Positions 1 to 64,000 of a stretch of 64,000 bases of DNA are shown here, in pieces. Origin of the DNA: Pseudomonadota bacterium. Lineage in GTDB: Bacteria > Pseudomonadota > Gammaproteobacteria > Steroidobacterales > Steroidobacteraceae. The stretch covers positions 1,417 through 65,416 of the forward strand of contig JAFEDS010000013.1 in assembly GCA_018241505.1 (NCBI GenBank). Reading direction: 5' to 3'. The notes beneath the pieces were generated by a model. It worked only from the letters and a program-made list of their open reading frames with translations, was not told the DNA's origin and made no database searches. The position numbers were made by a program, and so were the translations under genes. Within the stretch, counting starts at the first letter, position 1. Each line of letters starts with the position of its first letter.

Positions 1-3000
1 CTCCCAGATCTCCCCCTGACCGCCAGCGGCAAGCTCGACCGCCGCGCGCTCGCAACCATGGAGTACGGCGCAGCGCTGCGAGCCTCCTACGAGGCCCCCG
101 TCGGCCCGATGGAAACCGCACTCGCCGACATCTGGACCTCACTGCTGCGAGCACAATCCATCGGCCGCCACGACAACTTCTTCGAGCTGGGCGGCAACTC
201 ACTGTTGCTGGTGCAGTTCATTGACCAGTTGGCGCAACGCGGCTGGCGGATCGAAGCCCGTGAGCTGTTCAATCAACCGACCGTGGCTGCGCTGGCTGCC
301 GTCATCCAAACAGCGACGCCACCGACACGCTCCAGTGCGCCATTGATCGAGTTGAGCCAGGCGCAAAGCGACCGGATTGCCGCTCACGTCACCGGCGGCG
401 CGGCAAACATACAAGACATCTATCCGCTGGTCTCTCTGCAAGAAGGCATGTTGGTCCACCATCGGACCTCCGATCGTGACGCCTACATATTGCGATCCTT
501 GCTCGCCGTCGATAGTGAGCAACTCGTTGAGCGGCTGCTCACCGCGTTGCAATTCTCAGTGGATCGACACGAAGCATTGCGCACGGCGGTGCAATGGGAG
601 GGATTGCCCGAGCCGGTGCAGGTTGTTTGGCGCTCGGCCCAACTGCCGGTTGTGCGGTTGCCCACCACACAGGCTGAGCAACTCTGGAGTCTCGGCCTGT
701 CACCAGTCAATGTCTCGCAGGCACCGATGATGCGAGTACATGTTGCGCGGGATCCTGCGCAACATCGCTGGCTGCTGTTGATACAGAGCCATCATCTCGT
801 ACTCGATCACACCAGCCTCGAGCTGCTGATTGCCGAAGCGCGCGAGCACGTAGCAGGGCGTTCGGGCTCATTGCCGCCGCCCGTGCCATTCCGGGATTTT
901 GTTGCCGACGCACGTGCCGCGAGCGCATCGGCTGCCAACGAGACTTTTTTCCGCGGGATGCTTCAGAACGTCGACGAGCCAACCGCGCCCTTTGGAATCC
1001 TTGAAATCCGTGGTGACGGCTCGACAATCGAAGAAGGCCGGTTAGAGCTTCCTGCCGTGCTCGCGAACCGGGTGCGTGACCTGGCGCGCCGCTTCGGTGT
1101 AGCCGCTTCCAGTCTGTTCCATCTCGCGTGGGCGATGTTCCTCGCCAGGACCAGTTCGCGTGACGACGTGGTGTTCGGCACCGTTTTGGCCGGCCGGATG
1201 CACCGCGGTCTGGACGCACATCAGGCGTTCGGCCTCTATATCAACACTCTGCCGCTGCGTTTGTCCTTGGCTGACAAAAATGCGGCCGCGGCCCTGCGGG
1301 AAACGCACGCTTGTCTCAGCGAGCTATTGCGCCACGAGCACGCGTCACTGGCAGCCGTCCAGGCATTGAGCGGGGTGCCCACTGGCACGCCGTTGTTTTC
1401 GACACTATTCAACTATCGCCACGATCCTCATGGAACAACTTCCGCGCAGGCGGTCGAGTTGCTGCCCGGCGTCACATTCTTGCGAGGTGAAGAGCGGACC
1501 AACTACCCGCTCAGTCTGGCAGTAGATGACCTGGGTCAGGGTTTCAATCTGACAACACACGCGGTAGCCGGAATCGGCGCGCATAGAACGTGTCAGTTTG
1601 TATTGGCCGCCTTGGAGGGCTTGACGCAGGCGTTGGAAGAGGGCGCTGACACGGACCTGCGGCTCCTGCCGGCTATACCTGCTGCTGAGTCGGAGACCGT
1701 CTGGAGGTGGTCGCGCAATCAGGCGCCCGCGCTGCAACCGAGGACGTTCACAGATCTGTTTGAGTCTGAGGTAGATGAAACCCCCGACGCGGTGGCAGTG
1801 GTGAGCGGCAATCGAAGCCTCACCTATCGCCAGCTCGACGAACGCGCGAACGCAGTGGCGCAGCGCCTCATTGAGCGCGGCGTCGGATCAGAGGGCGTTG
1901 TAGGCTTGTGGGCCGATCGCTCCTTGGAGATGTTGATCGGCCTGCTGGGTATTTTGAAAGCGGGCGGCGCATACCTGCCGCTCGATCCCGCGTATCCAGT
2001 CGACCGGTTGCATCTGATGTTGGCGGATGCGCAGCCGATCCTGTTGTTGGGCAGCCACGAGTTCGAATCACACCTCCCGTGTCTGGCGATCGACTCGACA
2101 GTTCAGGCCAAGCGGCCCGGCCGGCTAGTGCATACCAATACCCCCGCGTACGTCATCTACACCTCCGGCTCCACGGGCACCCCCAAAGGTGTCGTGGTCA
2201 CGCACACCGGTTTGAATGCCTTGGTCAGCGCGCAAGACGACCGCCTGAAAATCACCCGGCACTCGCGCGTCCTGCAATTTTCGACCCTGAGTTTCGACGC
2301 CTCTGCGTGGGAACTGCTGATGGCTCTATCCAACGGCGCAACACTGGTGCTGACTCCCGCGGATGCGGTCAGCGGCGAGCCCTTGCGTAAGCTGCTGGTC
2401 GAACAGCGCATCAGTCATGCGACGTTGCCCCCGGCTGTGTTGGCGACTTTGGCAAAGACAGATGACCTGACACTGGAATGCCTGGTTGTCGCCGGTGAAG
2501 CGTGTCCTCCGGTCTTGATTGCGCAATGGAGCCCGGGACTTCGATTCATCAACGCCTATGGCCCAACGGAGGCCACGGTCTGCGCGACCATGAGCGCTGC
2601 GTTGCAAGGAGACGGCACCGCACCGATCGGCTCTCCCATCAACGGCACCGATGTGTATGTGTTGGATGCCGCCTTGGAACCCGCTCCCGTAGGGGTACCG
2701 GGTGAGTTGTATATCAGTGGCGCGGGACTTGCCCGCGGCTATTTGAAAAACCCGGGACTGACTGCGTCCCGGTTTGTGGCCGACCCCTACGGTGAGCCGG
2801 GCAGCCGGATGTACCGCAGCGGCGATCTGGTCCGCTGGCGTGAGGATGGCTCACTGGAATATCTGGGCCGCGTCGACCAACAGGTCAAAGTGCGTGGTCA
2901 GCGTATCGAATTGGGAGAAATTGAGGCCGCCCTGACGACCTACCCAGGCATCGAACAGGCGGCCGTGGCCGTTCGCGATGGAGAAGGTACGGGCCCGGCG

Positions 3001-6000
3001 CTGGTGGCCTACGTCGTGACCCGCGCGCCCCACGCAATCGACCTGACGGACCTCCGCCGCGCCCTGGTCGCCCGCCTGCCTCAGTACATGATCCCCTCGC
3101 TGTACGTGCCTCTGCCAGAGCTACCCCTGACCCCCACTGGCAAAGTCGATCGACGCGCGCTGCCAGCCCCCGAGGCAGCCCTCCAACAGGACGCGTACTA
3201 CGAAGCGCCCGACTCAGCGACCCAGGTGAGCCTCGCAGCTATTTGGCGCGATGTTCTCCGGCTCGAACGCGTAGGTAAGCGCGATGACTTTTTCGCATCC
3301 GGCGGGCACTCCCTGCTGGCGCTACAAGTTGTCGCCCGCGTGCGTGACGTATTTCGTCTGGAGCTGCCGCTCAAGACACTGTTTGACGCGCCCACGCTGG
3401 AAGCTTTGTCCGCCGAAATCGACGCGATGTTGGCGGATGGTGGCGCACGAGACAGCACCGAAATCGTTCCCTTGAACTGGGATGGCCGACCTGCACCCCT
3501 GTCTTATTCGCAGGAGCGCATGTGGCTCATCCAGACACTCAATCCCGCCAACACCGCGTACAACATGAGCGCGGCGCTGCGAGTTCGCGGCAACGCGGAC
3601 GCGGCTGTATTGTCGGCCGCCTACGATGAACTGTGCCGGCGGCACGCAATCCTGCGGTCCCGGGTCCGCATGAAAGACGAGCGCCCGCAGGTGTGGATTG
3701 AACCGTTTGTCGCAGGAAATCTGATTGTCGAGGACCTCAGCGGCCAGCCCGACGCGGACTCAGCCGCGCTCGAACGCGTCAATACCGAATTGCGCCGCGT
3801 GTTTGATCTGGGTGTCGAGCCGGTTATCCGCGCGCGACTGATCAAGGTCGCGCCCGACTCATATGTATTTGGCATCGTGCTGCATCACATTGCCGGCGAT
3901 CAGTGGTCGATGGGTCTGTTCGGCCGTGAGCTGGCATTGCTGTACAACCAACACAGGTCCGCGGGCAGCGCCGTACTGGAGCCACTGCCCGTCAGCTACA
4001 TGGACTACGCCCATTGGCAGCGCAGTGGCACATCGCAGGCTCAGTACGCCACGCAACTGGCTTTCTGGAAGGAGAAACTGGCGAATCTGCCGACTGTGGA
4101 CCTGCCGACCGATCTGACTCGTCCGAAAGTCTGGACCATGAACGGCTCGTCCTACCAGAGGACGATTCCGCCGCAGCTTTTCGCTGGTCTGGGCGCGCTG
4201 GCCCGCAACGCCGGCAGCACCCTGTTCATGACTCTTTTCGCCGGCTTCGCCTCGCTGTTGCAGCGCATCTCTGGACAGACCGACCTGCCGATCGGCGTCC
4301 CGGTGGCCAACCGCACCCACAGTGCCATCGAAGGCCTGATTGGCACGTTCGTCAACACTATCGTCCTGCGGGCCGACCTGCAGGGCGATCCGGAATTCCG
4401 CGAGCTTTTGGCCCGGGTTCGCGCTACTGCCCTGGATGCGTTTGCCAACCAGGATGTGTCATTCGACCGCCTGGTGCAGGAGATCGGTCAACGCGGTGAC
4501 CGCAGCCGCGCGCCGCTCGTGCAGGTGCTCTTCAATGTAACGAATGCACCGATGCGCGATATCGCACTATCCGGCTTGACCTGGGAGCCTGTGCTGCTGG
4601 ATCGCGGCGGCGCTCAGTTTGAGCTCAGCTTCGGTGTGGACACCGAGGTCACTCGCACGGTCACGGTCGAATTCAACACCGACCTGTTTGAACGGAGCAC
4701 GGTAGAGCGCCTGGTAGGCCAGTATTTTACAATTCTGGAAGCCGCGGTCGCCGCACCCGAAACCCGCATCAGCCGCCTTCCCACGTTGCCCGCGGAGCAG
4801 TGGGCGAACCTGCAAGCCTGGAATGCCACCACCGTTGCATGGCCATCGGATCCTTTCCCGAGATTGTTCGAAGCCCAGGCAGCGCGCACCCCGGACAACG
4901 TGGCCGTCAGTTTCGAAGGCGACTCACTGAGCTATGCCGAGCTGAATTCGAGGGCCAATGCGTTGGCTCGTGCTCTGGTAACCGCTGGCACCGTAGGCGT
5001 GTGCATGCAGCGCTCACCCCAGTTGCTGATCAGCTTGTTGGCGGTGCAGAAGGCAGGTGCTGCGTACATACCGCTCGACCCTGAGTTCCCGGCCGAGCGC
5101 CTGACCTACATGCTGTCGGACAGCGGTGCCACCGTACTGCTCACTTCTGGGGTGCTACCGCAAGGACTGGAGGTGCCAGCCGGCATCGATGTCATCGACG
5201 TGACCGCCACGCGCGGGCAAGTCGGGAACCTGCCGCACGCACCGGCTCCGCAGGATGCAGCGTATATCCTGTATACCTCCGGCTCCACTGGCAAGCCGAA
5301 AGGGGTTGTCGTTCCGCATCGCGCGTTGGCCAACTTTCTCAACTCCATGCGCGAGCGGCCCGGACTGTCAGCTTCGGATGTGCTCGCAGCGGTTACCACG
5401 GTGTCGTTTGACATCGCCGGTCTGGAGCTATATCTGCCCCTGATGGTGGGGGCCCGTATCGAGTTGGTTCCCAAGCAGGTGGCGACCGATGGAACCGAGC
5501 TGGGCCAGTTTCTGGAAGCCCGTGGCGCAACGGTCCTGCAGGCAACTCCGGCTACCTGGCGCATGTTGATTGAAGCAGGCTGGCAAGGTAGCGGGCGCCT
5601 TCGCGCGCTGTGCGGCGGGGAGGCGGTTTCCCGTAGCCTCGCCAACGATATACTGGCGCGTGTTGGCGAGCTGTGGAACATGTACGGTCCGACCGAAACC
5701 ACCATCTGGTCGACCGTGGAGCGAATAGAGCGCGATGGCGCGGCTATCACGATCGGTCGGCCCATTGCCAACACGCAGGTCTACATTCTGGATGCGGCGG
5801 GCGAGGTTGCGCCGATTGGAGTGACCGGCGAGATTTGTATCGGCGGAACCGGCGTTGCCACCGGCTATCACCGGCGCCCGGCTCTCACGGCTGAACGCTT
5901 CACGCCCGACCCACATGCCGCCGATGGTGCGCGCCTGTATCGAACGGGTGACCTGGGCCGTTGGGGTGCCGACGGTAAGCTCTATCACCTGGGTCGCTCG

Positions 6001-6570
6001 GACACCCAGGTCAAGATCAGGGGCTTTCGCATTGAGTTGGGAGAAATCGAAAAGGCGTTGTCCGCGCATCAGGCTATTCAGCATGCGGTCGCTGCGGTGC
6101 GGGAGGCTGGACCGGATGACCCGCGACTGGTCGCGTACGTGACCGGTCGCGAAGGTGAGGAGGTGACCATCACGGACCTGAAGCGCTTCCTGCGCAACCA
6201 GTTACCGGACTACATGATCCCCTCCATCATTGTGACGTTGGTGTCCATGCCGCTCACGCCCAATGGCAAGGTGGACCGCAACGCGTTGCCGGATCCTTTT
6301 GGCAACCAACCCATGGAGCCGGTGGTTGACGAATTACCCGCCACTGCCATGGAACGGGTTGTGGCGGATGCCTGGAAGGCGGTCCTCAAAGTCGACCGCA
6401 TTCGCGCCGCTGACAACTTCTTCGAATTGGGTGGCTACTCGCTGCTGTCGCTGCGGGTCGCCAGGATGATTGAGAAGCAGACCGGGCGCCGTCTGGACCC
6501 GCGCACGCTGTTCTTTCACAACTTGCGCGATGTTGCGAAAATCCTCGACCCCGAGGACCCGAGCGCGTAA
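1..6570 (+). CDS. Non-ribosomal peptide synthetase, 3' part (A-end)-PCP-C-A-PCP-C-A-PCP
   Basis: This is the C-terminal part of a multimodular NRPS. The frame is already open at base 1, where the first codons read as the A10 motif (LTASGKLDR) of an adenylation domain cut by the left edge, so the ATG at 58 is not the start. Order seen: PCP (GGNSLL, nt ~193), condensation domain (HHLVLDH, nt ~791), adenylation domain (YTSGSTGTPKG at nt ~2158; TGKVDR near nt 3140), PCP (GGHSLL, nt ~3301), condensation domain (HHIAGDQ, nt ~3882, with Q where G is usual), adenylation domain (YTSGSTGKPKG, nt ~5272; NGKVDR near nt 6262), PCP (GGYSLL, nt ~6430). The protein stops just after the last PCP, with no thioesterase, reductase or terminal condensation domain. 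By alignment to PheA the specificity residues of the two full A domains read roughly DAWTVAAVC (Phe-like) and DILQCGMIW (Gly-like); this is inference by eye. The stop overlaps the next gene's start (TAATG). Confidence 0.95.
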   Translation, partial: LPDLPLTASGKLDRRALATMEYGAALRASYEAPVGPMETALADIWTSLLRAQSIGRHDNFFELGGNSLLLVQFIDQLAQRGWRIEARELFNQPTVAALAAVIQTATPPTRSSAPLIELSQAQSDRIAAHVTGGAANIQDIYPLVSLQEGMLVHHRTSDRDAYILRSLLAVDSEQLVERLLTALQFSVDRHEALRTAVQWEGLPEPVQVVWRSAQLPVVRLPTTQAEQLWSLGLSPVNVSQAPMMRVHVARDPAQHRWLLLIQSHHLVLDHTSLELLIAEAREHVAGRSGSLPPPVPFRDFVADARAASASAANETFFRGMLQNVDEPTAPFGILEIRGDGSTIEEGRLELPAVLANRVRDLARRFGVAASSLFHLAWAMFLARTSSRDDVVFGTVLAGRMHRGLDAHQAFGLYINTLPLRLSLADKNAAAALRETHACLSELLRHEHASLAAVQALSGVPTGTPLFSTLFNYRHDPHGTTSAQAVELLPGVTFLRGEERTNYPLSLAVDDLGQGFNLTTHAVAGIGAHRTCQFVLAALEGLTQALEEGADTDLRLLPAIPAAESETVWRWSRNQAPALQPRTFTDLFESEVDETPDAVAVVSGNRSLTYRQLDERANAVAQRLIERGVGSEGVVGLWADRSLEMLIGLLGILKAGGAYLPLDPAYPVDRLHLMLADAQPILLLGSHEFESHLPCLAIDSTVQAKRPGRLVHTNTPAYVIYTSGSTGTPKGVVVTHTGLNALVSAQDDRLKITRHSRVLQFSTLSFDASAWELLMALSNGATLVLTPADAVSGEPLRKLLVEQRISHATLPPAVLATLAKTDDLTLECLVVAGEACPPVLIAQWSPGLRFINAYGPTEATVCATMSAALQGDGTAPIGSPINGTDVYVLDAALEPAPVGVPGELYISGAGLARGYLKNPGLTASRFVADPYGEPGSRMYRSGDLVRWREDGSLEYLGRVDQQVKVRGQRIELGEIEAALTTYPGIEQAAVAVRDGEGTGPALVAYVVTRAPHAIDLTDLRRALVARLPQYMIPSLYVPLPELPLTPTGKVDRRALPAPEAALQQDAYYEAPDSATQVSLAAIWRDVLRLERVGKRDDFFASGGHSLLALQVVARVRDVFRLELPLKTLFDAPTLEALSAEIDAMLADGGARDSTEIVPLNWDGRPAPLSYSQERMWLIQTLNPANTAYNMSAALRVRGNADAAVLSAAYDELCRRHAILRSRVRMKDERPQVWIEPFVAGNLIVEDLSGQPDADSAALERVNTELRRVFDLGVEPVIRARLIKVAPDSYVFGIVLHHIAGDQWSMGLFGRELALLYNQHRSAGSAVLEPLPVSYMDYAHWQRSGTSQAQYATQLAFWKEKLANLPTVDLPTDLTRPKVWTMNGSSYQRTIPPQLFAGLGALARNAGSTLFMTLFAGFASLLQRISGQTDLPIGVPVANRTHSAIEGLIGTFVNTIVLRADLQGDPEFRELLARVRATALDAFANQDVSFDRLVQEIGQRGDRSRAPLVQVLFNVTNAPMRDIALSGLTWEPVLLDRGGAQFELSFGVDTEVTRTVTVEFNTDLFERSTVERLVGQYFTILEAAVAAPETRISRLPTLPAEQWANLQAWNATTVAWPSDPFPRLFEAQAARTPDNVAVSFEGDSLSYAELNSRANALARALVTAGTVGVCMQRSPQLLISLLAVQKAGAAYIPLDPEFPAERLTYMLSDSGATVLLTSGVLPQGLEVPAGIDVIDVTATRGQVGNLPHAPAPQDAAYILYTSGSTGKPKGVVVPHRALANFLNSMRERPGLSASDVLAAVTTVSFDIAGLELYLPLMVGARIELVPKQVATDGTELGQFLEARGATVLQATPATWRMLIEAGWQGSGRLRALCGGEAVSRSLANDILARVGELWNMYGPTETTIWSTVERIERDGAAITIGRPIANTQVYILDAAGEVAPIGVTGEICIGGTGVATGYHRRPALTAERFTPDPHAADGARLYRTGDLGRWGADGKLYHLGRSDTQVKIRGFRIELGEIEKALSAHQAIQHAVAAVREAGPDDPRLVAYVTGREGEEVTITDLKRFLRNQLPDYMIPSIIVTLVSMPLTPNGKVDRNALPDPFGNQPMEPVVDELPATAMERVVADAWKAVLKVDRIRAADNFFELGGYSLLSLRVARMIEKQTGRRLDPRTLFFHNLRDVAKILDPEDPSA

Positions 6571-7250
6571 TGAACCCACTGTTCATTGGCACCGCCGAGC
6601 GCAGACTATTCGGGCTGTATGAGCCTGCGGCCGCCACGCGTGGCAAGCCGCGGGCGGTGGTTCTATGCTATCCCTGGGGAGTGGAGTACACCTACGCGCA
6701 CCGCTCAATGCGGCAACTGGCGTCCAGGTTGGCGGCGGCGGGATTTCATACTCTGCGCTTCGATTACTTCGGTACCGGGGACTCCTCGGGAGAAGTGGAT
6801 CAGGCAAATCTCAACGGTGCCGGTTCCGATGTCGAGGCGGCCATTGAAGCGTTGCAAGACATTGCCGGAACCTCCAGGGTTGTGTTGATCGGCTTGCGGC
6901 TGGGTGCAAATATTGCCCTGAGTGTGGCGGTTCGACGCAAGTCCGCGGTGGAAGCATTGGTGATGTGGGATCCGATCATTTCGGGTGATCATTACGTGGC
7001 GGCCTTGCCAGCGGGCAGTGATGTCGGCGAGGATGTGCTGCGCGAGATCCGCTCAATCGACTTGCCATCGAGCCTGCAGGGGATTCCTGAACGCACGATG
7101 ATACTGGTCACTGAGCGCTTGGCCGCCCACGAACAACTGGGGATGCCCGTCGAGTTTGTCAGCGCCGCCTGCCCCTGGGTGGAGGCGATTACGATTTCGG
7201 GTGCCTTGCCGGTACCCGCCATGCAGCGGATAGAAGAATGGCTGCGGTAG
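6570..7250 (+). CDS. Alpha/beta-fold hydrolase, exosortase-A-associated hydrolase 2-like
   Basis: A 226-residue alpha/beta-hydrolase-fold protein. The N-terminal half has the strand and loop pattern typical of the fold (VVLCYPWG, then LRFDYFGTGDSSGE). The nucleophile elbow reads G-L-R-L-G, so the expected Ser/Cys is replaced by Arg, and no clear Asp-His pair is visible near the C-terminus. The GLRLGA signature and short length resemble, from memory, the family called exosortase A system-associated hydrolase 2. It may be a non-catalytic partner or use different chemistry. The start overlaps the NRPS stop by one base and the end overlaps the next hydrolase by 13 bases, so the genes are probably co-translated. 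A role in releasing or editing the NRPS product is inference. Confidence 0.85.
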   Translation: MNPLFIGTAERRLFGLYEPAAATRGKPRAVVLCYPWGVEYTYAHRSMRQLASRLAAAGFHTLRFDYFGTGDSSGEVDQANLNGAGSDVEAAIEALQDIAGTSRVVLIGLRLGANIALSVAVRRKSAVEALVMWDPIISGDHYVAALPAGSDVGEDVLREIRSIDLPSSLQGIPERTMILVTERLAAHEQLGMPVEFVSAACPWVEAITISGALPVPAMQRIEEWLR

Positions 7251-8092
7251 AGTTTACGTACAAGGAGCAGGCAGTCCTGCTTGGCCGGCATTCGCTCGTC
7301 GGCATCGTCACCCGTCCGCCGCCGGCCCGGCAGAAAGAAGAGCCGGCCATTGTCATTCTCAACACCGGGATTGTGCACAGAGTCGGGCATCATCGAATGT
7401 ACGTCTCCCTGTCGCGCGATCTGGCGATGAGCGGACGGACGGTGGTGCGATTCGACTTCGCCGGTATCGGTGACAGCAAGCCGCGCAAGGACAGCACATC
7501 ACCGCTGATGGCGAGCCTGTCGGATATCCGCGAGGTGTTGGACACCCTGGAGAAGTCCAATGAGGTGAAGAAGTTCATTCTCGTGGGATTGTGCTCGGGC
7601 GCCGATCACGCCGTGCTGTATGCCAATACGGATCCGCGCGTGGTCGGGTTGGTTCTCATGGATCCGACGTTGCCGCCGACCTTGCGCTACTACGTTCACT
7701 ATGTGATGCAGCGGCTGAAAAACCTCCGCAATTGGATGAGTGTGGCGACCGGTCGAAGCGGCCTCATGCGGCTGGCATCCACTCACCTGATCAACAGCGT
7801 GCGCCCGCAGACGGAGCTCGAGGGCCTCAACCTGCAGAACCTGCGTTTCAGCTCCCATCTGCCCCAGTGTTATCGCGGTGCGGCGGCACGGGATGTGCGA
7901 ATGCTGGCGGTGTTCACTTCCGTTTCGGTTCGTCATACCTATAAACAGCAAATGTTGGATGCCTTCCCGGAGGCCTCCGCCGGCGGCAAGCTGCGCCTGG
8001 AGTTCTTTCCGGAAAGCGATCACCTGTTCTCCGGTGAGAAAGAACGCTTCCGTTTGCGTACTGTGATCGGCGACTGGCTCGACTCGCGCTGA
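7238..8092 (+). CDS. Alpha/beta-fold hydrolase, exosortase-A-associated hydrolase 1-like
   Basis: A 284-residue alpha/beta hydrolase. Visible motifs are NTGIVHRVGHHR near residue 47, VVRFDFAGIGDS near residue 67, an elbow G-L-C-S-G near residue 120 that puts Cys in the nucleophile position, and a C-terminal PESDHLF that can supply the catalytic His. This combination matches what I recall of exosortase A system-associated hydrolase 1. A Cys nucleophile is also known in dienelactone hydrolases. The gene starts inside the preceding hydrolase gene, and the flippase ATG follows 7 bases after its stop. With a TE-less NRPS upstream, acting in trans on a PCP-bound product is a reasonable hypothesis, not shown by the sequence. 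No exosortase or PEP-CTERM protein lies in this window. Confidence 0.87.
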   Translation: MAAVEFTYKEQAVLLGRHSLVGIVTRPPPARQKEEPAIVILNTGIVHRVGHHRMYVSLSRDLAMSGRTVVRFDFAGIGDSKPRKDSTSPLMASLSDIREVLDTLEKSNEVKKFILVGLCSGADHAVLYANTDPRVVGLVLMDPTLPPTLRYYVHYVMQRLKNLRNWMSVATGRSGLMRLASTHLINSVRPQTELEGLNLQNLRFSSHLPQCYRGAAARDVRMLAVFTSVSVRHTYKQQMLDAFPEASAGGKLRLEFFPESDHLFSGEKERFRLRTVIGDWLDSR

Positions 8093-8099
8093 GGGCGAC

Positions 8100-9425
8100 A
8101 TGAGCGCTCAGCCTGATTCGCAGCCGGCCCCCGCGGCCCGCGTCTTGCGCAACACCAGCCTGCTGGTCATCGCTCAGGTCATTGTTACTCCACTCTCCAT
8201 TCTCATCAATGCGGTCGCGGGCCGCACCCTCGGCGCCGCGAGCTTCGGCCTGTTGTACCAGGCCTTGACGTTCAGCTCGTTGGTATTTCTGTTTGTGGAG
8301 TGGGGGCAGTCGAACGTACTGACCGGCAGAGTAGCCAGGCAGCAAACGGCAGCCGGCGAGTTGCTAGGCAGCGGCATCCTTCTGCGCGTGACGGCCGCTG
8401 CGGCGGCTCTGGTTATTGTCCCGCTCGTGTGTGCGCTTGTGGGCTATGACAGGGAATTCCTCGTTGTCCTCGAGCTGGCGATGCTGGCCGCAACGTTCGC
8501 CACTGTTTCAGCCGCCTGCCAGGATGTCTTTCGCGGCTATGAGCGTACCGACTTCGCTGCAGCGTCCTATGTCGGTTGGCAGTTGTTGAGTGCGGCTGTA
8601 GTCATCCCAACGCTGCTCGCCGGCGGCGGCCTGCGAGGACTGCTCGTTGCTCAAGTCTCCTGCGCCGCGTTCGGCATGTTGTTCGTCCTGAAAATGCTGC
8701 CCCGCATGCAAGTTCCTAAACTTGTGGTTCGCCGCGCCGTTGCCCGGGAGCTGTTCCGTTCCGGTCATCCGTTCATTCTGTTCGGTCTCGTGATTCTGCT
8801 GCAGCCCATGGTCGATGCCGCCATGCTGTCCAAATTTGCCGCCCCCGCGAGCATGGGTTGGTACGCGGCGGCCAGAAAGCTCGTCGGGATCTTGATTTTC
8901 CCGGCATCCGCTTTGATTGCCGCGTTGTATCCAACTCTGTGCCGCCTGTATGCCGAGAATCGGAATGCCTGGCGCAAGACCGCGGGCGATGCGCTGTTTG
9001 GGGTTTCCCTGGTGGTCATTCCCGTGGCTCTGGGCTGCGGGTTGTTTCCGGAAGTGGGCGTAGCCATCTTCGGGCAGCGCGATTTCGGCCCCGCCGCCGA
9101 CGATCTGCGGCTCCTGGCGCCCTTTGTGTTCCTGGTCTATTTCAGCATGGTCATTGGCTCCTGCCTGGTGTCCTCCGGCCGCCAGAACGGTTGGACTGTG
9201 GTGCAGTTGGGGTCCGTTGTCATCAGTGCGGCTCTCGACCCACCGCTCATCAGTTGGTTCCAGGCTCATTACGCCAATGGTGGCCTCGGAGTGTGTACTG
9301 CCGCGGTAATCAGTGAGGTCCTCATGGTTACGGGCGGCTTCCTGCTGTTGCCGAAAGGGATCCTCGCCAGCATTCCCCGCGCGAGCGTTGGCCGCTTCTG
9401 GGGGCTGGTACGCAGGCGCACGTAG
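8100..9425 (+). CDS. Polysaccharide flippase / oligosaccharide translocase (Wzx/MATE-like)
   Basis: A 441-residue integral membrane protein with about 12 hydrophobic segments and few long loops, in the pattern of the MOP/Wzx polysaccharide exporters. The N-terminal motif (RNTSLLVIAQVIVTPLSIL, then GRTLGAASFGLL) is typical of the family's first two helices. Such proteins flip lipid-linked glycans across the inner membrane. A GAGGG stretch before the ATG is a plausible ribosome site. Being coupled to an NRPS and two hydrolases suggests that the transported unit is, or carries, a peptide or aminoacyl group. The substrate cannot be read from the sequence; a peptide or lipopeptide exporter role is the main alternative. 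Confidence 0.9.
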   Translation: MSAQPDSQPAPAARVLRNTSLLVIAQVIVTPLSILINAVAGRTLGAASFGLLYQALTFSSLVFLFVEWGQSNVLTGRVARQQTAAGELLGSGILLRVTAAAAALVIVPLVCALVGYDREFLVVLELAMLAATFATVSAACQDVFRGYERTDFAAASYVGWQLLSAAVVIPTLLAGGGLRGLLVAQVSCAAFGMLFVLKMLPRMQVPKLVVRRAVARELFRSGHPFILFGLVILLQPMVDAAMLSKFAAPASMGWYAAARKLVGILIFPASALIAALYPTLCRLYAENRNAWRKTAGDALFGVSLVVIPVALGCGLFPEVGVAIFGQRDFGPAADDLRLLAPFVFLVYFSMVIGSCLVSSGRQNGWTVVQLGSVVISAALDPPLISWFQAHYANGGLGVCTAAVISEVLMVTGGFLLLPKGILASIPRASVGRFWGLVRRRT

Positions 9426-9505
9426 CAGGAGCCCGATATGACATGCACGGTCATTGTGAAAATAACAAAGGCCCCTGGCGTGGGGACAGTGCAGAATGGG
9501 CCGCG

Positions 9506-10354
9506 ATGCAGGTCTACGCGATATCGGATGTTCATGCGGATTTCCGCGACAACCTCTGGCAGCTCGAGCAGTTGCCGCGGCACAACTATGCGGCGGATGC
9601 GCTCATTGTTGCGGGAGATGTGAGCCACGAGCCGGAGGTCCTGCGCAGGACTTTCGATATCTTCCTCGAGCGATTTCGCGAGGTGTTCTTCGTTCCCGGC
9701 AACCACGAACTGTGGATACGGGAAGGACAACACGCGAGCTCTGTGGAGAAGTTCCAGGAAGTGCTGCGGCTGTGCCATTCGCTCGGCGTGCATACGGGGC
9801 CGGAAGTCGTCGGCTCCGGTGAAGACCGGGTATGCGTCGTGCCGTTGTTCTCGTGGTATACGCGGCCCGGTGAAGGCAGTGACAGTTTGTTTCGCGAGCG
9901 CCCGATGCAGGAGCCGGCGGAGTCCGTATGGGCTGATGACTACCTGGTGAAATGGCCCAGGAGCGGCGGTTTCCGGCCAGTGCAATATTTTCTGGATCTG
10001 AATGCCGAGCGCCTGAATGGCGCCTACCGGCACGGCAACCGGATTTCCTTCAGTCATTTCCTGCCGCGGCAGGACTTGATGTTTGCGGCGCGCGGGGAGC
10101 TGCCCCCTGCCGCGCCGGATCCCGGGCGGGCGCTCTTCAATTTCTCAACCGTGGCCGGTTCCAGCCTGATTGATGAGCAGATCCGGCAGTTGGGGTCACG
10201 GCTGCATGTGTATGGACACCAACACCGCAATCGCCGGCGGTTGTACGACGGTGTCTGGTATGTATCCAACTGCCTCGGATATCCGGAAGAGCGGCGCGGC
10301 AGGGTCATTCAGGACCCGGGCGACATCCTGCAATCGGTGTGGCCGCTGGTCTGA
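9506..10354 (+). CDS. Metallophosphoesterase
   Basis: A calcineurin-like metallophosphoesterase of 282 residues. The dinuclear metal site motifs are visible in order: SDVHADF (D-x-H), VAGDVSH (GD), VPGNHELW (GNHE) and a C-terminal YGHQHR (GHxH). The ATG at 9506 puts the first beta strand (QVYAISD) at the N-terminus, as in the family. An in-frame ATG at 9443 lies 11 bases after an AGGAG and would add 21 residues without family character, so the start is not settled. It lies 80 bases downstream of the flippase on the same strand and may belong to that operon. Its phosphoester substrate is unknown. Confidence 0.88.
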   Translation: MQVYAISDVHADFRDNLWQLEQLPRHNYAADALIVAGDVSHEPEVLRRTFDIFLERFREVFFVPGNHELWIREGQHASSVEKFQEVLRLCHSLGVHTGPEVVGSGEDRVCVVPLFSWYTRPGEGSDSLFRERPMQEPAESVWADDYLVKWPRSGGFRPVQYFLDLNAERLNGAYRHGNRISFSHFLPRQDLMFAARGELPPAAPDPGRALFNFSTVAGSSLIDEQIRQLGSRLHVYGHQHRNRRRLYDGVWYVSNCLGYPEERRGRVIQDPGDILQSVWPLV

Positions 10355-10357
10355 CCG

Positions 10358-11287
10358 CTACCGCACGCTTTGCCCGTGAGGTGCGAGCGTCTGCAGCGTG
10401 GCCTGGAGCTCTTGTGTGACCTGGATGGCGACGTCGCCTTGCACCTTCAATACATCGTCCGACTCCCGGTCGAAGGTTCGCGCCCACACAACAAAGCCGT
10501 TGTCAGCTCGAACCAAGCGCGCCGCGACGCGGACAGTGGAGCCCGATTTGCGCAGACTTCCATCCACGATGTAGGCCACACCGAGCTCCCGCGCGATGTT
10601 GGCCACCGTCATTTGCTTATTTTTGAAGTAGAAGGCGGCGGTCGCGGACGGGACCCTGAGGTCGGGCACCCTGCTGAGGTCATCGATCAGCTCTTCGGTC
10701 AGCCCGTCCGCGAAGAACTCCTGGTCCATGGATTCGGTGGTCAGGTCCAGGAAGGGCAGCACGGCGACGGACCTCTGCGGCGGCACTGTTGCACCAGGGT
10801 CGACCGAGGCCGCCTGCGCCAGGCACAGCACCGCGCCAACCGCCAGCAAGGTGCCGAGCCTCCAGCGCCGCGCGGACGTGGTCGGCGCGAAGCGGGCGAA
10901 CGGCGCCGATACCGCACCTGCCACCGGCGCCGATACCGCGTCTGCCACCGGCGCAGGGCCCGCGGCTCCATGAGCGCCTGCTGCCGCAGTCTCCACCCGC
11001 GCCACCATCCGGTACCCCCGACGCGGCACCGTCGCGATGTAGGCGGGCTTCTTCGAATCATCCCCCAGCACCCGCCGAAGCGCAGCAACCGCCTGATAAA
11101 CAGAGTCCTGGGTCACCACGACCCCACTCCAGGCCTCGGCGAGGAGTTCCTCCGTGGTAACGACCTCACCAGCGCGAGCGGCCAGGGACATCAGCACGCG
11201 CATCAGCCGCGCGTCCACGCGCACGGTTTCACCGCCGCGCGAGATCTGGCTGGCCACCGGGTCAACGGCCCACTCGCCAACAATCAT
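10358..11287 (-). CDS. CadC-like winged-helix membrane regulator with TolB-like domain
   Basis: A 309-residue protein. Residues 1-95 form an OmpR/PhoB-type winged helix (LMRVLMSLAARAGEVVTTEELL; VLGDDSKKPAYIATVPRRGYRM). A Pro/Ala/Val-rich linker made partly of a DNA tandem repeat follows, then one transmembrane helix (LGTLLAVGAVLCLAQAA, residue ~145), then a periplasmic domain (SVAVLPFLDLT, FADGLTEELIDDLSRVPDLRV, YIVDGSLRKSG) of the type found in CadC-like and adenylate-cyclase-linked regulators. It probably binds DNA in the cytoplasm and senses a signal across the inner membrane. It is transcribed away from the GH2 gene's promoter, 83 bases downstream of that gene, so control of galactoside use is possible but unproven. 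Confidence 0.88.
   Translation of the reverse strand: MIVGEWAVDPVASQISRGGETVRVDARLMRVLMSLAARAGEVVTTEELLAEAWSGVVVTQDSVYQAVAALRRVLGDDSKKPAYIATVPRRGYRMVARVETAAAGAHGAAGPAPVADAVSAPVAGAVSAPFARFAPTTSARRWRLGTLLAVGAVLCLAQAASVDPGATVPPQRSVAVLPFLDLTTESMDQEFFADGLTEELIDDLSRVPDLRVPSATAAFYFKNKQMTVANIARELGVAYIVDGSLRKSGSTVRVAARLVRADNGFVVWARTFDRESDDVLKVQGDVAIQVTQELQATLQTLAPHGQSVR
10901..10960. repeat. 24-bp tandem repeat in the regulator linker
   Basis: Two copies of a 24-bp unit (10901-10924 and 10925-10948) differ at two adjacent bases, and the first six bases of a third copy follow. The unit length is a multiple of three, so copy number changes would lengthen or shorten the Pro/Ala/Val linker between the DNA-binding domain and the membrane helix without breaking the frame. 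Confidence 0.85.
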
Positions 11288-11370
11288 TCAAAGGCTCACT
11301 TCAGGGTATTTCCGGGTGCGTTTCAGGGCACTGCAACCCGCATTGTAAGCCCTCGTTTCGCGTTGTCGCG

Positions 11371-13836
11371 CTAGCGGCTCTCGAGGTCGATCTGCGCCGC
11401 TGCGAGGCCGGCGCCAGTGGCGGTGACGTGAACGGCCCCCGCCTCGTGCATCTTCGAACGCACAATCAACAGCGCCAGTCCATTGAACGCCCTGCGATGA
11501 TCGGCATGGAACGGCTCGACAGTCGCCGCATTTCCGTTGTCAACGGCCGCGATCTCGCCCGCTCCGGACACCTTGAAGCTGACGAGGTTGTCCGCAAGCG
11601 GACAAAAGTGTCCTGCCGAGTCCACAATCCGGGCCGTTATGAACGAAAGGTCGTCGCCATCGGCAGCAATGGCGCTCCGATCGGCCACCAACTCAATCCG
11701 CGCCGGCGAACCTGCCGTGTGCACTTCATCCCGGGCAACCACCTTGTCGCGCGAGTAGGCCGTCGCCAGCAAAGTGCCCGGTTGATAAGGCACTTCCCAC
11801 ATCAAACGATACTTGCTCTGAATCTTGCGCGTTGCGCTGACGTTGGGGCCCACGGGCAGCTCAACAGGGGTGTCGAAAGTCTTCCTGCGGCCGAGCGCTC
11901 GACCATTGAGCGACAACTCAACTTCCTCGGCGTTCGAATAGACCATCACCGGAATCTTCTCACCCTCGTGCCCCTTCCAGTTCCAGTGAGGCAACACGTG
12001 GACCATCGGTTCATGGGTCCACACACTTTGGTACAGGAAGTAACGGTCTTTCGGAAAGCCTGCGAGGTCGACCATTCCGAAATACGAGCTGCGGGCGGGC
12101 CAGTCGTGCTCATTGTGTACTGTGTCTTCGCCGAAGTAGGGGGTGGGCTCGCCAATGTAGTCAAAACCCGTCCAGACAAACTCGCCCAGCACCGCGGGGA
12201 GGGCATCCTGCGCGGCAAACTCCACATCGGGACAATACGCCCAGGGCGGCGCTACAACATCGTAGCTGGTGATCTGCAGGGACGGGTCCTTGTCATAGGC
12301 TTTGATGGGCAGATGGTAGATACCGCGGCTGCTGACACAGGAGGCGGTTTCGGAACCGTAGATCGCCCACTTGGGATGCGCGTCGTGAATGCGTTGATAA
12401 AAAGTGGGTTTGTAGTTGAATCCGGGCACATCCACTTCGTCGGCGAGCCGGTTGCGAATGGCGTCAGCCCAGTTGTTGAAGGCCGATGTCGTGGGGCGGG
12501 TAGGATCTTCCGAATGAAACAAGCCGGTCAGCCGCCGCGCTTCGCGCCAGCCATCCGCAGTGCGTTGCTCGGGAATCTCGTTGCCGATGCTCCACAGGAT
12601 GATGCTCGGATGATTGCGATCCCTGCGCACCATGTCGCGCAGGTCCCGCTCGGACCATGCGTCGAAGTATTTACTGTAGTCATTGGGTACTTTCGGAATG
12701 CGCCACATGTCGAAGGCCTCATCCATCACGAGGAAGCCCATCCGATCGGCGTACTCCAGCAGCTCCGGAGCTGGCGGGTTGTGACTCGTGCGAATCGCAT
12801 TGACACCCGCACGCCTCATGATTTGCAACTGGCGCTCAATGGCACGCCGGTTCACCGCTGTGCCCAGGGCCCCGAGGTCGTGATGCAGGCAGACGCCGTG
12901 CAGCTTCAGAATGCGCCCGTTCAAAGAGAACCCCTTTTGGGCGTCGAATCCGATTGAACGGATGCCGAAAGGCGTCACGTAACGATCGAGCACCCGATCA
13001 CGTTCGATCACTTCCGTGACCAGCGTGTAGAGGTACGGATTGTCGATGTCCCAAAGCTGGGGGTGTGCCACGACCAACTGTGTTGGCACGGTGCTTCCAG
13101 TACCCGCTGGAACCGTGGCGGCCGACTCAACGCGTGTTACTTCCCGACCCGCTTGGTCAACAACCGCGGTCCGTAGGACAATCGACGCTGGAGCTGTCAG
13201 CCGGTTGCGCAGCTCGGTTTTCACTGCAACCGTGGCGCGGTCAGCCGTAATTTCCGGTGTCGTGACGTAAGTTCCCCACCGCGCCACCGCAACGGCCTCG
13301 GTGGTGTCCAACCAGACATTCCGATAAATGCCGGCCCCCGGATACCAGCGCGACGAGTTGGCTTCGGGAGCAAGGCGCACCGCAATGACATTCGGTTTGC
13401 CCGCCGGTTGCAGATACGGGGTCAGATCGAAGGAAAATCCGCTGTAGCCATAGGGCCGCCCACCGAGCTCGTGGCCATTCAGCCAGACGCGGGAGTTGGC
13501 CATCGCTCCATCGAACTCAATGGCGTAATAGTGGTGGCCGGGCAGTGTGAATGTTTTTCGGTACCAGCCGACCCCGGAAATGGGCAGGGCACCGGTGTGG
13601 GGGTTCAGGTTGCGGTCGAAGGGCCCTTCAATAGCCCAGTCATGCGGCAGGCGGAGCAACTTCCAGCGGCGAGCATCGAACCCAGGCTGCTCCGCTCCTG
13701 CGGCGTCGGCTCGCAAAAAGCGCCAATCGTCATTGAATGAAGCGTGACGCGCGCTCAGCGTCTCGGCACGCGCCTGCCCGACGCAGAACGCGGTGAGCAC
13801 TGCGAGAGCGCTACAAACTACGAGGGGGCGGAACAA
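11371..13836 (-). CDS. Secreted GH2 beta-galactosidase (GalB type)
   Basis: An 821-residue glycoside hydrolase family 2 enzyme. A signal peptide (LVVCSALAVLTAFCVGQARA) is followed by the sugar-binding jelly roll (residues ~30-180), an immunoglobulin-like domain, the TIM barrel (~300-600) and C-terminal accessory domains including a DUF4982-like region. The acid/base is probably Glu420 (WSIGNE) and the nucleophile Glu496 (YGSETAS); their spacing of 76 equals that in E. coli LacZ. Family members release terminal beta-galactose and some act on other beta-glycosides. The start is a TTG, with a good minus-strand promoter just upstream. Head-to-head with the galactose catabolic operon, it likely supplies that operon with galactose from outside the cytoplasm. 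Confidence 0.93.
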   Translation of the reverse strand: MFRPLVVCSALAVLTAFCVGQARAETLSARHASFNDDWRFLRADAAGAEQPGFDARRWKLLRLPHDWAIEGPFDRNLNPHTGALPISGVGWYRKTFTLPGHHYYAIEFDGAMANSRVWLNGHELGGRPYGYSGFSFDLTPYLQPAGKPNVIAVRLAPEANSSRWYPGAGIYRNVWLDTTEAVAVARWGTYVTTPEITADRATVAVKTELRNRLTAPASIVLRTAVVDQAGREVTRVESAATVPAGTGSTVPTQLVVAHPQLWDIDNPYLYTLVTEVIERDRVLDRYVTPFGIRSIGFDAQKGFSLNGRILKLHGVCLHHDLGALGTAVNRRAIERQLQIMRRAGVNAIRTSHNPPAPELLEYADRMGFLVMDEAFDMWRIPKVPNDYSKYFDAWSERDLRDMVRRDRNHPSIILWSIGNEIPEQRTADGWREARRLTGLFHSEDPTRPTTSAFNNWADAIRNRLADEVDVPGFNYKPTFYQRIHDAHPKWAIYGSETASCVSSRGIYHLPIKAYDKDPSLQITSYDVVAPPWAYCPDVEFAAQDALPAVLGEFVWTGFDYIGEPTPYFGEDTVHNEHDWPARSSYFGMVDLAGFPKDRYFLYQSVWTHEPMVHVLPHWNWKGHEGEKIPVMVYSNAEEVELSLNGRALGRRKTFDTPVELPVGPNVSATRKIQSKYRLMWEVPYQPGTLLATAYSRDKVVARDEVHTAGSPARIELVADRSAIAADGDDLSFITARIVDSAGHFCPLADNLVSFKVSGAGEIAAVDNGNAATVEPFHADHRRAFNGLALLIVRSKMHEAGAVHVTATGAGLAAAQIDLESR

Positions 13837-13852
13837 AGTCGGTCCAACGACT

Positions 13853-13881
13853 TGGTGTCTGTAGTAAATCTCATTTATATT
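13853..13881 (+). promoter_or_regulatory. Putative sigma-70 promoter for the dgoK operon
   Basis: On the plus strand TTGGTG (13853-13858) and TATATT (13876-13881) are 17 bp apart, about 30 bp before the dgoK start. The -10 region overlaps that of the opposing promoter, so one bound repressor could silence both directions. Confidence 0.45.
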
Positions 13882-13906
13882 ATAAAAGCACTCAATGAGG
13901 GGTCAA
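13879..13906 (-). promoter_or_regulatory. Putative sigma-70 promoter for the GH2 gene
   Basis: On the minus strand TTGACC (13906-13901) and a perfect TATAAT (13884-13879) are separated by 16 bp. They lie about 40 bp upstream of the GH2 TTG start. This is a motif match only. Confidence 0.6.
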
Positions 13907-13912
13907 TAGGCG

Positions 13913-14824
13913 TTGTCAGCGCAAGGGGATTTCATAGCCGGCGACTGGGGCACGAGCCACCTGCGCCTGTTTCTGTGCGATGCGCGGGGCGCGGTTCGCG
14001 ACTCAGCCACCGGTCCGGGCGTTGCCGGCAGCGACGGCCGGTGCGGGGAAATTTTCGACTCCCTGGCTTCGAAGTGGGGTGAGCATCTGCCGGCCGTCCT
14101 GTGCGGCATGGTTGGCTCCAACATCGGTTGGCTGCAGGCGCCGTACGCGCCCTGTCCGGCAACGCTTGCGGATATCGCCGGCCGCAGCGCCAGCCTGCGC
14201 GACGGCCGTATTCGCATCGTTCCGGGGCTCGAGTGCCGCAATCATTTTGACGCTCCCGATTTTATGCGCGGCGAAGAGACCCAGATTCTCGGCGCGTTGG
14301 CACTCGCGCCCTGCCTGCACCAGGGGCGGCAACTGCTGTGCCTGCCGGGCACCCACTCGAAATGGGCGGTTCTGAACGATGGCGTGGTGAGTGAATTTCT
14401 GACCGCGCCGACGGGTGAGCTGTTCAACCTGCTGTCGACTCACAGCGTGTTGATTCGTGAACGCGGCGACCTGACCGAGCCTGCGTTCTGCCATGGCCTC
14501 GCGCAGTTCGCGCGCTTCCCGGCCGCTCAGTTGCTGCACAGACTGTTTGAATGCCGCAGCCGCAGCCTGGCGGGCGAGCTCGTGCCGCGTGACGCCGCCG
14601 CATTCCTGTCCGGACTGTTGGTGGCCAGTGACATTGCCGGCGCGGTCGCCGCCCTCGGCCCGGCAACGACCGTGTATCTCATCGGCTCCCCCAACCTGAC
14701 CCGTCTCTACGCCGACGGCCTGGGCCATCACGGCCTCGGCCAGTCACACACCATCGATGGTTCCGCCGCCGCGCTCGCGGGACTGGCGCAAATCCGCAGA
14801 CAACTGGTGACCCATGCCAATTGA
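13913..14824 (+). CDS. dgoK: 2-dehydro-3-deoxygalactonokinase
   Basis: A 303-residue sugar kinase. The N-terminal FIAGDWGTSHLRL phosphate-binding motif, the CGMVGSNIGW segment and the LPGTHSKWA segment match DgoK. It phosphorylates 2-keto-3-deoxygalactonate at C6 with ATP in the cytoplasm, the step before the aldolase encoded next. The first usable codon is a TTG at 13913 that puts the family motif close to the N-terminus. It is the first gene of a compact five-gene operon and overlaps dgoA by 11 bases. Confidence 0.93.
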   Translation: MSAQGDFIAGDWGTSHLRLFLCDARGAVRDSATGPGVAGSDGRCGEIFDSLASKWGEHLPAVLCGMVGSNIGWLQAPYAPCPATLADIAGRSASLRDGRIRIVPGLECRNHFDAPDFMRGEETQILGALALAPCLHQGRQLLCLPGTHSKWAVLNDGVVSEFLTAPTGELFNLLSTHSVLIRERGDLTEPAFCHGLAQFARFPAAQLLHRLFECRSRSLAGELVPRDAAAFLSGLLVASDIAGAVAALGPATTVYLIGSPNLTRLYADGLGHHGLGQSHTIDGSAAALAGLAQIRRQLVTHAN

Positions 14825-15512
14825 CCCCGCCGCAAAGGCTCCCACAGCCCCCGACCCCACAGCCACCGACCCCACAGCGACCGGCGCCGCCAGATCTACT
14901 ATCGATTCCGCGGCGCTCGTCGCAATCCTGCGCGGACTCGAGCCCACGCGCGCGCTCGACACAGGCCGCGTGCTCCACGCCGCCGGCTTTCGTGTCGTCG
15001 AGGTGCCACTCAACTCGCCAGATCCCTTCAAGAGCATTGAAGCACTGGCCGCTCGCCATTGCGACTGTCTGATTGGCGCGGGCACGGTGCTGGACAGGGA
15101 AGCGGTTACCCAAACGCATGCGGCGGGCGGCCGCCTCATCGTCGCGCCAAACTGCGACCCTGACGTGATCCGCAGCGCGTTGGATCTGGGCATGGAAGTA
15201 CTGCCTGGAATTGCTACACCGACAGAAGCCTTCGCCGCAATCAAAGCCGGCGCCACCCGGCTGAAAATCTTTCCCGCCGCTACCTGCGGACCCCGTTTTC
15301 TGCAGGCGATCCGGGCGGTGCTGCCAAAAGGCGTTCGGCTGTATCCCGTAGGAGGCGTAGGTGCCGCCGATATTCCGGCGTGGGTGGCGGCGGGCGCCGC
15401 TGGTTTCGGCTTCGGCAGCGAGTTGTTCCGACCCGAATACGAGGTGACGGAAGTCGGACGGCGCGCCGGCCAGTTGGTCACGGCATTCCAGGCCGCACGG
15501 CGGCAACACTGA
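14814..15512 (+). CDS. dgoA: 2-dehydro-3-deoxy-6-phosphogalactonate aldolase
   Basis: A KDPG/KDPGal aldolase of 232 residues that splits 2-keto-3-deoxy-6-phosphogalactonate to pyruvate and glyceraldehyde 3-phosphate. The barrel begins at ALVAILRGLEP (residue ~36). The general-base Glu is in FRVVEVPLNS, and the Schiff-base Lys is in ATRLKIFPAA. The protein has about 30 extra N-terminal residues of Pro/Thr/Ala repeats that the family normally lacks, encoded by a short tandem repeat. Translation may really begin later, but no better ATG with a ribosome site is seen. Its start lies inside dgoK and its stop abuts the symporter ATG. Confidence 0.92.
   Translation: MPIDPAAKAPTAPDPTATDPTATGAARSTIDSAALVAILRGLEPTRALDTGRVLHAAGFRVVEVPLNSPDPFKSIEALAARHCDCLIGAGTVLDREAVTQTHAAGGRLIVAPNCDPDVIRSALDLGMEVLPGIATPTEAFAAIKAGATRLKIFPAATCGPRFLQAIRAVLPKGVRLYPVGGVGAADIPAWVAAGAAGFGFGSELFRPEYEVTEVGRRAGQLVTAFQAARRQH
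14841..14883. repeat. 15-bp tandem repeat in the 5' end of dgoA
   Basis: Imperfect 15-bp copies with a shared CCCACAGC core encode the Pro-Thr-Ala-rich N-terminal extension of DgoA. The frame is preserved. Confidence 0.65.
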
Positions 15513-17075
15513 ATGGGCATCTCAACGGTCGATATGTGGGTCGTTGGAATCTACGCCGTCGCTATCTTCACGCTGGCGCAATGGGTGTCGCGTGAGCGGG
15601 GCGAGCACAAGAAGAACGCCCAGGACTACTTCCTCGCCAGCCGGGCACTGCCCTGGTGGGCGATCGGCACTTCGCTCATTGCGGCGAATATTTCCGCCGA
15701 GCAGATCATTGGCATGTCCGGCTCCGGCTATGTCATCGGCTTAGGGATTGCCTCCTATGAATGGATGGCTGCGCTCACCCTCATTATTGTGGGCAAGTAC
15801 TTCCTGCCGGTGTTCCTGACGAACCGCATCTACACCATGCCGGAGTTCCTGGAGAAGCGCTTCAGTCCGCGCGTACGCACGGTGATGGCAATCTTCTGGC
15901 TCGGCGTGTACGTGTTCGTGAATCTCACGTCGATTCTCTGGCTCGGCGCCACCGCGGTGCATACGGTAGCCGGGGTCGAAGTTCAAACAGCGTTGCTGGC
16001 ACTGGCCGTGTTTGCCGGCGCCTATGCTCTGTACGGCGGGCTGAAGGCAGTTGCGCTGACCGACATCGTGCAGGTGTCTCTGTTGGTGCTGGGTGGTTTG
16101 ATCATCAGCTACCTCGCGCTCGACAAAGTCTCCGGCCACCAAGGCATCCTGCACGGTTTCCAATACTTGCAGGCCCATTTCCCCGAACACTTCAGGATGA
16201 TCCTGCCGGCCTCGGACCCCAACTACAAGGACCTGCCGGGCCTGTCGGTGCTGCTGGGCGGCCTGTGGGTCATGAACGTGTCCTACTGGGGATTCAACCA
16301 ATACATCATTCAGCGCGCGCTGGCGGCCAAGGACATCCGCGAGGCTCAGAAGGGCATTGTGCTGGCGGGCTTTCTCAAGCTGTTGATGCCGGTAATCATT
16401 GTGTTGCCGGGTATTGCGGCGGTCGCACTGGCGCCGCACCTGCCGCGGGCCGATGAGGCGTATCCCCATCTGATGGCGATGCTGCCGCCCGGCATTCTCG
16501 GCCTGGTCTTTGCCGCGCTCATTGCGGCCATCGTTGCGTCGATGGGCTCCAAGATCAACTCGATTGCGACCATCTTTACCATGGATGTCTACCGGCCGAT
16601 GCGCCCGGATGCCTCACCAGAACACCTGGTGGTGGTTGGACGGATCGTCGCGGTGCTCGCCTTGATCACCGCGAGCCTGGCGGCGAAGCCCTTGCTGGGC
16701 AGCTTCGATCAGGCCTTCCAGTTCATCCAGGAGTTCACCGGGTTCTTTACGCCGGGCATCTGTGTGATATTCCTGCTTGGCATGTTCTGGCCGCGATGCA
16801 CGGCCAGCGCCGCTCTCTCAGCCGCGATTGCCTCGGCGGGCCTGTCATTCGCCCTGAAACTGTTCTGGCCGGCACTGCCGTTCATTGATCGCGTCGGCGT
16901 GGTGTTCATTGCGTGCCTGGCGCTGGCAATCATGATCTCGTTCGCACAAAAGCCTGCGCCGTCCGCCATGACCATTCAGCTCGAGAACATCGACTATTCA
17001 ACCTCCGCCGCCTTCAACATCGCGGCGGCGGTGATAGTCATTGTCCTGGCTGTTCTGTACACCACCTGGTGGTAG
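15513..17075 (+). CDS. Sodium/sugar symporter, SSS family
   Basis: A 520-residue inner membrane transporter with about 14 helices, of the SSS (SGLT-like) family. The N-terminal DYFLASRALPWWAIGTSLIA and the NISAEQIIGMSGSGY segment carry the family's sodium-site region. GGLKAVALTDIVQ is the usual central signature. Its place between the aldolase and regulator genes of a galactose operon points to sodium-driven uptake of galactose or a related hexose. The ATG directly follows the dgoA stop with no gap. Confidence 0.92.
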   Translation: MGISTVDMWVVGIYAVAIFTLAQWVSRERGEHKKNAQDYFLASRALPWWAIGTSLIAANISAEQIIGMSGSGYVIGLGIASYEWMAALTLIIVGKYFLPVFLTNRIYTMPEFLEKRFSPRVRTVMAIFWLGVYVFVNLTSILWLGATAVHTVAGVEVQTALLALAVFAGAYALYGGLKAVALTDIVQVSLLVLGGLIISYLALDKVSGHQGILHGFQYLQAHFPEHFRMILPASDPNYKDLPGLSVLLGGLWVMNVSYWGFNQYIIQRALAAKDIREAQKGIVLAGFLKLLMPVIIVLPGIAAVALAPHLPRADEAYPHLMAMLPPGILGLVFAALIAAIVASMGSKINSIATIFTMDVYRPMRPDASPEHLVVVGRIVAVLALITASLAAKPLLGSFDQAFQFIQEFTGFFTPGICVIFLLGMFWPRCTASAALSAAIASAGLSFALKLFWPALPFIDRVGVVFIACLALAIMISFAQKPAPSAMTIQLENIDYSTSAAFNIAAAVIVIVLAVLYTTWW

Positions 17076-17080
17076 CGCGC

Positions 17081-17821
17081 ATGACTCGTATGCGGGGCCA
17101 GAATCTCACGCACGGCATTGCCCACGAGCTGGGCGTGGCTATTGTCACGGGTGTGTATTCAGCCGACAACCCGATTCCAATCGAAGCCGAGTTGTGCCGC
17201 CAGTACGAGGCGAGCCGCCCGGTGTTGCGCGAAGCCGTCAAGATGCTGACCGCCAAAGGTCTCCTGGCCGCGCGCCCCCGGCGCGGTACCTGGGTCCAAG
17301 CGGAGGAGAAATGGAACCTGCTGGATCCGGATGTGCTGGGCTGGCTGCTGGAGCGCAAATATTCGCCCGCACTGTTAATTGAGTTCACTGAAATCCGGCT
17401 GGCCATCGAACCCGGAGCGGCGGCGCTGGCGGCGCGTGCGGCCGGACCAGAAGAAAAGGCCGCCATTCGGGCGGGAATCGAACGCATGCGGGCGGCGGAT
17501 CGTGGCGATGACGATCCGTTGGATTCGGACATCGCCTTTCATGTGGCGGTGTTGCGAGCGAGCCGTAACCGCTTCTACGCCCAGCTCACCGGGTTTACCG
17601 CCACGGCGCTGCGTTTCAGCATTCAGGCCACCAATCGCTACAAGGGCGTGCAGCTCGCCAGCATTACCGAGCACCAGAAGGTGGCCGATGCCATCCTGGC
17701 CGGCCGGGCGGTGGCCGCCGGCGATGTCATGCGGAAGTTGATCCAGGAGGCGCTGGATCTCATTACGCGGCGCGAGGCGCGGCAGTCCGCGCGCCGCCCC
17801 TCAGCTCGCACGGGACGTTGA
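17081..17821 (+). CDS. FadR-type GntR regulator
   Basis: A 246-residue GntR-family regulator of the FadR subgroup. The N-terminal winged helix (IEAELCRQYEASRPVLREAVKML, then GLLAARPRRGTWV) is followed by an all-helical FCD ligand domain with likely metal-site residues in DSDIAFHVAVL and a later ITEHQKV. The ATG at 17081 is chosen because an in-frame extension would run into the symporter gene. DgoR-type repressors of galactonate genes belong to this family, so the likely job is to repress this operon, and perhaps the divergent GH2 gene, until a galactose or galactonate-type sugar acid is present. Confidence 0.9.
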   Translation: MTRMRGQNLTHGIAHELGVAIVTGVYSADNPIPIEAELCRQYEASRPVLREAVKMLTAKGLLAARPRRGTWVQAEEKWNLLDPDVLGWLLERKYSPALLIEFTEIRLAIEPGAAALAARAAGPEEKAAIRAGIERMRAADRGDDDPLDSDIAFHVAVLRASRNRFYAQLTGFTATALRFSIQATNRYKGVQLASITEHQKVADAILAGRAVAAGDVMRKLIQEALDLITRREARQSARRPSARTGR

Positions 17822-17822
17822 C

Positions 17823-18740
17823 ATGGCGAAGATCAAACTAGCAATTGTGGGCCTGGGGAAGATTGCACGCGACCAGCATCTGCCGTCCTTGGCCGCCAGC
17901 GACGACTTCGAGTTGGTTGGTGTTGCTAGTCCTCACAACGCCCTCGACGGCGTGCCCAGCTTCGAGGACCTGGCCAGCTTGTTGGATGCAGTGACTGCTA
18001 TCGACGCTGTCTCCTTGTGTACGACACCCCAGGTGCGATACGAGATTGCACGGCTTGCCCTGGAGCGCGGCCTTCACGTCCTGCTGGAGAAGCCGCCGGG
18101 TGCTACGGTCAGTGAAGTCGTCGCGCTGGCTGAACTTGCGAAAGCCAGGAAGGTGGCTCTGTTCGCGTCGTGGCACTCACGGCATGCGGCGGCGGTTGAG
18201 CCCGCGCGTGCCTGGCTCGCGGCGCGCCAGATCCGCAGTGTCACAGTCAATTGGAAGGAGGACGTGCGCGTCTGGCATCCCGGCCAGGCGTGGATCTGGA
18301 AAGCCGGCGGACTCGGAGTGTTCGATCCCGGGATCAATGCGCTGTCCATACTGACTCGCATTCTCCCGTATCCCTTGCTGTTGCAGAGTGCTGAGCTGCG
18401 TTTCCCGAGCAACTGTCAGACTCCCATCGCGGCCACCCTCGAGTTCCGCGGCGCAACCCGCATGGAGCTGGATTTCCTGCATCCCGGCCCGCCGTGTTGG
18501 GATATCGATGTGGACACCGAGGCGGGCCGCCTGAGCCTGTCCAAGGGAGGCAGTGAGATGCGGCTCAACAATGAGCCGATGTCCGTGCCACACCGCCGCG
18601 AATACCCCGGCTTGTATGCGCGCTTCGCGGACCTGGTGCGGCGCGGATCGACCGATGTTGATACAGCACCGCTACAGCTCGTCGCGGATGCGTTTCTGAG
18701 TGGGCAACGGGTGGAGGTGGCGCCGTTTGTCGAACCGTAA
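17823..18740 (+). CDS. Gfo/Idh/MocA oxidoreductase, D-galactose 1-dehydrogenase-like
   Basis: A 305-residue NAD(P)-dependent dehydrogenase. The Rossmann motif IVGLGKIARDQHLPSL is at the N-terminus, the EKPPG motif with the catalytic Lys at residue ~90, and a WKEDVRVWHPGQ-WIW segment in the substrate domain as in D-galactose/L-arabinose 1-dehydrogenases of the De Ley-Doudoroff route. The product would be galactonolactone. It begins one base after the regulator gene and closes the operon. Lactonase and galactonate dehydratase genes are not seen next to it. L-arabinose or fucose could be alternative substrates. Confidence 0.87.
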   Translation: MAKIKLAIVGLGKIARDQHLPSLAASDDFELVGVASPHNALDGVPSFEDLASLLDAVTAIDAVSLCTTPQVRYEIARLALERGLHVLLEKPPGATVSEVVALAELAKARKVALFASWHSRHAAAVEPARAWLAARQIRSVTVNWKEDVRVWHPGQAWIWKAGGLGVFDPGINALSILTRILPYPLLLQSAELRFPSNCQTPIAATLEFRGATRMELDFLHPGPPCWDIDVDTEAGRLSLSKGGSEMRLNNEPMSVPHRREYPGLYARFADLVRRGSTDVDTAPLQLVADAFLSGQRVEVAPFVEP

Positions 18741-18763
18741 GGGGTCGAACTATACTGCTCAAC

Positions 18764-19105
18764 ATGGTTGCGCCTGTTGACCTGGAGCGCCTCAATCAAC
18801 TCACGGACGGAGATCCTGATTTCACTCGCGAGCTGGCGTCAGCTTTCTCGGACAGTGGCCATCAACAGTTAGCTGAGATCGAGAAGGCGCTGGAGGCGTC
18901 CGATCGCGCCGCCATCGCCCGGGCGGCACACAAGCTGAAGGGCGCCAGCGCCAACCTCTATGCTGAGGCGCTGACGGAGCTGGCCCTGCGGCTCGAAACC
19001 GAAGCGCCGACTGGCGACATCGAGCAACTGCGGCAGGTGAGCGCAGCACTCCGGCAGGAATTCGCTCGCACGAATGAGTTCCTCAGTGGCATTCAGCCCT
19101 TGTAA
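18764..19105 (+). CDS. Orphan histidine phosphotransfer (HPt) domain protein
   Basis: A 113-residue single-domain HPt protein. The phosphorylated residue is probably His56 in AARAAHKLKGASANL, placed in the four-helix pattern of the fold. It carries no kinase or receiver domain, so it must relay phosphate between proteins encoded elsewhere. It starts 23 bases after the galactose dehydrogenase gene on the same strand. Its last 13 bases overlap the end of the opposing aminotransferase gene. Confidence 0.85.
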   Translation: MVAPVDLERLNQLTDGDPDFTRELASAFSDSGHQQLAEIEKALEASDRAAIARAAHKLKGASANLYAEALTELALRLETEAPTGDIEQLRQVSAALRQEFARTNEFLSGIQPL

Positions 19106-20226
19106 GTCGACAAGTAAGGCCGCAGCCGGGCGATTGCGTCCTCTACTTCCTTCGTTGCCACGGCAAAACTGAAGCGCATGAAATGCCGGCCCTCGACGGG
19201 GTCGAAGTCGATACCCGGCGCTGTTGCCACTCCGGTGTTGCGCAAAATGGCTTCGCAGAATCTCAGGCTGTTGTCAGTGAAGCGGCGAACATCGGCGTAG
19301 ATGTAGAAGGCGCCGTCCGGGGGCGCAATGTCAGCCAGCCCGAGAGCGGGCAGCGCCGCCAGCAACAGCTCGCGATTTCGCGCATACATGGCCACGTGTT
19401 TCTGCAGCTCGGGGTGGCTGTCGAGCGCGACGAGCCCCGCGTGTTGACTGAGCGACGGTGCGGTCAGAAACATGTTGCCCATGTAGGCGCGGGCGCGTGC
19501 GATGTGGTGCGGCGGGACGAGCAGCCAACCCAGGCGCCAGCCCACCATGCTGAAGTACTTGGAGAAGCTGTTGACGACCAGTGCCGACTTGCCGAACTCG
19601 AGCATTGAGTGGGCCCGTTCGCCGTAACTCAGGCCGTGGTAGATCTCATCCGAAATGATCCGGATCCGCCGTTCCCGGCATACCTGCTCAATCGCGCGCA
19701 ACTCGGCGGCGCCGATGATGGTTCCCGTGGGGTTCGCCGGACTTGCGACAATCACTCCCGCCGGCGCAGGCTCCAGCGCCGCCAGGGCGGCGGCCGTGAG
19801 CTGGAAGCGAGTGCTGCGGTCGCAGGGGATCTCAACAGGCTCGAGATTGAGAGCCCGCAAAGTGTTGCGGTACGCAACATAACCCGGCCGGGCGAGTGCA
19901 ACACGATCGCCCGGAGAGAAGCTCGTGCTCAAAGCGAGCACCAGGGCAGGGGAGGCGCCGCAAGTCAGAATGAACTGCTCCGGTGTCACCTCAACACCAT
20001 AACTGTCCTGGTAGTGGCGCACGAGGCGGGCTTTCAGCGCCGTGCTCTCCCAATAGCCCATGCCGTCGGTGTCGAGCACTTCGTGAGCGCGTGCAATCGC
20101 ACCCTGCGGGGCGCCGGTCGACGGCTGGCCGAACTCCATGTGGATGATGGAGCGGCCCTGTGCCTTCAGGTCATGCGCCAGGCGGCTGATGGCAATGGCG
20201 TGAAACGGTTCTACTTCGGTTCGCAT
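19093..20226 (-). CDS. Class I/II pyridoxal-phosphate aminotransferase
   Basis: A 377-residue fold-type I aminotransferase. Seen are the N-terminal MEFGQPSTGAP, the cofactor-binding ASPANPTGT (Asn-Pro-x-Gly), DEIYHGLSYG, and SFSKYFSMVGWRLGW with the Schiff-base Lys, plus the C-terminal FMRFSFA arginine motif that binds the substrate carboxylate. It resembles aspartate/aromatic aminotransferase-like proteins; the amino acid substrate cannot be fixed by eye. Convergent with the HPt gene (13-base overlap), it starts only 30 bases from the divergent small gene at 20257. Confidence 0.92.
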   Translation of the reverse strand: MRTEVEPFHAIAISRLAHDLKAQGRSIIHMEFGQPSTGAPQGAIARAHEVLDTDGMGYWESTALKARLVRHYQDSYGVEVTPEQFILTCGASPALVLALSTSFSPGDRVALARPGYVAYRNTLRALNLEPVEIPCDRSTRFQLTAAALAALEPAPAGVIVASPANPTGTIIGAAELRAIEQVCRERRIRIISDEIYHGLSYGERAHSMLEFGKSALVVNSFSKYFSMVGWRLGWLLVPPHHIARARAYMGNMFLTAPSLSQHAGLVALDSHPELQKHVAMYARNRELLLAALPALGLADIAPPDGAFYIYADVRRFTDNSLRFCEAILRNTGVATAPGIDFDPVEGRHFMRFSFAVATKEVEDAIARLRPYLSTYKG

Positions 20227-20256
20227 GCCGCCAATTCTAGATTAAAGTCCGGTGCC

Positions 20257-20478
20257 ATGGACCCCCGCGACAATCATCCCTACGACCGAATACCGGATGT
20301 CCGCGATGGGTTGACACGTCAGGAGCGGATCGTCCTGTATGTTCTGCATCAGACGCAGCAGGAGCGGGGCGGCCGCAATGTGCCGACCGCCATGTTGTGG
20401 GGGCGCGTCTGTGAATACTTCTACATCAGTCCCGAAGCGCTTTCCGAGATGCTCGCGCGTCTCGGCGCGCGTAAGTGA
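20257..20478 (+). CDS. Small hypothetical protein
   Basis: A 73-residue protein that I do not recognise. It is mostly helical in appearance, with QERIVLYVLHQTQQERGGRNVP followed by LWGRVCEYFYISPEALSEMLARLG, which could be a small DNA- or protein-binding helical bundle. It starts 30 bases from the divergent aminotransferase gene and ends 9 bases before the esterase start. It could therefore share a promoter with the esterase. The amino-acid composition looks like a real gene rather than an antisense frame. Confidence 0.6.
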   Translation: MDPRDNHPYDRIPDVRDGLTRQERIVLYVLHQTQQERGGRNVPTAMLWGRVCEYFYISPEALSEMLARLGARK

Positions 20479-20487
20479 GGTCTCGCA

Positions 20488-21966
20488 TTGATCGTCATGG
20501 CATCCCTCATTCTGGCGGCTTCCATCGTCCAGATCGACAGCGGCCGGATTTCCGGTAGTACGCAGTCCGGAGTTTCCTCCTATAAGGGCATTCCTTACGC
20601 AGCGCCGCCTGTAGGAAATCTGCGCTGGCGTCCGCCGCAGCCGGTGCCTGCATGGAGCGGGACGCGGCCCGCTGACAAGGTCGGACCTTTGTGCAAGCAG
20701 AAAATCAATACAGAGGACAACGGCATAGGTCCGCCGCCTGACAGCGAGGATTGCCTGAACCTCGATGTCTACGCGCCGGCCAAGGCGCGCCGCGGGAGCC
20801 TTCCGGTCATGTTCTGGATCCATGGCGGCGGCTACGTCAACGGCTCGGGAACCGCGGCTCTCTATAACGGGACCGGATTGGCGAAGCAGGGCGTGGTGGT
20901 GGTTTCCATCAACTATCGTCTCGGCCGGTTCGGTTTCTTCGCCCACCCGGCGCTGACGAAGGAAAGTCCCGACGGTCCGCTCGGTAACTACGCGTTCATG
21001 GACCAAATCGCGGCGCTGCAGTGGGTGAAGCGCAATATCGCGGTCTTCGGCGGCGATCCCGGTAATGTCACTATCTTTGGTGAGTCCGCGGGCGGCGGTG
21101 CTGTCATCAATCTTATGTTTTCTCCGGCTGCCCGGGGTTTGTTTTACAAGGCCATTTCACAGTCCGGTGTGTCGCGTGCCCCCTTCCCGTATTTGAACCG
21201 CGAGAATGAGGAGGGCATTGCTTCCGCGGAAGATCAGGGCAAGTTCTTTGCGATACAACTGGGTGTCGCCAGCGATGATGTCAGCGCGCTGCGGGCGATT
21301 CCAGCGCAGCGGATCGTCGACGCCGGCGATCCGGAATTCCCAACGGGCGGCCCCATGATCGATGGCAAGATTCTGACATCGCGCGCCGATGTGGCTTTTG
21401 CACAGCATGGCGAAGCTCATATCCCCTTCCTGCTCGGCAGTAACGCCGCGGAATTTCCGCCGCCGCACGATGCGTGGCAACAGCGCTACTTCATGCGATT
21501 CCCAGCATCCCAAGGCGCGCGATTGCTACAGGCGTACGGTTCTGAAGATGCTTACAACACCAACATCGTGAGTGATGTCCTGTTCACCGAGACGGCACGT
21601 TCGCTGGCGCGCCTTCACTCCGAGGTTGCCCCGGTATACCTGTATCGGTTCAGTGTGTTGTCGGAACAGGCGCCTAAGGAGCTGAAGGCCGCCCCTCACG
21701 CGTCCGATCGCCAGTATGTGTTCAAGACCTTGAACACATCTCCCTGGCCCACGGGACCGATGGATGAGAAAGCGGCCGCGCTGATCAGTGCGTACTGGGT
21801 TGCGTTCGCCAGAACCGGCGATCCCAATGGAGAGGGCCGGCTGAAGTGGCCCGCCTATCGCCCGGCGGACGACCAGCTCATTGATTTCAGGAATGATGGA
21901 CCGGTGATTGAAAAGACCCCAAACGCCACGGCGTTGGATGTCATCGCATCAGGGTACACGCAGTAG
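20488..21966 (+). CDS. Type B carboxylesterase/lipase
   Basis: A 492-residue carboxylesterase family enzyme. The short hydrophobic N-terminus (MASLILAASIVQ) may be a weak export signal. The oxyanion motif WIHGGGY and the nucleophile elbow GESAGGG are clear, and EDCLNLDVYAP is the family's second signature. Such enzymes hydrolyse carboxyl esters. The first codon here is TTG; an in-frame ATG at 20497 is equally possible. Its 3' end overlaps the opposing quinone reductase gene by 18 bases. Confidence 0.9.
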   Translation: MIVMASLILAASIVQIDSGRISGSTQSGVSSYKGIPYAAPPVGNLRWRPPQPVPAWSGTRPADKVGPLCKQKINTEDNGIGPPPDSEDCLNLDVYAPAKARRGSLPVMFWIHGGGYVNGSGTAALYNGTGLAKQGVVVVSINYRLGRFGFFAHPALTKESPDGPLGNYAFMDQIAALQWVKRNIAVFGGDPGNVTIFGESAGGGAVINLMFSPAARGLFYKAISQSGVSRAPFPYLNRENEEGIASAEDQGKFFAIQLGVASDDVSALRAIPAQRIVDAGDPEFPTGGPMIDGKILTSRADVAFAQHGEAHIPFLLGSNAAEFPPPHDAWQQRYFMRFPASQGARLLQAYGSEDAYNTNIVSDVLFTETARSLARLHSEVAPVYLYRFSVLSEQAPKELKAAPHASDRQYVFKTLNTSPWPTGPMDEKAAALISAYWVAFARTGDPNGEGRLKWPAYRPADDQLIDFRNDGPVIEKTPNATALDVIASGYTQ

Positions 21967-22932
21967 GACCTTACCGACGGTCCTTCCTTCCGCCAGCAAC
22001 CGATGTCCATCGGCCGCATTGGACATCGGTAGTACCGAATCAATCACGGGTGCGATCCGCCCCGATTCTATGAGCGGCCAAACATTCTCGCGCACTGCCT
22101 TCACAATCGCCGCTTTCTGCGCGCGGGGCCGGGCCCGCAGCGTTGTTGCGCTCACGCTGTGCCGTTTCATCATGAGTGAACGCAACGGCAACGATGGGTC
22201 GGCACTTGCGCCCGTGTTACCGATAATGACCAGGTGGCCGTCCAGCGCCAGGCAGCTCAAATTTCGCACCAGGTAATCGGCGCCCACAATGTCCAGGATC
22301 CGGTCTACTCCCTTGCCTCCTGTTGCCAGCAGTGTCTGCTTACTGAAGTCGGTGTCCCGATAATTGATCAGGATGTCGGCTCCGAGCGCGGCACACCGGT
22401 TCAGCTTCTCGTTGCTGCCGGCCGTGGTGACGACCGTGACCCCGAGGGCCTTGGCCCATTGAATGGCGAATGTGCCGATGCCACTGCCCCCGCCGTGAAT
22501 GAGCACGCTCATCCCTGGGCGCAGCCCGGTTATCATGTACAAGTTGGAATAAACGGTGCAGGCCGTCTCGGGCAAACCGGCCGCGTCCACCAGGTCCACT
22601 CCCCGAGGCAGAGGCAGTACCTGTTCCCACGGCACCGCCACCTGTTCCGCGTAGCCGCCCCCGGTCAGAAGGGCGCAGACCCGATCACCCACTTTCCAAT
22701 CGCGCGCGGCGTTTCCAACCCAACTGACGGTACCTGAACATTCCAACCCGAGGATGGGGGACGCACCTGCCGGTACCGGGTAAGCACCGCGTCTTTGCAG
22801 CAGGTCGGCGTTGTTGATGCCCGCCGCCCGGATATCGATCACCACTTCGTCCGCCGCGGGAGCGGGCGCCGCTGTGTCCGACCAGGCAAGAACCTCAGGT
22901 GGTCCTGGATGTGCGAAGGTAATCGCGTGCAT
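21949..22932 (-). CDS. NAD(P)H quinone oxidoreductase, zinc-independent MDR family
   Basis: A 327-residue medium-chain dehydrogenase/reductase of the quinone oxidoreductase (PIG3/QOR) type. It starts MHAITFAHPGPPEVL and has the GINNADLLQRRG segment and the nucleotide-binding GGGSGIGTFAIQWAKALG. The cysteine and histidine ligands of zinc alcohol dehydrogenases are absent, which fits NADPH-dependent reduction of quinones. It lies 18 bases downstream of the alpha/beta hydrolase gene on the minus strand, so the pair may be co-transcribed. Confidence 0.92.
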   Translation of the reverse strand: MHAITFAHPGPPEVLAWSDTAAPAPAADEVVIDIRAAGINNADLLQRRGAYPVPAGASPILGLECSGTVSWVGNAARDWKVGDRVCALLTGGGYAEQVAVPWEQVLPLPRGVDLVDAAGLPETACTVYSNLYMITGLRPGMSVLIHGGGSGIGTFAIQWAKALGVTVVTTAGSNEKLNRCAALGADILINYRDTDFSKQTLLATGGKGVDRILDIVGADYLVRNLSCLALDGHLVIIGNTGASADPSLPLRSLMMKRHSVSATTLRARPRAQKAAIVKAVRENVWPLIESGRIAPVIDSVLPMSNAADGHRLLAEGRTVGKVLLRVP

Positions 22933-22950
22933 CTGCGCTGCGAAGTGGCC

Positions 22951-23778
22951 TCAACTACGGAAGAATGCTAGCAGATCGGCGTTGATTGTCTCCGCCTGCG
23001 TGGTGCACATGCCATGGGGAAATCCCTTGTACGTCTTCAAAGTCCCGTTCTTGACCAGCTTGGCGCTGAGCGGTCCGGAGTTCGCATAAGGGACGATTTG
23101 ATCGTCGTCACCGTGCATGACCAGGGTCGGGACGGTGATCTTCTTCAGGTCTTCCGTGAAGTCGGTCTGTGAGAAGGCAACGATGCCGTCATAGTGTGCC
23201 TTTGTGCTGCCCATCATTCCCTGGCGCCACCAGTTCTGAATGACCCCTTCCAGGACTTTCGCGCCCGGGCGGTTGAATCCATAGAACGGGCCCGACGGCA
23301 GGTCGCGGTAGAACTGGGCGCGGTTGGCGGCGAGCGTTGCCTGCAGCCCATCAAACACTTCCTTGGGAAGTCCGTCCGGGTTGTTGGGTGTCTTCACCAT
23401 GATGGGGGGCACGGCGCTGATGAGCACCGCCTTGCCGACACGACTTTCGCCGTGACGCCCGATGTAGTGAGTCACTTCGCCGCCGCCCGTCGAATGTCCA
23501 ACATGAAAGGCGTTCTTCAGGTTCAGATGCGCGGTCAACGCCGCGAGATCGTCGGCGTAGTGATCCATGTCATGACCGTCCGCCACCTGCGTCGAGCGGC
23601 CGTGGCCGCGGCGATCGTGGGCAATGACCCGGAAACCCTTATTGACGAAGAACAGGAGCTGCGCGTCCCAATCGTCGGCTGAGAGTGGCCAGCCGTGCGA
23701 AAACACGATCGGCTGACCGCTGCCCCAGTCCTTGTAGTAAATCGTCACGCCGTCTTTGGTGGTAATGGTATTGCTCAT
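22951..23778 (-). CDS. Alpha/beta hydrolase, non-heme chloroperoxidase/esterase type
   Basis: A 275-residue alpha/beta hydrolase close to bacterial non-heme chloroperoxidases and arylesterases. Visible are [25 protein letters not shown], the elbow G-H-S-T-G-G-G with Ser, [12 protein letters not shown] with the acid, and FPHGMCTT with the His. The ATG at 23778 starts [17 protein letters not shown] as in the family; an earlier in-frame start would add 31 residues of low family character. Confidence 0.93.
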
Positions 23779-23963
23779 GGCTCTTTGGCTCCGCGGGGGT
23801 TGTTGGGCGTCCGGGGGCAGTCTGTCATGGGCCGGCAGGGGCGGATTGAATGAATCTTCGCCAATAGCCACAAGCCCGTGGTTATATTGTTATGGAAATT
23901 CGGTCTGGTAGCGGCGGGGTCCAGGGCGGGGCAGGGCCGCTTCGGGAGGGTAAACTTGCGTCG

Positions 23964-24758
23964 ATGACGGATCCCGTTCTGTATGCAGTCGCCGGCCTTT
24001 TCGTAGGCGCCATGGTAGGTTTGACGGGGGTGGGCGGCGGCTCACTCATGACGCCGATCCTGGTACTCATTTTTGGCCAGCCGCCCGCCGTGGCGGTCGG
24101 TACCGATCTCATTTTCTCCGCCACGACCAAGCTCGTAGCGACCGGCTCCTTTGGGTATAGCCGCCGCGTCGATTGGCGCATCGTAGGCCGTCTCGCACTA
24201 GGCAGTATTCCAGGTGCCGCCGCCGTCGCGTATTGGTTCTGGATTTCCCATCGCACACCCGGCGTGATTGAGCACGTGATCGCCCGGGCGCTGGCGATCA
24301 TCCTAGCCGTCGCCGCGCTTGCGATGCTGTTGCAATATCCGCTGCGCAGGCTGGGGCTCAGGCTCACGTCGGTGTGGATCGAGCGCGCGGAGCGTTTCAC
24401 GCTGCCCCTGACCGTCATTACCGGCTTGGGCCTCGGTGCGGCCGTCACACTGACGTCGGTTGGCGCGGGTGCTTTGGGCGTCGTGGCGCTGCTGGCCCTT
24501 TACCCATTGCGGCTCACTGGCGACCGATTGGTCGCGACTGACATTGCACATGCGTTGCCGGTCACCGTAATTGCCGGCGCCACCCATGCGTTATTAGGTC
24601 ACGTGGACTTGCATCTGCTGGTTTTTCTTCTGGCCGGTTCGATTCCCGGCGTGCTGCTGGCCTCGCGGGCCACGGTAAAGTTGCCGGCCATCCTGACCAA
24701 CACCCTGGTGGCGATCATGCTCGCATTTGTCAGTCAGCGGATGTTGTTCGGCCAGTAG
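23964..24758 (+). CDS. TSUP-family permease (TauE/SafE type)
   Basis: A 264-residue membrane protein with about eight helices. GLFVGAMVGLTGVGGGSLMTPIL is the first of the two inverted repeat motifs of the TauE/SafE (TSUP) family. GLGLGAAVTLTSVGAGALGVVAL is the second. The family exports or imports sulfite, sulfonates or sulfate. The gene converges on cysH with a 14-base gap, which fits a sulfur role but does not decide the substrate. The ATG at 23964 has a GGAGGG 13 bases upstream; an in-frame ATG at 23892 would add hydrophilic residues. Confidence 0.9.
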   Translation: MTDPVLYAVAGLFVGAMVGLTGVGGGSLMTPILVLIFGQPPAVAVGTDLIFSATTKLVATGSFGYSRRVDWRIVGRLALGSIPGAAAVAYWFWISHRTPGVIEHVIARALAIILAVAALAMLLQYPLRRLGLRLTSVWIERAERFTLPLTVITGLGLGAAVTLTSVGAGALGVVALLALYPLRLTGDRLVATDIAHALPVTVIAGATHALLGHVDLHLLVFLLAGSIPGVLLASRATVKLPAILTNTLVAIMLAFVSQRMLFGQ

Positions 24759-24772
24759 CGGACCGACCGCAC

Positions 24773-25549
24773 TCAGTCTTCGTGCAGTCCGCACTCGCGC
24801 TTCAGCCCGAAGAAGCGCAACTGATCCACGCTGTCGACTTCAGTGATGGAACGGGTCGTATGCCAGTCGCCGATGGACAGGTAACCCTTGTCCCACAGCG
24901 GGTGATACGGCAGACCGTTGGCCTTGAGATAGCGGCCGACGTCGCGATCCGTCCAGTCGTATAGCGGATGCACCTTGAACCGACCGCGCTTCAGCTCCAC
25001 GGGCGCAATGTTCTCGCGCGTCTTCGCCTGTGCACGCCGCAGACCCGAAAACCAGGTCGTGGCGCGCAGCTCTTTCAGAGCCCGCTCCATCGGCTCCTTC
25101 TTGTTCATCTGGTTGTACTGCTCGATGCCTTCGAGTCCCTTGTCCCACAACTTGCCGTAACGGGATTCCTGCCAGGCCGGTGAGGACACCGAACGGTAGG
25201 TCTTCAGATTCAGATTGAGCTTTTCGGTGAGCTCATCAATGAACTGATACGTCTCGGGGAACAGGTAGCCGGTATCGACCAGGATCACGGGAATACCGGG
25301 AACGACCTGGTTGACCATGTGCAGCATGACGGCGGACTGGGCACCGAAGCTCGAGGACAGGACGTGTGTGGCGGGCAGCAATTCCACCGCCTGCTCGATG
25401 CGCTGCTGCGCCGGCAGATTCTCCATGGAGCGGTTCACGACCGCGAGGGCTTCCCGGTCGATGTTTTCGCGGTCCGCGCCGAACCAGCGCGCCAGCGAAT
25501 TGGCCAAGGAATTAGTCAGGGACCCAGCAGCCGTCAAATTCACGTTCAT
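24773..25549 (-). CDS. cysH: Phosphoadenylyl-sulfate (PAPS) reductase
   Basis: A 258-residue reductase of assimilatory sulfate reduction that turns PAPS into sulfite using thioredoxin. The PP-loop-like [26 protein letters not shown], the TWFSGLRR segment and the C-terminal ECGLH with the catalytic Cys253 are present. The paired cysteines that bind the iron-sulfur cluster of APS reductases are absent, so PAPS is the expected substrate. The ATG at 25549 lies one base from a GGGAGG. The GTG two codons later (25543) has that site at the usual 7-base spacing and may be the true start. Confidence 0.95.
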
Positions 25550-25649
25550 CCTCCCACGGGAGAGTGAACTTTAGTCGTACGGGCCCCGGACCAGAACGAA
25601 GCGTTGCTAATGAGTTCGTGTGTTCTGGTTATAAACCGGTCTGAAGACG

Positions 25650-25673
25650 CTGCCCCAGCCTGGGCTGGGGCAG
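25650..25673 (-). terminator. Perfect 11-bp inverted repeat downstream of the TonB receptor gene
   Basis: CTGCCCCAGCC and its exact complement flank a two-base loop, starting 22 bases after the receptor stop. No long U-tract follows on the minus strand, so this is a stable hairpin, perhaps a weak or Rho-assisted terminator. Confidence 0.5.
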
Positions 25674-25694
25674 ATTTATAGATAAATCAAAGGC

Positions 25695-28484
25695 TTAATG
25701 AAGGGTGTACTTCACCCTGGCATAGACAAAGCGCAGCAGGGGATCGCCGTAGGTAATGTCGTAGCCGCCCACGAAATTATTGGTGGACGACGCATAGTTG
25801 GCGTACGGCGGCTTCTTGTCGAACAGATTGCGCACACCGACGGTGAATGTGAAGTGCTCGAGGCCTGTATAGGCGGCCTGTCCATCGACCGTGTCGTACG
25901 CGGACACTTCGCGCGTCTTCTGCGTGATCGAGCTGGCCGAATCCCGATAACGCTTCTGGAAGCGTTGAGTGAGGGACACATTCCAGGTTGGAGCTTCGTA
26001 GAGAGCCGTGGTTGTGTAGCGGAATCGCGAAACAATGCCGCCGTTGGAGACATTGTTCAGTCCTTTGTCGAGCTGCCCGGTCCAGGTGCCGTCGGCATTC
26101 TGCGCATCGTACTTGTAGAAGTAGCTGCCGTTGCCGAGCAGAGTCACATTGCCCCGGTCGGCCAGCGGGAAGGTGTAGCGAAAGTCCATGTCCAGGCCGC
26201 TCACCTGGGTCTTGAACAGGTTGGCGTTGGTTTGACTGATGGCAATGATGTTGCCCTGGGCATCGCGGGTGAGCAGGTTGGCGAACTGCGTGGCCGTCTG
26301 GGCGTTCTGCAGAATGGTGGCGTAGTTGAGGCCGCCCACCACAATCTGGTTCTTCAGGTAGATCCAGAACGAATCCACATCGATGGTGAGATTGTGCACC
26401 GGTTCCAATACCGTACCGAGGGTGAAGGTGTTGGATTTTTCCGGTGACAGATGCGGATTACCGCCGGTGATGGTCGTGAACTGGAAGCTGCAGGACGGAT
26501 TGTTGGCGTCGAATACCGGGCACTGAATGGGATCGCGTGTGCCGTTACCGGTCACACTGCGTGCCTGCGCGGCGTACAGATCCGTCAGGGACGGCGCGCG
26601 GAAGCCCGTTCCAATCGCGCCACGCAACAGGAACCAGTTCACCGGCTGCCAGCGCAGTGAGCCCTTCGGATTCACCGTGTGGCCGATGGTCTGATAGTGG
26701 TCGTAACGCACCGCGGCGTCAGCTTCGAGACCGGAGAGCAGTGGCGCATTGAATTCGACAAATCCTGACTCGACGCTGCGCGATGCAGATTCCGGCAGGG
26801 TGTTGCCCCCTTGCCCCGCGATATCGCCGCCCTGGACCGCAGCGGCCGGATTGAAATCGAATGTCTCGCGACGCACTTCCAATCCTACGGCGCCCGCGAG
26901 AGGTCCGGCGGGCAGTGTCACCAACGTTCGGCTGGCGGTGCCCGCGAGGCTGGCGAGCGAGGTCTTCGTTGACAGGTCCTGGCCCAGGAACTCGGTCGCC
27001 TTGGCCGCGGCAATGGCGTTGGGATCGGTTGTGGGTCCAAATGGATTGATCACACCGCTGTCCAGCAGCGGCATGATTTTCGAATACTGGGGATATCCCG
27101 ACAGCAGATTGTCGGTCACCTTGACCTCGCTGTAGAGGGCCGACGTGTCGTAGTCCCAACCGGCGGCTGTTCCCTTCAAGCCTCCGACGATGCGCACGGT
27201 GTTTGCCGTGTCGAGTGTGTTGCGCAAGCCGTTCGCAAAATCGCGATAGATCAGGTTGAGAGGCTGGCCGTTCACCCCATTGGCAGTCGCGAATGCGGTC
27301 GGGTAGTACGGGCTGTCCGGACCCAACAGGAACGCACCCGTGCCGGGAGCGGCGTTCGGGTTCTTGTAGGTCGGATACTTGGTTGCAAGCAGATTGGCCA
27401 AGTACGCGATGTAGGGATTGCCTGCGATCATCGGGTTCTGAAACGACAGCGGCACGGGCTGTACGGTCGTCTGTGTCTTGACCTGCGAAAAGCTCGCCTC
27501 GCCGTACAACTTGCTCGCATCACTCAGGGCGTAGCCGCCATTCAAGGTGGCGTTGAGCTTGCGGTATTCCGGTACCAGCGAATCGAAGTCCGAGTTGTCG
27601 AACCGGCATGCATTCGGAAAATTCGCATCGTTGATGGAGTTGGGTCCGCAGTTGCCGGCGCCGGGGCTGCGCGTGCCCTTGCCGCCAGTCAGCGCGACGT
27701 TGGCCGGGAAAGCAAAGGAAGATGTGACGTCATTGCCATAGCCCGGACTGTAGCGGGTGGCGAAGTCGCGATCGGCACCCATCAGCGCATTCTGGTGCTC
27801 GAAATTGATCCCGAGCTCCACGTTGTAGCGATCCTGCTTCAGGTCGCCCATGCCAGCCAGCGCTGTCAGTTTTTCCTCGGTACCGCCGCCGGAATGAGTG
27901 GGCGTGCCACCCTCGGCTGTCACTTCCACTCCCTGGAAGTTCTTTCTCATGATGAAGTTGACCACGCCCGCGATGGCGTCGCTGCCGTAGACGGCAGACG
28001 CGCCGTCCTTGAGGACCTCCACGCGCTCGATCATGGCAACCGGAATGGACCCGATGTCGACGGACGAGCCGCTCGCGCCGGCGGAACTGCCTCCATAGAC
28101 GGTCGACCGTTTGCCATCGATCAGTACGAGCGTACGTGCGCTCGTGAGGCCGCGAAGTGAAACTGTTGAGATCGCGCCTGTTTGCGCGCCGGTATTCTGC
28201 GCGGCACTGACACTTCCGGCGCTGTCAATGGCGGCAATGTTCCTCATCAACTCTTCGGCGGTGCTGGCGCCGGTCCGCGCAATGTCCTCCTGTTTCAACA
28301 CCTGCACGGGCAAGGCCGTCTCGGCGTTGATTCGTTTGATGGAGGTGCCCGTGATGACGACTTCGTCGAGCTGTGACTTGCCGTCGTCTTCGGCCGCGAC
28401 TGCGGTCGTAACGCTCAGAACAAAAATCGCAACTTTAGTCCCGTCCGCCAGGCGGTTGAACAACCAATCATGCTTCATTCTCAA
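25695..28484 (-). CDS. TonB-dependent outer membrane receptor
   Basis: A 929-residue outer membrane transporter. A signal segment (VAIFVLSVTTAVAAE) precedes the TonB box-like LDEVVITGT and the plug domain (DIARTGASTAEELMRNI; RTLVLIDGKRS; IERVEVLKDGASAVYGSDAIAGVVNFI). Then follows a long beta-barrel ending in ARVKYTLH, with His at the last position where an aromatic residue is common. Nothing identifies the ligand. It lies 86 bases downstream of hpnK on the same strand and could be read from that operon or from its own promoter. Receptors of this plug type often import peptides, glycans or metal chelates. Confidence 0.93.
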   Translation of the reverse strand: MRMKHDWLFNRLADGTKVAIFVLSVTTAVAAEDDGKSQLDEVVITGTSIKRINAETALPVQVLKQEDIARTGASTAEELMRNIAAIDSAGSVSAAQNTGAQTGAISTVSLRGLTSARTLVLIDGKRSTVYGGSSAGASGSSVDIGSIPVAMIERVEVLKDGASAVYGSDAIAGVVNFIMRKNFQGVEVTAEGGTPTHSGGGTEEKLTALAGMGDLKQDRYNVELGINFEHQNALMGADRDFATRYSPGYGNDVTSSFAFPANVALTGGKGTRSPGAGNCGPNSINDANFPNACRFDNSDFDSLVPEYRKLNATLNGGYALSDASKLYGEASFSQVKTQTTVQPVPLSFQNPMIAGNPYIAYLANLLATKYPTYKNPNAAPGTGAFLLGPDSPYYPTAFATANGVNGQPLNLIYRDFANGLRNTLDTANTVRIVGGLKGTAAGWDYDTSALYSEVKVTDNLLSGYPQYSKIMPLLDSGVINPFGPTTDPNAIAAAKATEFLGQDLSTKTSLASLAGTASRTLVTLPAGPLAGAVGLEVRRETFDFNPAAAVQGGDIAGQGGNTLPESASRSVESGFVEFNAPLLSGLEADAAVRYDHYQTIGHTVNPKGSLRWQPVNWFLLRGAIGTGFRAPSLTDLYAAQARSVTGNGTRDPIQCPVFDANNPSCSFQFTTITGGNPHLSPEKSNTFTLGTVLEPVHNLTIDVDSFWIYLKNQIVVGGLNYATILQNAQTATQFANLLTRDAQGNIIAISQTNANLFKTQVSGLDMDFRYTFPLADRGNVTLLGNGSYFYKYDAQNADGTWTGQLDKGLNNVSNGGIVSRFRYTTTALYEAPTWNVSLTQRFQKRYRDSASSITQKTREVSAYDTVDGQAAYTGLEHFTFTVGVRNLFDKKPPYANYASSTNNFVGGYDITYGDPLLRFVYARVKYTLH

Positions 28485-28570
28485 ACCCCGTGTGCGGCTC
28501 GACGTCCGCTTGTGTCATGTCAGGGGCGGGGATTGTGAATAACAGAACTGACTTTGACGATTGCCGCGGG

Positions 28571-29422
28571 TTATTTTGATGTTCCCGTTCCCACCGCCGT
28601 GTTGCTTTCACTGCGCAGGTCCCGATAGCCGCCACACACGGCACCGCTGGCGATCACGGCTGCGCGGACCCGAGTATCGAGGAGCGCGGCCAATTCGTTG
28701 TTGTGCAGGCTGGGATGCAGATAGATTTCCGTCACGCCTGGCGGCAAGCGGGCGAGGATATCGAGCAGCCCCAGGGTGTCGAGCCGGCCGGTGGCCGCGA
28801 GACCAAACACTTGGTCATTGAAGGTAATTCCCGCCGCGCGTAGTCGCGCGCGCATCAGTTTCAGCCAAGGCAACAGGAACGCCGCACCGGCACTCGCGCC
28901 CGCAAGGCGCGCATACCAGAACGGTTCCCGCGGAATCCGTACAGCGGCCATTCCAAACTCGCCGCCAATTCTCGAGATCATCTTGAGAATCAGGGGATGC
29001 AAATGGAAGTGTTTGTGGGCGTTCACGTGGTCCAAGTGCAGGCCGGTTCGAGCGAATGCCTCGAATTGAGCGCGGATTTCCGCGGCGAGCTGCGCCCTGA
29101 CCTTTCTCGAGGCCGCGATGCGGAATGAACTCAACACCATGGCGTTGGAAAACCGGCCCCTGGCATCCACCAGGGACGGCAGCCGGTGCGCGGGTAGAAC
29201 ACTATGCCCATCCACGAGCACCAGGTGGAGGCCGACGCGAAGTCCTGGCAACGTTTCGGCGAGCCGCACGGCGGCCGGTGTGGCCGGCTCACCCATCATC
29301 AGACTGGCTGCCGTCAGGACGCCGCTGAGCGCAGCTTGCCGCACGGCTTCGTTGACCGCGTCGTTCAGCCCGAAATCATCGGCGGTGATGATGAGAAAGC
29401 GGGCGGGCGCCGCCCCACTCAA
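28571..29422 (-). CDS. hpnK: Hopanoid biosynthesis deacetylase HpnK (YdjC family)
   Basis: A 283-residue YdjC/ChbG-like deacetylase. LIITADDFGLNDAVNEAV at the N-terminus gives the metal-binding Asp pair, LHLDHVNAHKHFHLHP supplies the His ligands, and TEIYLHPS lies near the end. In hopanoid producers HpnK deacetylates an N-acetylglucosaminyl bacteriohopanetetrol made by HpnI, and HpnJ then contracts the ring to the cyclitol ether. It is the last gene of hpnJ-hpnI-hpnK and overlaps hpnI by four bases. Confidence 0.94.
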   Translation of the reverse strand: MSGAAPARFLIITADDFGLNDAVNEAVRQAALSGVLTAASLMMGEPATPAAVRLAETLPGLRVGLHLVLVDGHSVLPAHRLPSLVDARGRFSNAMVLSSFRIAASRKVRAQLAAEIRAQFEAFARTGLHLDHVNAHKHFHLHPLILKMISRIGGEFGMAAVRIPREPFWYARLAGASAGAAFLLPWLKLMRARLRAAGITFNDQVFGLAATGRLDTLGLLDILARLPPGVTEIYLHPSLHNNELAALLDTRVRAAVIASGAVCGGYRDLRSESNTAVGTGTSK

Positions 29423-30585
29423 GAGACGCTACGCATGATGCCTTCAGCATCAACGGTGAACTCGGCGCCGCGCCAAGTTACCACCGATGTCCGGGAAGCG
29501 CGCCACCACACCCAACACAACAGCAACTCTCTGACCGGCAGCAGGCACAGGTCGCTGATCGCGACTGCCCGGGCTCGCAACCGGGAGGTCATGAAAAGCG
29601 TGAGGCGCGCGGCAACAGCGGCCAGTAACAGCGAGGTGCGAAACGCCGCGACCGACTGCAACTCCGCGCTCATCACCAGTCCCAGCAGTGCCAGTGGAAA
29701 ACCGAAGCTCAGAAACAGGAACCGGAAGCTCTTGGGGCGCAGCACCCGGATGGTGCGCATCCAGCGCGTTTCGTGCGCAACCAGGTAGTCGAGACTGTCT
29801 TCCGAATGTCCAGTGCGCGGCACCTGGCTCGACAACGCGATCTTCAGTCCCGTGCCCCGCACGAGTGCTCCCAGCTCGTAGTCATCGGCCAGGTGGTTAC
29901 AAAGGTGCTGCAGCCCGCCGGTGGCCTGCAGCGTTTCGCGACGCAGGCACAGGGTCAAACCCGAAGCATACTCGCGATGACCGAACAACCAGGCAACGAG
30001 CACCGAGGGCATGTACCAGTCATTCACATACATGGCACCCAGCCGGGACCACACTCCCGTGGTGGGCATGCCGCGATAGATACAGGTAACCAACCCCACG
30101 CCCGGGTCACTCAGGGGCGCGACCATGCCCGACAGATAGTCAGGACCGACCCGTGCATCGCTGTCCGCGATCATGAGCAGATCGTGTTCGGCGGACGGCA
30201 GCATGTTGATGAGACTGCTGATCTTTCGATTCGAGCCGTGTTGCAACCCGCTCACAACCACCCGCATGGGCAGCGTCGGAAACTCGCGCCGCAGCCGCGT
30301 AACCACCGCGAGAGCGGGGTCCGCCCCATCTTGCACACCGAACACAATCTGGAAGCGGGGGTAGTCCTGCGCACAGAATGAGCGCAGGTTTTCATACAAC
30401 CCGGGTTCCGCGCCGCACAGCGGTTTCAACACGGTGAGCGGCGGCGCGAGCGGGTTCGCGGGCACACGCCACCGCCGCCGGATCTCAAACACCAGGAATG
30501 CCAACGCGGCGACCGCTTCATAGCCGCCCGCCATCAGTAACAGTCCAATCCCGGTGAGTCCGATCAGCTCATGCAACAGCTCCAT
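29419..30585 (-). CDS. hpnI: Hopanoid glycosyltransferase HpnI
   Basis: A 388-residue membrane-bound GT-A glycosyltransferase, ceramide-glucosyltransferase-like. Visible are PLTVLKPLCGAEPGLYENLRS, the MIADSDARV metal motif, LADDYELGALVRG and ETRWMRTIRVLRP, which acts as the (Q/R)xxRW motif, plus C-terminal membrane helices. HpnI adds N-acetylglucosamine to bacteriohopanetetrol at the inner membrane. Its start adjoins the hpnJ stop. Confidence 0.94.
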   Translation of the reverse strand: MELLHELIGLTGIGLLLMAGGYEAVAALAFLVFEIRRRWRVPANPLAPPLTVLKPLCGAEPGLYENLRSFCAQDYPRFQIVFGVQDGADPALAVVTRLRREFPTLPMRVVVSGLQHGSNRKISSLINMLPSAEHDLLMIADSDARVGPDYLSGMVAPLSDPGVGLVTCIYRGMPTTGVWSRLGAMYVNDWYMPSVLVAWLFGHREYASGLTLCLRRETLQATGGLQHLCNHLADDYELGALVRGTGLKIALSSQVPRTGHSEDSLDYLVAHETRWMRTIRVLRPKSFRFLFLSFGFPLALLGLVMSAELQSVAAFRTSLLLAAVAARLTLFMTSRLRARAVAISDLCLLPVRELLLCWVWWRASRTSVVTWRGAEFTVDAEGIMRSVS

Positions 30586-32013
30586 TCAGGCTTCCCGTGC
30601 ATGCAGAAAGCGGAAGAACTCCACGCCCTCGCGCAGCCGCCGGCGCATCATCTGCGGACTGAGCAGCATCTCGCGGACAATCTCCCAGATCTTGCCCGGC
30701 CGGAAATAGAACTCCCGGTAGAACAGCTCCATGCTGTGGAAGATCTGCTCCTTGGAGAGGTGCGGATAGCTGATGACGGCGAGCTGCACGCCCTGTTCAT
30801 TGACTAGGTGTTGACTGGTGTTTTCCGCCAGCCAGCCGTGCTGCACGGCTTCCTTGTAGAGTTGCGTGCCGGGGTAGGGCGCGGCCAGGGAAACCTGGAT
30901 GGTGTGCGGGTTGATCTGCTTGGCGAACTCGATGGTTTTTGCGATGGTCTCCTGGGTCTCACCCGGCAGTCCCAGGATGAAGGTGCCGTGGATGACGATG
31001 CCCAACTCGCGGCAATTTGCCGTGAAGCGCCGTGCGATGTCGGTGCGCAGGCCTTTGCGGATGTTGTGGAGTATCTGGTCGTCCCCGGATTCGTAGCCTA
31101 CGAGCAGCAGGCGCAGCCCGTTGTCCTTCATGATCTTCAACGTGTCGTAGGGCACGTTGGCCTTGGCGTTGCAGCTCCACGTCATGCCGAGCTCGCCCAT
31201 GCCACGCGCGATCTCTTCGACGCGCGCGAGGTTGGAAGAGTCCGTAAAGGTGTCGTCGTCGAACATGATCTCCTGGACTTCAGGCATGTTCTGCTTGATC
31301 CAACGCACCTCATCGAGCACATTGCGCGCCGATCTGACCCGGTAGCGATGCCCGCCGACTGTCTGCGGCCACAGGCAGAAAGTGCACTTCGAGCGACAAC
31401 CGCGCCCGGTGTACAGACTCACGTAGGGATGCTTCAGGTAGCCGATGAAGTAGTTCCGGACGGTGAGGTCCCGTTGATACACGGGCGCCACGAATGGCAA
31501 CTCATCCATGTTTTCGAGCATCGGCCGCGGCAGGTTGTGAATCACCCGGCCCGTGCCATCCCGATATGACAATCCCTTGATCTCACTCAGCGGCATGCCG
31601 CCGGCGACGTCGCGGCAGGTGTAGTCGAATTCTTCGCGGCAGACAAAGTCGATGGCGGCCGTGGCCCGCAGCGAGCCCTCCGGATCCACCATGGTCTTCG
31701 CGCCCACCATTCCCACGCGGACCTGGGGGTTTTGTTGTTTGAGCAATTCGGCAAAGCGCGCGTCCGTGGGAAACGACGGCGTGCTCGTGTGAATGATCAC
31801 CAACTCGTAGAGCCGGGCGATCTTCAGAGTGGCCGCGACTGAAAGTCCATCGGCGGGGGCATCCAGAAGGCGCGAGTCCGGTACGAGGGCCGCCGGCTGG
31901 GCCAGCCAGGTCGGGAACCAGAAAGAGCGCACCTCGCGTTTGGCCTGGTAGCGGGAGCCGGCGCCGCCGTCAAAGCCCTCGAAGGAGGGGGCCTGCAAAA
32001 AAAGTGTCTTCAT
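30586..32013 (-). CDS. hpnJ: Hopanoid radical SAM protein HpnJ
   Basis: A 475-residue B12-binding radical SAM enzyme. The N-terminus MKTLFLQAPSFEGFDGGAG is characteristic of HpnJ. The cobalamin-type domain fills about residues 1-140, and the cluster motif C-x3-C-x2-C (GRGCRSKCTFCLW) sits near residue 208. The ATG at 32013 is chosen over in-frame ATGs at 32022 and 32040 because the family sequence begins there and a GAGGG lies 10 bases upstream. It carries out the ring contraction giving the cyclitol ether of composite hopanoids, and is the first gene of its operon. Confidence 0.94.
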   Translation of the reverse strand: MKTLFLQAPSFEGFDGGAGSRYQAKREVRSFWFPTWLAQPAALVPDSRLLDAPADGLSVAATLKIARLYELVIIHTSTPSFPTDARFAELLKQQNPQVRVGMVGAKTMVDPEGSLRATAAIDFVCREEFDYTCRDVAGGMPLSEIKGLSYRDGTGRVIHNLPRPMLENMDELPFVAPVYQRDLTVRNYFIGYLKHPYVSLYTGRGCRSKCTFCLWPQTVGGHRYRVRSARNVLDEVRWIKQNMPEVQEIMFDDDTFTDSSNLARVEEIARGMGELGMTWSCNAKANVPYDTLKIMKDNGLRLLLVGYESGDDQILHNIRKGLRTDIARRFTANCRELGIVIHGTFILGLPGETQETIAKTIEFAKQINPHTIQVSLAAPYPGTQLYKEAVQHGWLAENTSQHLVNEQGVQLAVISYPHLSKEQIFHSMELFYREFYFRPGKIWEIVREMLLSPQMMRRRLREGVEFFRFLHAREA

Positions 32014-32042
32014 CCGCGCCATGCCCTCGCAGCCAATCATGA

Positions 32043-32059
32043 ACTTTGTATAACAAAGT
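32043..32059. promoter_or_regulatory. Perfect 17-bp palindrome upstream of hpnJ
   Basis: ACTTTGT-ATA-ACAAAGT is a perfect inverted repeat, 30-46 bases upstream of the hpnJ ATG. A further ACTTTGT half-site lies at 32109-32115. This AT-rich symmetry in GC-rich DNA is what a dimeric repressor or activator would bind. The regulator is unknown. Confidence 0.55.
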
Positions 32060-32258
32060 AATGTGGCAAAATCGCGTCTGCAAGACTTTTATAATTAAGT
32101 TTGAAATTACTTTGTACAGGAAAGCTAGCCGAAAGGTTAGCGTCTGTATGCGCACAGCAACACTGGCTTACAGTTGTTCACAGCCCGCATTGGAACCAAA
32201 CGGCGAGTCGCGGCGACCAACCGGATAGTGTCGATGGATGGAATTGCAGGAGTGGCCC

Positions 32259-32507
32259 ATGTCCATGGAACAGCGTCTACAGCACGCCGCGCGCGCTGGC
32301 CTTGCCAGTGGCCGACTCCCCCGAGTGCAGTCGCAATGCATTTGGGGTGGCTACGGCCGTGGGGATGTCTGCTCCTTGTGCGGTGAGCCAATCCGCTCGC
32401 ATGAAGTGGAGTTCGAGGTGACTGAGGCCGGCGGCAGCACGCGGCCCGCCTTCAAGTTCCACATCACCTGTCACGAGGCGTGGCAGCTCGAATGCGCGCT
32501 CGGCTGA
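32259..32507 (+). CDS. Small Cys/His-rich protein, possible zinc ribbon
   Basis: An 82-residue hypothetical protein. CSLCGEPI in the middle and FHITCHEAWQLEC near the end give two Cys pairs and His residues spaced like a small zinc-binding module. The ATG at 32259 has an AGGAG with ideal 6-base spacing; upstream ATGs at 32234 and 32238 do not. It is divergent from hpnJ and faces hpnL, so it sits inside the hopanoid gene group. I know no function for it. Confidence 0.75.
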   Translation: MSMEQRLQHAARAGLASGRLPRVQSQCIWGGYGRGDVCSLCGEPIRSHEVEFEVTEAGGSTRPAFKFHITCHEAWQLECALG

Positions 32508-32560
32508 TTTCATTGGCGCGACACTGGCCGCGCGGACCCCGGGTACTTTTGCGCCGGCCG

Positions 32561-33505
32561 CTATTGGGCTCGTGCTGAAGTACTGCCACCCCACTGCATC
32601 TGCCAAGCGGCCAGCGCCGGCAGGCCGAACAGGATTTCGCGTGTCCGTTTGGCGAGTGACAATGCGATCGCGACATCGCTGCCGATGCCGAGTAGGCTGC
32701 CCACTCCCGCCAGGCCCGCTTCCTGAACGCCCAGCCCCGCTGGCACGAGGAAGAAGACGCTCCGTGCAGCGAGCGTGAAACTCTCGAGCGCAACCGCGCC
32801 TTCCACGCTCACCGGATGAGACAGCCAGCGCAGCGCCAGCCAGGTCTCGGCGGAGCCACTGACCAGCCCCGCGACCTGCCAGGCGATCGACCTCGCCAGC
32901 CGGCCCGGCTCCGATGCGAGCTTGCGCGTGGTCGCGTCGACTTCGGCGAGTGCGCCGATGGTTTGTCCGGCGAGCCGGTGGACGCCCCGAAAGAACAGCC
33001 CGGAGCGCAGTATCCAGAAAAGCAGTGAAGCCATGATTGCCGCGGCCAGCACGGCTGTGATCACGACACCGGCCATTTCGAAGTGTTGCGTTGCGTGCAA
33101 CAGGCAGGCGAGGCCCACGACGAGAAATAATCCCTGTGACAGGATGTTCAGCATGGTCTCCACCAGGATGCTGCCCACCGCAACCGGATAGCTCACGCCG
33201 CGGCGTACCAACAGTCGTGCGCCGACTACTTCACCGCCGATATTCGCCACCGGCAGCAGCCGGTTGATGGCCTCGCGCACCGCGGCGATGCTGAACAGAG
33301 TGGCAAGATCGATGCGTTCGGGAATCAGCATCCGCCATCCCATGACATCCAGCGCCAGTGGCATGCAGTGCAGGGGCACCAGGCACAGCAGCAGCCAACC
33401 GGCCTGCCCCAGCAGCCGCATGATCGACTGGATGTCGTTGTGAACGACCAGCAGAATCAGCGCCACTAGACCGAGGAGCAATGCAACGCGGGTGACTGTC
33501 TTCAT
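32561..33505 (-). CDS. hpnL: Hopanoid-associated membrane protein HpnL
   Basis: A 314-residue protein with about eight helices in the lysylphosphatidylglycerol synthase/flippase-like (UPF0104) family. AVREAINRLLPVANIGGEVVGARLL and the later FFLVPAGLGVQEAGLAGVGSLLG are the two conserved segments. Its closeness to hpnI/J/K identifies it as HpnL, thought to help place or move extended hopanoids. It is separated from hpnJ by the small divergent gene and therefore has its own promoter region. Confidence 0.9.
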   Translation of the reverse strand: MKTVTRVALLLGLVALILLVVHNDIQSIMRLLGQAGWLLLCLVPLHCMPLALDVMGWRMLIPERIDLATLFSIAAVREAINRLLPVANIGGEVVGARLLVRRGVSYPVAVGSILVETMLNILSQGLFLVVGLACLLHATQHFEMAGVVITAVLAAAIMASLLFWILRSGLFFRGVHRLAGQTIGALAEVDATTRKLASEPGRLARSIAWQVAGLVSGSAETWLALRWLSHPVSVEGAVALESFTLAARSVFFLVPAGLGVQEAGLAGVGSLLGIGSDVAIALSLAKRTREILFGLPALAAWQMQWGGSTSARAQ

Positions 33506-33523
33506 CCGCGCAATTGTAACAAT

Positions 33524-35206
33524 TCAAACTGAGGATGCCGCGCTGCCGGGTGAGGGGTGCGGGGTGACCGGGGCCTTGAGCCGGCTCGGCTGCAGCTCGC
33601 CGGTGCCCTCCAGCACGCTGTAGGCAACCGAGCAGATGTGCGAGTGAATCCGTTTCAAGTCGCGCAGAATGTCCAGATGCAACGAGCTCGACTCGATGCT
33701 TTCCGCGCGTCCCTCACGCAGTCGGGAGAAGTGGCTTTCGGCGGCAGCATACTCAGTGGCGCGTAGCTGAGCTTTCTCGGTGACGAGTTGACGTGCCACG
33801 CCGACGTCGCGCGACATGAAGACACTGAAGGCCAGCTTCAGGTTGTCGATGACTCCCTGGTGAAATGCTTCCAGCTCCGCCGCGCCTTCCTTGGAAAAGG
33901 CAATTTTCCGCTTGATTTTCTTGGCGGCGAGATCCATCAGGTTCTTGTCGATGATGTCTCCGACGTGCTCGAGATTGATGGAGAACGAAATGATTTCCAT
34001 CGCCCGGTGCCCGTCGCGCTCGTTCATGCTCTCGCGCGTGAGCTTGGTAACGTACAACTTGACAGCTTCGTCGAGCTTGTCGACGGCGTCATCCATCTCG
34101 CAGATTTCCGCAACGAGCTTGCGGTCGTCGGTCATGATCGCGGTCCGTGCCCGGCGCAACATAGTCTCGACAATGTCGCCGATATGTAGCGTTTCGCGCG
34201 CCGCGCAGGCCAGCGCTACGGAGGGGCTCGCGAGTGCCGTCTCATCCAGGTAGAGCGGTGTCGACAGGTCGTTGGGCTTGGGCCGATCGGGCAGGAAGCG
34301 GGTGAGCGCCGCGGCGAGTCCGTTCAACGGCAGAATGAATACGAGCGCGAGTGCCACATTGAAGACCGTGTGAAAGTCGGCGGCCATGCGCGACGGGTTG
34401 GGTTCGAGCTGCATCCAGAAAGTGGCGATGGGTTGCAGGAAGGGCAGCACCACAGCGCAGCCGATCAGGCGGTTCAACAGGTTGCCCAGCGGCAGGCGGC
34501 GGCTCGCGGGATTGTCACTCTGGCTGCCTTCAATGAGCGGGTTGATCGCGCTTCCCAGGTTGGCACCGAGTATCAATGCCAACGTCGCCACGGGCGTGAT
34601 GAAATTCGAGAACGACAATGACATCACGAGCAACACAACGGTCACACTGGAGTGTGCGGCCCAGGTGAGAGCCGCTGCCATCAACAGGCACAACAAGGGT
34701 TCGTCCGTGATTGCCTGAAGAAGAGTGCGGACCGCCGGCGCATTCTCTGCCGGTGCCAGTGTGTCCAAAAGAATGTGCAGGGCGAGGACCATCAAGCCGA
34801 CGCCAATGGCCACGCGACCTAGGTCACGAGCCCGCGTCGTCCCGCCCCGTTTGAACGCGGTCACACCGACGAGAAACAGGACGGGAGCTACCGCCGAAAC
34901 GTTGAAAGACAACACCTGAACGATGAGCGTCGTTCCAACATTCGCGCCCAGCATGATGGCCAGGGCAGGAACCAGGTCGACGGTACCGCCCGTAACAAAC
35001 GACGCCGTCATGAGCCCGGTTGCCGTGCTGCTCTGGAGCAGCGCCGTGACCCCGATGCCCGCCAGGAACGCGAGAAATCGATTGCGCAGGGCCAGTCCGA
35101 GAAAGCGCCGCAGATCCGATCCGAAGGCGCGCACGATCCCGCTGCGGACCATGTGCAGGCCCCACAACAGCAACGCTACGCCACCCATGAGATCCAGTAA
35201 AATCAT
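33524..35206 (-). CDS. Sodium/phosphate cotransporter with PhoU-like domain (NptA/YjbB type)
   Basis: A 560-residue inner membrane protein. Two inverted QSS repeats of the Na/Pi cotransporter family are visible (GVTALLQSSTATGLMTASFV; AALTWAAHSSVTVVLLVM), with LGANVGTT and LGANLGSA. From about residue 330 a cytoplasmic PhoU-like helical domain follows. The ATG at 35206 starts MILLDLMGGVALLLWGLHMVRSG; the frame stays open far upstream, but that part only reads through the neighbouring gene out of frame. It follows the DUF2306 gene by 5 bases, so the two are likely co-transcribed. Phosphate movement driven by sodium is the expected role. Confidence 0.92.
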   Translation of the reverse strand: MILLDLMGGVALLLWGLHMVRSGIVRAFGSDLRRFLGLALRNRFLAFLAGIGVTALLQSSTATGLMTASFVTGGTVDLVPALAIMLGANVGTTLIVQVLSFNVSAVAPVLFLVGVTAFKRGGTTRARDLGRVAIGVGLMVLALHILLDTLAPAENAPAVRTLLQAITDEPLLCLLMAAALTWAAHSSVTVVLLVMSLSFSNFITPVATLALILGANLGSAINPLIEGSQSDNPASRRLPLGNLLNRLIGCAVVLPFLQPIATFWMQLEPNPSRMAADFHTVFNVALALVFILPLNGLAAALTRFLPDRPKPNDLSTPLYLDETALASPSVALACAARETLHIGDIVETMLRRARTAIMTDDRKLVAEICEMDDAVDKLDEAVKLYVTKLTRESMNERDGHRAMEIISFSINLEHVGDIIDKNLMDLAAKKIKRKIAFSKEGAAELEAFHQGVIDNLKLAFSVFMSRDVGVARQLVTEKAQLRATEYAAAESHFSRLREGRAESIESSSLHLDILRDLKRIHSHICSVAYSVLEGTGELQPSRLKAPVTPHPSPGSAASSV

Positions 35207-35211
35207 GCTCG

Positions 35212-35817
35212 CTACGCAGCAACTTTCGGGCCGAGGCTGCGTCGTTTCGTGGGGTTTGGCAAGTGCACACGTTGCGCATTTTTGTAATTCCAGGCGAGCA
35301 CGACCAACACGTTGGGTATCCAGGACGTGTAGGCCAGCCAGACAGACATTTCCGGATATCCGGAATACCCCAACATGAAACCGACCGGGATCTGCAGCCG
35401 CAGGGTCACCGCCCCGAACGTCATGGCATAGCTGAGTGCCATCAGCAGCCGGTGCAACTCGAACCTGCGGCGCATGGCCGCGAACATCCCGCCCACCGAG
35501 GTGGCTACCCACAGTGCGGCGAGAATCCCGAATCCCCAGCCCGCAACCGGGCCGCCGGAGGCGTGCAGCGCCGTGGCGAACCCCGAAATGCCGGCAATTA
35601 CGCAACTGGCTACATAAACGCGCCCCATGTAACGGTGGAGACGCGGGGCCCGCGCGCGAATCGAAGCAATGAACTGGAACGGTCCCAGCAGTAGCGCCAG
35701 CGGCGCAATCAGCATGTGGGTCAGGGCCCGCACCGGGAAGGCGGACACCACACCCCGGATGCCGGTATCGATGAACGGCCACGCGCCGGCGAATACCGCA
35801 AAAACCGTTCCGACCAC
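35212..35817 (-). CDS. DUF2306 membrane protein, possibly frameshifted at its 5' end
   Basis: A 201-residue membrane protein. HMLIAPLALLLGPFQF, LHRYMGRVYV and HRLLMALSYAMTFGAVTLRLQ match the DUF2306 family of unknown function. The only start in this frame is a GTG at 35817 without a ribosome site. An ATG at 35882 with GGGAG at ideal spacing opens a different frame that encodes a typical family-like N-terminal hydrophobic segment. That frame is lost near 35817-35830, so a one-base frameshift, real or a sequencing error, is likely. The gene lies downstream of paired operator-like sites shared with the TetR gene. Confidence 0.75.
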   Translation of the reverse strand: MVGTVFAVFAGAWPFIDTGIRGVVSAFPVRALTHMLIAPLALLLGPFQFIASIRARAPRLHRYMGRVYVASCVIAGISGFATALHASGGPVAGWGFGILAALWVATSVGGMFAAMRRRFELHRLLMALSYAMTFGAVTLRLQIPVGFMLGYSGYPEMSVWLAYTSWIPNVLVVLAWNYKNAQRVHLPNPTKRRSLGPKVAA

Positions 35818-35902
35818 AGCGCGACGGCGACTGCCGTCGCCACCACGACCCCAAAACCCAAGCGCCCCACGACCGTTTGCATGGTTCTCTCCCGTCAGCT
35901 AA

Positions 35903-35919
35903 TCTGAACACTGTTTAGA
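35903..35919. promoter_or_regulatory. Operator-like palindrome, site 1
   Basis: TCTGAACA-C-TGTTTAGA is a near-perfect inverted repeat with one mismatched pair, between the DUF2306 and TetR genes. It is a typical size and form for a TetR dimer site. Confidence 0.65.
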
Positions 35920-35935
35920 TAGCTTATGGGCACAA

Positions 35936-35952
35936 TGTGAACACTGTCAAGA
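35936..35952. promoter_or_regulatory. Operator-like palindrome, site 2, at the TetR start
   Basis: TGTGAACA-C-TGTCAAGA repeats the TGAACACTGT core of site 1 exactly, 33 bp further on, and reaches the TetR start codon. Two sites in one short divergent region suggest autoregulation and joint control of the DUF2306-transporter operon. Confidence 0.6.
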
Positions 35953-36602
35953 TGAAACCGGTCCGGGCACCCGGAAAGGCGCGGCGGGCGGCGTATCACC
36001 ATGGGGACCTGCGCCAGAAGCTGCTGGATGTGACCGAGGCGATCATCCTGGAAAAGGGCGTGGACGGCTTCACGTTGCGGGAAGCGGCACGCCGGGCGGG
36101 TGTATCGCCGGCAGCACCCGCGCATCACTTTGAGGACGCGCGCGGGCTTTTGACCGCGGTTGCGCTATTGGGATTTCAGGAGTTCGGCGCGGCTCTGGCG
36201 CGCGCCGACGCGGCCGCCGGTCCGGACCCGGTGCGGCGCTTGCATGAACAGGGCTTGGCCTACGTGCGCTTCGCGCTCGAGCACCCGGCGCAGTTTCAAC
36301 TCATGTTTCGCCACGAGAAGCTCGACGCAGCGAACCAGGAGCTTGCCACTGTAGCCAAGCGTTCTTACGAGGTGCTGGAAGGGGCTGTGCGGGCGGCGAC
36401 GGGCACTGCGCCCGATGTCGAGCTGTCAAAAAACGCCTACGGCTACCTGCTGGCGAACTGGTCCATTGTCCATGGATTCGCACACCTGGCGTTGGCCCAC
36501 CAGTTTCGCGATCCGCACGGCACCGCGGTTCCGTCCGACACACTGCTGCCGCTGATGTTGCAGCACCTGCCGCGGCTCACAAGCGAAAAAAAACCCCGCT
36601 GA
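35952..36602 (+). CDS. TetR-family transcriptional regulator
   Basis: A 216-residue TetR regulator. The N-terminal helix-turn-helix reads GFTLREAARRAGVSPAAPAHHFEDARGLL. The C-terminal domain resembles the TetR_C_33/WHG type (LAYVRFALEHPAQFQLMFR). The ATG at 35952 is used; a GTG at 35937 is possible, but both lie in or beside operator-like site 2. It is divergent from the DUF2306-phosphate transporter pair, its most likely target. Its stop codon lies in the loop of a terminator hairpin. Confidence 0.92.
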   Translation: MKPVRAPGKARRAAYHHGDLRQKLLDVTEAIILEKGVDGFTLREAARRAGVSPAAPAHHFEDARGLLTAVALLGFQEFGAALARADAAAGPDPVRRLHEQGLAYVRFALEHPAQFQLMFRHEKLDAANQELATVAKRSYEVLEGAVRAATGTAPDVELSKNAYGYLLANWSIVHGFAHLALAHQFRDPHGTAVPSDTLLPLMLQHLPRLTSEKKPR

Positions 36603-36616
36603 CGCGGGGTTTCTTT
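36591..36616. terminator. Bidirectional Rho-independent terminator
   Basis: A 9-bp stem (AAACCCCGC / GCGGGGTTT, 36591-36599 and 36604-36612) with loop TGAC, followed by a T-rich tail on the plus strand. On the minus strand the hairpin is followed by eight T residues counting the stem end, so it is at least as strong in that direction. The TetR TGA (36600-36602) is in the loop. Confidence 0.88.
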
Positions 36617-37065
36617 CGGTCGCATGCTCGTCTGTGCAGGAGCGTGTCTCGTTTTTTATCCGTACCCGGTATTTTCAGGGCGCTACCTTCCGATCGAACG
36701 GCCCGCCAATCCGTGTCTTCTTTTTTTAAATCATCAACTCGTTGTTGTTCTCGTGATGAGGTAATTGCAACCCACATGCCAGTGATGGCTGTGCACACCT
36801 CCATATAACATGTTGCGGCGCCAAAACCCGCCAAGTGTGACGCACTCCACGAAATGGACTCGCTTTGGGTCGCGTTTGGCCGCCCGGGTGTTCCGCGAAC
36901 GCCAATCTTGGAGGCGTTGCAGCAGGGCACTGTCAAATACATCGACACCCGGCGGCCTGCGGGCTCGTGAACCAGTCGCCACGGCACTGCGTAACCCATT
37001 GATGAGTGGTAGGAAACCCCCCTGCGAAGCCTGTAAACAGCGCCGACAGGGTACTCTTCGCCCCC
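36617..37065. other. Unassigned gap of about 450 bp
   Basis: No gene is convincing here. The composition is more AT-rich at its left end (36640-36810) than the neighbours. On the minus strand a transcript starting near 36820 would end at the strong terminator, and short frames exist within it, but none has family features. On the plus strand a 38-codon frame (36854-36970) has protein-like composition and no recognisable function. The promoter for the ThDP enzyme downstream should also lie here. Confidence 0.5.
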
Positions 37066-38706
37066 ATGAGCAAAGGCGCTGACATTCTGGTGGCCGCCCT
37101 CGAAAACGAGGGCGTGGAGCGGATCTTCGGGATTCCGGGCGAAGAAAATCTCGACGTGGTCGAATCGATCCGCAAGTCGTCCATCCAGCTCGTGCTCACG
37201 CGCCACGAGCAGGCCGCGGCGTTCATGGCGGCGACTTACGGGCGCCTTACAGGCAAACCCGGCGTTTGTATAACGACTTTGGGGCCAGGCGCACTGAATC
37301 TGACCACGGGGGCGGCGTATGCACTGCTGGGCGCCATGCCGATGGTGATGATCACCGGTCAGAAAGGGGTGCTCTCCTCACGCCAGGCGCGCTTTCAAAT
37401 CGTCGACGTCGTGGCCGCGATGCGGCCCCTCACGAAGCTGTCTCGTCAGATCGTCTCGCCGAACACAATTCCGACGCTCGTGCGCGAAGCATTCCGGATT
37501 GCCGAGGAAGAACGGCCCGGCCCCGTACACCTCGAGCTGCCCGAGGACATAGCGGGTGAGGAATGTGAGCCCGTTGCGCTCGTCCCGCCGCACTCATTGG
37601 AGCTTCCCGTGGCGAACACGGAGGCAATCGTCCGCGCTTCCAAGCTCATCACGAGCGCAAAGGCTCCTCTGTTGATGCTGGGGGCCGCTGCATCCCGTCC
37701 GCGCTCAACTTCGGATTTAGCGCAGTTTGTACTGCGAACCCGGATTCCTTACTTCACGACTCAGATGGGCAAGGGCACGGTACCCGGTGGGACCGAGCTC
37801 TACATCGGCACTGCCGCGCTGTCCGAGCGCGACTACGTGCACGATGCAATAGAAAGAGCCGATCTCATTGTCACCATCGGTCACGACACGATTGAAAAGC
37901 CGCCATTCATTATGGGCAACGGCGGACCGCAGGTCGTCCATGTGGGTTATCAGCCGGCGACGGTCGAGCAAGTTTACTTTCCACAGGCGGAAGTGATCGG
38001 CGATATCGGGCCTTCCCTGCGTCTTCTTGCGGATCACGTGGCGGGAAAGATCCCAAACGCACAGGCGCTCTTGCCGCTGCGCGAGCCGATTCTCGGTCAC
38101 ATCATGGCGCGCGCCACCGAAGATCGGTTTACTCCACAGCGTATCGTGCACGATGTGCGCAAGGTCATGCCCGAAGACGGCATCGTTGCGCTCGACAATG
38201 GTATGTACAAGATCTGGTTCGCGCGCAACTATCGCACCCGGATGGCCAACACGCTGCTGTTGGATAACGCCCTCGCCACCATGGGGGCGGGACTACCGTC
38301 CGCGATGGTCGCCGCGATGTTGTATCCGAAGCGGCGCGTCTTAGCGGTGTGCGGCGACGGCGGTTTCATGATGAACAGCCAGGAGCTGGAGACGGCCATG
38401 CGCCTGAAGCTGAACCTGGTGGTCCTGATCCTCGAAGACGGCGCCTACGGCATGATCCGCTGGAAACAGGCCGTGGATCGCTTCGCCGATTTCGGCATGA
38501 CTTTCGGTAATCCCGACTTCGTCCAGTATGCCGCGGCCTACGGCGCCCACGGCACCCGCGTCGCCGAAATCGGCAAGTTGGTTCCCGCCCTGGAGAGCGC
38601 ATTCTGCCGGGGCGGCGTGCATCTGGTCACCGTGCCGATCGACTACTCCGAGAATGAGCGCGTGCTCGTACGCGAGCTGCAGGAGCGCTTCAAGCCAACA
38701 GCGTGA
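37066..38706 (+). CDS. Thiamine-diphosphate enzyme, acetolactate synthase large-subunit type
   Basis: A 546-residue ThDP-dependent enzyme. It has the N-terminal FGIPGEENLDVVESIR, the RHEQAAAFMAATYGRLTG region with the cofactor-activating Glu, the central FAD/DHS-like domain, and GDGGFMMNSQELETAMRL as the ThDP-Mg motif. The motif ends in LEDGAYGMI rather than the usual NN. It resembles catabolic (AlsS-like) acetolactate synthases, which work without a small subunit, and none is adjacent. The ATG at 37066 fits the family start; an in-frame extension to 37006 lacks family character. Oxalyl-CoA decarboxylase or glyoxylate carboligase activities are less likely. Confidence 0.88.
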   Translation: MSKGADILVAALENEGVERIFGIPGEENLDVVESIRKSSIQLVLTRHEQAAAFMAATYGRLTGKPGVCITTLGPGALNLTTGAAYALLGAMPMVMITGQKGVLSSRQARFQIVDVVAAMRPLTKLSRQIVSPNTIPTLVREAFRIAEEERPGPVHLELPEDIAGEECEPVALVPPHSLELPVANTEAIVRASKLITSAKAPLLMLGAAASRPRSTSDLAQFVLRTRIPYFTTQMGKGTVPGGTELYIGTAALSERDYVHDAIERADLIVTIGHDTIEKPPFIMGNGGPQVVHVGYQPATVEQVYFPQAEVIGDIGPSLRLLADHVAGKIPNAQALLPLREPILGHIMARATEDRFTPQRIVHDVRKVMPEDGIVALDNGMYKIWFARNYRTRMANTLLLDNALATMGAGLPSAMVAAMLYPKRRVLAVCGDGGFMMNSQELETAMRLKLNLVVLILEDGAYGMIRWKQAVDRFADFGMTFGNPDFVQYAAAYGAHGTRVAEIGKLVPALESAFCRGGVHLVTVPIDYSENERVLVRELQERFKPTA

Positions 38707-39568
38707 TGTTCATATTCAACTCCTGGACCTCGCCGGGAGCGATTGTGAACACGCCGAGCTTGTCCTGGAAATCGCCCGTAAATCCGGCAATATCCGCAAT
38801 TCCGTGCCATGGCTCGATGCAAATGAAGGGAGCATGGGCGGGCTTCGTCCAGATGCCGAGATAGGTCGCATCGGGATAGTCCACGCGCAGGCGGGGGCCT
38901 GCGGCGGCACCGTAGGTCACGGAATGACTGCGCAAGTTGTCGAATATCACCACATCGTCGCGGAACAGTGCGTCATTGAGCACCAGCCGCCGGTTCACAA
39001 CAGGTGTTGGTTGACCCTGAGGTGCAAGGAGCCCATGAGCATCCAAGCGCCGGATGAACGCGCCTTCCTCGTGCTCGAACTCAATGAAATGCGCCTCACG
39101 TGCCTGCCCGTAGGGCAGGGGCCAACGGAACCCGGGGTGATAGCCCACACTCGCCGTCAGCGGCCCGCTACCCGGATTGCGCACGGAGCTCTTGATATTC
39201 AGGGTCGCGCCCGCCAGCACAAAACTGACATCCAACTGAAACGCAAATGGGTATACCGCAAGGGTAGCGCCGCCGGCGCTCAACCTGAATGTGGCCGCAG
39301 TCGCGGACGCACTGACTACCTGGAACGCCGAGTTGCGCGCGAAGCCATGGCGCGGCAACTTGTATTCCTTCGAGCCGACACGGAAGGCACCCCCGGCCAA
39401 CTCGCCGATGATGGGAAAAAGCAGTGGCGCACGTCCCGCCCAGACGCTCGTGTCGCCGTTCCAGAGAAGGTCGCGACCGTTGCTGTCACGCAGAATCGAT
39501 AACTGCGCGCCCATCGGGTTGATGGCGGCACTGAGCTCGGGGGACCGCAGGGAAATCCAGTCTTGCAT
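38690..39568 (-). CDS. Aldose 1-epimerase family protein
   Basis: A 292-residue galactose-mutarotase-like protein. The N-terminal LRSPELSAAINPMGAQLSILRD, the HGFARNSAF motif with His, the YHPGFRWPL motif with the second His, and the late CIEPWHGIAD belong to the LacX/YihR-like branch. It would interconvert sugar anomers or bind a sugar in the cytoplasm. The ATG at 39568 fits better than a GTG at 39595. Its end overlaps the convergent ThDP enzyme gene by 17 bases. Confidence 0.87.
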   Translation of the reverse strand: MQDWISLRSPELSAAINPMGAQLSILRDSNGRDLLWNGDTSVWAGRAPLLFPIIGELAGGAFRVGSKEYKLPRHGFARNSAFQVVSASATAATFRLSAGGATLAVYPFAFQLDVSFVLAGATLNIKSSVRNPGSGPLTASVGYHPGFRWPLPYGQAREAHFIEFEHEEGAFIRRLDAHGLLAPQGQPTPVVNRRLVLNDALFRDDVVIFDNLRSHSVTYGAAAGPRLRVDYPDATYLGIWTKPAHAPFICIEPWHGIADIAGFTGDFQDKLGVFTIAPGEVQELNMNITLLA

Positions 39569-39675
39569 AGGTCGTACAACGATGAATCCGCGCACAGCAC
39601 GCCTGTGCCCGCAAACGGTAACTTATTGGTACTATTACCGGCTACCCGACCCTCTTTTCAGGTCAAAGCCGGAAC

Positions 39676-41598
39676 ATGCTTCAGAGCATTCGAGACAAGC
39701 TGGAGAGCCAGAAATGGCTCACGTACGTGGTGCTGGGACTCCTGGCGCTGATATTTGCCGCCTGGGGCGCGTACGGCCTCGTCAATTTCAATGCCGGCGG
39801 CACCACCTACGCCGCGGAAGCGGGTGGCCAGAAGATTCCGGTGGAGCAGGCTCGTACCGCCTGGCTCAATCAGCAGACCATGTACCAGCAGCGCCTGGGG
39901 CGGGAAATTCCGCCCGAGCAGAAGGCGATGCTGCAGGATCAGATTCTCGAGTCCCTGGTTCGCGACGTTCTGCTGAACGAGCGCTCCAAGGACCTGGGCT
40001 ATCGGGTCACCGATGCGGCCGTCATGCAGGCCATCCGCGAAGAGCCCGCTTTCCAGATCGAGGGCCAGTATTCCGCCGAAGTGGCCAAAGAGCGCCTCGC
40101 GCAGGCGGGCATCACACTGGCGGCCTACGAATCTGAATTGCGTGGCCGCGAACAACGCAACCAGTTGCTCAACGGCATCGTCATGTCCGACTTCCAGACG
40201 CCCACGGAGCTGCAGCGCACCCGTGCGCTTCGGGACGAGCAACGCGAAGTCCGCTATGCGCTGGTGACACCCGACAAGTACAGCGCCGCGATCCAGGTCG
40301 ACGATGCGGCGGTCGATGCCTACTACAAGGCCCATCTGTCCCAGTACATGACGCCGGAGTCCGTAAAGCTGCACTACGCGGAATTGCGGCTCGATCAGTT
40401 GGCGGCGCAGGTCACCGTGAGCGATGACGACATCAAGGCCGCTTACACCAAGAACAAGGACCGCTACAACGAGCCCGAGAAACGTCACGGCCGGCACATC
40501 CTGATTCCTGTCGGCAAGGACGAGGCGGCCGCCAAGAAGCTGGCCGATGACGTGTACGCACAGGCCAAGGCGGGTAAGGATTTCGCGGCGCTGGCAAAAC
40601 AGTATTCCCAGGACCCGGGCTCGGCCGACAAGGGCGGCGATCTCGGCTGGGCGGATCGCCAGCAGTTTGTCGGCCCGTTCGCCGATGCCTTGTTTGGCAT
40701 GAATGTGGGTGAGATCCGCGGGCCGGTGAAGACCCAGTTCGGCTATCACATCATTCGCCTGGACGAGATCCAGGCCGGCAAGACCAAGCCGCTCGAGGCC
40801 GTGCGCCCGGAGTTGGAAGCCGAGTTGAAGAAGAACGCCGCGGCCGACAAGTTCGGTGAGATCCAGGAGAAGATCCAACAGCGCCTGGAGACGGCCGGTG
40901 CCGATCTCAACGCCGTGGCGAAGGAATTCAATCTCGCCACGGGTGAGGTGTCGCCTTTCCTGCGCGGCGCCGGCGGCGCCCCATTGGGAACGGCGCAACC
41001 CGTCCAGGACATTGTGTTTGGCGACTCGCCGTTGCAACCTGGCCGTATTGGTGGCCCGGTGATGGTCGGAGAGGACCGGCTCGTGCTCGTGACAACAACG
41101 GATCACAAGGCACCGCAACCCAAACCCGTCGCAGAAGTGAAGGATGGCATCGTGGCCGCGATCAAGAAGGAGCGGGGCTCTGAAGCCGCATTGAAAGCGG
41201 CGCAGGACGCCAAGGCGAAACTTGCCGCCGGCACGTCGTTCGATGACGTGAGCAAGCAACTCGGTGTCACCTCCGAGCCCGCCAAATTCCTCGGTCGTGC
41301 CGACTCCACCGTTCCTGCGGAACTGCGTGAGTTTGTATTCCGCGCGCCCAAGCCAGCCGGCAAACCTGTCTACGAGGCAGTGTCCTTACAGACGGGCGGC
41401 GCCGCCCTGGTGGCCTTGACCCAGGTACGGACAGAAGCGCCGGTCGCCGACAAGAGCAAGGAAGCGGATCAGATCAAGCAACAGGCGCTGATCGCTCGGC
41501 AGGATGCGGCGCGCCACGGCCAGGGCGATGCGAGCGCCTACGTGGAGCAGATGCGCCAGAAGGCCGAGGTTCGCAAGAACCCGAAAGCCTTCGAATAG
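39676..41598 (+). CDS. ppiD: Periplasmic peptidyl-prolyl isomerase/chaperone PpiD
   Basis: A 640-residue inner-membrane-anchored periplasmic chaperone. One N-terminal membrane helix (LTYVVLGLLALIFAAWGAYGLV) precedes the SurA-like N domain. A parvulin domain lies at about residues 268-365 (HGRHILIPVGK; DLGWADRQQFVGPFADALF; FGYHIIRLDEI), with a second, degenerate one after it. It helps fold newly exported outer membrane proteins near the Sec translocon. The length matches E. coli PpiD (about 620). The downstream symporter starts 24 bases later. Confidence 0.94.
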   Translation: MLQSIRDKLESQKWLTYVVLGLLALIFAAWGAYGLVNFNAGGTTYAAEAGGQKIPVEQARTAWLNQQTMYQQRLGREIPPEQKAMLQDQILESLVRDVLLNERSKDLGYRVTDAAVMQAIREEPAFQIEGQYSAEVAKERLAQAGITLAAYESELRGREQRNQLLNGIVMSDFQTPTELQRTRALRDEQREVRYALVTPDKYSAAIQVDDAAVDAYYKAHLSQYMTPESVKLHYAELRLDQLAAQVTVSDDDIKAAYTKNKDRYNEPEKRHGRHILIPVGKDEAAAKKLADDVYAQAKAGKDFAALAKQYSQDPGSADKGGDLGWADRQQFVGPFADALFGMNVGEIRGPVKTQFGYHIIRLDEIQAGKTKPLEAVRPELEAELKKNAAADKFGEIQEKIQQRLETAGADLNAVAKEFNLATGEVSPFLRGAGGAPLGTAQPVQDIVFGDSPLQPGRIGGPVMVGEDRLVLVTTTDHKAPQPKPVAEVKDGIVAAIKKERGSEAALKAAQDAKAKLAAGTSFDDVSKQLGVTSEPAKFLGRADSTVPAELREFVFRAPKPAGKPVYEAVSLQTGGAALVALTQVRTEAPVADKSKEADQIKQQALIARQDAARHGQGDASAYVEQMRQKAEVRKNPKAFE

Positions 41599-41622
41599 GC
41601 CTGCCGGGCGGCTGACGAGCAC

Positions 41623-42885
41623 ATGGCCGCACATCAGGCTCGACCTGTCTCCGCCACCCCGATCCTGGTGGCAATGGCCATCGGCGCCATAGTGGGCTGG
41701 TTCGTCGGCCCCGAAACGAAGATCCTCGGCTTTTTCGATTTCCTCGGCACCGCCTTCATCAACCTGTTGAAGATGGTGGTGGTGCCGCTCATCTCGGCAT
41801 CCATCATCACGGGTGTGGCGAGCGTCGGTTCGGGCCGAGATCTAGGCCGGCTGGGTGTCAAGACGCTCGCTTTTTACGTCTTCACGACCCTTCTGTCAGT
41901 GTTGATCGCTCTCGCGCTCGTTGACTTCATCAAACCCGGCATTGTGAACGGAGCGCCGGCGCGTTCTCTCCTTGCGCTCGAGGCGTCATCGGACATCGTC
42001 AATTCGAGCGTGCAGCAGAAGGCCTCCGTCACGGTCACGGACACTCTGCTCGGCATCATTCCAACCAACATCATTCAGGCAGCCGGTTCGAATAACCTGC
42101 TGGGTGTGATGTTCTTCAGTGTGCTGTTCGGATTCTTCCTGGCGCGCATCGAGCTGCCGTACCGCCAGAACGTGTTGGACCTGGCGCAGGGTATCTTCCG
42201 CATCATGATGCGCATGACCATTTTCATCATGAGTCTCGCGCCCCTGGGAATTTTCGGTTTGACGGCCAAAGTGGTCGCGAAGTCCGGCATTCATGCCGCA
42301 GGTCCCATCCTGACGTTTGGTGCCTGCGTGGTCGCCGGAATTCTCATCTACGCACTCATTGCAATACCGGTATTGCTTCGGTTGGCGGGTATCCGCAATC
42401 CGTATCGCCTGTTCTCTGCAATGAGCCCCGCATTACTGACGGCATTCTCCACCGCGTCTTCGGCTGCTGCATTGCCGCTCAGTCTCGAATCGCTGGAAAA
42501 GCGTGCAAATGTATCCGAACGTATCGCAAGTTTTGTCATGCCGCTGGGAACGTCCATCAACCATGCCGGCAGTGCGCTGTATGAATGCGCCGGTGCCATG
42601 TTTATTGCGCAGGCGTATGGGTTGCATTTGACATTTGCACAGCAGTTCACTGTGGTCATCCTGGCTTTGCTGACTTCGATGGGTGTCGCCGGCATTCCCG
42701 CCGCGTCCCTGGTAGCCATCGCCGTAATACTTTCGGCGGTGGGATTGCCTCCCGAGGGCATCGGCGCGCTGCTCGTGCTGGATCGCCTGTTGGACATGGC
42801 GCGGACGGCGATCAATGTGTTTGCGGATGCGGCCTGTACTGTGATCGTGGCCCGCTTGGAAGGCGAAAAGAGTGTGCTAGAGTAG
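41623..42885 (+). CDS. Dicarboxylate/amino acid:cation symporter (DAACS family)
   Basis: A 420-residue secondary transporter of the DctA/GltP family with eight helices and two hairpins. Conserved segments seen are NLLKMVVVPLISASIITGV, TAFSTASSAAALPLSLE (the serine-rich hairpin), PLGTSINHAGSALYECAGAMFIA (the NMDG-like region), and DRLLDMARTAINVFADAACTVIVAR. It imports C4-dicarboxylates or acidic amino acids with protons or sodium. Its place after ppiD is probably fortuitous. Confidence 0.93.
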   Translation: MAAHQARPVSATPILVAMAIGAIVGWFVGPETKILGFFDFLGTAFINLLKMVVVPLISASIITGVASVGSGRDLGRLGVKTLAFYVFTTLLSVLIALALVDFIKPGIVNGAPARSLLALEASSDIVNSSVQQKASVTVTDTLLGIIPTNIIQAAGSNNLLGVMFFSVLFGFFLARIELPYRQNVLDLAQGIFRIMMRMTIFIMSLAPLGIFGLTAKVVAKSGIHAAGPILTFGACVVAGILIYALIAIPVLLRLAGIRNPYRLFSAMSPALLTAFSTASSAAALPLSLESLEKRANVSERIASFVMPLGTSINHAGSALYECAGAMFIAQAYGLHLTFAQQFTVVILALLTSMGVAGIPAASLVAIAVILSAVGLPPEGIGALLVLDRLLDMARTAINVFADAACTVIVARLEGEKSVLE

Positions 42886-42927
42886 GGCACAAGATGGCAG
42901 AAGCCACATATGGGATGGACATCCGAC

Positions 42928-45357
42928 ATGAAGTTGGCCCGCAATGCGTTCCTCGCCCTCGTCAGTAGCCTCGTAATTATTTCCTGCGGTGGTGGCGGCT
43001 CTGGAGGGACGACCAGTCCACCAGCGGTCACGGCCCCGAGCGGGTTGAGTTACACCACTCCGCAGACACTGACAGTCAATAAAGCCATTACGGCACTCCA
43101 ACCCACCGTCACGGGTACAGTCACGAGTTATTCAGTATCGCCCGCGCTACCCGCTGGGCTGACTCTGAATACGACCTCGGGAGCCATAAGTGGAACGCCC
43201 ACCGCCGTTACTGCGCAAGCTACGTACACGGTCACTGCGACCAATTCCGGCGGCAACACTACCGCGGCAATTGTCATAACGGTCAATGATGTTGCCCCGG
43301 TCGCCAGTTACTCATCGGGTCGCATTGCTCTGGCCGAGAACTTGCCTGTCACAACATTGACGCCCGCTTCGACAGGCGGTGCGGTGGTCTCCTGGAGCAT
43401 CTCGCCTGCGCTTCCGGCCGGCCTGACATTCAGCAACAGCGATGGAACGATCAGTGGGACGCCGACCGCTACGTCCGCTGCAAAAACGTATACGGTGACG
43501 GCGACCAACTCGGCAGGCGATACCAAGATCACGTTCTCCCTGTCAGTCGAGTCGGGCAAGCTGCTGGACCTCGGTCACGTCAAACGCATTGTCGCCACCG
43601 AGTACGATGGCACCCATACATTGAGTGTCGATTCAGGAGGGCACTGGGTTCTGTGGAACGCGGCCACCAAGGCGGAAGTAACCAGCGGCGACACTGCCTG
43701 TTCGCAGGATGCGAATGAATGCCCGTTTAATCACATCGCCGAAATGGCCGGTGGCTCGTTCGTGCTCAAGACGCCGGCGGGCTTCGAGTTCCGCTCTTTT
43801 ACGGACGGACACGTTCTCAGTACTATCACCGCTGCGTTCAGCACCGATTACAGTTGGTGGCAGCTTGCTTCGGACGGCAGCTATGTTGTTGCTGGTGGCT
43901 TGGGTGGCCTGAAGGCCTGGTCGCCCACTGGAACGGCCATTTTCACGAAAGCGGCCGCCGATTACAGGTCCGGAGTGGCATTCGCTGCGCCGGGCGAGAT
44001 CCGGATTGCCAAAGGACCCGCCGCCGGGCCCCAGGCGGTTGAAACGATCACGCTGCCGGCGGGGGCATCAGCCATCAGCAGCAACTTCAATGGCACGTTC
44101 GCCGCGTGGTTTAGCGATGGCGCGCGTTTCATCACCTACACGTCGACCTCGATAGTCATCTATTCCAAGACCGCCGTTCAACAGGACATCACCACGGGAA
44201 CCGGCTCTGCCTTAGGTGGCACGGGTAACTGGTTCTGGAACAACGGCGGCTCACGTCTCGATATCTACCAGGTCGGCGCCAGCACCACTCCGAAGGCCTC
44301 ATTTACAGTCGTTTATCCCCAGATCATCGTTTCCGGTACTACCCTGGGGCTGGTAGGGCAGACCAGCGCGCCGTTCGGCATCGTGGATCTATCCGGCGCT
44401 ACGCCGGTCGAGACCAATCCAACGCTACCGGCCGGCTTGGCTACGGGCAGCAGCTACGCAGCAACGGATGCCACACATTGGTTTCTCGGCAATCAGTCGG
44501 GCGTCCTCATGAACGGTACGGGAGCTCCCGCTACCGTCAGCCTATTCAACTACGGTCGAGTCACCAGTGTTGCCGGCAGTCCGACCCGCTTTGCCGTGTC
44601 CACGGCCTCCGGCCGGATCGTTTTCTTTGACAGCACGACGCTCGCGATCGAGGACACGATTGCATCATTGTCGGCCCAACTGCAGATATCGTCTGACGGG
44701 ACGGTACTGGCAAGTCGCGAGAGCGATGTGATCGTCTACTCGCTGCCGTCGAAAACGGTTACGAAGGACTTCAATCCCTCGCTGGCCGGCGAAATTGCCC
44801 TTTCACTCGATGGCACTGTGATAGCGCAGAGTGGCGGCCAATCCGGCGTCGGCCATCAGGTGACCAGTAGCGATGGCGCCTCGCTCATCTATTCCGATAC
44901 GACCGGCAAAGGCCAGGTCCGCCTCGCGCCCGGTAGCGGCAACCCGTTTGCAACCAACTCGACGCCGCTGCTGTCGGACAACGCTGAAAGCGTCCAGATC
45001 TTCAACGGCACGACCCTGACGGGGGCGATCGACGGGTATGCGGTGGGCTGGATAGATGCCTCGCATTTGCTTGTTAACACCTACAAACTGGCCAATCAAT
45101 CGGGCGTGCAGTTCGTGTCCGCGGCCATCTTTTCACCCACGGGTACCAAGATCGCCGATTCGCCGCTGCCGGAACTGGCCGGGCTGCAGCCGCTTGCTGC
45201 CGACTCGATCTATGCCCAGGATCTCAACGAAATCATCTCGCCCACCACTGGAGCGGTGAGCTGGATGGCGCCGCTTCCCAACTCCAAGCTGGGTGCGGTC
45301 GCCGGATCCTCAGTGGTCTTTGTCTCCGGCACGAGCCTGGTGGCGCTGTCGCGCTAA
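42928..45357 (+). CDS. Lipoprotein with two putative Ig domains and a propeller-like region
   Basis: An 809-residue exported protein. A lipoprotein signal (FLALVSSLVIISC) is followed by a Gly/Ser linker (GGGGSGGTTS). Two putative-Ig (He_PIG) repeats come next: PALPAGLTLNTTSGAISGTPTA and, from about residue 140, PALPAGLTFSNSDGTISGTPTA. From about residue 205 to the end there are repeated short beta blades (LSVDSGGHWVLWN; ASDGSYVVAGGLGGLKAW; SSDGTVLASRESDVIVYSLPSKTV) that look like a beta-propeller. It is likely outer-membrane or surface bound, perhaps for adhesion or glycan binding. The start at 42928 is preferred over the ATG at 42910 because the signal peptide begins there. Confidence 0.85.
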   Translation: MKLARNAFLALVSSLVIISCGGGGSGGTTSPPAVTAPSGLSYTTPQTLTVNKAITALQPTVTGTVTSYSVSPALPAGLTLNTTSGAISGTPTAVTAQATYTVTATNSGGNTTAAIVITVNDVAPVASYSSGRIALAENLPVTTLTPASTGGAVVSWSISPALPAGLTFSNSDGTISGTPTATSAAKTYTVTATNSAGDTKITFSLSVESGKLLDLGHVKRIVATEYDGTHTLSVDSGGHWVLWNAATKAEVTSGDTACSQDANECPFNHIAEMAGGSFVLKTPAGFEFRSFTDGHVLSTITAAFSTDYSWWQLASDGSYVVAGGLGGLKAWSPTGTAIFTKAAADYRSGVAFAAPGEIRIAKGPAAGPQAVETITLPAGASAISSNFNGTFAAWFSDGARFITYTSTSIVIYSKTAVQQDITTGTGSALGGTGNWFWNNGGSRLDIYQVGASTTPKASFTVVYPQIIVSGTTLGLVGQTSAPFGIVDLSGATPVETNPTLPAGLATGSSYAATDATHWFLGNQSGVLMNGTGAPATVSLFNYGRVTSVAGSPTRFAVSTASGRIVFFDSTTLAIEDTIASLSAQLQISSDGTVLASRESDVIVYSLPSKTVTKDFNPSLAGEIALSLDGTVIAQSGGQSGVGHQVTSSDGASLIYSDTTGKGQVRLAPGSGNPFATNSTPLLSDNAESVQIFNGTTLTGAIDGYAVGWIDASHLLVNTYKLANQSGVQFVSAAIFSPTGTKIADSPLPELAGLQPLAADSIYAQDLNEIISPTTGAVSWMAPLPNSKLGAVAGSSVVFVSGTSLVALSR

Positions 45358-45360
45358 CTG

Positions 45361-46989
45361 TCAGGCAGCGAAGTAAGTCGCCGTGACGATGATGGAGGTC
45401 GCGGCGGCGATGGCCGGCAGTCGGATGGCTGATCCCACGACGCTACCGCACCCGATGCTCGCACCGGTGGTGGAATCGACGACGCCCACCTGGGCGGATC
45501 TGGCAACCGCAGGAGCCGGAAGGCCGGTGAGCGTTGCGCCGGCCTTGCAGCTCAGCGACGTGCCGGCGGTCAACGTCGCTGTTACCGTCAACATCGGACC
45601 GTGATACGCACAGCGAGCTTCTTCGATGGTGAGCTTGCCTGAGATCTGCAGATCGTGCGGTTCGGGCTTCCAGCTCTGGCTCTGGATGCCGGTATCGACC
45701 CAGGCGTCGCCCTGGCGCCGGCCGATTGTCCAGCGGCCAGAATCGCCAATCAGCGCATTACCCCGTGACGTGCCGATGTTGAGCAACATTGTGCCGCCAT
45801 CGATGGTCGAGCTCTCGAGGGCTCCGGCAACAGACAGTCCGCGGGACGCGATCTCGCTGATGGCACCGATCTGAAACCCGTCGAGGGTTTGATTCTCAGC
45901 CGCAAAAATCGCATTGCTGACACTGGGGAGCACACATCCCTGGATCGTCCAGCCGCGCGAAGTGCATGCGGTCTGGCCGCCAAAGTAAAATCCGTACTTC
46001 TGGGTCGCGCCGTTCTCACCCTGCAAGGCATAGACCTGGCACAGATTGCTGGGGCCATGGGTCGAATCCACGAAAATCAACGCCCTGCCGCTGGCGTTGC
46101 CGCCGGCGCACATCCACGGCCCGAAGATCTTCAGACTGTTGATAGCATCCAGGCAGATGACATCCGCGGCCGCATCGCTGGAACTATTGACGAAATTGCC
46201 GCCGATGATCTGGTGGTCGATGCACGACTGCGGGCCGGTGGCGACTTTCGTGAAGCTCGAGGACAGCTTCAACAGGTTGTGAGTGGTGAAGATCGCCACT
46301 CGGGTGCCAGGTGTGTTCGCCTCGTTGTACCAGACACACTCCGACAGCACGTTGCTTTCGGAGCCGTAGTTATAAAGGATCGTCTTGCTGAACTTGCCGT
46401 GCACCCGCACATTGCGGAATCTATGATAACCGGCGCTGCCCCGGGTTGAATTGCGGGCGAGAAAGAAACAGGTCGCGGGATTGATCGACGCGTCGGTGCC
46501 GATGTTGAGATCCTGCAAAATCGCGCTGTCGCAGCCGGTGAGATCGAACACGTGACCGGTGTGACGGGCGATGAGGGTCGGCGAATCGATGCTCGGGCCG
46601 CCGTCACCGCGAAACGTCAGGCCATGTTGATTGGCGGAGCTATCGAAGGTGCAATCCAGCGGGCTGCCCAGCAGGTAAAATACCTCGGGCGCCGGAATGT
46701 GAATGGCGTTGCCACCACCCGCCGGAGAGTAGATCGTCTTGCCCCCCGGCAGGCGCGCCGCGTTGATCGCGGCCTGGAAGGCCGGAGCATCGTCGGTAAC
46801 GCCGTCACCTTTGGCGCCATAGCGGCGCACATCGCCCGGTTGAAACGCAACATTGATGGATTTGATCCCGGCTTTGGCTTCCGCCTGGGTCAATGTCAGC
46901 GCAGCACTGTCGGCTCTGGCCGGCGCCGCCTCCGCGCCGAGCGCCGCAGTGGCCGAAAGAAAGGTTCCTGCAAAGTCGCGACGGCGCAT
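45361..46989 (-). CDS. Exported right-handed beta-helix protein, pectate-lyase-like
   Basis: A 542-residue protein. The N-terminus MRRRDFAGTFLSATAALGAEA is a Tat-type signal, with a short variant of the twin-arginine motif. VRRYGAKGDGVTDDAPAFQAAINAA opens a pectate-lyase-3/rhamnogalacturonase-type beta-helix. The middle consists of short repeated strands with Asn and Gly turns. No catalytic set can be read with confidence, so lyase, hydrolase or phage-tailspike-like binding roles are all open. It is convergent with the Ig lipoprotein gene, 3 bases apart, and follows fabI by 9 bases on the minus strand. Confidence 0.8.
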   Translation of the reverse strand: MRRRDFAGTFLSATAALGAEAAPARADSAALTLTQAEAKAGIKSINVAFQPGDVRRYGAKGDGVTDDAPAFQAAINAARLPGGKTIYSPAGGGNAIHIPAPEVFYLLGSPLDCTFDSSANQHGLTFRGDGGPSIDSPTLIARHTGHVFDLTGCDSAILQDLNIGTDASINPATCFFLARNSTRGSAGYHRFRNVRVHGKFSKTILYNYGSESNVLSECVWYNEANTPGTRVAIFTTHNLLKLSSSFTKVATGPQSCIDHQIIGGNFVNSSSDAAADVICLDAINSLKIFGPWMCAGGNASGRALIFVDSTHGPSNLCQVYALQGENGATQKYGFYFGGQTACTSRGWTIQGCVLPSVSNAIFAAENQTLDGFQIGAISEIASRGLSVAGALESSTIDGGTMLLNIGTSRGNALIGDSGRWTIGRRQGDAWVDTGIQSQSWKPEPHDLQISGKLTIEEARCAYHGPMLTVTATLTAGTSLSCKAGATLTGLPAPAVARSAQVGVVDSTTGASIGCGSVVGSAIRLPAIAAATSIIVTATYFAA

Positions 46990-46998
46990 GCGGCCCTG

Positions 46999-47796
46999 TC
47001 AGCCTTCCGCTTCCTGCGGAAAGCTCATGCCGACGGTGTTGAAGCCCCCGTCAACATAGACGATCTCACCGGTAATGCCCGCGGCCAGATCGGAGCACAG
47101 AAATGCTGCCGCGTTACCCACATTTTCCGGCGTCACGTTCCGGCGCAACGGCGCGATCTCGGCAACCTGATTCAACATCTTGCGGAAGCCGGCAATGCCC
47201 GCTGCGGCCAGTGTCTTGATCGGGCCCGCGGAAATGCCATTCACGCGAATTCCTTCAGGACCGAGGTCCGCCGCCAGGAAACGCACATTAGCCTCCAGGC
47301 TGGCTTTGGCGAGACCCATGACGTTGTAGCTGGGGATCGAACGCACCGCGCCGAGATAGGAGAGCGTCAACAGAGCGCCATTGCGCCCGGCCATGAGCGG
47401 GCGAGCGCCGCGGGCGAGAGCGGTCAGGCTGTAGCTGGAAACGTCATGGGCTATGCGAAAGGCGTCGCGGCTGGTGTTCGCGGTAAAACTGCCGGCAATG
47501 GCTTCCCGCGGGGCAAACGCGACCGCGTGGATGACAATATCGAGTTGCCCCCATTCGCGCTTCAATAAATCGAAAGCGGCGTCGATCTGCCCGTCAACGG
47601 TCACATCGAGCGGCATTGTCAGCTTCGAGCCAATGGAGTGGGCGAGGGGCTCGACGCGCTCCTTCATCTTGTCGTTTACGTAGGAGAAAGCGAGCTCGGC
47701 GCCCTCGCGATGCATTGCCTGGGCGATGCCCCACGCGATAGAACGATCAGTCGCCACGCCCACGATCAAGGCGCGCTTGCCAGCGAGAAATCCCAT
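46999..47796 (-). CDS. fabI: Enoyl-ACP reductase (NADH)
   Basis: A 265-residue short-chain dehydrogenase of fatty acid synthesis. [23 protein letters not shown] is the FabI cofactor motif. The catalytic Tyr-x6-Lys is in [11 protein letters not shown], with an upstream Tyr in [22 protein letters not shown] closes the substrate loop and is where triclosan binds in relatives. It reduces enoyl-ACP in the last step of each elongation cycle. Confidence 0.96.
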
Positions 47797-47949
47797 TGTT
47801 CAAGGCCTCCAGCCCGCGGATCGGGCAGTGGAGGTGCAGTCTAGCTGAAATGAGGGCCGAACCGGCCTCGGCCCGGCGGCCGGGGTGTGCCGCCGCAGTG
47901 GCGGCCGGGCGCGGCTGGCGACGGGCCGGGCGCAAGGACGCCGGCGCGA

Positions 47950-49590
47950 TCAGCCGCGTCGGCCGGCCATCCGGATGGTGAGCTTCTGGCCCGGCAGTAT
48001 CCCCTTGTGCGAGGCGAGCCCATTCCAGGACATGATTTCCTTCACCGAACACTGGAACAGCTTGGCAATCTGGGTGAGGGTGTCACCGGCGCGAACCGTG
48101 TAAGTGACCTTGCGTGACACAGTCCCGGTTCGGCCGCCGCCGTCGTTGTTGTTGGATAGCCGGAGGCGCTGGCCGGCGCGCAGCGGGTCGCCCGGCTGCA
48201 TGCCATTCATCATGGCGAGCTTGTTCACGTCCATGCCGCTGCGACGCGCGATGCTATACATGGTGTCGCCACGATGGACCACATGAACGTGGGGTCGCTT
48301 GGACATGCGTTTCGTCGGATTGTCCACGCGAGCTGCTGCGAGCAACACCTTCGCGGGCAGCGTGTCGGAGGCTGACGGGACGCGCAGGTCGGTTCCCACA
48401 GTCAGCGCGCCCGTGGGCAGGTCATTCATCTCGCGCACAACGTTCGGCGTTGTGTTGAATCTCCTGGCCACCGACGCAACCGAATCGCCCCGGCCGACGG
48501 TGTACGTCTCCGAATGCATCCGTTGATCGTCCGAGAGCTGCGAGACGTTTTGTGTGAACACCTGCGCGCCATCCACCGGCAACAACAGATAGTGCGGCCC
48601 CTTCGGATCGGTGGCCCAGCGGTGGAACGCGGGGTTGAGCTCGTAGAGCTCTTCGTCGCTGACACCGGCAATCTCGGCAGCCACCTTCAGCTCAATCTGG
48701 CCGTGAGTGTCGACTCGGGCGAAGTAGGGTTGGTTGGGGATCGGGCTGATGGAGATGTCGTAGGTTTCGGGGTCCGATACGAGGCGGCGCATTGCGAGCA
48801 GCTTCGGTACGTACGCCTGGGTCTCCTTCGGCAGCTTCAGGCTCCAGAAGTCCAGCGGCTTGCCCTTGGCGCGGTTGGCGTCGAGCGCACGCTCGACCGC
48901 CATTTCGCCGCAGTTGTAGGCGGCGATGGCCAACAACCAGTCGCCGTTGAATTCATCGTGCAGCGACTGCAGGTAGTCGAGCGCAGCGCGTGTTGATTCC
49001 ACCACGTCGCGGCGGCCGTCGTACCACCAGTCTTGTTTCAGGCCGTAACGATTGCCCGTGTCAGGGATGAATTGCCACAGGCCCGAGGCGCGGGCGCGCG
49101 AATAGGCATACGGCTCGAATGCGCTCTCAACAACCGGCAGCAGGGCGATTTCGAGCGGCATGCCGCGCGCTTCGAGCTCGGTGACGATGTGATACATGTA
49201 CAGCTCGGCGCGGCCGAAGGCGCGCTCGAGATAATCGGGATGCGCGGCGAACCAGTTGAGCTGTCGATCGACCGCGGCTCGCTGCACGTCATCCAGCTTG
49301 AAACCGGCCCGCATCCGGTCGAAGAGGTCCGCGTACTGGGCAGGTGTCAGGCCCGCGACCTGAGTAGGGGTCGCGCTGTCGATAGTTGAGTCGCTGGGCT
49401 GCGCGGCCTGGGCCGACGGCGGTGTTGGAGCTTCGGGGTAGGTGGCGCTCGGCTCAGCCGGAGGAACGAGCTGGGCGGGCGCGGTTACGGGCGTCTCAAC
49501 CTTGGCGGGAGCATGCGCGCAGGCGGCAAGGCCGAGCGCACACGCAACCAGCAGAGCCATTATTGTTACGCGGGCCGCGTCTGTTCGCAT
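47950..49590 (-). CDS. mltD: Membrane-bound lytic murein transglycosylase D with three LysM domains
   Basis: A 546-residue lipoprotein. The signal ends in LAAC. The transglycosylase domain (residues ~100-270) has the catalytic Glu in LLPVVESAFEPYAYSRARASGLWQFIP. Three LysM repeats follow: YTVGRGDSVASVARRF, VVHRGDTMYSIARR and YTVRAGDTLTQIAKLF, the usual peptidoglycan-binding set of MltD. The ATG at 49590 gives a proper lipoprotein signal and has a GAAGGAAG just upstream; the longer open frame adds 102 residues of no family character. It is divergent from the yafS-like gene, the gammaproteobacterial arrangement. Confidence 0.94.
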   Translation of the reverse strand: MRTDAARVTIMALLVACALGLAACAHAPAKVETPVTAPAQLVPPAEPSATYPEAPTPPSAQAAQPSDSTIDSATPTQVAGLTPAQYADLFDRMRAGFKLDDVQRAAVDRQLNWFAAHPDYLERAFGRAELYMYHIVTELEARGMPLEIALLPVVESAFEPYAYSRARASGLWQFIPDTGNRYGLKQDWWYDGRRDVVESTRAALDYLQSLHDEFNGDWLLAIAAYNCGEMAVERALDANRAKGKPLDFWSLKLPKETQAYVPKLLAMRRLVSDPETYDISISPIPNQPYFARVDTHGQIELKVAAEIAGVSDEELYELNPAFHRWATDPKGPHYLLLPVDGAQVFTQNVSQLSDDQRMHSETYTVGRGDSVASVARRFNTTPNVVREMNDLPTGALTVGTDLRVPSASDTLPAKVLLAAARVDNPTKRMSKRPHVHVVHRGDTMYSIARRSGMDVNKLAMMNGMQPGDPLRAGQRLRLSNNNDGGGRTGTVSRKVTYTVRAGDTLTQIAKLFQCSVKEIMSWNGLASHKGILPGQKLTIRMAGRRG

Positions 49591-49750
49591 CACTTCCTTC
49601 GCCAAGTTCCGTACCCTCGTTCGGCGTGCTAATTTGGCCCCGCCGAGGCAGGGGTTTCGAGGAACAGACGCTACTGTACTCGGGGCAATTAATTTAACCG
49701 GTAACTTCTCACTATTTCCAGCCTGAATTGTGCCAGTTCGCACTTCACGA

Positions 49751-50482
49751 ATGACGGACCGCGATGCCGCCTTGACAGCCTGGTGGTCGGGGCCGCTGGC
49801 GCGGGCCTTGTTGGCCGCGGAATCCGAGCTGTTGGGCGAGGCGCTCGAGGACGTTTTTGGATGGGAATTACTGCAAATCGGCGCATGGGGTGACACCAGG
49901 GAACTACTCGCGGGAAGCCGGACCCGCCGTCAGACCCTGGTCGCCGCGCCGGGGTTCCCGGGGGGAGCCGACATTATCGGTCGCCCTTCCCAGTTACCCG
50001 TCAGTAGTGATTCAGCGGACGCCGTACTTCTGCCGCACACGTTGGAGTTTGCCTCCGACCCGTACGCGATAGTTCGTGAAGTAGATCGCGTTTTGGTGGG
50101 GGAAGGTCAGCTACTGGTTCTCGGTTTTCGGCCGTGGAGCCTGTGGGGCCTGCGGGCGGGTGCCAGCCGTTCCGGTTTTCCGCCGGGGCTGCGGCGCGTG
50201 CTGCCCGAAAGGCGCGTGCGCGACTGGTTGGTGTTGCTCGGATATGAAGTCGTGGCATCGCGCCATTATCTGTACTGCAGTCCGTGGAGCTCCGGGCTCT
50301 CGCCGGGCGAGGGCACCGGACGAATTCTCAATCGCGGCATCATGCACCCGCTGCCGGGCAGCGCCTACATGTTGAAGGCGCGCAAGCGTGTCTACACACT
50401 AACTCCAATACGGCCGCGTTTCCGCGAGAAGCCCGCTGTGCTCGGCGGGCTGGTCAAGCCGACGACTCGTTCTCAGTCATGA
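49751..50482 (+). CDS. Methyltransferase-domain protein, YafS-like
   Basis: A 243-residue SAM-dependent methyltransferase-type protein. The cofactor loop is reduced to QIGAWGD. LPVSSDSADAVLLPHTLEFASDPYAIVREVDRVLVGEGQLLVLGF is the usual methyltransferase_11 middle, and a C-terminal tail has GLRRVLPERRVRDWLVLLGYEV. It lies between mltD and dnaQ, exactly where E. coli has yafS. The rnhA gene that normally separates yafS from dnaQ is absent here. The substrate is unknown. The ATG at 49751 fits better than a GTG at 49730. Confidence 0.85.
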   Translation: MTDRDAALTAWWSGPLARALLAAESELLGEALEDVFGWELLQIGAWGDTRELLAGSRTRRQTLVAAPGFPGGADIIGRPSQLPVSSDSADAVLLPHTLEFASDPYAIVREVDRVLVGEGQLLVLGFRPWSLWGLRAGASRSGFPPGLRRVLPERRVRDWLVLLGYEVVASRHYLYCSPWSSGLSPGEGTGRILNRGIMHPLPGSAYMLKARKRVYTLTPIRPRFREKPAVLGGLVKPTTRSQS

Positions 50483-50535
50483 CCGGTTCTCAATCGTGAT
50501 GGGATCGCAGTCATAATCCGGTAGACTCGCGGTCC

Positions 50536-51288
50536 ATGCGACAGATTGTCCTCGACACCGAGACCACGGGCCTCGAGCCCGAATTGGGCCATCGGATCAT
50601 TGAGATCGGCTGCGTGGAGCTGATCAACCGCCGTGCGACGGGCCGTCATTTTCACAAATACATCGACCCGGAACGCCTCATTGATGAGGGCGCCGCATCC
50701 GTACACGGCATCACACGCGAGTTCCTGCAGGGCAAGCCCAAATTCGCGGAGATTGTCGAAGAGCTGGTGCTGTTCATTGATGGCGCCGAGCTCGTAATTC
50801 ACAACGCAGCTTTCGATACCGCATTCCTCGACGCTGAACTGGCGCGTATCCAAGGTCCGTCGCGCACCATTGCCAAGCTTTGCCGTGTGCTCGATACGTT
50901 GGCGCTCGCGCGCGGTATGCATCCTGGGCAGCGCAACAACCTGGACGCCCTCTGCAAGCGATACAGCATCGACAATTCGCGTCGCGAGCTTCACGGTGCG
51001 TTGCTCGACGCCCGCATTCTCGCGGACGTTTATCTTGCTATGACGGGAGGCCAGGCCGCGTTGGCACTGGCTGAATCCACAGCATCTGCTGGCGCCAACG
51101 GCGGAGCGCAGACTATTCGCGCGCTGGTACGCCCCTCCATACCGCTCGTGGTGATTTCCGCCAGCGAAGAGGAGCTCGCCGCCCATGCCGCCATGTTGGC
51201 TGTCATCAACAAGGCGAGTGGGGGCAAATGCCTGTGGCCGGCCCCTCAACCTCAAGTCATACCTGAAGTGAACCGCTCGAGTGCCTGA
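50536..51288 (+). CDS. dnaQ: DNA polymerase III epsilon subunit (3'-5' proofreading exonuclease)
   Basis: A 250-residue DEDD exonuclease. Exo I reads [10 protein letters not shown], Exo [16 protein letters not shown], and Exo [17 protein letters not shown] with the catalytic His. The last 60 residues form the tail that binds the polymerase alpha subunit. It removes misincorporated bases during replication. It overlaps the epimerase gene by 8 bases, so a core replication gene is translationally linked to the sugar operon. Confidence 0.96.
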
Positions 51289-52321
51289 AATTAAAATACT
51301 CGTCACCGGCGCCGCCGGTTTCATCGGTTTCTATACCTCGCGCCTGCTGCTGACGCGGGGGTACCAGGTGGTGGGTCTGGACAACCTCAATGACTACTAC
51401 GATGTCAGCTTGAAGAAGGCCCGGCTGGCCCAGTTGCAGGAGCAACCGAACTTCCGTTTCGAGCATCGGGATCTCGTTGACAGAGAGGCGATGGGGGCGT
51501 TGTTTGCGCGCGAGCGCTTCAACCGCGTGGTGCACCTGGCGGCACAGGCAGGCGTGCGCTACTCACTCGAAGTGCCCCATGCCTACATTGACAGCAATAT
51601 CACAGGGACCCTGAACGTTCTCGAGGGCTGCAGACACAATGGCGTCGAGCACCTCGTGTATGCATCGACCAGCTCCGTCTACGGCGCTAACACGAAGATG
51701 CCGTTTTCGGTACACGACATCGCCGACCATCCTGTCTCGTTGTATGCGGCGACGAAGCGCGCCAACGAGCTCATGGCCCACAACTATTCGACGTTGTTCC
51801 GGATCCCGACCACCGGTTTGCGCTTCTTTACGGTCTACGGACCGTGGGGCCGCCCGGATATGGCCCTTTTCATGTTTACGCGCAACATTCTCGAAGGCAA
51901 GCCCATCGACGTGTTCAACAACGGACACCACAAGCGCGACTTCACTTTCGTGGAGGATATCGCCGAGGGCGTGGTGCGGGCATCGGAACGCATCGCCCAG
52001 CCCGATCCCGGCTGGAACAGCGACGCGCCGGATCCTTCATCGAGCAGTGCGCCGTATCGCCTGTACAACATCGGCAACAATGAGCCCGTGCAGTTGATGC
52101 GCTATATCGAAGTGATCGAGGAGTGCGTCGGGCGCAAGGCGCAGAAGAATTTCCTGCCCATGCAGAAGGGCGATGTCCCGGCGACGTTCGCCGACATCGA
52201 CGACCTCGTTCGGGATGTGGGTTATCGGCCGGCAACGCCCATTGAGGTGGGTGTGCGGCGATTTGTCGATTGGTTCTGCAGCTACTACGGCTACAGCACG
52301 GACGCTGGCCGCAGCCGCTGA
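51281..52321 (+). CDS. NAD-dependent epimerase, UDP-glucuronate 4-epimerase type
   Basis: A 346-residue extended SDR. The NAD motif is [26 protein letters not shown] is characteristic of the UDP-glucuronate/UDP-galacturonate 4-epimerases such as CapI. The catalytic Tyr-x3-Lys is SLYAATK with SSSVYG upstream. It supplies UDP-galacturonate or a similar uronate for capsule or LPS. The GTG start is inside dnaQ. Its stop codon lies in a 22-bp tandem repeat. UDP-galactose epimerase activity is less likely. Confidence 0.9.
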
Positions 52322-52346
52322 AACCGCTGGCCGCAGCCGCTGAAAC
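52303..52346. repeat. 22-bp tandem repeat spanning the epimerase stop codon
   Basis: Two identical 22-bp copies (52303-52324, 52325-52346) with a partial third. The epimerase TGA is in the first copy. The unit is not a multiple of three. Confidence 0.9.
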
Positions 52347-52461
52347 CGCTGCCCGCCGCCGCCAAATCCGCCGGCTGCCGCGGTGCAATCGCACAATTGC
52401 AACGCGGGCCGATCATCATCCACCATCCGCAGCGCGGTCTTCCAGATTCACGGATCTACTC

Positions 52462-53550
52462 ATGGCGAAACGGGCACTCATCACGGGCATTACCGGTCAG
52501 GACGGCGCGTACCTGGCCGAGCTGTTGGTTTCCAAGGGATACGAGGTCCATGGAATCAAGCGCCGGGCCTCATCCTTCAATACCGACCGCATCGATCACC
52601 TGTACCAGGATCCGCATGAGAGTAACTTGCGCCTGCACCTGCACTACGGGGACCTGACCGATGCCACGAACCTCATCCGCATCATCCAGGAAGTGCAGCC
52701 CGAAGAGATCTATAATCTGGCCGCGCAGAGTCATGTCGCCGTGTCGTTCGAGACGCCGGAATACACCGCCAATGCGGATGCGGTCGGTACCTTGCGGTTG
52801 CTCGAAGCGATTCGCATACTGAACCTGCAGGACAAGTCGCGCTTTTACCAGGCCTCCACCTCGGAGATGTTCGGCAAAGTCCTCGAAACTCCGCAACGCG
52901 AGACGACGCCGTTCTATCCTCGCTCACCGTACGGTGTCGCGAAGGTCTATGGCCACTGGATCACCGTCAACTATCGCGAAGCCTACGGGTTGTTCGCCTG
53001 CAGCGGCATTCTGTTCAACCACGAGTCGCCCCTGCGCGGCGAGACCTTCGTGACGCGCAAGATCACTCGCGGTCTGGCGCGCATCCACGAAGGCCTGGAG
53101 AGCTCCGTGTACCTGGGTAATCTCAACTCGTTGCGCGACTGGGGACATGCGCGCGACTACGTGCGTGCCCAATGGCTGATGTTGCAGCAGGCCGAGCCCG
53201 AAGATTTTGTGATTGCCTCCGGCATCCAACACTCCGTCCGCGAATTTGTTACCCGTGCCGCCGCCTGTCTGGGCATGAAGCTCGAGTGGCGTGGCACCGG
53301 ACTCGACGAACAGGGAATCGACAGCGCGAATGGGCGCGTGATTGTGCGGGTCGATCCTCGTTACTTCCGGCCGACAGAAGTGGAATCGCTGCTGGGGGAT
53401 GCCACTCGCGCCCGGACGAAACTCGGCTGGCAGCCGCAGATCAGCTTCGACACGCTCGTGCAGGACATGGTGGACTCGGACCTCGAGATCGCGCGCCGCG
53501 ATGCAGTCATCCGGCGTGAGGGTTTCAAGACCTACCGGCACCACGAATGA
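52462..53550 (+). CDS. gmd: GDP-mannose 4,6-dehydratase
   Basis: A 362-residue SDR that converts GDP-mannose to GDP-4-keto-6-deoxymannose. The N-terminal [29 protein letters not shown], catalytic [10 protein letters not shown] and [16 protein letters not shown] are all diagnostic. The start at 52462 places the NADP motif at residue ~5; the longer open frame has only repeat-rich sequence before it. It overlaps the fucose synthase gene by four bases (ATGA). Confidence 0.96.
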
Positions 53551-54485
53551 AGCGTGAGTCCAGCATTTTCGTAGCCGGCCACCGGGGCATGGTGGGATCG
53601 GCGCTCGTCCGTGCCTTGCATGCCGGCGGCTTTGAGAACCTGATCCTGCGCGACCGCAGCGAGCTCGACCTCACCCGTCAGGCAGACGTCGAGCGTTTCT
53701 TTGCCACGGCGCGGCCAGAGTATGTGCTGCTGGCGGCGGCCAAGGTCGGCGGTATCCTCGCCAATGACTCGCTGCCGGTGCAGTTCATTTACGACAACCT
53801 CGCCATCCAGACGAATGTCATTGATGCGGCTCATCGCAACGGCACCCGCAAGCTGCTATTCCTGGGCTCGAGCTGTGTGTATCCCCGCCTCGCTCCGCAG
53901 CCGATCACGGAAGCCAGCTTGCTGACGGGGCCACTCGAGCCCACTAACGAGTGGTACGCCCTGGCAAAGATTGCTGGCATCAAGATGTGCGAGGCCTACC
54001 GGCGGCAGTACGGGTTTAATGCGATCAGCGTGATGCCGACCAATCTGTACGGCCCTGAGGACAACTTCGACCTGACCAGCTCACACGTGCTGCCTGCGCT
54101 GCTGCGTAAATTCCACGAGGCCGTCGAGCGCGGCAGCCCCACGGTGGAAGTGTGGGGCTCAGGAGCACCGCGCCGTGAGTTTCTGCACGTCGACGATCTC
54201 GCCGCCGCGTGTCTGTTTCTCATGGAGCGCCTCGATGAGGCGGGCTGGATCAATGTCGGCGCCGGAACCGAGCTCACCATTGCGGAGTTGGCGCGGACCC
54301 TGGCCCGCGTGACCGGATTCAGGGGCGAAATTCGCTTCGATACGTCAAAGCCTGACGGTACCCCGCGAAAGCTGCTCGATTCCTCGCGCATGAGGGCGCT
54401 CGGCTGGGCTCCCAGCATCAGCTTGGAAGACGGAGTGCGTTCCACTTACGACTGGTACCGCAGTCGCCGCCGCGCTGGCGCGTAG
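53547..54485 (+). CDS. fcl: GDP-L-fucose synthase
   Basis: A 312-residue epimerase/reductase that makes GDP-L-fucose from the Gmd product. [15 protein letters not shown] is the NADP motif, [12 protein letters not shown] and LGSSCVYPR are family signatures, and the catalytic Tyr-x3-Lys is NEWYALAK. Together with gmd it gives a complete GDP-mannose to GDP-fucose route for EPS or LPS. The stop is 39 bases before the gmhA start. Confidence 0.96.
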
Positions 54486-54524
54486 GTACAATGGCGCACA
54501 CGAGCGCCGCCCGAGGATCCTTTT

Positions 54525-55121
54525 TTGACAGACGCAGTGAATTCCCGGACGGGCCGGGCGTTTCTGCTGAGCAACCTGGAAGAGCATCGGGAACTGTTCA
54601 GCCGCTTGGAAAGTTTGGCCCCTGCGGTGGAAGCCGCTGCTTCCCTGCTGGTCACTGCACTGACCGAGGGCCGCAAGGTGATGTTCTGCGGCAACGGTGG
54701 TTCCGCGGCCGACAGTCAGCACCTGGCTTCGGAGTTCACCGGGCGGTTTATCAATGATCGCCGCCCCCTGGCCGCCCTGGCATTGACAACCGATTCGTCC
54801 GCACTGACCTGCATTGCCAACGACTACAGTTTCGACGACGTTTTTTACCGGCAAGTCCTGGGACTCGGCCGCAAAGGTGACTGCCTGGTTGCCATCTCCA
54901 CCTCGGGAAACTCCCGTAACGTGATTCGGGCAGCGCAGGTTGCGCGTGGTGAGGGAATTCACACCATCGGCCTGTTGGGCCGCGACGGCGGCACGCTGCG
55001 TGCGTTGTGCGATGTGCCGATCGTCGTTGCGAGCAACAGTACAGCGCGGATCCAGGAAGCACACAGCTTCATAGGTCACGTCTTGTGCGGCCTGGTAGAG
55101 CGCGACCTGGGCCTGACGTGA
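54525..55121 (+). CDS. gmhA: Phosphoheptose isomerase
   Basis: A 198-residue SIS-domain isomerase that converts sedoheptulose 7-phosphate to D-glycero-D-manno-heptose 7-phosphate, the first step of the heptose pathway. CGNGGSAADSQHLASEF and STSGNSRNVI are the phosphosugar loops. The start is a TTG at 54525, preceded by GAGGA at usable spacing. It overlaps hldA by four bases. Confidence 0.95.
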   Translation: MTDAVNSRTGRAFLLSNLEEHRELFSRLESLAPAVEAAASLLVTALTEGRKVMFCGNGGSAADSQHLASEFTGRFINDRRPLAALALTTDSSALTCIANDYSFDDVFYRQVLGLGRKGDCLVAISTSGNSRNVIRAAQVARGEGIHTIGLLGRDGGTLRALCDVPIVVASNSTARIQEAHSFIGHVLCGLVERDLGLT

Positions 55122-56047
55122 CCTCTCTCGAAGACCAACTGCGGCGCGCCCGGGTGCTCGTGGTGGGCGACGCTATGCTCGATCGCTATCTGTTCGGTGA
55201 TGTCGAGCGCATATCACCGGAAGCCCCGGTGCCGGTGGTGCGCGTCACGCGCGAAGAAGCCCGCCTCGGGGGCGCGGCTAACGTGGCACTGAACGTCAAA
55301 GCGCTGGGCGCGAACGTCACGCTCGTTACGGTAGTAGGCAACGACGAGCCTGCCTCGAAGCTCGAGCAGCTTCTGCAGGAGAAGGGTGTCGAAGCCATTC
55401 TTGGGAAGGATCCGCAGCTCTATACCTGCGTCAAATTGCGCGTGATCGGCCGGGCTCAACAGTTGGTGCGTGTGGATTTCGAGAACCAGCCCGATCACGA
55501 GGTGCTCGGTAACATGCTGGGTGATTTCCATCGCGCGTTGCCCCGGCACGATGCCGTGTTGTTTTCAGATTACGGCAAGGGCGGCCTGACCCACATCGCG
55601 CGGATGATCGAGCTCGCCCGCGCGGCCGGTAAGGCCGTGCTGGTGGACCCCAAGGGCCTCGACTACACGCGTTATGCGGGCGCAACCCTGATTACCCCGA
55701 ACCGATCCGAGCTCTCGCAGGTCATCGGTGGTTGGATCGACGAAGGGCAGCTCGAAGATCGTGCCCAGGCACTACGTCATTCGCTGCGACTGGACGGTCT
55801 GCTGCTCACGCGCAGCGATGAGGGCATGTCCCTCTTCGATTCGGCCGGCCATCTGCGGGTTGCCGCGAAGGCGCGTGAAGTGTTCGATGTGACCGGTGCC
55901 GGCGACACCGTCATTGCAACAATGGCTGCGCTGCTGGCGTGTGGAATGGACGTACGCGAGGCACTTCCGATTGCCAACCGCGCGGCCGGGATCGTCGTCG
56001 GCAAGTTCGGTACCGCTACGGTCAGTTACCGAGAGTTGTTCCCATGA
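55118..56047 (+). CDS. hldA: Heptose 7-phosphate kinase (RfaE domain I, stand-alone)
   Basis: A 309-residue PfkB-type kinase that phosphorylates heptose 7-phosphate at C1. [28 protein letters not shown] is the HldE N-terminal signature and [13 protein letters not shown] holds the catalytic Asp. In E. coli this domain is fused to the adenylyltransferase (HldE); here it is separate, with hldC encoded two genes on. The GTG start overlaps the gmhA stop (GTGA). Confidence 0.94.
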
Positions 56048-57033
56048 GGGTCGTCGTCACCGGCGCGGCGGGTTTCATCGGCAGCAACCTGGTGCACGGA
56101 CTGAATGCCATCGGCATCGATGACATCATTGCCGTCGACGATCTGACCGACGGGCCCAAGTTTCGCAACCTGCTCGGCGCGCAGCTAGCCGACTATTTCG
56201 ACAAGGACGACTTCTATCCGCGCTTCGCGCGCCAGGAGCTCGGCAAGGTCGATGTTGTGTTTCACGAGGGCGCCTGCTCCGACACCATGGAGCACAACGG
56301 CCGCTTCATGCTGGAGAACAACTATCGGCGGTCCCGGGAACTGCTCGATGTCTGCCGGGCTCGCGGCACGCGCCTTCTGTATGCGTCGTCTGCCGCGACC
56401 TACGGCGGCTCGGCGCAGTTCCAGGAGACACCTCGATTCGAGCAGCCGTTGAATGTCTACGGTTATTCGAAGCTGTTGTTTGACAACATTGTGCGCCGCG
56501 AGCTGCCGGGTTTGCAGTCGCAAGTGGTCGGTTTCCGCTATTTCAATGTATACGGACCCCGCGAGCAGCACAAAGGCCGCATGGCGTCAGTGGCCTTCCA
56601 TCACTTCAACCAGTTTCGCGAGCACGGCAAGGTGGCGTTGTTCGGTGCGCACGACGGCTATGAAGCCGGTACGCAATCGCGCGATTTCGTCTACGTTGAT
56701 GATGTAGTCGCGGTCAACCTCTGGTTCCTGCAGCACCCGGAAAAGTCCGGCATTTTCAACCTCGGCAGCGGTCGCGCCCAGCCGTTCAATGAGGTTGCGC
56801 TGGCCACCGTGAACGGTTGCAGGCGGCTTGCCGGCGAGGCGCCGCTGTCATTGCAACAGCAGGTGAGCCAGGGCCTGGTCACCTATATTCCATTTCCGCA
56901 GGCGCTGGTCGGCAAGTACCAGTCGTTTACGCAGGCGGACCTGACCCGATTGCGCTCGACAGGGTGCGATGTGCGTTTTGCCGATGTTGCCAGCGGCGTC
57001 AGCCGTTATGTCGATTGGCTGGGACAGTCGTGA
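56044..57033 (+). CDS. hldD: ADP-L-glycero-D-manno-heptose 6-epimerase
   Basis: A 329-residue SDR that epimerises ADP-D-glycero-D-manno-heptose at C6, the last step to the LPS inner-core heptose donor. [40 protein letters not shown] and catalytic VYGYSK are diagnostic. The ATG overlaps the hldA stop by four bases. Confidence 0.96.
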
Positions 57034-57506
57034 CTGATTCCGTGACTCGCAAGATTCTGGCGCCGCAGGCAATCGATGCAGATCGTTGGGTTCGACCCCT
57101 CGTTTTCACGAACGGCGTATTCGATGTCCTGCACCGTGGCCACGTAATGTACCTGGCTTGCGCCCGGGAGCTGGGCGCAACCCTTCTGATCGGAGTCAAC
57201 ACCGACGCCTCGGCGCGCGGATTAGGCAAGGGGCCGGATCGGCCGTTGAACAATGAAGCCGACCGCATGTGGGTGTTGGCCGGATTGGAGAGCGTGTCCT
57301 TTGTTACGTTATTCGAGGAGAGCACGCCCTGCGAGCTCATACAACGCTGCAAGCCCGATGTGTACGTGAAAGGCGGCGACTACGATGTTGAGAAGCTCGA
57401 GGAAACCCGCCTGGTCAGGAGCTGGGGCGGACGCTCGCTGGCCATTGATTTTGTGTCCGGATATTCCACTTCTGCGCTGCTGGCGCGTATCCGTGAGCCG
57501 CGCTGA
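57030..57506 (+). CDS. hldC: Heptose 1-phosphate adenylyltransferase (RfaE domain II, stand-alone)
   Basis: A 158-residue nucleotidyltransferase. [18 protein letters not shown] contains the HxGH motif, and [17 protein letters not shown] is the family's second motif. It makes ADP-D-glycero-D-manno-heptose from the heptose 1-phosphate and ATP. The GTG start overlaps the hldD stop, and its stop overlaps the gmhB ATG by one base. Confidence 0.94.
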
Positions 57507-58054
57507 TGGCAGCGGCTGCATTCATTGATCGCGACGGAGTCATCAACGAAGAGCGCGGCTTCGTACACCGTATCGCGGACTTCGCGTTCATCCCGGGCTC
57601 GGTGGCTGCGCTGCGCGAGTTGCGGGCCGCGGGCCATCGGCTCGTTGTGATCACGAACCAGTCGGGCATTGCACGTGGTCTGTATTCGGAAGCTGACTTT
57701 CACGAGCTCAATGCCTACATGTGCGCGCGCCTGGCGGAAGCCGGCGTCATGCTCGACGCCGTCCGATACTGTCCACATTTGCCGGACGCGTCAGTAACCC
57801 AGTATCGCCTGGACTGCGAATGTCGCAAGCCGCGCGCCGGAATGCTTCTGTCCGCGGCCCACGAGCTCAATATCGATACCGCCGCGTCCCTGCTCGTCGG
57901 TGATCGTAAGGCCGACATTGAAGCCGGCCGCCTGGCTGGGGTAGGGCGCTGTTACCTCGTTCGCAGCGGCAAACCGCTGTCCGATACTGACGTTGCGCTC
58001 GCGGATGGTGTGTTCGCAGATCTCGCGCAATGCGTTGCAGTAACGCTCAGGTAA
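57506..58054 (+). CDS. gmhB: D-glycero-D-manno-heptose 1,7-bisphosphate 7-phosphatase
   Basis: A 182-residue HAD phosphatase. FIDRDGVINEERGFVH is the nucleophile motif, VITNQSGIARG the second. A zinc-binding segment (YCPHLPD with Cys and His, later CECRKP) is typical of GmhB. LLVGDRKADIEAGR completes the HAD set. It removes the C7 phosphate between the HldA and HldC steps. The gene begins inside hldC and is followed directly by the aminotransferase gene. Confidence 0.95.
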   Translation: MAAAAFIDRDGVINEERGFVHRIADFAFIPGSVAALRELRAAGHRLVVITNQSGIARGLYSEADFHELNAYMCARLAEAGVMLDAVRYCPHLPDASVTQYRLDCECRKPRAGMLLSAAHELNIDTAASLLVGDRKADIEAGRLAGVGRCYLVRSGKPLSDTDVALADGVFADLAQCVAVTLR

Positions 58055-58055
58055 A

Positions 58056-59285
58056 ATGGCCCCACCCGTACCGCTCCAAAGGGAATCTTCATCCGTGACG
58101 ACTCCACAGCAACCCCCGATGCAGGTTCCGTTGCTCGACCTGAAACCTCAGTACGAGCCCCTGGCCGAGCGCATCCAGGCTGTCATTGCCAAGGTCTGCG
58201 CCAGTCAGCATTTCATCCTGGGACCGGCGGTCAAGGAGCTCGAGGGCGCCCTGGCCGCCTACTGTCAGTGCCGGTTCGGTATTGGCGTCTCCTCCGGCAC
58301 GGATGCGCTGCTGCTCGCCCTGATGACTCTCGGCATCGGCGCCGACGATGCGGTCATCACCAGTCCTTTCACCTTTTTCGCCACGGCCGGAACGATTGCG
58401 CGCACGGGGGCGACGCCGCTGTTCTGTGATATCGACCCGGCGACGTTCAATCTATCGCCGGCGGCCGTGCAGACTTTCATTGACCAGAAATGTCAGCGGC
58501 GCGGCGACGCTCTCTACACGACCCGGGGCGAGCAGATCAAAGCCATCATGCCGGTGCATTTGTACGGGCAGATGGCTGATATGCCGGCGCTCATGAAGAT
58601 TGCCCAGGAGAACAATCTGCGCGTCATCGAAGACGCTGCCCAGGCGATCGGCTCCGAGGACGGGCAGGGCCGCCGTGCCTGCAGTTATGGTGACATCGGT
58701 TGCCTGTCGTTTTTCCCTACGAAGAACCTCGGCGCATTCGGTGATGCGGGTATGTGCGTGGCCAACGATCCGGCCCTGGCCGAAAAGCTGGATGTCCTGC
58801 GCGTACACGGTGGCAAGCCGAAGTATTTCCATTCGTTGATTGGCGGCAACTTCCGCATCGATGAGCTGCAAGCGGCCATTCTCAACGTCAAGCTCGAGCA
58901 TCTGGATGAGTGGAGTGCGGGCCGGCAGCGCAATGCCGCCTACTACGATGCCGCGTTCGCCCGCGCCGATCTGGGGCGAGCCGTGCAGACTCCGGTGGCA
59001 TTGCCACGGTACCGCCACATCTACAACCAATACATTGTGCGGGTGAGAGATCGCGACCTGCTGCGGCAACACCTCACGGCCAATGGGGTCGGGAGCGAGA
59101 TCTACTATCCCGTGCCCTTGCACTTGCAGAAGTGCTTTGCGTACCTCGGACACGGGCCTGGCGATTTCCCGCTCTCCGAGCAGGCAGCCGAGGAAGTGTT
59201 GGCGCTGCCCATATTCCCGGAGCTGACTGACAAGCAACTACAATACGTCGTGGATACGATCGCGGCATTCTTCAGTCGCGGCTGA
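58056..59285 (+). CDS. DegT/DnrJ/EryC1 sugar aminotransferase
   Basis: A 409-residue PLP-dependent sugar aminotransferase. VPLLDLKPQYEPL, SSGTDALLLALMTLGIG, EDAAQAIGS and SFFPTKNLGAFGDAG with the Schiff-base Lys are the family signatures. It would install an amino group on a keto-sugar nucleotide, as WbpE or WecE do, but no matching ketosugar-forming enzyme is adjacent except Gmd. A perosamine-type product from the Gmd intermediate is one possibility. ATG 58056, GTG 58095 and ATG 58119 are all possible starts; AAGGGA upstream of 58095 favours that one slightly. Confidence 0.9.
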   Translation: MAPPVPLQRESSSVTTPQQPPMQVPLLDLKPQYEPLAERIQAVIAKVCASQHFILGPAVKELEGALAAYCQCRFGIGVSSGTDALLLALMTLGIGADDAVITSPFTFFATAGTIARTGATPLFCDIDPATFNLSPAAVQTFIDQKCQRRGDALYTTRGEQIKAIMPVHLYGQMADMPALMKIAQENNLRVIEDAAQAIGSEDGQGRRACSYGDIGCLSFFPTKNLGAFGDAGMCVANDPALAEKLDVLRVHGGKPKYFHSLIGGNFRIDELQAAILNVKLEHLDEWSAGRQRNAAYYDAAFARADLGRAVQTPVALPRYRHIYNQYIVRVRDRDLLRQHLTANGVGSEIYYPVPLHLQKCFAYLGHGPGDFPLSEQAAEEVLALPIFPELTDKQLQYVVDTIAAFFSRG

Positions 59286-59309
59286 GTCGTCCGCAGCAGA
59301 GGTGCAACC

Positions 59310-60956
59310 ATGCAGATATCACCCGGGCCCCGCACCAGCGCGTGGGCGGATCTCCTTTCCCATGCAGCGCGCCTGAGCGCCGTTCCCACTCGCGAGCTGT
59401 TTGCCCGGGACCCGGGCCGATTTGAGCGATTTACGCGCGAAGCAGTGGGCCTGCAGATGGATTTCTCACGCCAGCGAATCGACGAGATGGTGCTGGGGAA
59501 GCTCACTGAGCTGGCGGATGCCGTCAAGCTGCGCGAGCGGATCGATGCGATGTTCCGCGGCGAGAAAATCAACCGCACCGAAGACCGCGCGGTGCTGCAC
59601 GTGGCTCTGCGCCAACCCCCGGGCGCGCAGATCGGCGGCGCCGACATTGAAAACCAGGTCATGACCGAACGTGAGCGAATGTTGTCGTTCGCCGAATCAG
59701 TGCGCCACGGCCGGATTGCCGGCAGTACCGGCAAGGCATTCAAACTCGTTGTCAACATCGGCATCGGCGGCTCCGATCTGGGTCCCGCGATGGCTGTACA
59801 GGCACTGCAGCGCTACACGGAGAGCGCGCCGCACTGTGAGTTCGTCTCCAACATTGACGGCAATCACCTGTATGACGTCCTGGCCACTGCCGATCCGGCC
59901 ACGACTTTGTTCATTGTCGCTTCCAAGACCTTCGTCACGCTGGAGACCTTGACCAACGCGCGGACCGCGCGTGCCTGGTTGAAAGGAAAATTGGGTGAGG
60001 CGGCGGTCCCGGCGCATTTCGCGGCTGTCTCGGTCAACCATGAGGCCATGAATGAATTCAAGGTCCATCCTGACTACCGCTTCCAGATGTGGGACTGGGT
60101 CGGAGGACGCTATTCTCTCTGGTCCTCCATCGGTGTCTCGTTGGCCATTGCCATCGGCCGGGAGAATTTCAACCGCTTCCTGGCGGGCGGTCATGCAATG
60201 GATGAACACTTCCGCACGGCCCCCTGGCAAACCAACCTGCCGGCACTGGCCGGCCTGGTGGGCGTCTGGAACATCAGCTTCCTCAATCTGCCCACGCACG
60301 CCGTGTTGCCGTACGACGACCGGCTGAAGCGCTTTCCGGCCTACCTGCAGCAGCTCGAGATGGAGAGCAACGGCAAGTCCACGACGCTCGACGGCCGGCC
60401 GGTTGAATGGCCGACTGCGCCGATTGTGTGGGGCGAGCCGGGCGACAACGCGCAGCATTCTTTCTTTCAACTCCTGCACCAGGGCACGCAGCGCGCCGCC
60501 CTCGATTTCATCCTGCCCGCAAAGTCATCCTGCGGCGACCAGAATCACCAGGACCTCGCGATCGCCAACTGTCTGGCCCAGGCCGAGGCGTTCATGGAGG
60601 GACAATCGGCCGAAGTGGTCCGTGCCGCGCTGGAGCGGCAAAAAATGGCGCCGGAGCGCATCGCCGAGCTCACGGCACACAAGGTCCACGAAGGCAGCCG
60701 GCCCAGCACCGTCTGGCTGTTTGCGAAGCTCGATCCGGCGATGTTGGGCAAGTTGATTGCCTTGTACGAGCACAAGGTGCTGACCCAGGGTGTGGTGTGG
60801 GGAATCAACTCCTTCGATCAATGGGGCGTGGAATTGGGCAAGAAGCTGGCCGAGCAACTGGCGCCCGCCGTGAAGGATCCGGCCGCCGCCCATTCGGTGC
60901 CGGCCGGTGTGCTGAAGCTGCTGCAGCGGATCGATGCGCTCAGAAGTGCCGACTGA
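59310..60956 (+). CDS. pgi: Glucose-6-phosphate isomerase
   Basis: A 548-residue Pgi. The two PROSITE-type signatures are seen: DWVGGRYSLWSSIGVSLA near residue 262, and GSRPSTVWLFAKLDPAMLG to VVWGINSFDQWGVELGK near residues 465-505. It interconverts glucose and fructose 6-phosphates, and so feeds mannose, and hence GDP-mannose, for gmd. The 3' end overlaps the opposing Wzi-like gene by 17 bases. Confidence 0.96.
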   Translation: MQISPGPRTSAWADLLSHAARLSAVPTRELFARDPGRFERFTREAVGLQMDFSRQRIDEMVLGKLTELADAVKLRERIDAMFRGEKINRTEDRAVLHVALRQPPGAQIGGADIENQVMTERERMLSFAESVRHGRIAGSTGKAFKLVVNIGIGGSDLGPAMAVQALQRYTESAPHCEFVSNIDGNHLYDVLATADPATTLFIVASKTFVTLETLTNARTARAWLKGKLGEAAVPAHFAAVSVNHEAMNEFKVHPDYRFQMWDWVGGRYSLWSSIGVSLAIAIGRENFNRFLAGGHAMDEHFRTAPWQTNLPALAGLVGVWNISFLNLPTHAVLPYDDRLKRFPAYLQQLEMESNGKSTTLDGRPVEWPTAPIVWGEPGDNAQHSFFQLLHQGTQRAALDFILPAKSSCGDQNHQDLAIANCLAQAEAFMEGQSAEVVRAALERQKMAPERIAELTAHKVHEGSRPSTVWLFAKLDPAMLGKLIALYEHKVLTQGVVWGINSFDQWGVELGKKLAEQLAPAVKDPAAAHSVPAGVLKLLQRIDALRSAD

Positions 60957-62907
60957 TCGCGAGTGTGAAAATGGAGATGTTGTAGAAGCTGTCGGTCCGT
61001 GCGCCCACGTCCGGCGGATCGCCGGGTAGCAGGTGGTCGCGCGCGACGCTGTTGGCGTATCGATAGTCGAAACCGAGATCCCAGCCGCGCATCAGGTTGC
61101 GCCACTGCAGTCCGGCGCCGTAGTAGATACCGTAAGCGGGCGTCGCGAGAGCATAGCGAGCGGCGCCAATGAAAACGCTCAAAGCCAGAGGCCCGTTGAA
61201 GCGGTACCGATAGTCCAGGGCGCGCACGCCGATGAGGCTGCGACCCTGTATGTCGTCCACTTCGATCCGGGCGCCGAGATCGCTGTGGTCCGAAACGAAT
61301 CGCCGCGCGCCGAGGGCCACGTGTGCGCCAAAGGCGTACGGACCGTTCTTGCGCGTGGCAGCCGTGGTCAGATCGACGTTCTGCCGGTTGTTGTTGGCGC
61401 CAACATCCACGAACAACTCGCCGGCCTGCATCAGCGGCTGATCGTCGCCGCTCAATGCGTCCACGATCGAGCCGGCCAGTGAGCCGCCTTCGTCGTAGCG
61501 AATGAAGCCGCCGATGCGGGAGAAGCTGCCGCCGAAAACATCGCGCCCGCCCTCCAGCTCGCCACCCACGACGACACCGCGAAACGGCCGGGAGTAGACG
61601 AGTGAGGCGTCGTGGAAATTCTGGTAGTGCTCATTCGAGTACTGCTCGTTTTGCAGCATCCGGTAGCGAAGTTGGAACAAACCGCCGAATGGCGGCTCGT
61701 AGCCCAGTTGCACCGTGGCGCTGCGACCGCCCACGCTGTCGCGGAAGAGGCGCTGATCGCCGAACCAATTGCCGACTACGCGACCGTAATTGGTCATTCC
61801 GTCCAGGTAGACGCTGTGCACATACCAGGCGTTCTGCCATTCAGTGGCTTCCAACGTGAGGTCGAAGCGGCGCCACAGATGTGGGAAGTGAATTCCGGCG
61901 GACAGCGACGAGTTGCCGAGAAGATAGGGTTTACCACGCGAGGTGTCTTCACCCGCATACTCGAAATACACGGAGAAGGGGACCCGGCCGGGGAACAGGA
62001 GACTGCTGGTGAAGGAGGCCTCTTGATTGCCGACTTGCTGGGTGATGTCAGCAGTCTGACGGCCCGCATTCGGGACGAACAACGACGTCAGTCCATGTCG
62101 CCACGAGCCGTTGCCGGCGGCGCCGCCGCCGAACTGAAACAGACGGTTTACGCCGATGGACCAGCCACTAGCGGGTTCTGCGTCGAAATGAAACCCGGTC
62201 AGGCGCGGATCGCCACTGATGTGGGTATCGCCCAGCACAATGTCGTTCGATTTGGACATGCGCGCTGCGAACACTTCGTAGTGGAGGCCGAACGGTGAGA
62301 TGGGCGAGTAGTTGGACAGCGTGACGGAGGGCATTGTGGCTGCCTCCGTGCTCATGAGCATGCTGCTGTCGGTCAGCGGCGAGAACCAGTGGGGACGGAA
62401 GCCGATATCCAACTGGGCGTACTCGAACCCGAGGCTGACCATGGAGCCGGTGAAATCCGTCCTACCCTGGTAGGCGACGGCGCCGGCATCGACCAGAACG
62501 TAGGCGCCGAGCTGAGCATAAACCTGGGCGGACGCATCCCAATGGCTGTCTTCGCGCATGCCGTAACGATTGGGGTCGACGGTGTTTCCGCTCTTTCCGG
62601 TCGTAGCGGCTCCCTCGACGCTGGCGTGCGTGATCCCTTCGGTGTGCATGAATCGCTTCAGGTATCGTTCCACCCGCTGGCACAAGGCATGGTCAACCTT
62701 GCAGGCCTTGGGCAGGGCATCGATGACCCTCGCGGCGGCGATGGGGCGGGTCATGACCGGCTGGTCGCCGAGAATGAGCACGCGTTCGATCTGAGATTCC
62801 ATCTCAGGCTCGAGGTTCAAGGGAAGGTAGGGGCTGACTCCGCGGCCGAAGGCCGCTGTAGACAGTGTGGCCAGCAGCAGCGGCCCGAGGAGTTTTGTTC
62901 GCTTCAT
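60940..62907 (-). CDS. Capsule assembly Wzi-family outer membrane protein
   Basis: A 655-residue exported beta-barrel protein. A signal peptide (LLGPLLLATLSTAAFG) is followed by a short helical N-domain and a long barrel of alternating strands (LGAYVLVDAGAVAYQGRTDFTGS; FEYAQLDIGFRPHWFSP; WQNAWYVHSVYLDG), ending LAISRHF with a terminal Phe. Segments such as IGFRPHWFSPLTDSSMLMST are typical of the Wzi capsule-assembly family. It would anchor or organise surface polysaccharide. The ATG at 62907 is preferred over 62925. It is divergent from the export protein gene. Confidence 0.85.
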   Translation of the reverse strand: MKRTKLLGPLLLATLSTAAFGRGVSPYLPLNLEPEMESQIERVLILGDQPVMTRPIAAARVIDALPKACKVDHALCQRVERYLKRFMHTEGITHASVEGAATTGKSGNTVDPNRYGMREDSHWDASAQVYAQLGAYVLVDAGAVAYQGRTDFTGSMVSLGFEYAQLDIGFRPHWFSPLTDSSMLMSTEAATMPSVTLSNYSPISPFGLHYEVFAARMSKSNDIVLGDTHISGDPRLTGFHFDAEPASGWSIGVNRLFQFGGGAAGNGSWRHGLTSLFVPNAGRQTADITQQVGNQEASFTSSLLFPGRVPFSVYFEYAGEDTSRGKPYLLGNSSLSAGIHFPHLWRRFDLTLEATEWQNAWYVHSVYLDGMTNYGRVVGNWFGDQRLFRDSVGGRSATVQLGYEPPFGGLFQLRYRMLQNEQYSNEHYQNFHDASLVYSRPFRGVVVGGELEGGRDVFGGSFSRIGGFIRYDEGGSLAGSIVDALSGDDQPLMQAGELFVDVGANNNRQNVDLTTAATRKNGPYAFGAHVALGARRFVSDHSDLGARIEVDDIQGRSLIGVRALDYRYRFNGPLALSVFIGAARYALATPAYGIYYGAGLQWRNLMRGWDLGFDYRYANSVARDHLLPGDPPDVGARTDSFYNISIFTLAISRHF

Positions 62908-63067
62908 GCACCGCGAGTATGGCATGCGACCCGGAGCCGCGCTTCGGCGGTGCCCGCTTCGGAACCAGTCGCGGCGGGTGCGCTCTAAAGCGAGTCCTCG
63001 AGAACTGCCCGCCTTCAGTACACTAGCGTCCTGTCACGCGTATAGGCGACAAAGGATTCTGAACAAC

Positions 63068-64000
63068 GTGATTCGACGTCCGGTGGTGATGCTGCTTGCG
63101 GTCCTCCTCGCCCTGACCCTGATGGGCACCTGGTTGCTGCGTAACGAGGCGCACGCGCAGGCCGTTACGCCGAGCGCCGATCAGCTCGACATGTTTCGGA
63201 ACCTGTCTTCGGAACAGCAACAGAATATTCTGCGTTCCATCGGCGGCGCGCTCGGCGGCAATCAGGGTGGCGGACTGGGCGGGCTCAGCGGCGGCTCCCT
63301 GGGGCTCGGTCAACGCAATCAGGATCGGGACAACCAGCTCGACACGCTTCTCCAGGGCCGGATGCGCAACGAGGAGACGGAAGAACCGGAGCCGTTGATT
63401 CCGAAGTTGCGGCCGGATGACTGGGTCATTGTGGAGATCGACTTTCATCTGCCACCGCGTCCCCAGCCAACTATTCCGCTGGGTGTGCAGGCCATCGGTG
63501 GTGGCGGTGTGCCGGGTGGCCAGCCGCCCGGCGGCCAGCAGGCCGCGGCGGCGGGAGCGACCATCCCCACGCAGGTTCCGGTGATTCCGGGCGCGACGGG
63601 AGGCTCCGTTCAATCATCGGGGTCGCAGCCGCCGGCTGACATGTCCGATGAGGAAGCGCAGCGTCTGAAGGAGCTGATCAGGCTCATCCGCGCTCGCAAT
63701 CCCTATAAGTTGTCACACGATGGTGTGTTGTATCTGCCGGGGTTCCAGGGCATTCCCCTTGCGGGACTCATTGAAGACCTGGCGACACTGCGTCTGAAGG
63801 TTGAGCCGGCCTTGACGGGGCTCGATGTGCGCGTCACGCGCCTGCCGCTCGAGAAGACCGGCGCGGAAGGCCTGAAGGCGTTTGGCTATGACCTGTTCAT
63901 GCATCCAGCCTCGACGTTTGCCCCGGTCACTAACGTTCCGGTGCCCGCCGACTACGTACTCGGCGCCGGCGATGAAATTCAGGTCCAGTTGTATGGAACG
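63068..64000 (+). CDS. Polysaccharide export protein (Wza/SLBB type), 5' part
   Basis: A partial gene that runs off the right edge (311 codons seen). The signal segment is LLAVLLALTLMGTWLLRNEAHAQ. A long low-complexity stretch rich in Gly, Gln and Pro follows (IGGALGGNQGGGLGGLSGGS; IGGGGVPGGQPPGGQQ). A conserved NPYKLSHDGVLYLPGFQGIPLAGLI segment comes next, then VPADYVLGAGDEIQVQLYG, the start of the poly-export domain of Wza/GumB-type outer membrane exporters. The GTG at 63068 has an AAAGGA upstream at rather long spacing. The divergent Wzi gene and upstream sugar-nucleotide genes make this the entry to an EPS/capsule locus. The long insert between signal and export domain is unusual for a Wza protein. 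Confidence 0.88.
   Translation, partial: MIRRPVVMLLAVLLALTLMGTWLLRNEAHAQAVTPSADQLDMFRNLSSEQQQNILRSIGGALGGNQGGGLGGLSGGSLGLGQRNQDRDNQLDTLLQGRMRNEETEEPEPLIPKLRPDDWVIVEIDFHLPPRPQPTIPLGVQAIGGGGVPGGQPPGGQQAAAAGATIPTQVPVIPGATGGSVQSSGSQPPADMSDEEAQRLKELIRLIRARNPYKLSHDGVLYLPGFQGIPLAGLIEDLATLRLKVEPALTGLDVRVTRLPLEKTGAEGLKAFGYDLFMHPASTFAPVTNVPVPADYVLGAGDEIQVQLYGT

What the first reader, a model, noticed from the sequence alone, without database searches (positions are those of the whole stretch)
1..9425. NRPS coupled to two exosortase-A-type hydrolases and a Wzx-like flippase
Four genes overlap or abut in one operon: a multimodular NRPS without a release domain, two alpha/beta-hydrolases carrying the GLRLG and GLCSG elbows I associate with exosortase-A-system hydrolases 2 and 1, and a polysaccharide flippase. 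Such hydrolases are known from EPS/exosortase loci rather than ordinary peptide antibiotic clusters. The set suggests a peptide or aminoacyl group built on carriers, handled by the hydrolase pair, and flipped as part of, or attached to, a lipid-linked surface glycan. No exosortase is in view.
Basis: partly seen in the sequence, partly recalled or inferred. Interest (0 to 1): 0.7.

Follow-up and report, generated by a model that had tools for sequence, protein, structure and literature searches.

The report
Two-part release enzyme for peptide synthetase
A bacterial peptide-making enzyme that lacks the usual release domain is followed by a conserved pair of proteins, one with a cysteine active site and one without a working nucleophile, which probably do the releasing, and the same pair turns up in surface-coat gene clusters where its job has been unknown.

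Summary
The four-gene operon is real. The NRPS continues left of the window, probably onto another contig, and reads as three modules with a starter C domain and no thioesterase (TE). The hydrolases are sub-threshold relatives of exosortase-A hydrolases 2 and 1 (91 and 90 bits; cut-offs 202.75 and 168.45). The genome has no exosortase match.

In 83 homologous pairs the order is always hydrolase 2 (HydA) then 1 (HydB); HydB keeps Cys and His in all, HydA has Arg at the nucleophile position in all. In 69 of 83 loci carrier-protein chemistry is in view: a free ACP, an NRPS, or an amino acid--[ACP] ligase. In six NRPS proteins HydA is fused behind the last carrier domain, where a TE would be. The other three NRPS loci of this genome have a TE and no pair. 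Thirteen of 22 terminal modules before the pair carry a glycine code.

Best reading: a split off-loading unit that releases or transfers an N-acyl peptide ending in glycine, with a MOP flippase for export. Whether the acceptor is water, a lipid or a glycan is open; a surface-glycan target is hinted at by relatives, not shown.

The parts
1..6570 (+). NRPS, C-terminal 2189 aa in the window: end of A1, T1, C2-A2-T2, C3-A3-T3, no TE. The gene continues left onto C4:1-1416 and, by a 24-base identity of contig ends, probably onto contig C7 (N-terminal C domain).
118..306 (+). carrier domain T1 (PP-binding, best-scoring stretch, residues 40-102)
3493..4809 (+). condensation domain of the last module (residues 1165-1603)
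4867..5871 (+). adenylation domain of the last module (residues 1623-1957), pocket positions DILQLGMIW = glycine code; the best solved match to its pocket region is 4zxh (E 4.5e-44)
6427..6444 (+). LGGYSL phosphopantetheine motif of T3; the motif starts 47 residues before the end of the NRPS, so there is no room for a TE
6570..7250 (+). HydA, alpha/beta-hydrolase fold, TIGR03101-like, with Arg110 at the nucleophile position (presumed pseudoenzyme)
6897..6899 (+). codon of Arg110 in the GLRLG elbow (Arg in 83 of 83 homologues)
7238..8092 (+). HydB, alpha/beta-hydrolase fold, TIGR03100-like, Cys nucleophile
7592..7594 (+). codon of Cys119 in the GLCSGAD elbow (Cys in 83 of 83)
8021..8023 (+). 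codon of His262, presumed catalytic His (His in 83 of 83)
8100..9425 (+). MOP/Wzx-like flippase (PF01943, PF13440); 41% identical to a paralogue at G000:C1:18286-19755

Best explanation
The operon makes and exports a short N-acylated peptide. A three-module NRPS (starter C-A-T, C-A-T, C-A-T) links an acyl group, two residues with Phe-like codes and a final glycine, and leaves the product as a thioester on its last carrier domain because it has no TE. HydA and HydB together replace the TE. HydA, which has Arg where the nucleophile should be and so is unlikely to be a normal hydrolase, docks on or presents the carrier domain. HydB uses its Cys (with the invariant His) to take the acyl-peptidyl-glycine off the phosphopantetheine arm and passes it to water or to an acceptor amine/hydroxyl. 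The MOP flippase then moves the lipopeptide, or a lipid-linked molecule carrying it, to the periplasmic face. Shown from sequence: gene order, domain order, absence of a TE, invariant Cys/His and Arg, fusion of HydA behind the last carrier domain in relatives, recurrence next to carriers, glycine code. Inferred: the C7-C4 join, complex formation, chemistry, acceptor, flippase cargo.
For: (1) TE swap inside one genome: the window NRPS has no PF00975, while the other three NRPS loci found by PF00668 in G000 each have one, and TIGR03100 finds the pair only at the window locus apart from two weak matches elsewhere. (2) HydA is fused behind A-T of an NRPS in six proteins of five genomes (L068, L071, L072, L074, L078, L108), i.e. 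in the TE position, with HydB the next gene in all six. (3) In 11 of 11 pair-linked NRPS proteins scanned with Pfam there is no PF00975; in the 11 others with the NRPS directly before the pair, the carrier motif starts 44-97 residues from the stop. (4) A carrier or A-domain gene is directly upstream of, or fused to, 55 of 83 hydA/hyd2 genes, against 11 of 950 other genes in the same loci; of the 28 others, 10 are fused HydA-HydB loci, 9 of which have a relative of an amino acid--[ACP] ligase nearby (one checked over the NCBIfam cut-off). (5) Cys and His in 83 of 83 HydB/hyd1, Arg in 83 of 83 HydA/hyd2, same order in 83 of 83. (6) Glycine code at the last A domain in 13 of 22 loci with the NRPS directly before the pair, 14 with one near match, against 1 of 11 upstream A domains (2 with one near match). 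(7) N-terminal C domain closest among solved chains to RzmA-Cs, an N-acylating starter domain.
Against: No biochemistry and no structure of the pair with a carrier. The acid of a classical triad is not conserved (the Asp142 position is Asp in 18 of 25 NRPS-type, Asn in 35 of 35 ACP-type and 10 of 10 AACPL-type). Loss of a catalytic His in HydA is not shown: the HydA-HydB profile alignment covers only the N-terminal half. In 3 of 25 NRPS-type loci the NRPS follows the pair or is about 2 kb away (L064, L161, L149). Thirteen 'other' loci have no carrier next to the pair. Nine of 22 terminal modules lack the exact glycine code, and common descent of the modules could explain the glycine trend. Hydrolase_4 is below Pfam's gathering score in three of the fused proteins (L068, L078, L108) and absent in L074; there HydA rests on TIGR03101 and my own profile. 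The HydB model is only moderately confident (mean pLDDT 75.7), and both models match mostly esterases and lipases (the thioesterase DcsB is among HydB's hits). A flippase is in view in only 10 of 25 NRPS-type loci.
Confidence: 0.55

Rival explanations
1. The pair is an editing (type II) thioesterase: it clears wrongly loaded or stalled carrier domains, and the finished peptide leaves by spontaneous cyclisation or another enzyme.
For: Stand-alone alpha/beta-hydrolases near NRPS genes are usually of this kind (recalled). The pair also occurs beside free ACPs and amino acid--[ACP] ligases, as an editing enzyme might.
Against: The pair sits where the TE is missing and is not found at the three TE-bearing NRPS loci of the same genome; HydA is fused behind the final carrier domain in six proteins. 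Editing TEs use a Ser nucleophile and are not known to need a dead partner (both recalled).
Confidence: 0.2
2. The pair is an acyl/peptidyl transferase for surface polymers: HydB moves carrier-bound glycyl or peptidyl-glycyl groups onto a lipid-linked sugar, which the flippase then exports.
For: G684 has Bac_transf, Poly_export, GT2 and GNAT genes within about 14 kb of the homologous set; the same GNAT and GT2 have relatives (39% and 44%) beside the paralogous flippase at C1 of the window genome; G805 has GT2 and Gfo/Idh/MocA genes beside its copy; several ACP-type loci have FemAB-like or O-ligase-like genes.
Against: No glycan-assembly gene was identified next to the window operon, though only the first gene to its right (metallophosphoesterase) and the divergent gene on C7 (no Pfam match) were scanned. 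In 15 of 25 NRPS-type loci no flippase was in view.
Confidence: 0.25
3. The operon is a satellite of an exosortase/PEP-CTERM system, as the hydrolase names suggest.
For: Best NCBIfam matches are TIGR03101 and TIGR03100.
Against: Scores far below cut-off; 0 exosortase matches in a 93.9% complete genome; 3 of 11 NRPS-type genomes have an exosortase against 25 of 26 ACP-type genomes; the tree puts the pair with NRPS/AACPL types, apart from ACP types.
Confidence: 0.03
4. The flippase is an unrelated neighbour and only NRPS plus pair form the unit.
For: Only 10 of 25 NRPS-type loci have one in view, and the window's flippase is not the orthologue of its sister's (among 13 other flippases it has a BLASTP match at 1e-5 only to the C1 paralogue).
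Against: It starts 7 nt after HydB on the same strand; 6 of the 9 loci in the window's own clade have a flippase beside the set, of at least two lineages, which looks like repeated recruitment or replacement; 3 of 4 NRPS loci of this genome have one nearby.
Confidence: 0.15

Closest known systems
TIGR03101 / TIGR03100, hydrolases 2 and 1, exosortase A system-associated
   Same: Same superfamily and order (hyd2 then hyd1), same Arg (hyd2) and Cys (hyd1) at the elbow, and a carrier protein directly upstream in most loci (free ACP there, T domain here).
   Different: Window pair scores below both cut-offs, lies on the other side of the tree, has an NRPS where loci such as L086 have ACP, ligase and PLP decarboxylase, and no exosortase in the genome.
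NRPS C-terminal thioesterase (PF00975) and type II TE
   Same: Position directly behind the last carrier domain, alpha/beta-hydrolase fold.
   Different: Two proteins, Cys nucleophile plus an Arg pseudoenzyme, no PF00975 match.
amino acid--[acyl-carrier-protein] ligase operons (NF005479)
   Same: Carry a HydA-HydB homologue, fused into one protein of about 580-690 aa.
   Different: A tRNA-synthetase-like ligase charges the carrier; no NRPS seen there. That such ligases charge carriers with glycine or alanine is recalled, not from a call.
Wzx/MOP flippases (NF041871 Wzx_EPS, PF01943, PF13440)
   Same: Pfam domains over cut-off.
   Different: 64.2 bits against a cut-off of 800 for Wzx_EPS, and partnered with an NRPS.
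Cys-nucleophile thioesterases of NRPS such as obafluorin ObiF (recalled)
   Same: Cys instead of Ser in an NRPS off-loading hydrolase (recalled).
   Different: ObiF's TE is a domain in cis and has no pseudoenzyme partner (recalled).

Membership tests
TIGR03101 hydrolase 2 (HydA) | score over curated cut-off 202.75 bits | tested here: not met
   91.1 bits
TIGR03101 hydrolase 2 (HydA) | Arg at the nucleophile elbow, followed directly by hydrolase 1 | tested here: met
TIGR03100 hydrolase 1 (HydB) | score over curated cut-off 168.45 bits | tested here: not met
   90.4 bits
TIGR03100 hydrolase 1 (HydB) | Cys nucleophile and His | tested here: met
Exosortase A / PEP-CTERM system | exosortase (PF09721) in the genome | tested here: not met
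   0 matches in G000
Exosortase A / PEP-CTERM system | PEP-CTERM proteins in the genome | not tested
   not searched
NRPS gene cluster | C, A and carrier domains in modular order | tested here: met
NRPS with C-terminal TE | PF00975 at the C-terminus | tested here: not met
Lipopeptide NRPS | N-terminal starter C domain | tested here: inconclusive
   closest solved chains 7c1k/7c1h, E about 4e-64 to 6e-64; 7C1H is RzmA-Cs; no subtype model or assay, and the C7-C4 join is inferred
Wzx flippase of EPS (NF041871) | score over cut-off 800 bits | tested here: not met
   64.2 bits
Polysaccharide flippase superfamily (PF01943/PF13440) | score over gathering cut-off | tested here: met
   62.4 over 28.2 and 50.2 over 23
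Thioesterase-type off-loading enzyme | hydrolysis or transfer of carrier-bound acyl groups | not testable with these tools
   needs assay

The most novel reading that the evidence does not exclude
A catalytic Cys hydrolase and an obligate Arg pseudohydrolase form one ancient, general off-loading or transferase module for carrier-bound (amino)acyl groups, often ending in glycine. NRPSs use it instead of a TE, amino acid--[ACP] ligase operons use it as a single fused protein, and exosortase-A/EPS loci use it with a free ACP; in all of them it serves to put acyl or peptidyl groups on molecules bound for the cell surface. 'Exosortase A system-associated hydrolases 1 and 2' would then be mis-filed by their neighbourhood.
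Probability: 0.35. Interest if true: 0.8.

Novelty: new variant of a known kind. Interest (0 to 1): 0.6.

Why it matters
If true, it gives a function to two 'hypothetical equivalog' families of EPS loci, adds a two-protein, Cys/pseudoenzyme solution to the ways NRPSs let go of their product, and explains how TE-less NRPSs of this kind work. Genome-mining that looks for a TE would miss such release units. One in-vitro off-loading assay would test the idea for NRPS, amino acid--[ACP] ligase and exosortase contexts at once.

Tried and rejected
Exosortase link: tested and rejected for this genome. Membership in TIGR03100/TIGR03101: rejected by cut-off. Chance neighbourhood: rejected. SglT (NF058544, weak match to both hydrolases): in PMC9108774 the word hydrolase does not occur in the main text, and the passages shown describe no operon like this (12 of 37 places shown); dropped as a lead. 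Structure search: Foldseek returns mostly generic alpha/beta-hydrolases for both models, and the sequence profile of HydB finds esterase-like and MHETase/OsmC-type chains; no help on substrate. I first took Trp203 of HydA for the place of a lost catalytic His; the profile alignment does not reach that far, so the claim is withdrawn. His187 of HydA, invariant in the 8-row alignment, is not conserved in the larger set (H in 6 of 25 NRPS-type rows, and in the MAFFT columns of that set not even in all of the window's clade). The pocket code was read at nine positions; the tenth (Lys) was appended by my script, not read, and L007's code was read by eye from text printed. Phe-like reading of modules 1 and 2 (DASTIAAVC, DAWTVAAVC) rests on recalled codes. 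Literature (search listings only, unless said): (0 papers; 4; 0; five listed, none with the phrase 'exosortase A system-associated'; 5; 12 of 29 listed; 15 of 28 listed) showed no title or abstract start describing the hydrolase pair with an NRPS; only open-licence papers are held. Known link found: N-acyl amino acid synthases beside PEP-CTERM/exosortase genes (Craig et al. 2011, known to me through the passage citing it in PMC7293339, and a reference in PMC11511702; the paper itself is not held). PMC1569441 (PEP-CTERM/EpsH, 2006): a term search found no mention of hydrolase, ligase, carrier or decarboxylase. PMC9850573 (floc formation, passages only): no hydrolase mention.

Context labels (25 NRPS, 35 ACP, 10 AACPL, 13 other) were assigned by me. 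The collection was made by similarity searches for these very families, so conservation counts hold for homologues found that way. For the '69 of 83' in the summary: 55 + L064, L161, L149 with an NRPS in view + L088, L153 with an ACP in view + 9 AACPL loci; L059, L061 and L063 of the 'other' group, which have ACP- or ligase-like hits farther off, are not counted. In the exosortase comparison (genomes plus own) G214 is counted as NRPS-type although it also has an ACP-type pair; 'other' and AACPL genomes, and genomes, were left out. All 51 genomes with a match were searched for exosortase (50, own). For '1 of 11 upstream A domains' partial domains and loci L064, L149, L161 were left out; L070's first domain (DILQMGMVW) is the near match.
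Full report
What is there. The window begins inside an NRPS gene. ORFs 1-6570, 6570-7250 (HydA), 7238-8092 (HydB) and 8100-9425 (flippase) lie on the plus strand with overlaps of 1 and 13 nt and a gap of 7 nt. The window is contig C4:1417-65416 of a 7.88 Mb genome in 46 contigs, 93.9% complete. The same NRPS frame runs to the start of C4, across a run of Ns at C4:1318-1416. The first 24 bases of C4 equal the reverse complement of the start of contig C7, and the frame continues; C7 gives a 477-aa piece starting with Met that matches one C domain. Next on C7 are a 165-aa ORF overlapping the NRPS start on the same strand, a divergent ORF without a Pfam match, and further genes that I did not scan. 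So the NRPS most likely reads C-A-T-C-A-T-C-A-T and starts the operon. The joining of C7 and C4 is my inference. The N-terminal C domain of an orthologue in G805 (3821 aa, three A domains found, with an extra stretch between the first two) is 50.5% identical to the C7 piece over 459 residues, which supports it.

No TE, a pair instead. Pfam finds no Thioesterase in the window NRPS, and the last carrier motif starts 47 residues from the end of the protein. The other NRPS loci of this genome (C4:286-292 kb, C14:24 kb, C42:429 kb) each have a PF00975 domain. TIGR03100 finds the pair only here, apart from two weak matches. This is a clean complementary pattern inside one genome, though of only four loci.

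The hydrolase pair as a family. HydA's best NCBIfam match is TIGR03101 (91.1 bits, cut-off 202.75) and HydB's is TIGR03100 (90.4, cut-off 168.45). A search of genome contigs with HydB gave 7 relatives, all 7 with an NRPS gene ending at a hydA-hydB pair. TIGR03101 in 369 genomes of the class gave 51 with a match at 1e-12, 23 over the cut-off. HydB's profile gave 13 of 398 genomes in the phylum sample (at 1e-25) and 44 of 217 in the family (at 1e-20). I fetched surroundings of all matches and of a part of those, and sorted 83 pairs: 25 with an NRPS, 35 with a free ACP (for example L086, with TIGR03098 and TIGR03099 over cut-off), 10 in amino acid--[ACP] ligase type operons, 13 others, 8 of which have a flippase, FemAB-like or O-ligase-like gene in view. 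In all 83, hyd2/HydA precedes hyd1/HydB: 71 as separate genes, 12 fused. Hyd1/HydB has Cys at the nucleophile and His at the catalytic His position in 83 of 83, and hyd2/HydA has Arg at the nucleophile position in 83 of 83; a profile comparison of the two puts Arg and Cys in one column. The acid position is not conserved, so I do not claim a standard triad.

Carrier proteins are the common denominator. A carrier or A-domain gene lies directly upstream of, or in the same protein as, hydA/hyd2 in 55 of 83 loci, against 11 of 950 other genes in the same loci. That control uses the same loci, not random genomes. The 28 without are 10 AACPL-type, 13 other, 3 NRPS-type and 2 ACP-type loci. In the AACPL type the pair is one protein, and a relative of the amino acid--[ACP] ligase of L106 (426.7 bits over a cut-off of 357) is nearby in 9 of 10 (L069 is the exception). 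In the NRPS-type L064 and L161 the NRPS follows the pair, and in L149 it is about 2 kb away. In L088 and L153 the ACP is a few kb off. Six NRPS proteins carry HydA behind their last carrier domain: C-A-T-HydA in L068 and L108, A-T-C-A-T-HydA in L071, A-T-HydA in L072, L078 and L074. Pfam's own hydrolase match is over its cut-off only in L071 and L072, below it in L068, L078 and L108, and absent in L074; the HydA assignment rests on TIGR03101 and my profile. HydB is the next gene in all six. This places HydA in the TE position.

Tree and exosortase. In a tree of HydA and HydB side by side (quick method, SH-aLRT only), 24 NRPS-type and all 10 AACPL-type rows with 4 others fall on one side, and 35 ACP-type rows, 9 others and one NRPS-type row on the other (support 99). 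The window pairs with L006 (99) in a clade of nine NRPS-type rows (99). The odd NRPS-type row, L079, sits among ACP rows, so the NRPS link probably arose more than once (several rows have long branches). Exosortase (PF09721) is absent from the window genome. It is present in 3 of 11 NRPS-type and 25 of 26 ACP-type genomes (Fisher p 3.5e-5; genomes are related, so p is a guide).

The product. At nine pocket positions the last A domain reads DILQLGMIW. A 2025 survey reports DILQLGMIWK as shared by four glycine-activating domains (PMC12283262, passages only). The pattern DILQLG[LM][IV]W is at the last A domain before the pair in 13 of 22 loci (12, L007 by eye), plus DILQIGVIW in L077. The rest are DIVQIGGIY (L010-L012), DIEHxTAV (L072, L074, L078), DFFSFGCVF (L070) and AVGEIGVLD (L079). 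Of 11 upstream A domains in the same loci, 1 has it and 1 comes near. Modules 1 and 2 read DASTIAAVC and DAWTVAAVC, which I take as Phe-like from recalled codes. The first C domain is closest among solved chains to 7c1k/7c1h (E about 4e-64) ahead of CDA synthetase (1e-42). 7C1H is RzmA-Cs, an N-acylating starter domain (PMC7804268, passages only). I therefore expect an N-acyl-aromatic-aromatic-glycine thioester on T3.

Export and the surface link. Flippases are in view in 10 of 25 NRPS-type, 7 of 37 ACP-type, 0 of 10 AACPL-type and 6 of 15 other loci (there L109 and L111 count as ACP, and L075 and L107 as other; fetched stretches differ in length). So a flippase is not a general companion of the pair. 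In the window's own clade it is 6 of 9. Among 13 other flippases the window's has a BLASTP match only to its C1 paralogue (41%), so it is not the orthologue of the one in its sister L006. In this genome three of four NRPS loci have a flippase nearby (C4:9.6 kb, C4:279 kb, C14:21 kb; 10 PF13440 matches in all), and C14 also has a Bac_transf gene. In G684 the homologous set lies within about 14 kb of a GNAT, a GT2, a Bac_transf and a Poly_export gene. The GNAT and GT2 are 39% and 44% identical to two genes that stand beside the paralogous flippase at C1:15.2-19.8 kb of the window genome. This makes a surface polymer a reasonable guess, but a lipopeptide flipped as such explains the window operon with fewer parts.

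Judgement. The pair is best seen as a two-part off-loading unit in place of a TE (0.55). Not excluded, and more novel, is a general carrier-off-loading or transfer module shared by three pathway types (0.35). I rate the find a new variant of a known kind, because off-loading by alpha/beta-hydrolases is known, while the Cys plus Arg-pseudoenzyme pair in this role did not appear in the paper searches I ran (listings, open-licence papers only).

Noticed in passing
L028 (G000:C4:278001-297000): A second NRPS-flippase run of the same genome: NRPS of 3166+ aa and 1236 aa with TE, then PAF-AH-like hydrolase, PMT_2-matching protein, a 312-aa protein without Pfam match and a Polysacc_synt_3 flippase, all on one strand.
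   Followed up: partly
L026 (G000:C14:14001-34000): Third NRPS-flippase neighbourhood: a 1789-aa NRPS with TE, a 688-aa protein with a carrier domain near its end, a flippase and a Bac_transf sugar transferase.
   Followed up: partly
L004:15244-19755 (G000:C1): GNAT (Acetyltransf_6), GT2, PhyH and a flippase in a row; the GNAT and GT2 have relatives near the NRPS-pair-flippase set of G684. Possibly the missing half of the window pathway.
   Followed up: partly
L106:172-8528: Run of acyl-CoA-dehydrogenase-like protein, amino acid--[ACP] ligase, a 323-aa protein, a beta-galactosidase-like protein of 829 aa, fused HydA-HydB and a methyltransferase; variants with some of these genes in L069, L076, L166-L171 and L176. 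Its product is unknown to me.
   Followed up: partly
L079:9059-13641: The highest-scoring TIGR03101 hydrolase (290 bits) lies in a genome without exosortase match, next to a 903-aa NRPS (partial C, A, T) instead of a free ACP.
   Followed up: partly
L003:1318-1416: Run of Ns directly left of window base 1: a scaffold gap inside the NRPS A1 domain.
   Followed up: yes
window 9443-10354: Metallophosphoesterase-like gene after the flippase, same strand, 17 nt downstream; best NCBIfam match TIGR03729 below cut-off. Could be part of the operon.
   Followed up: no
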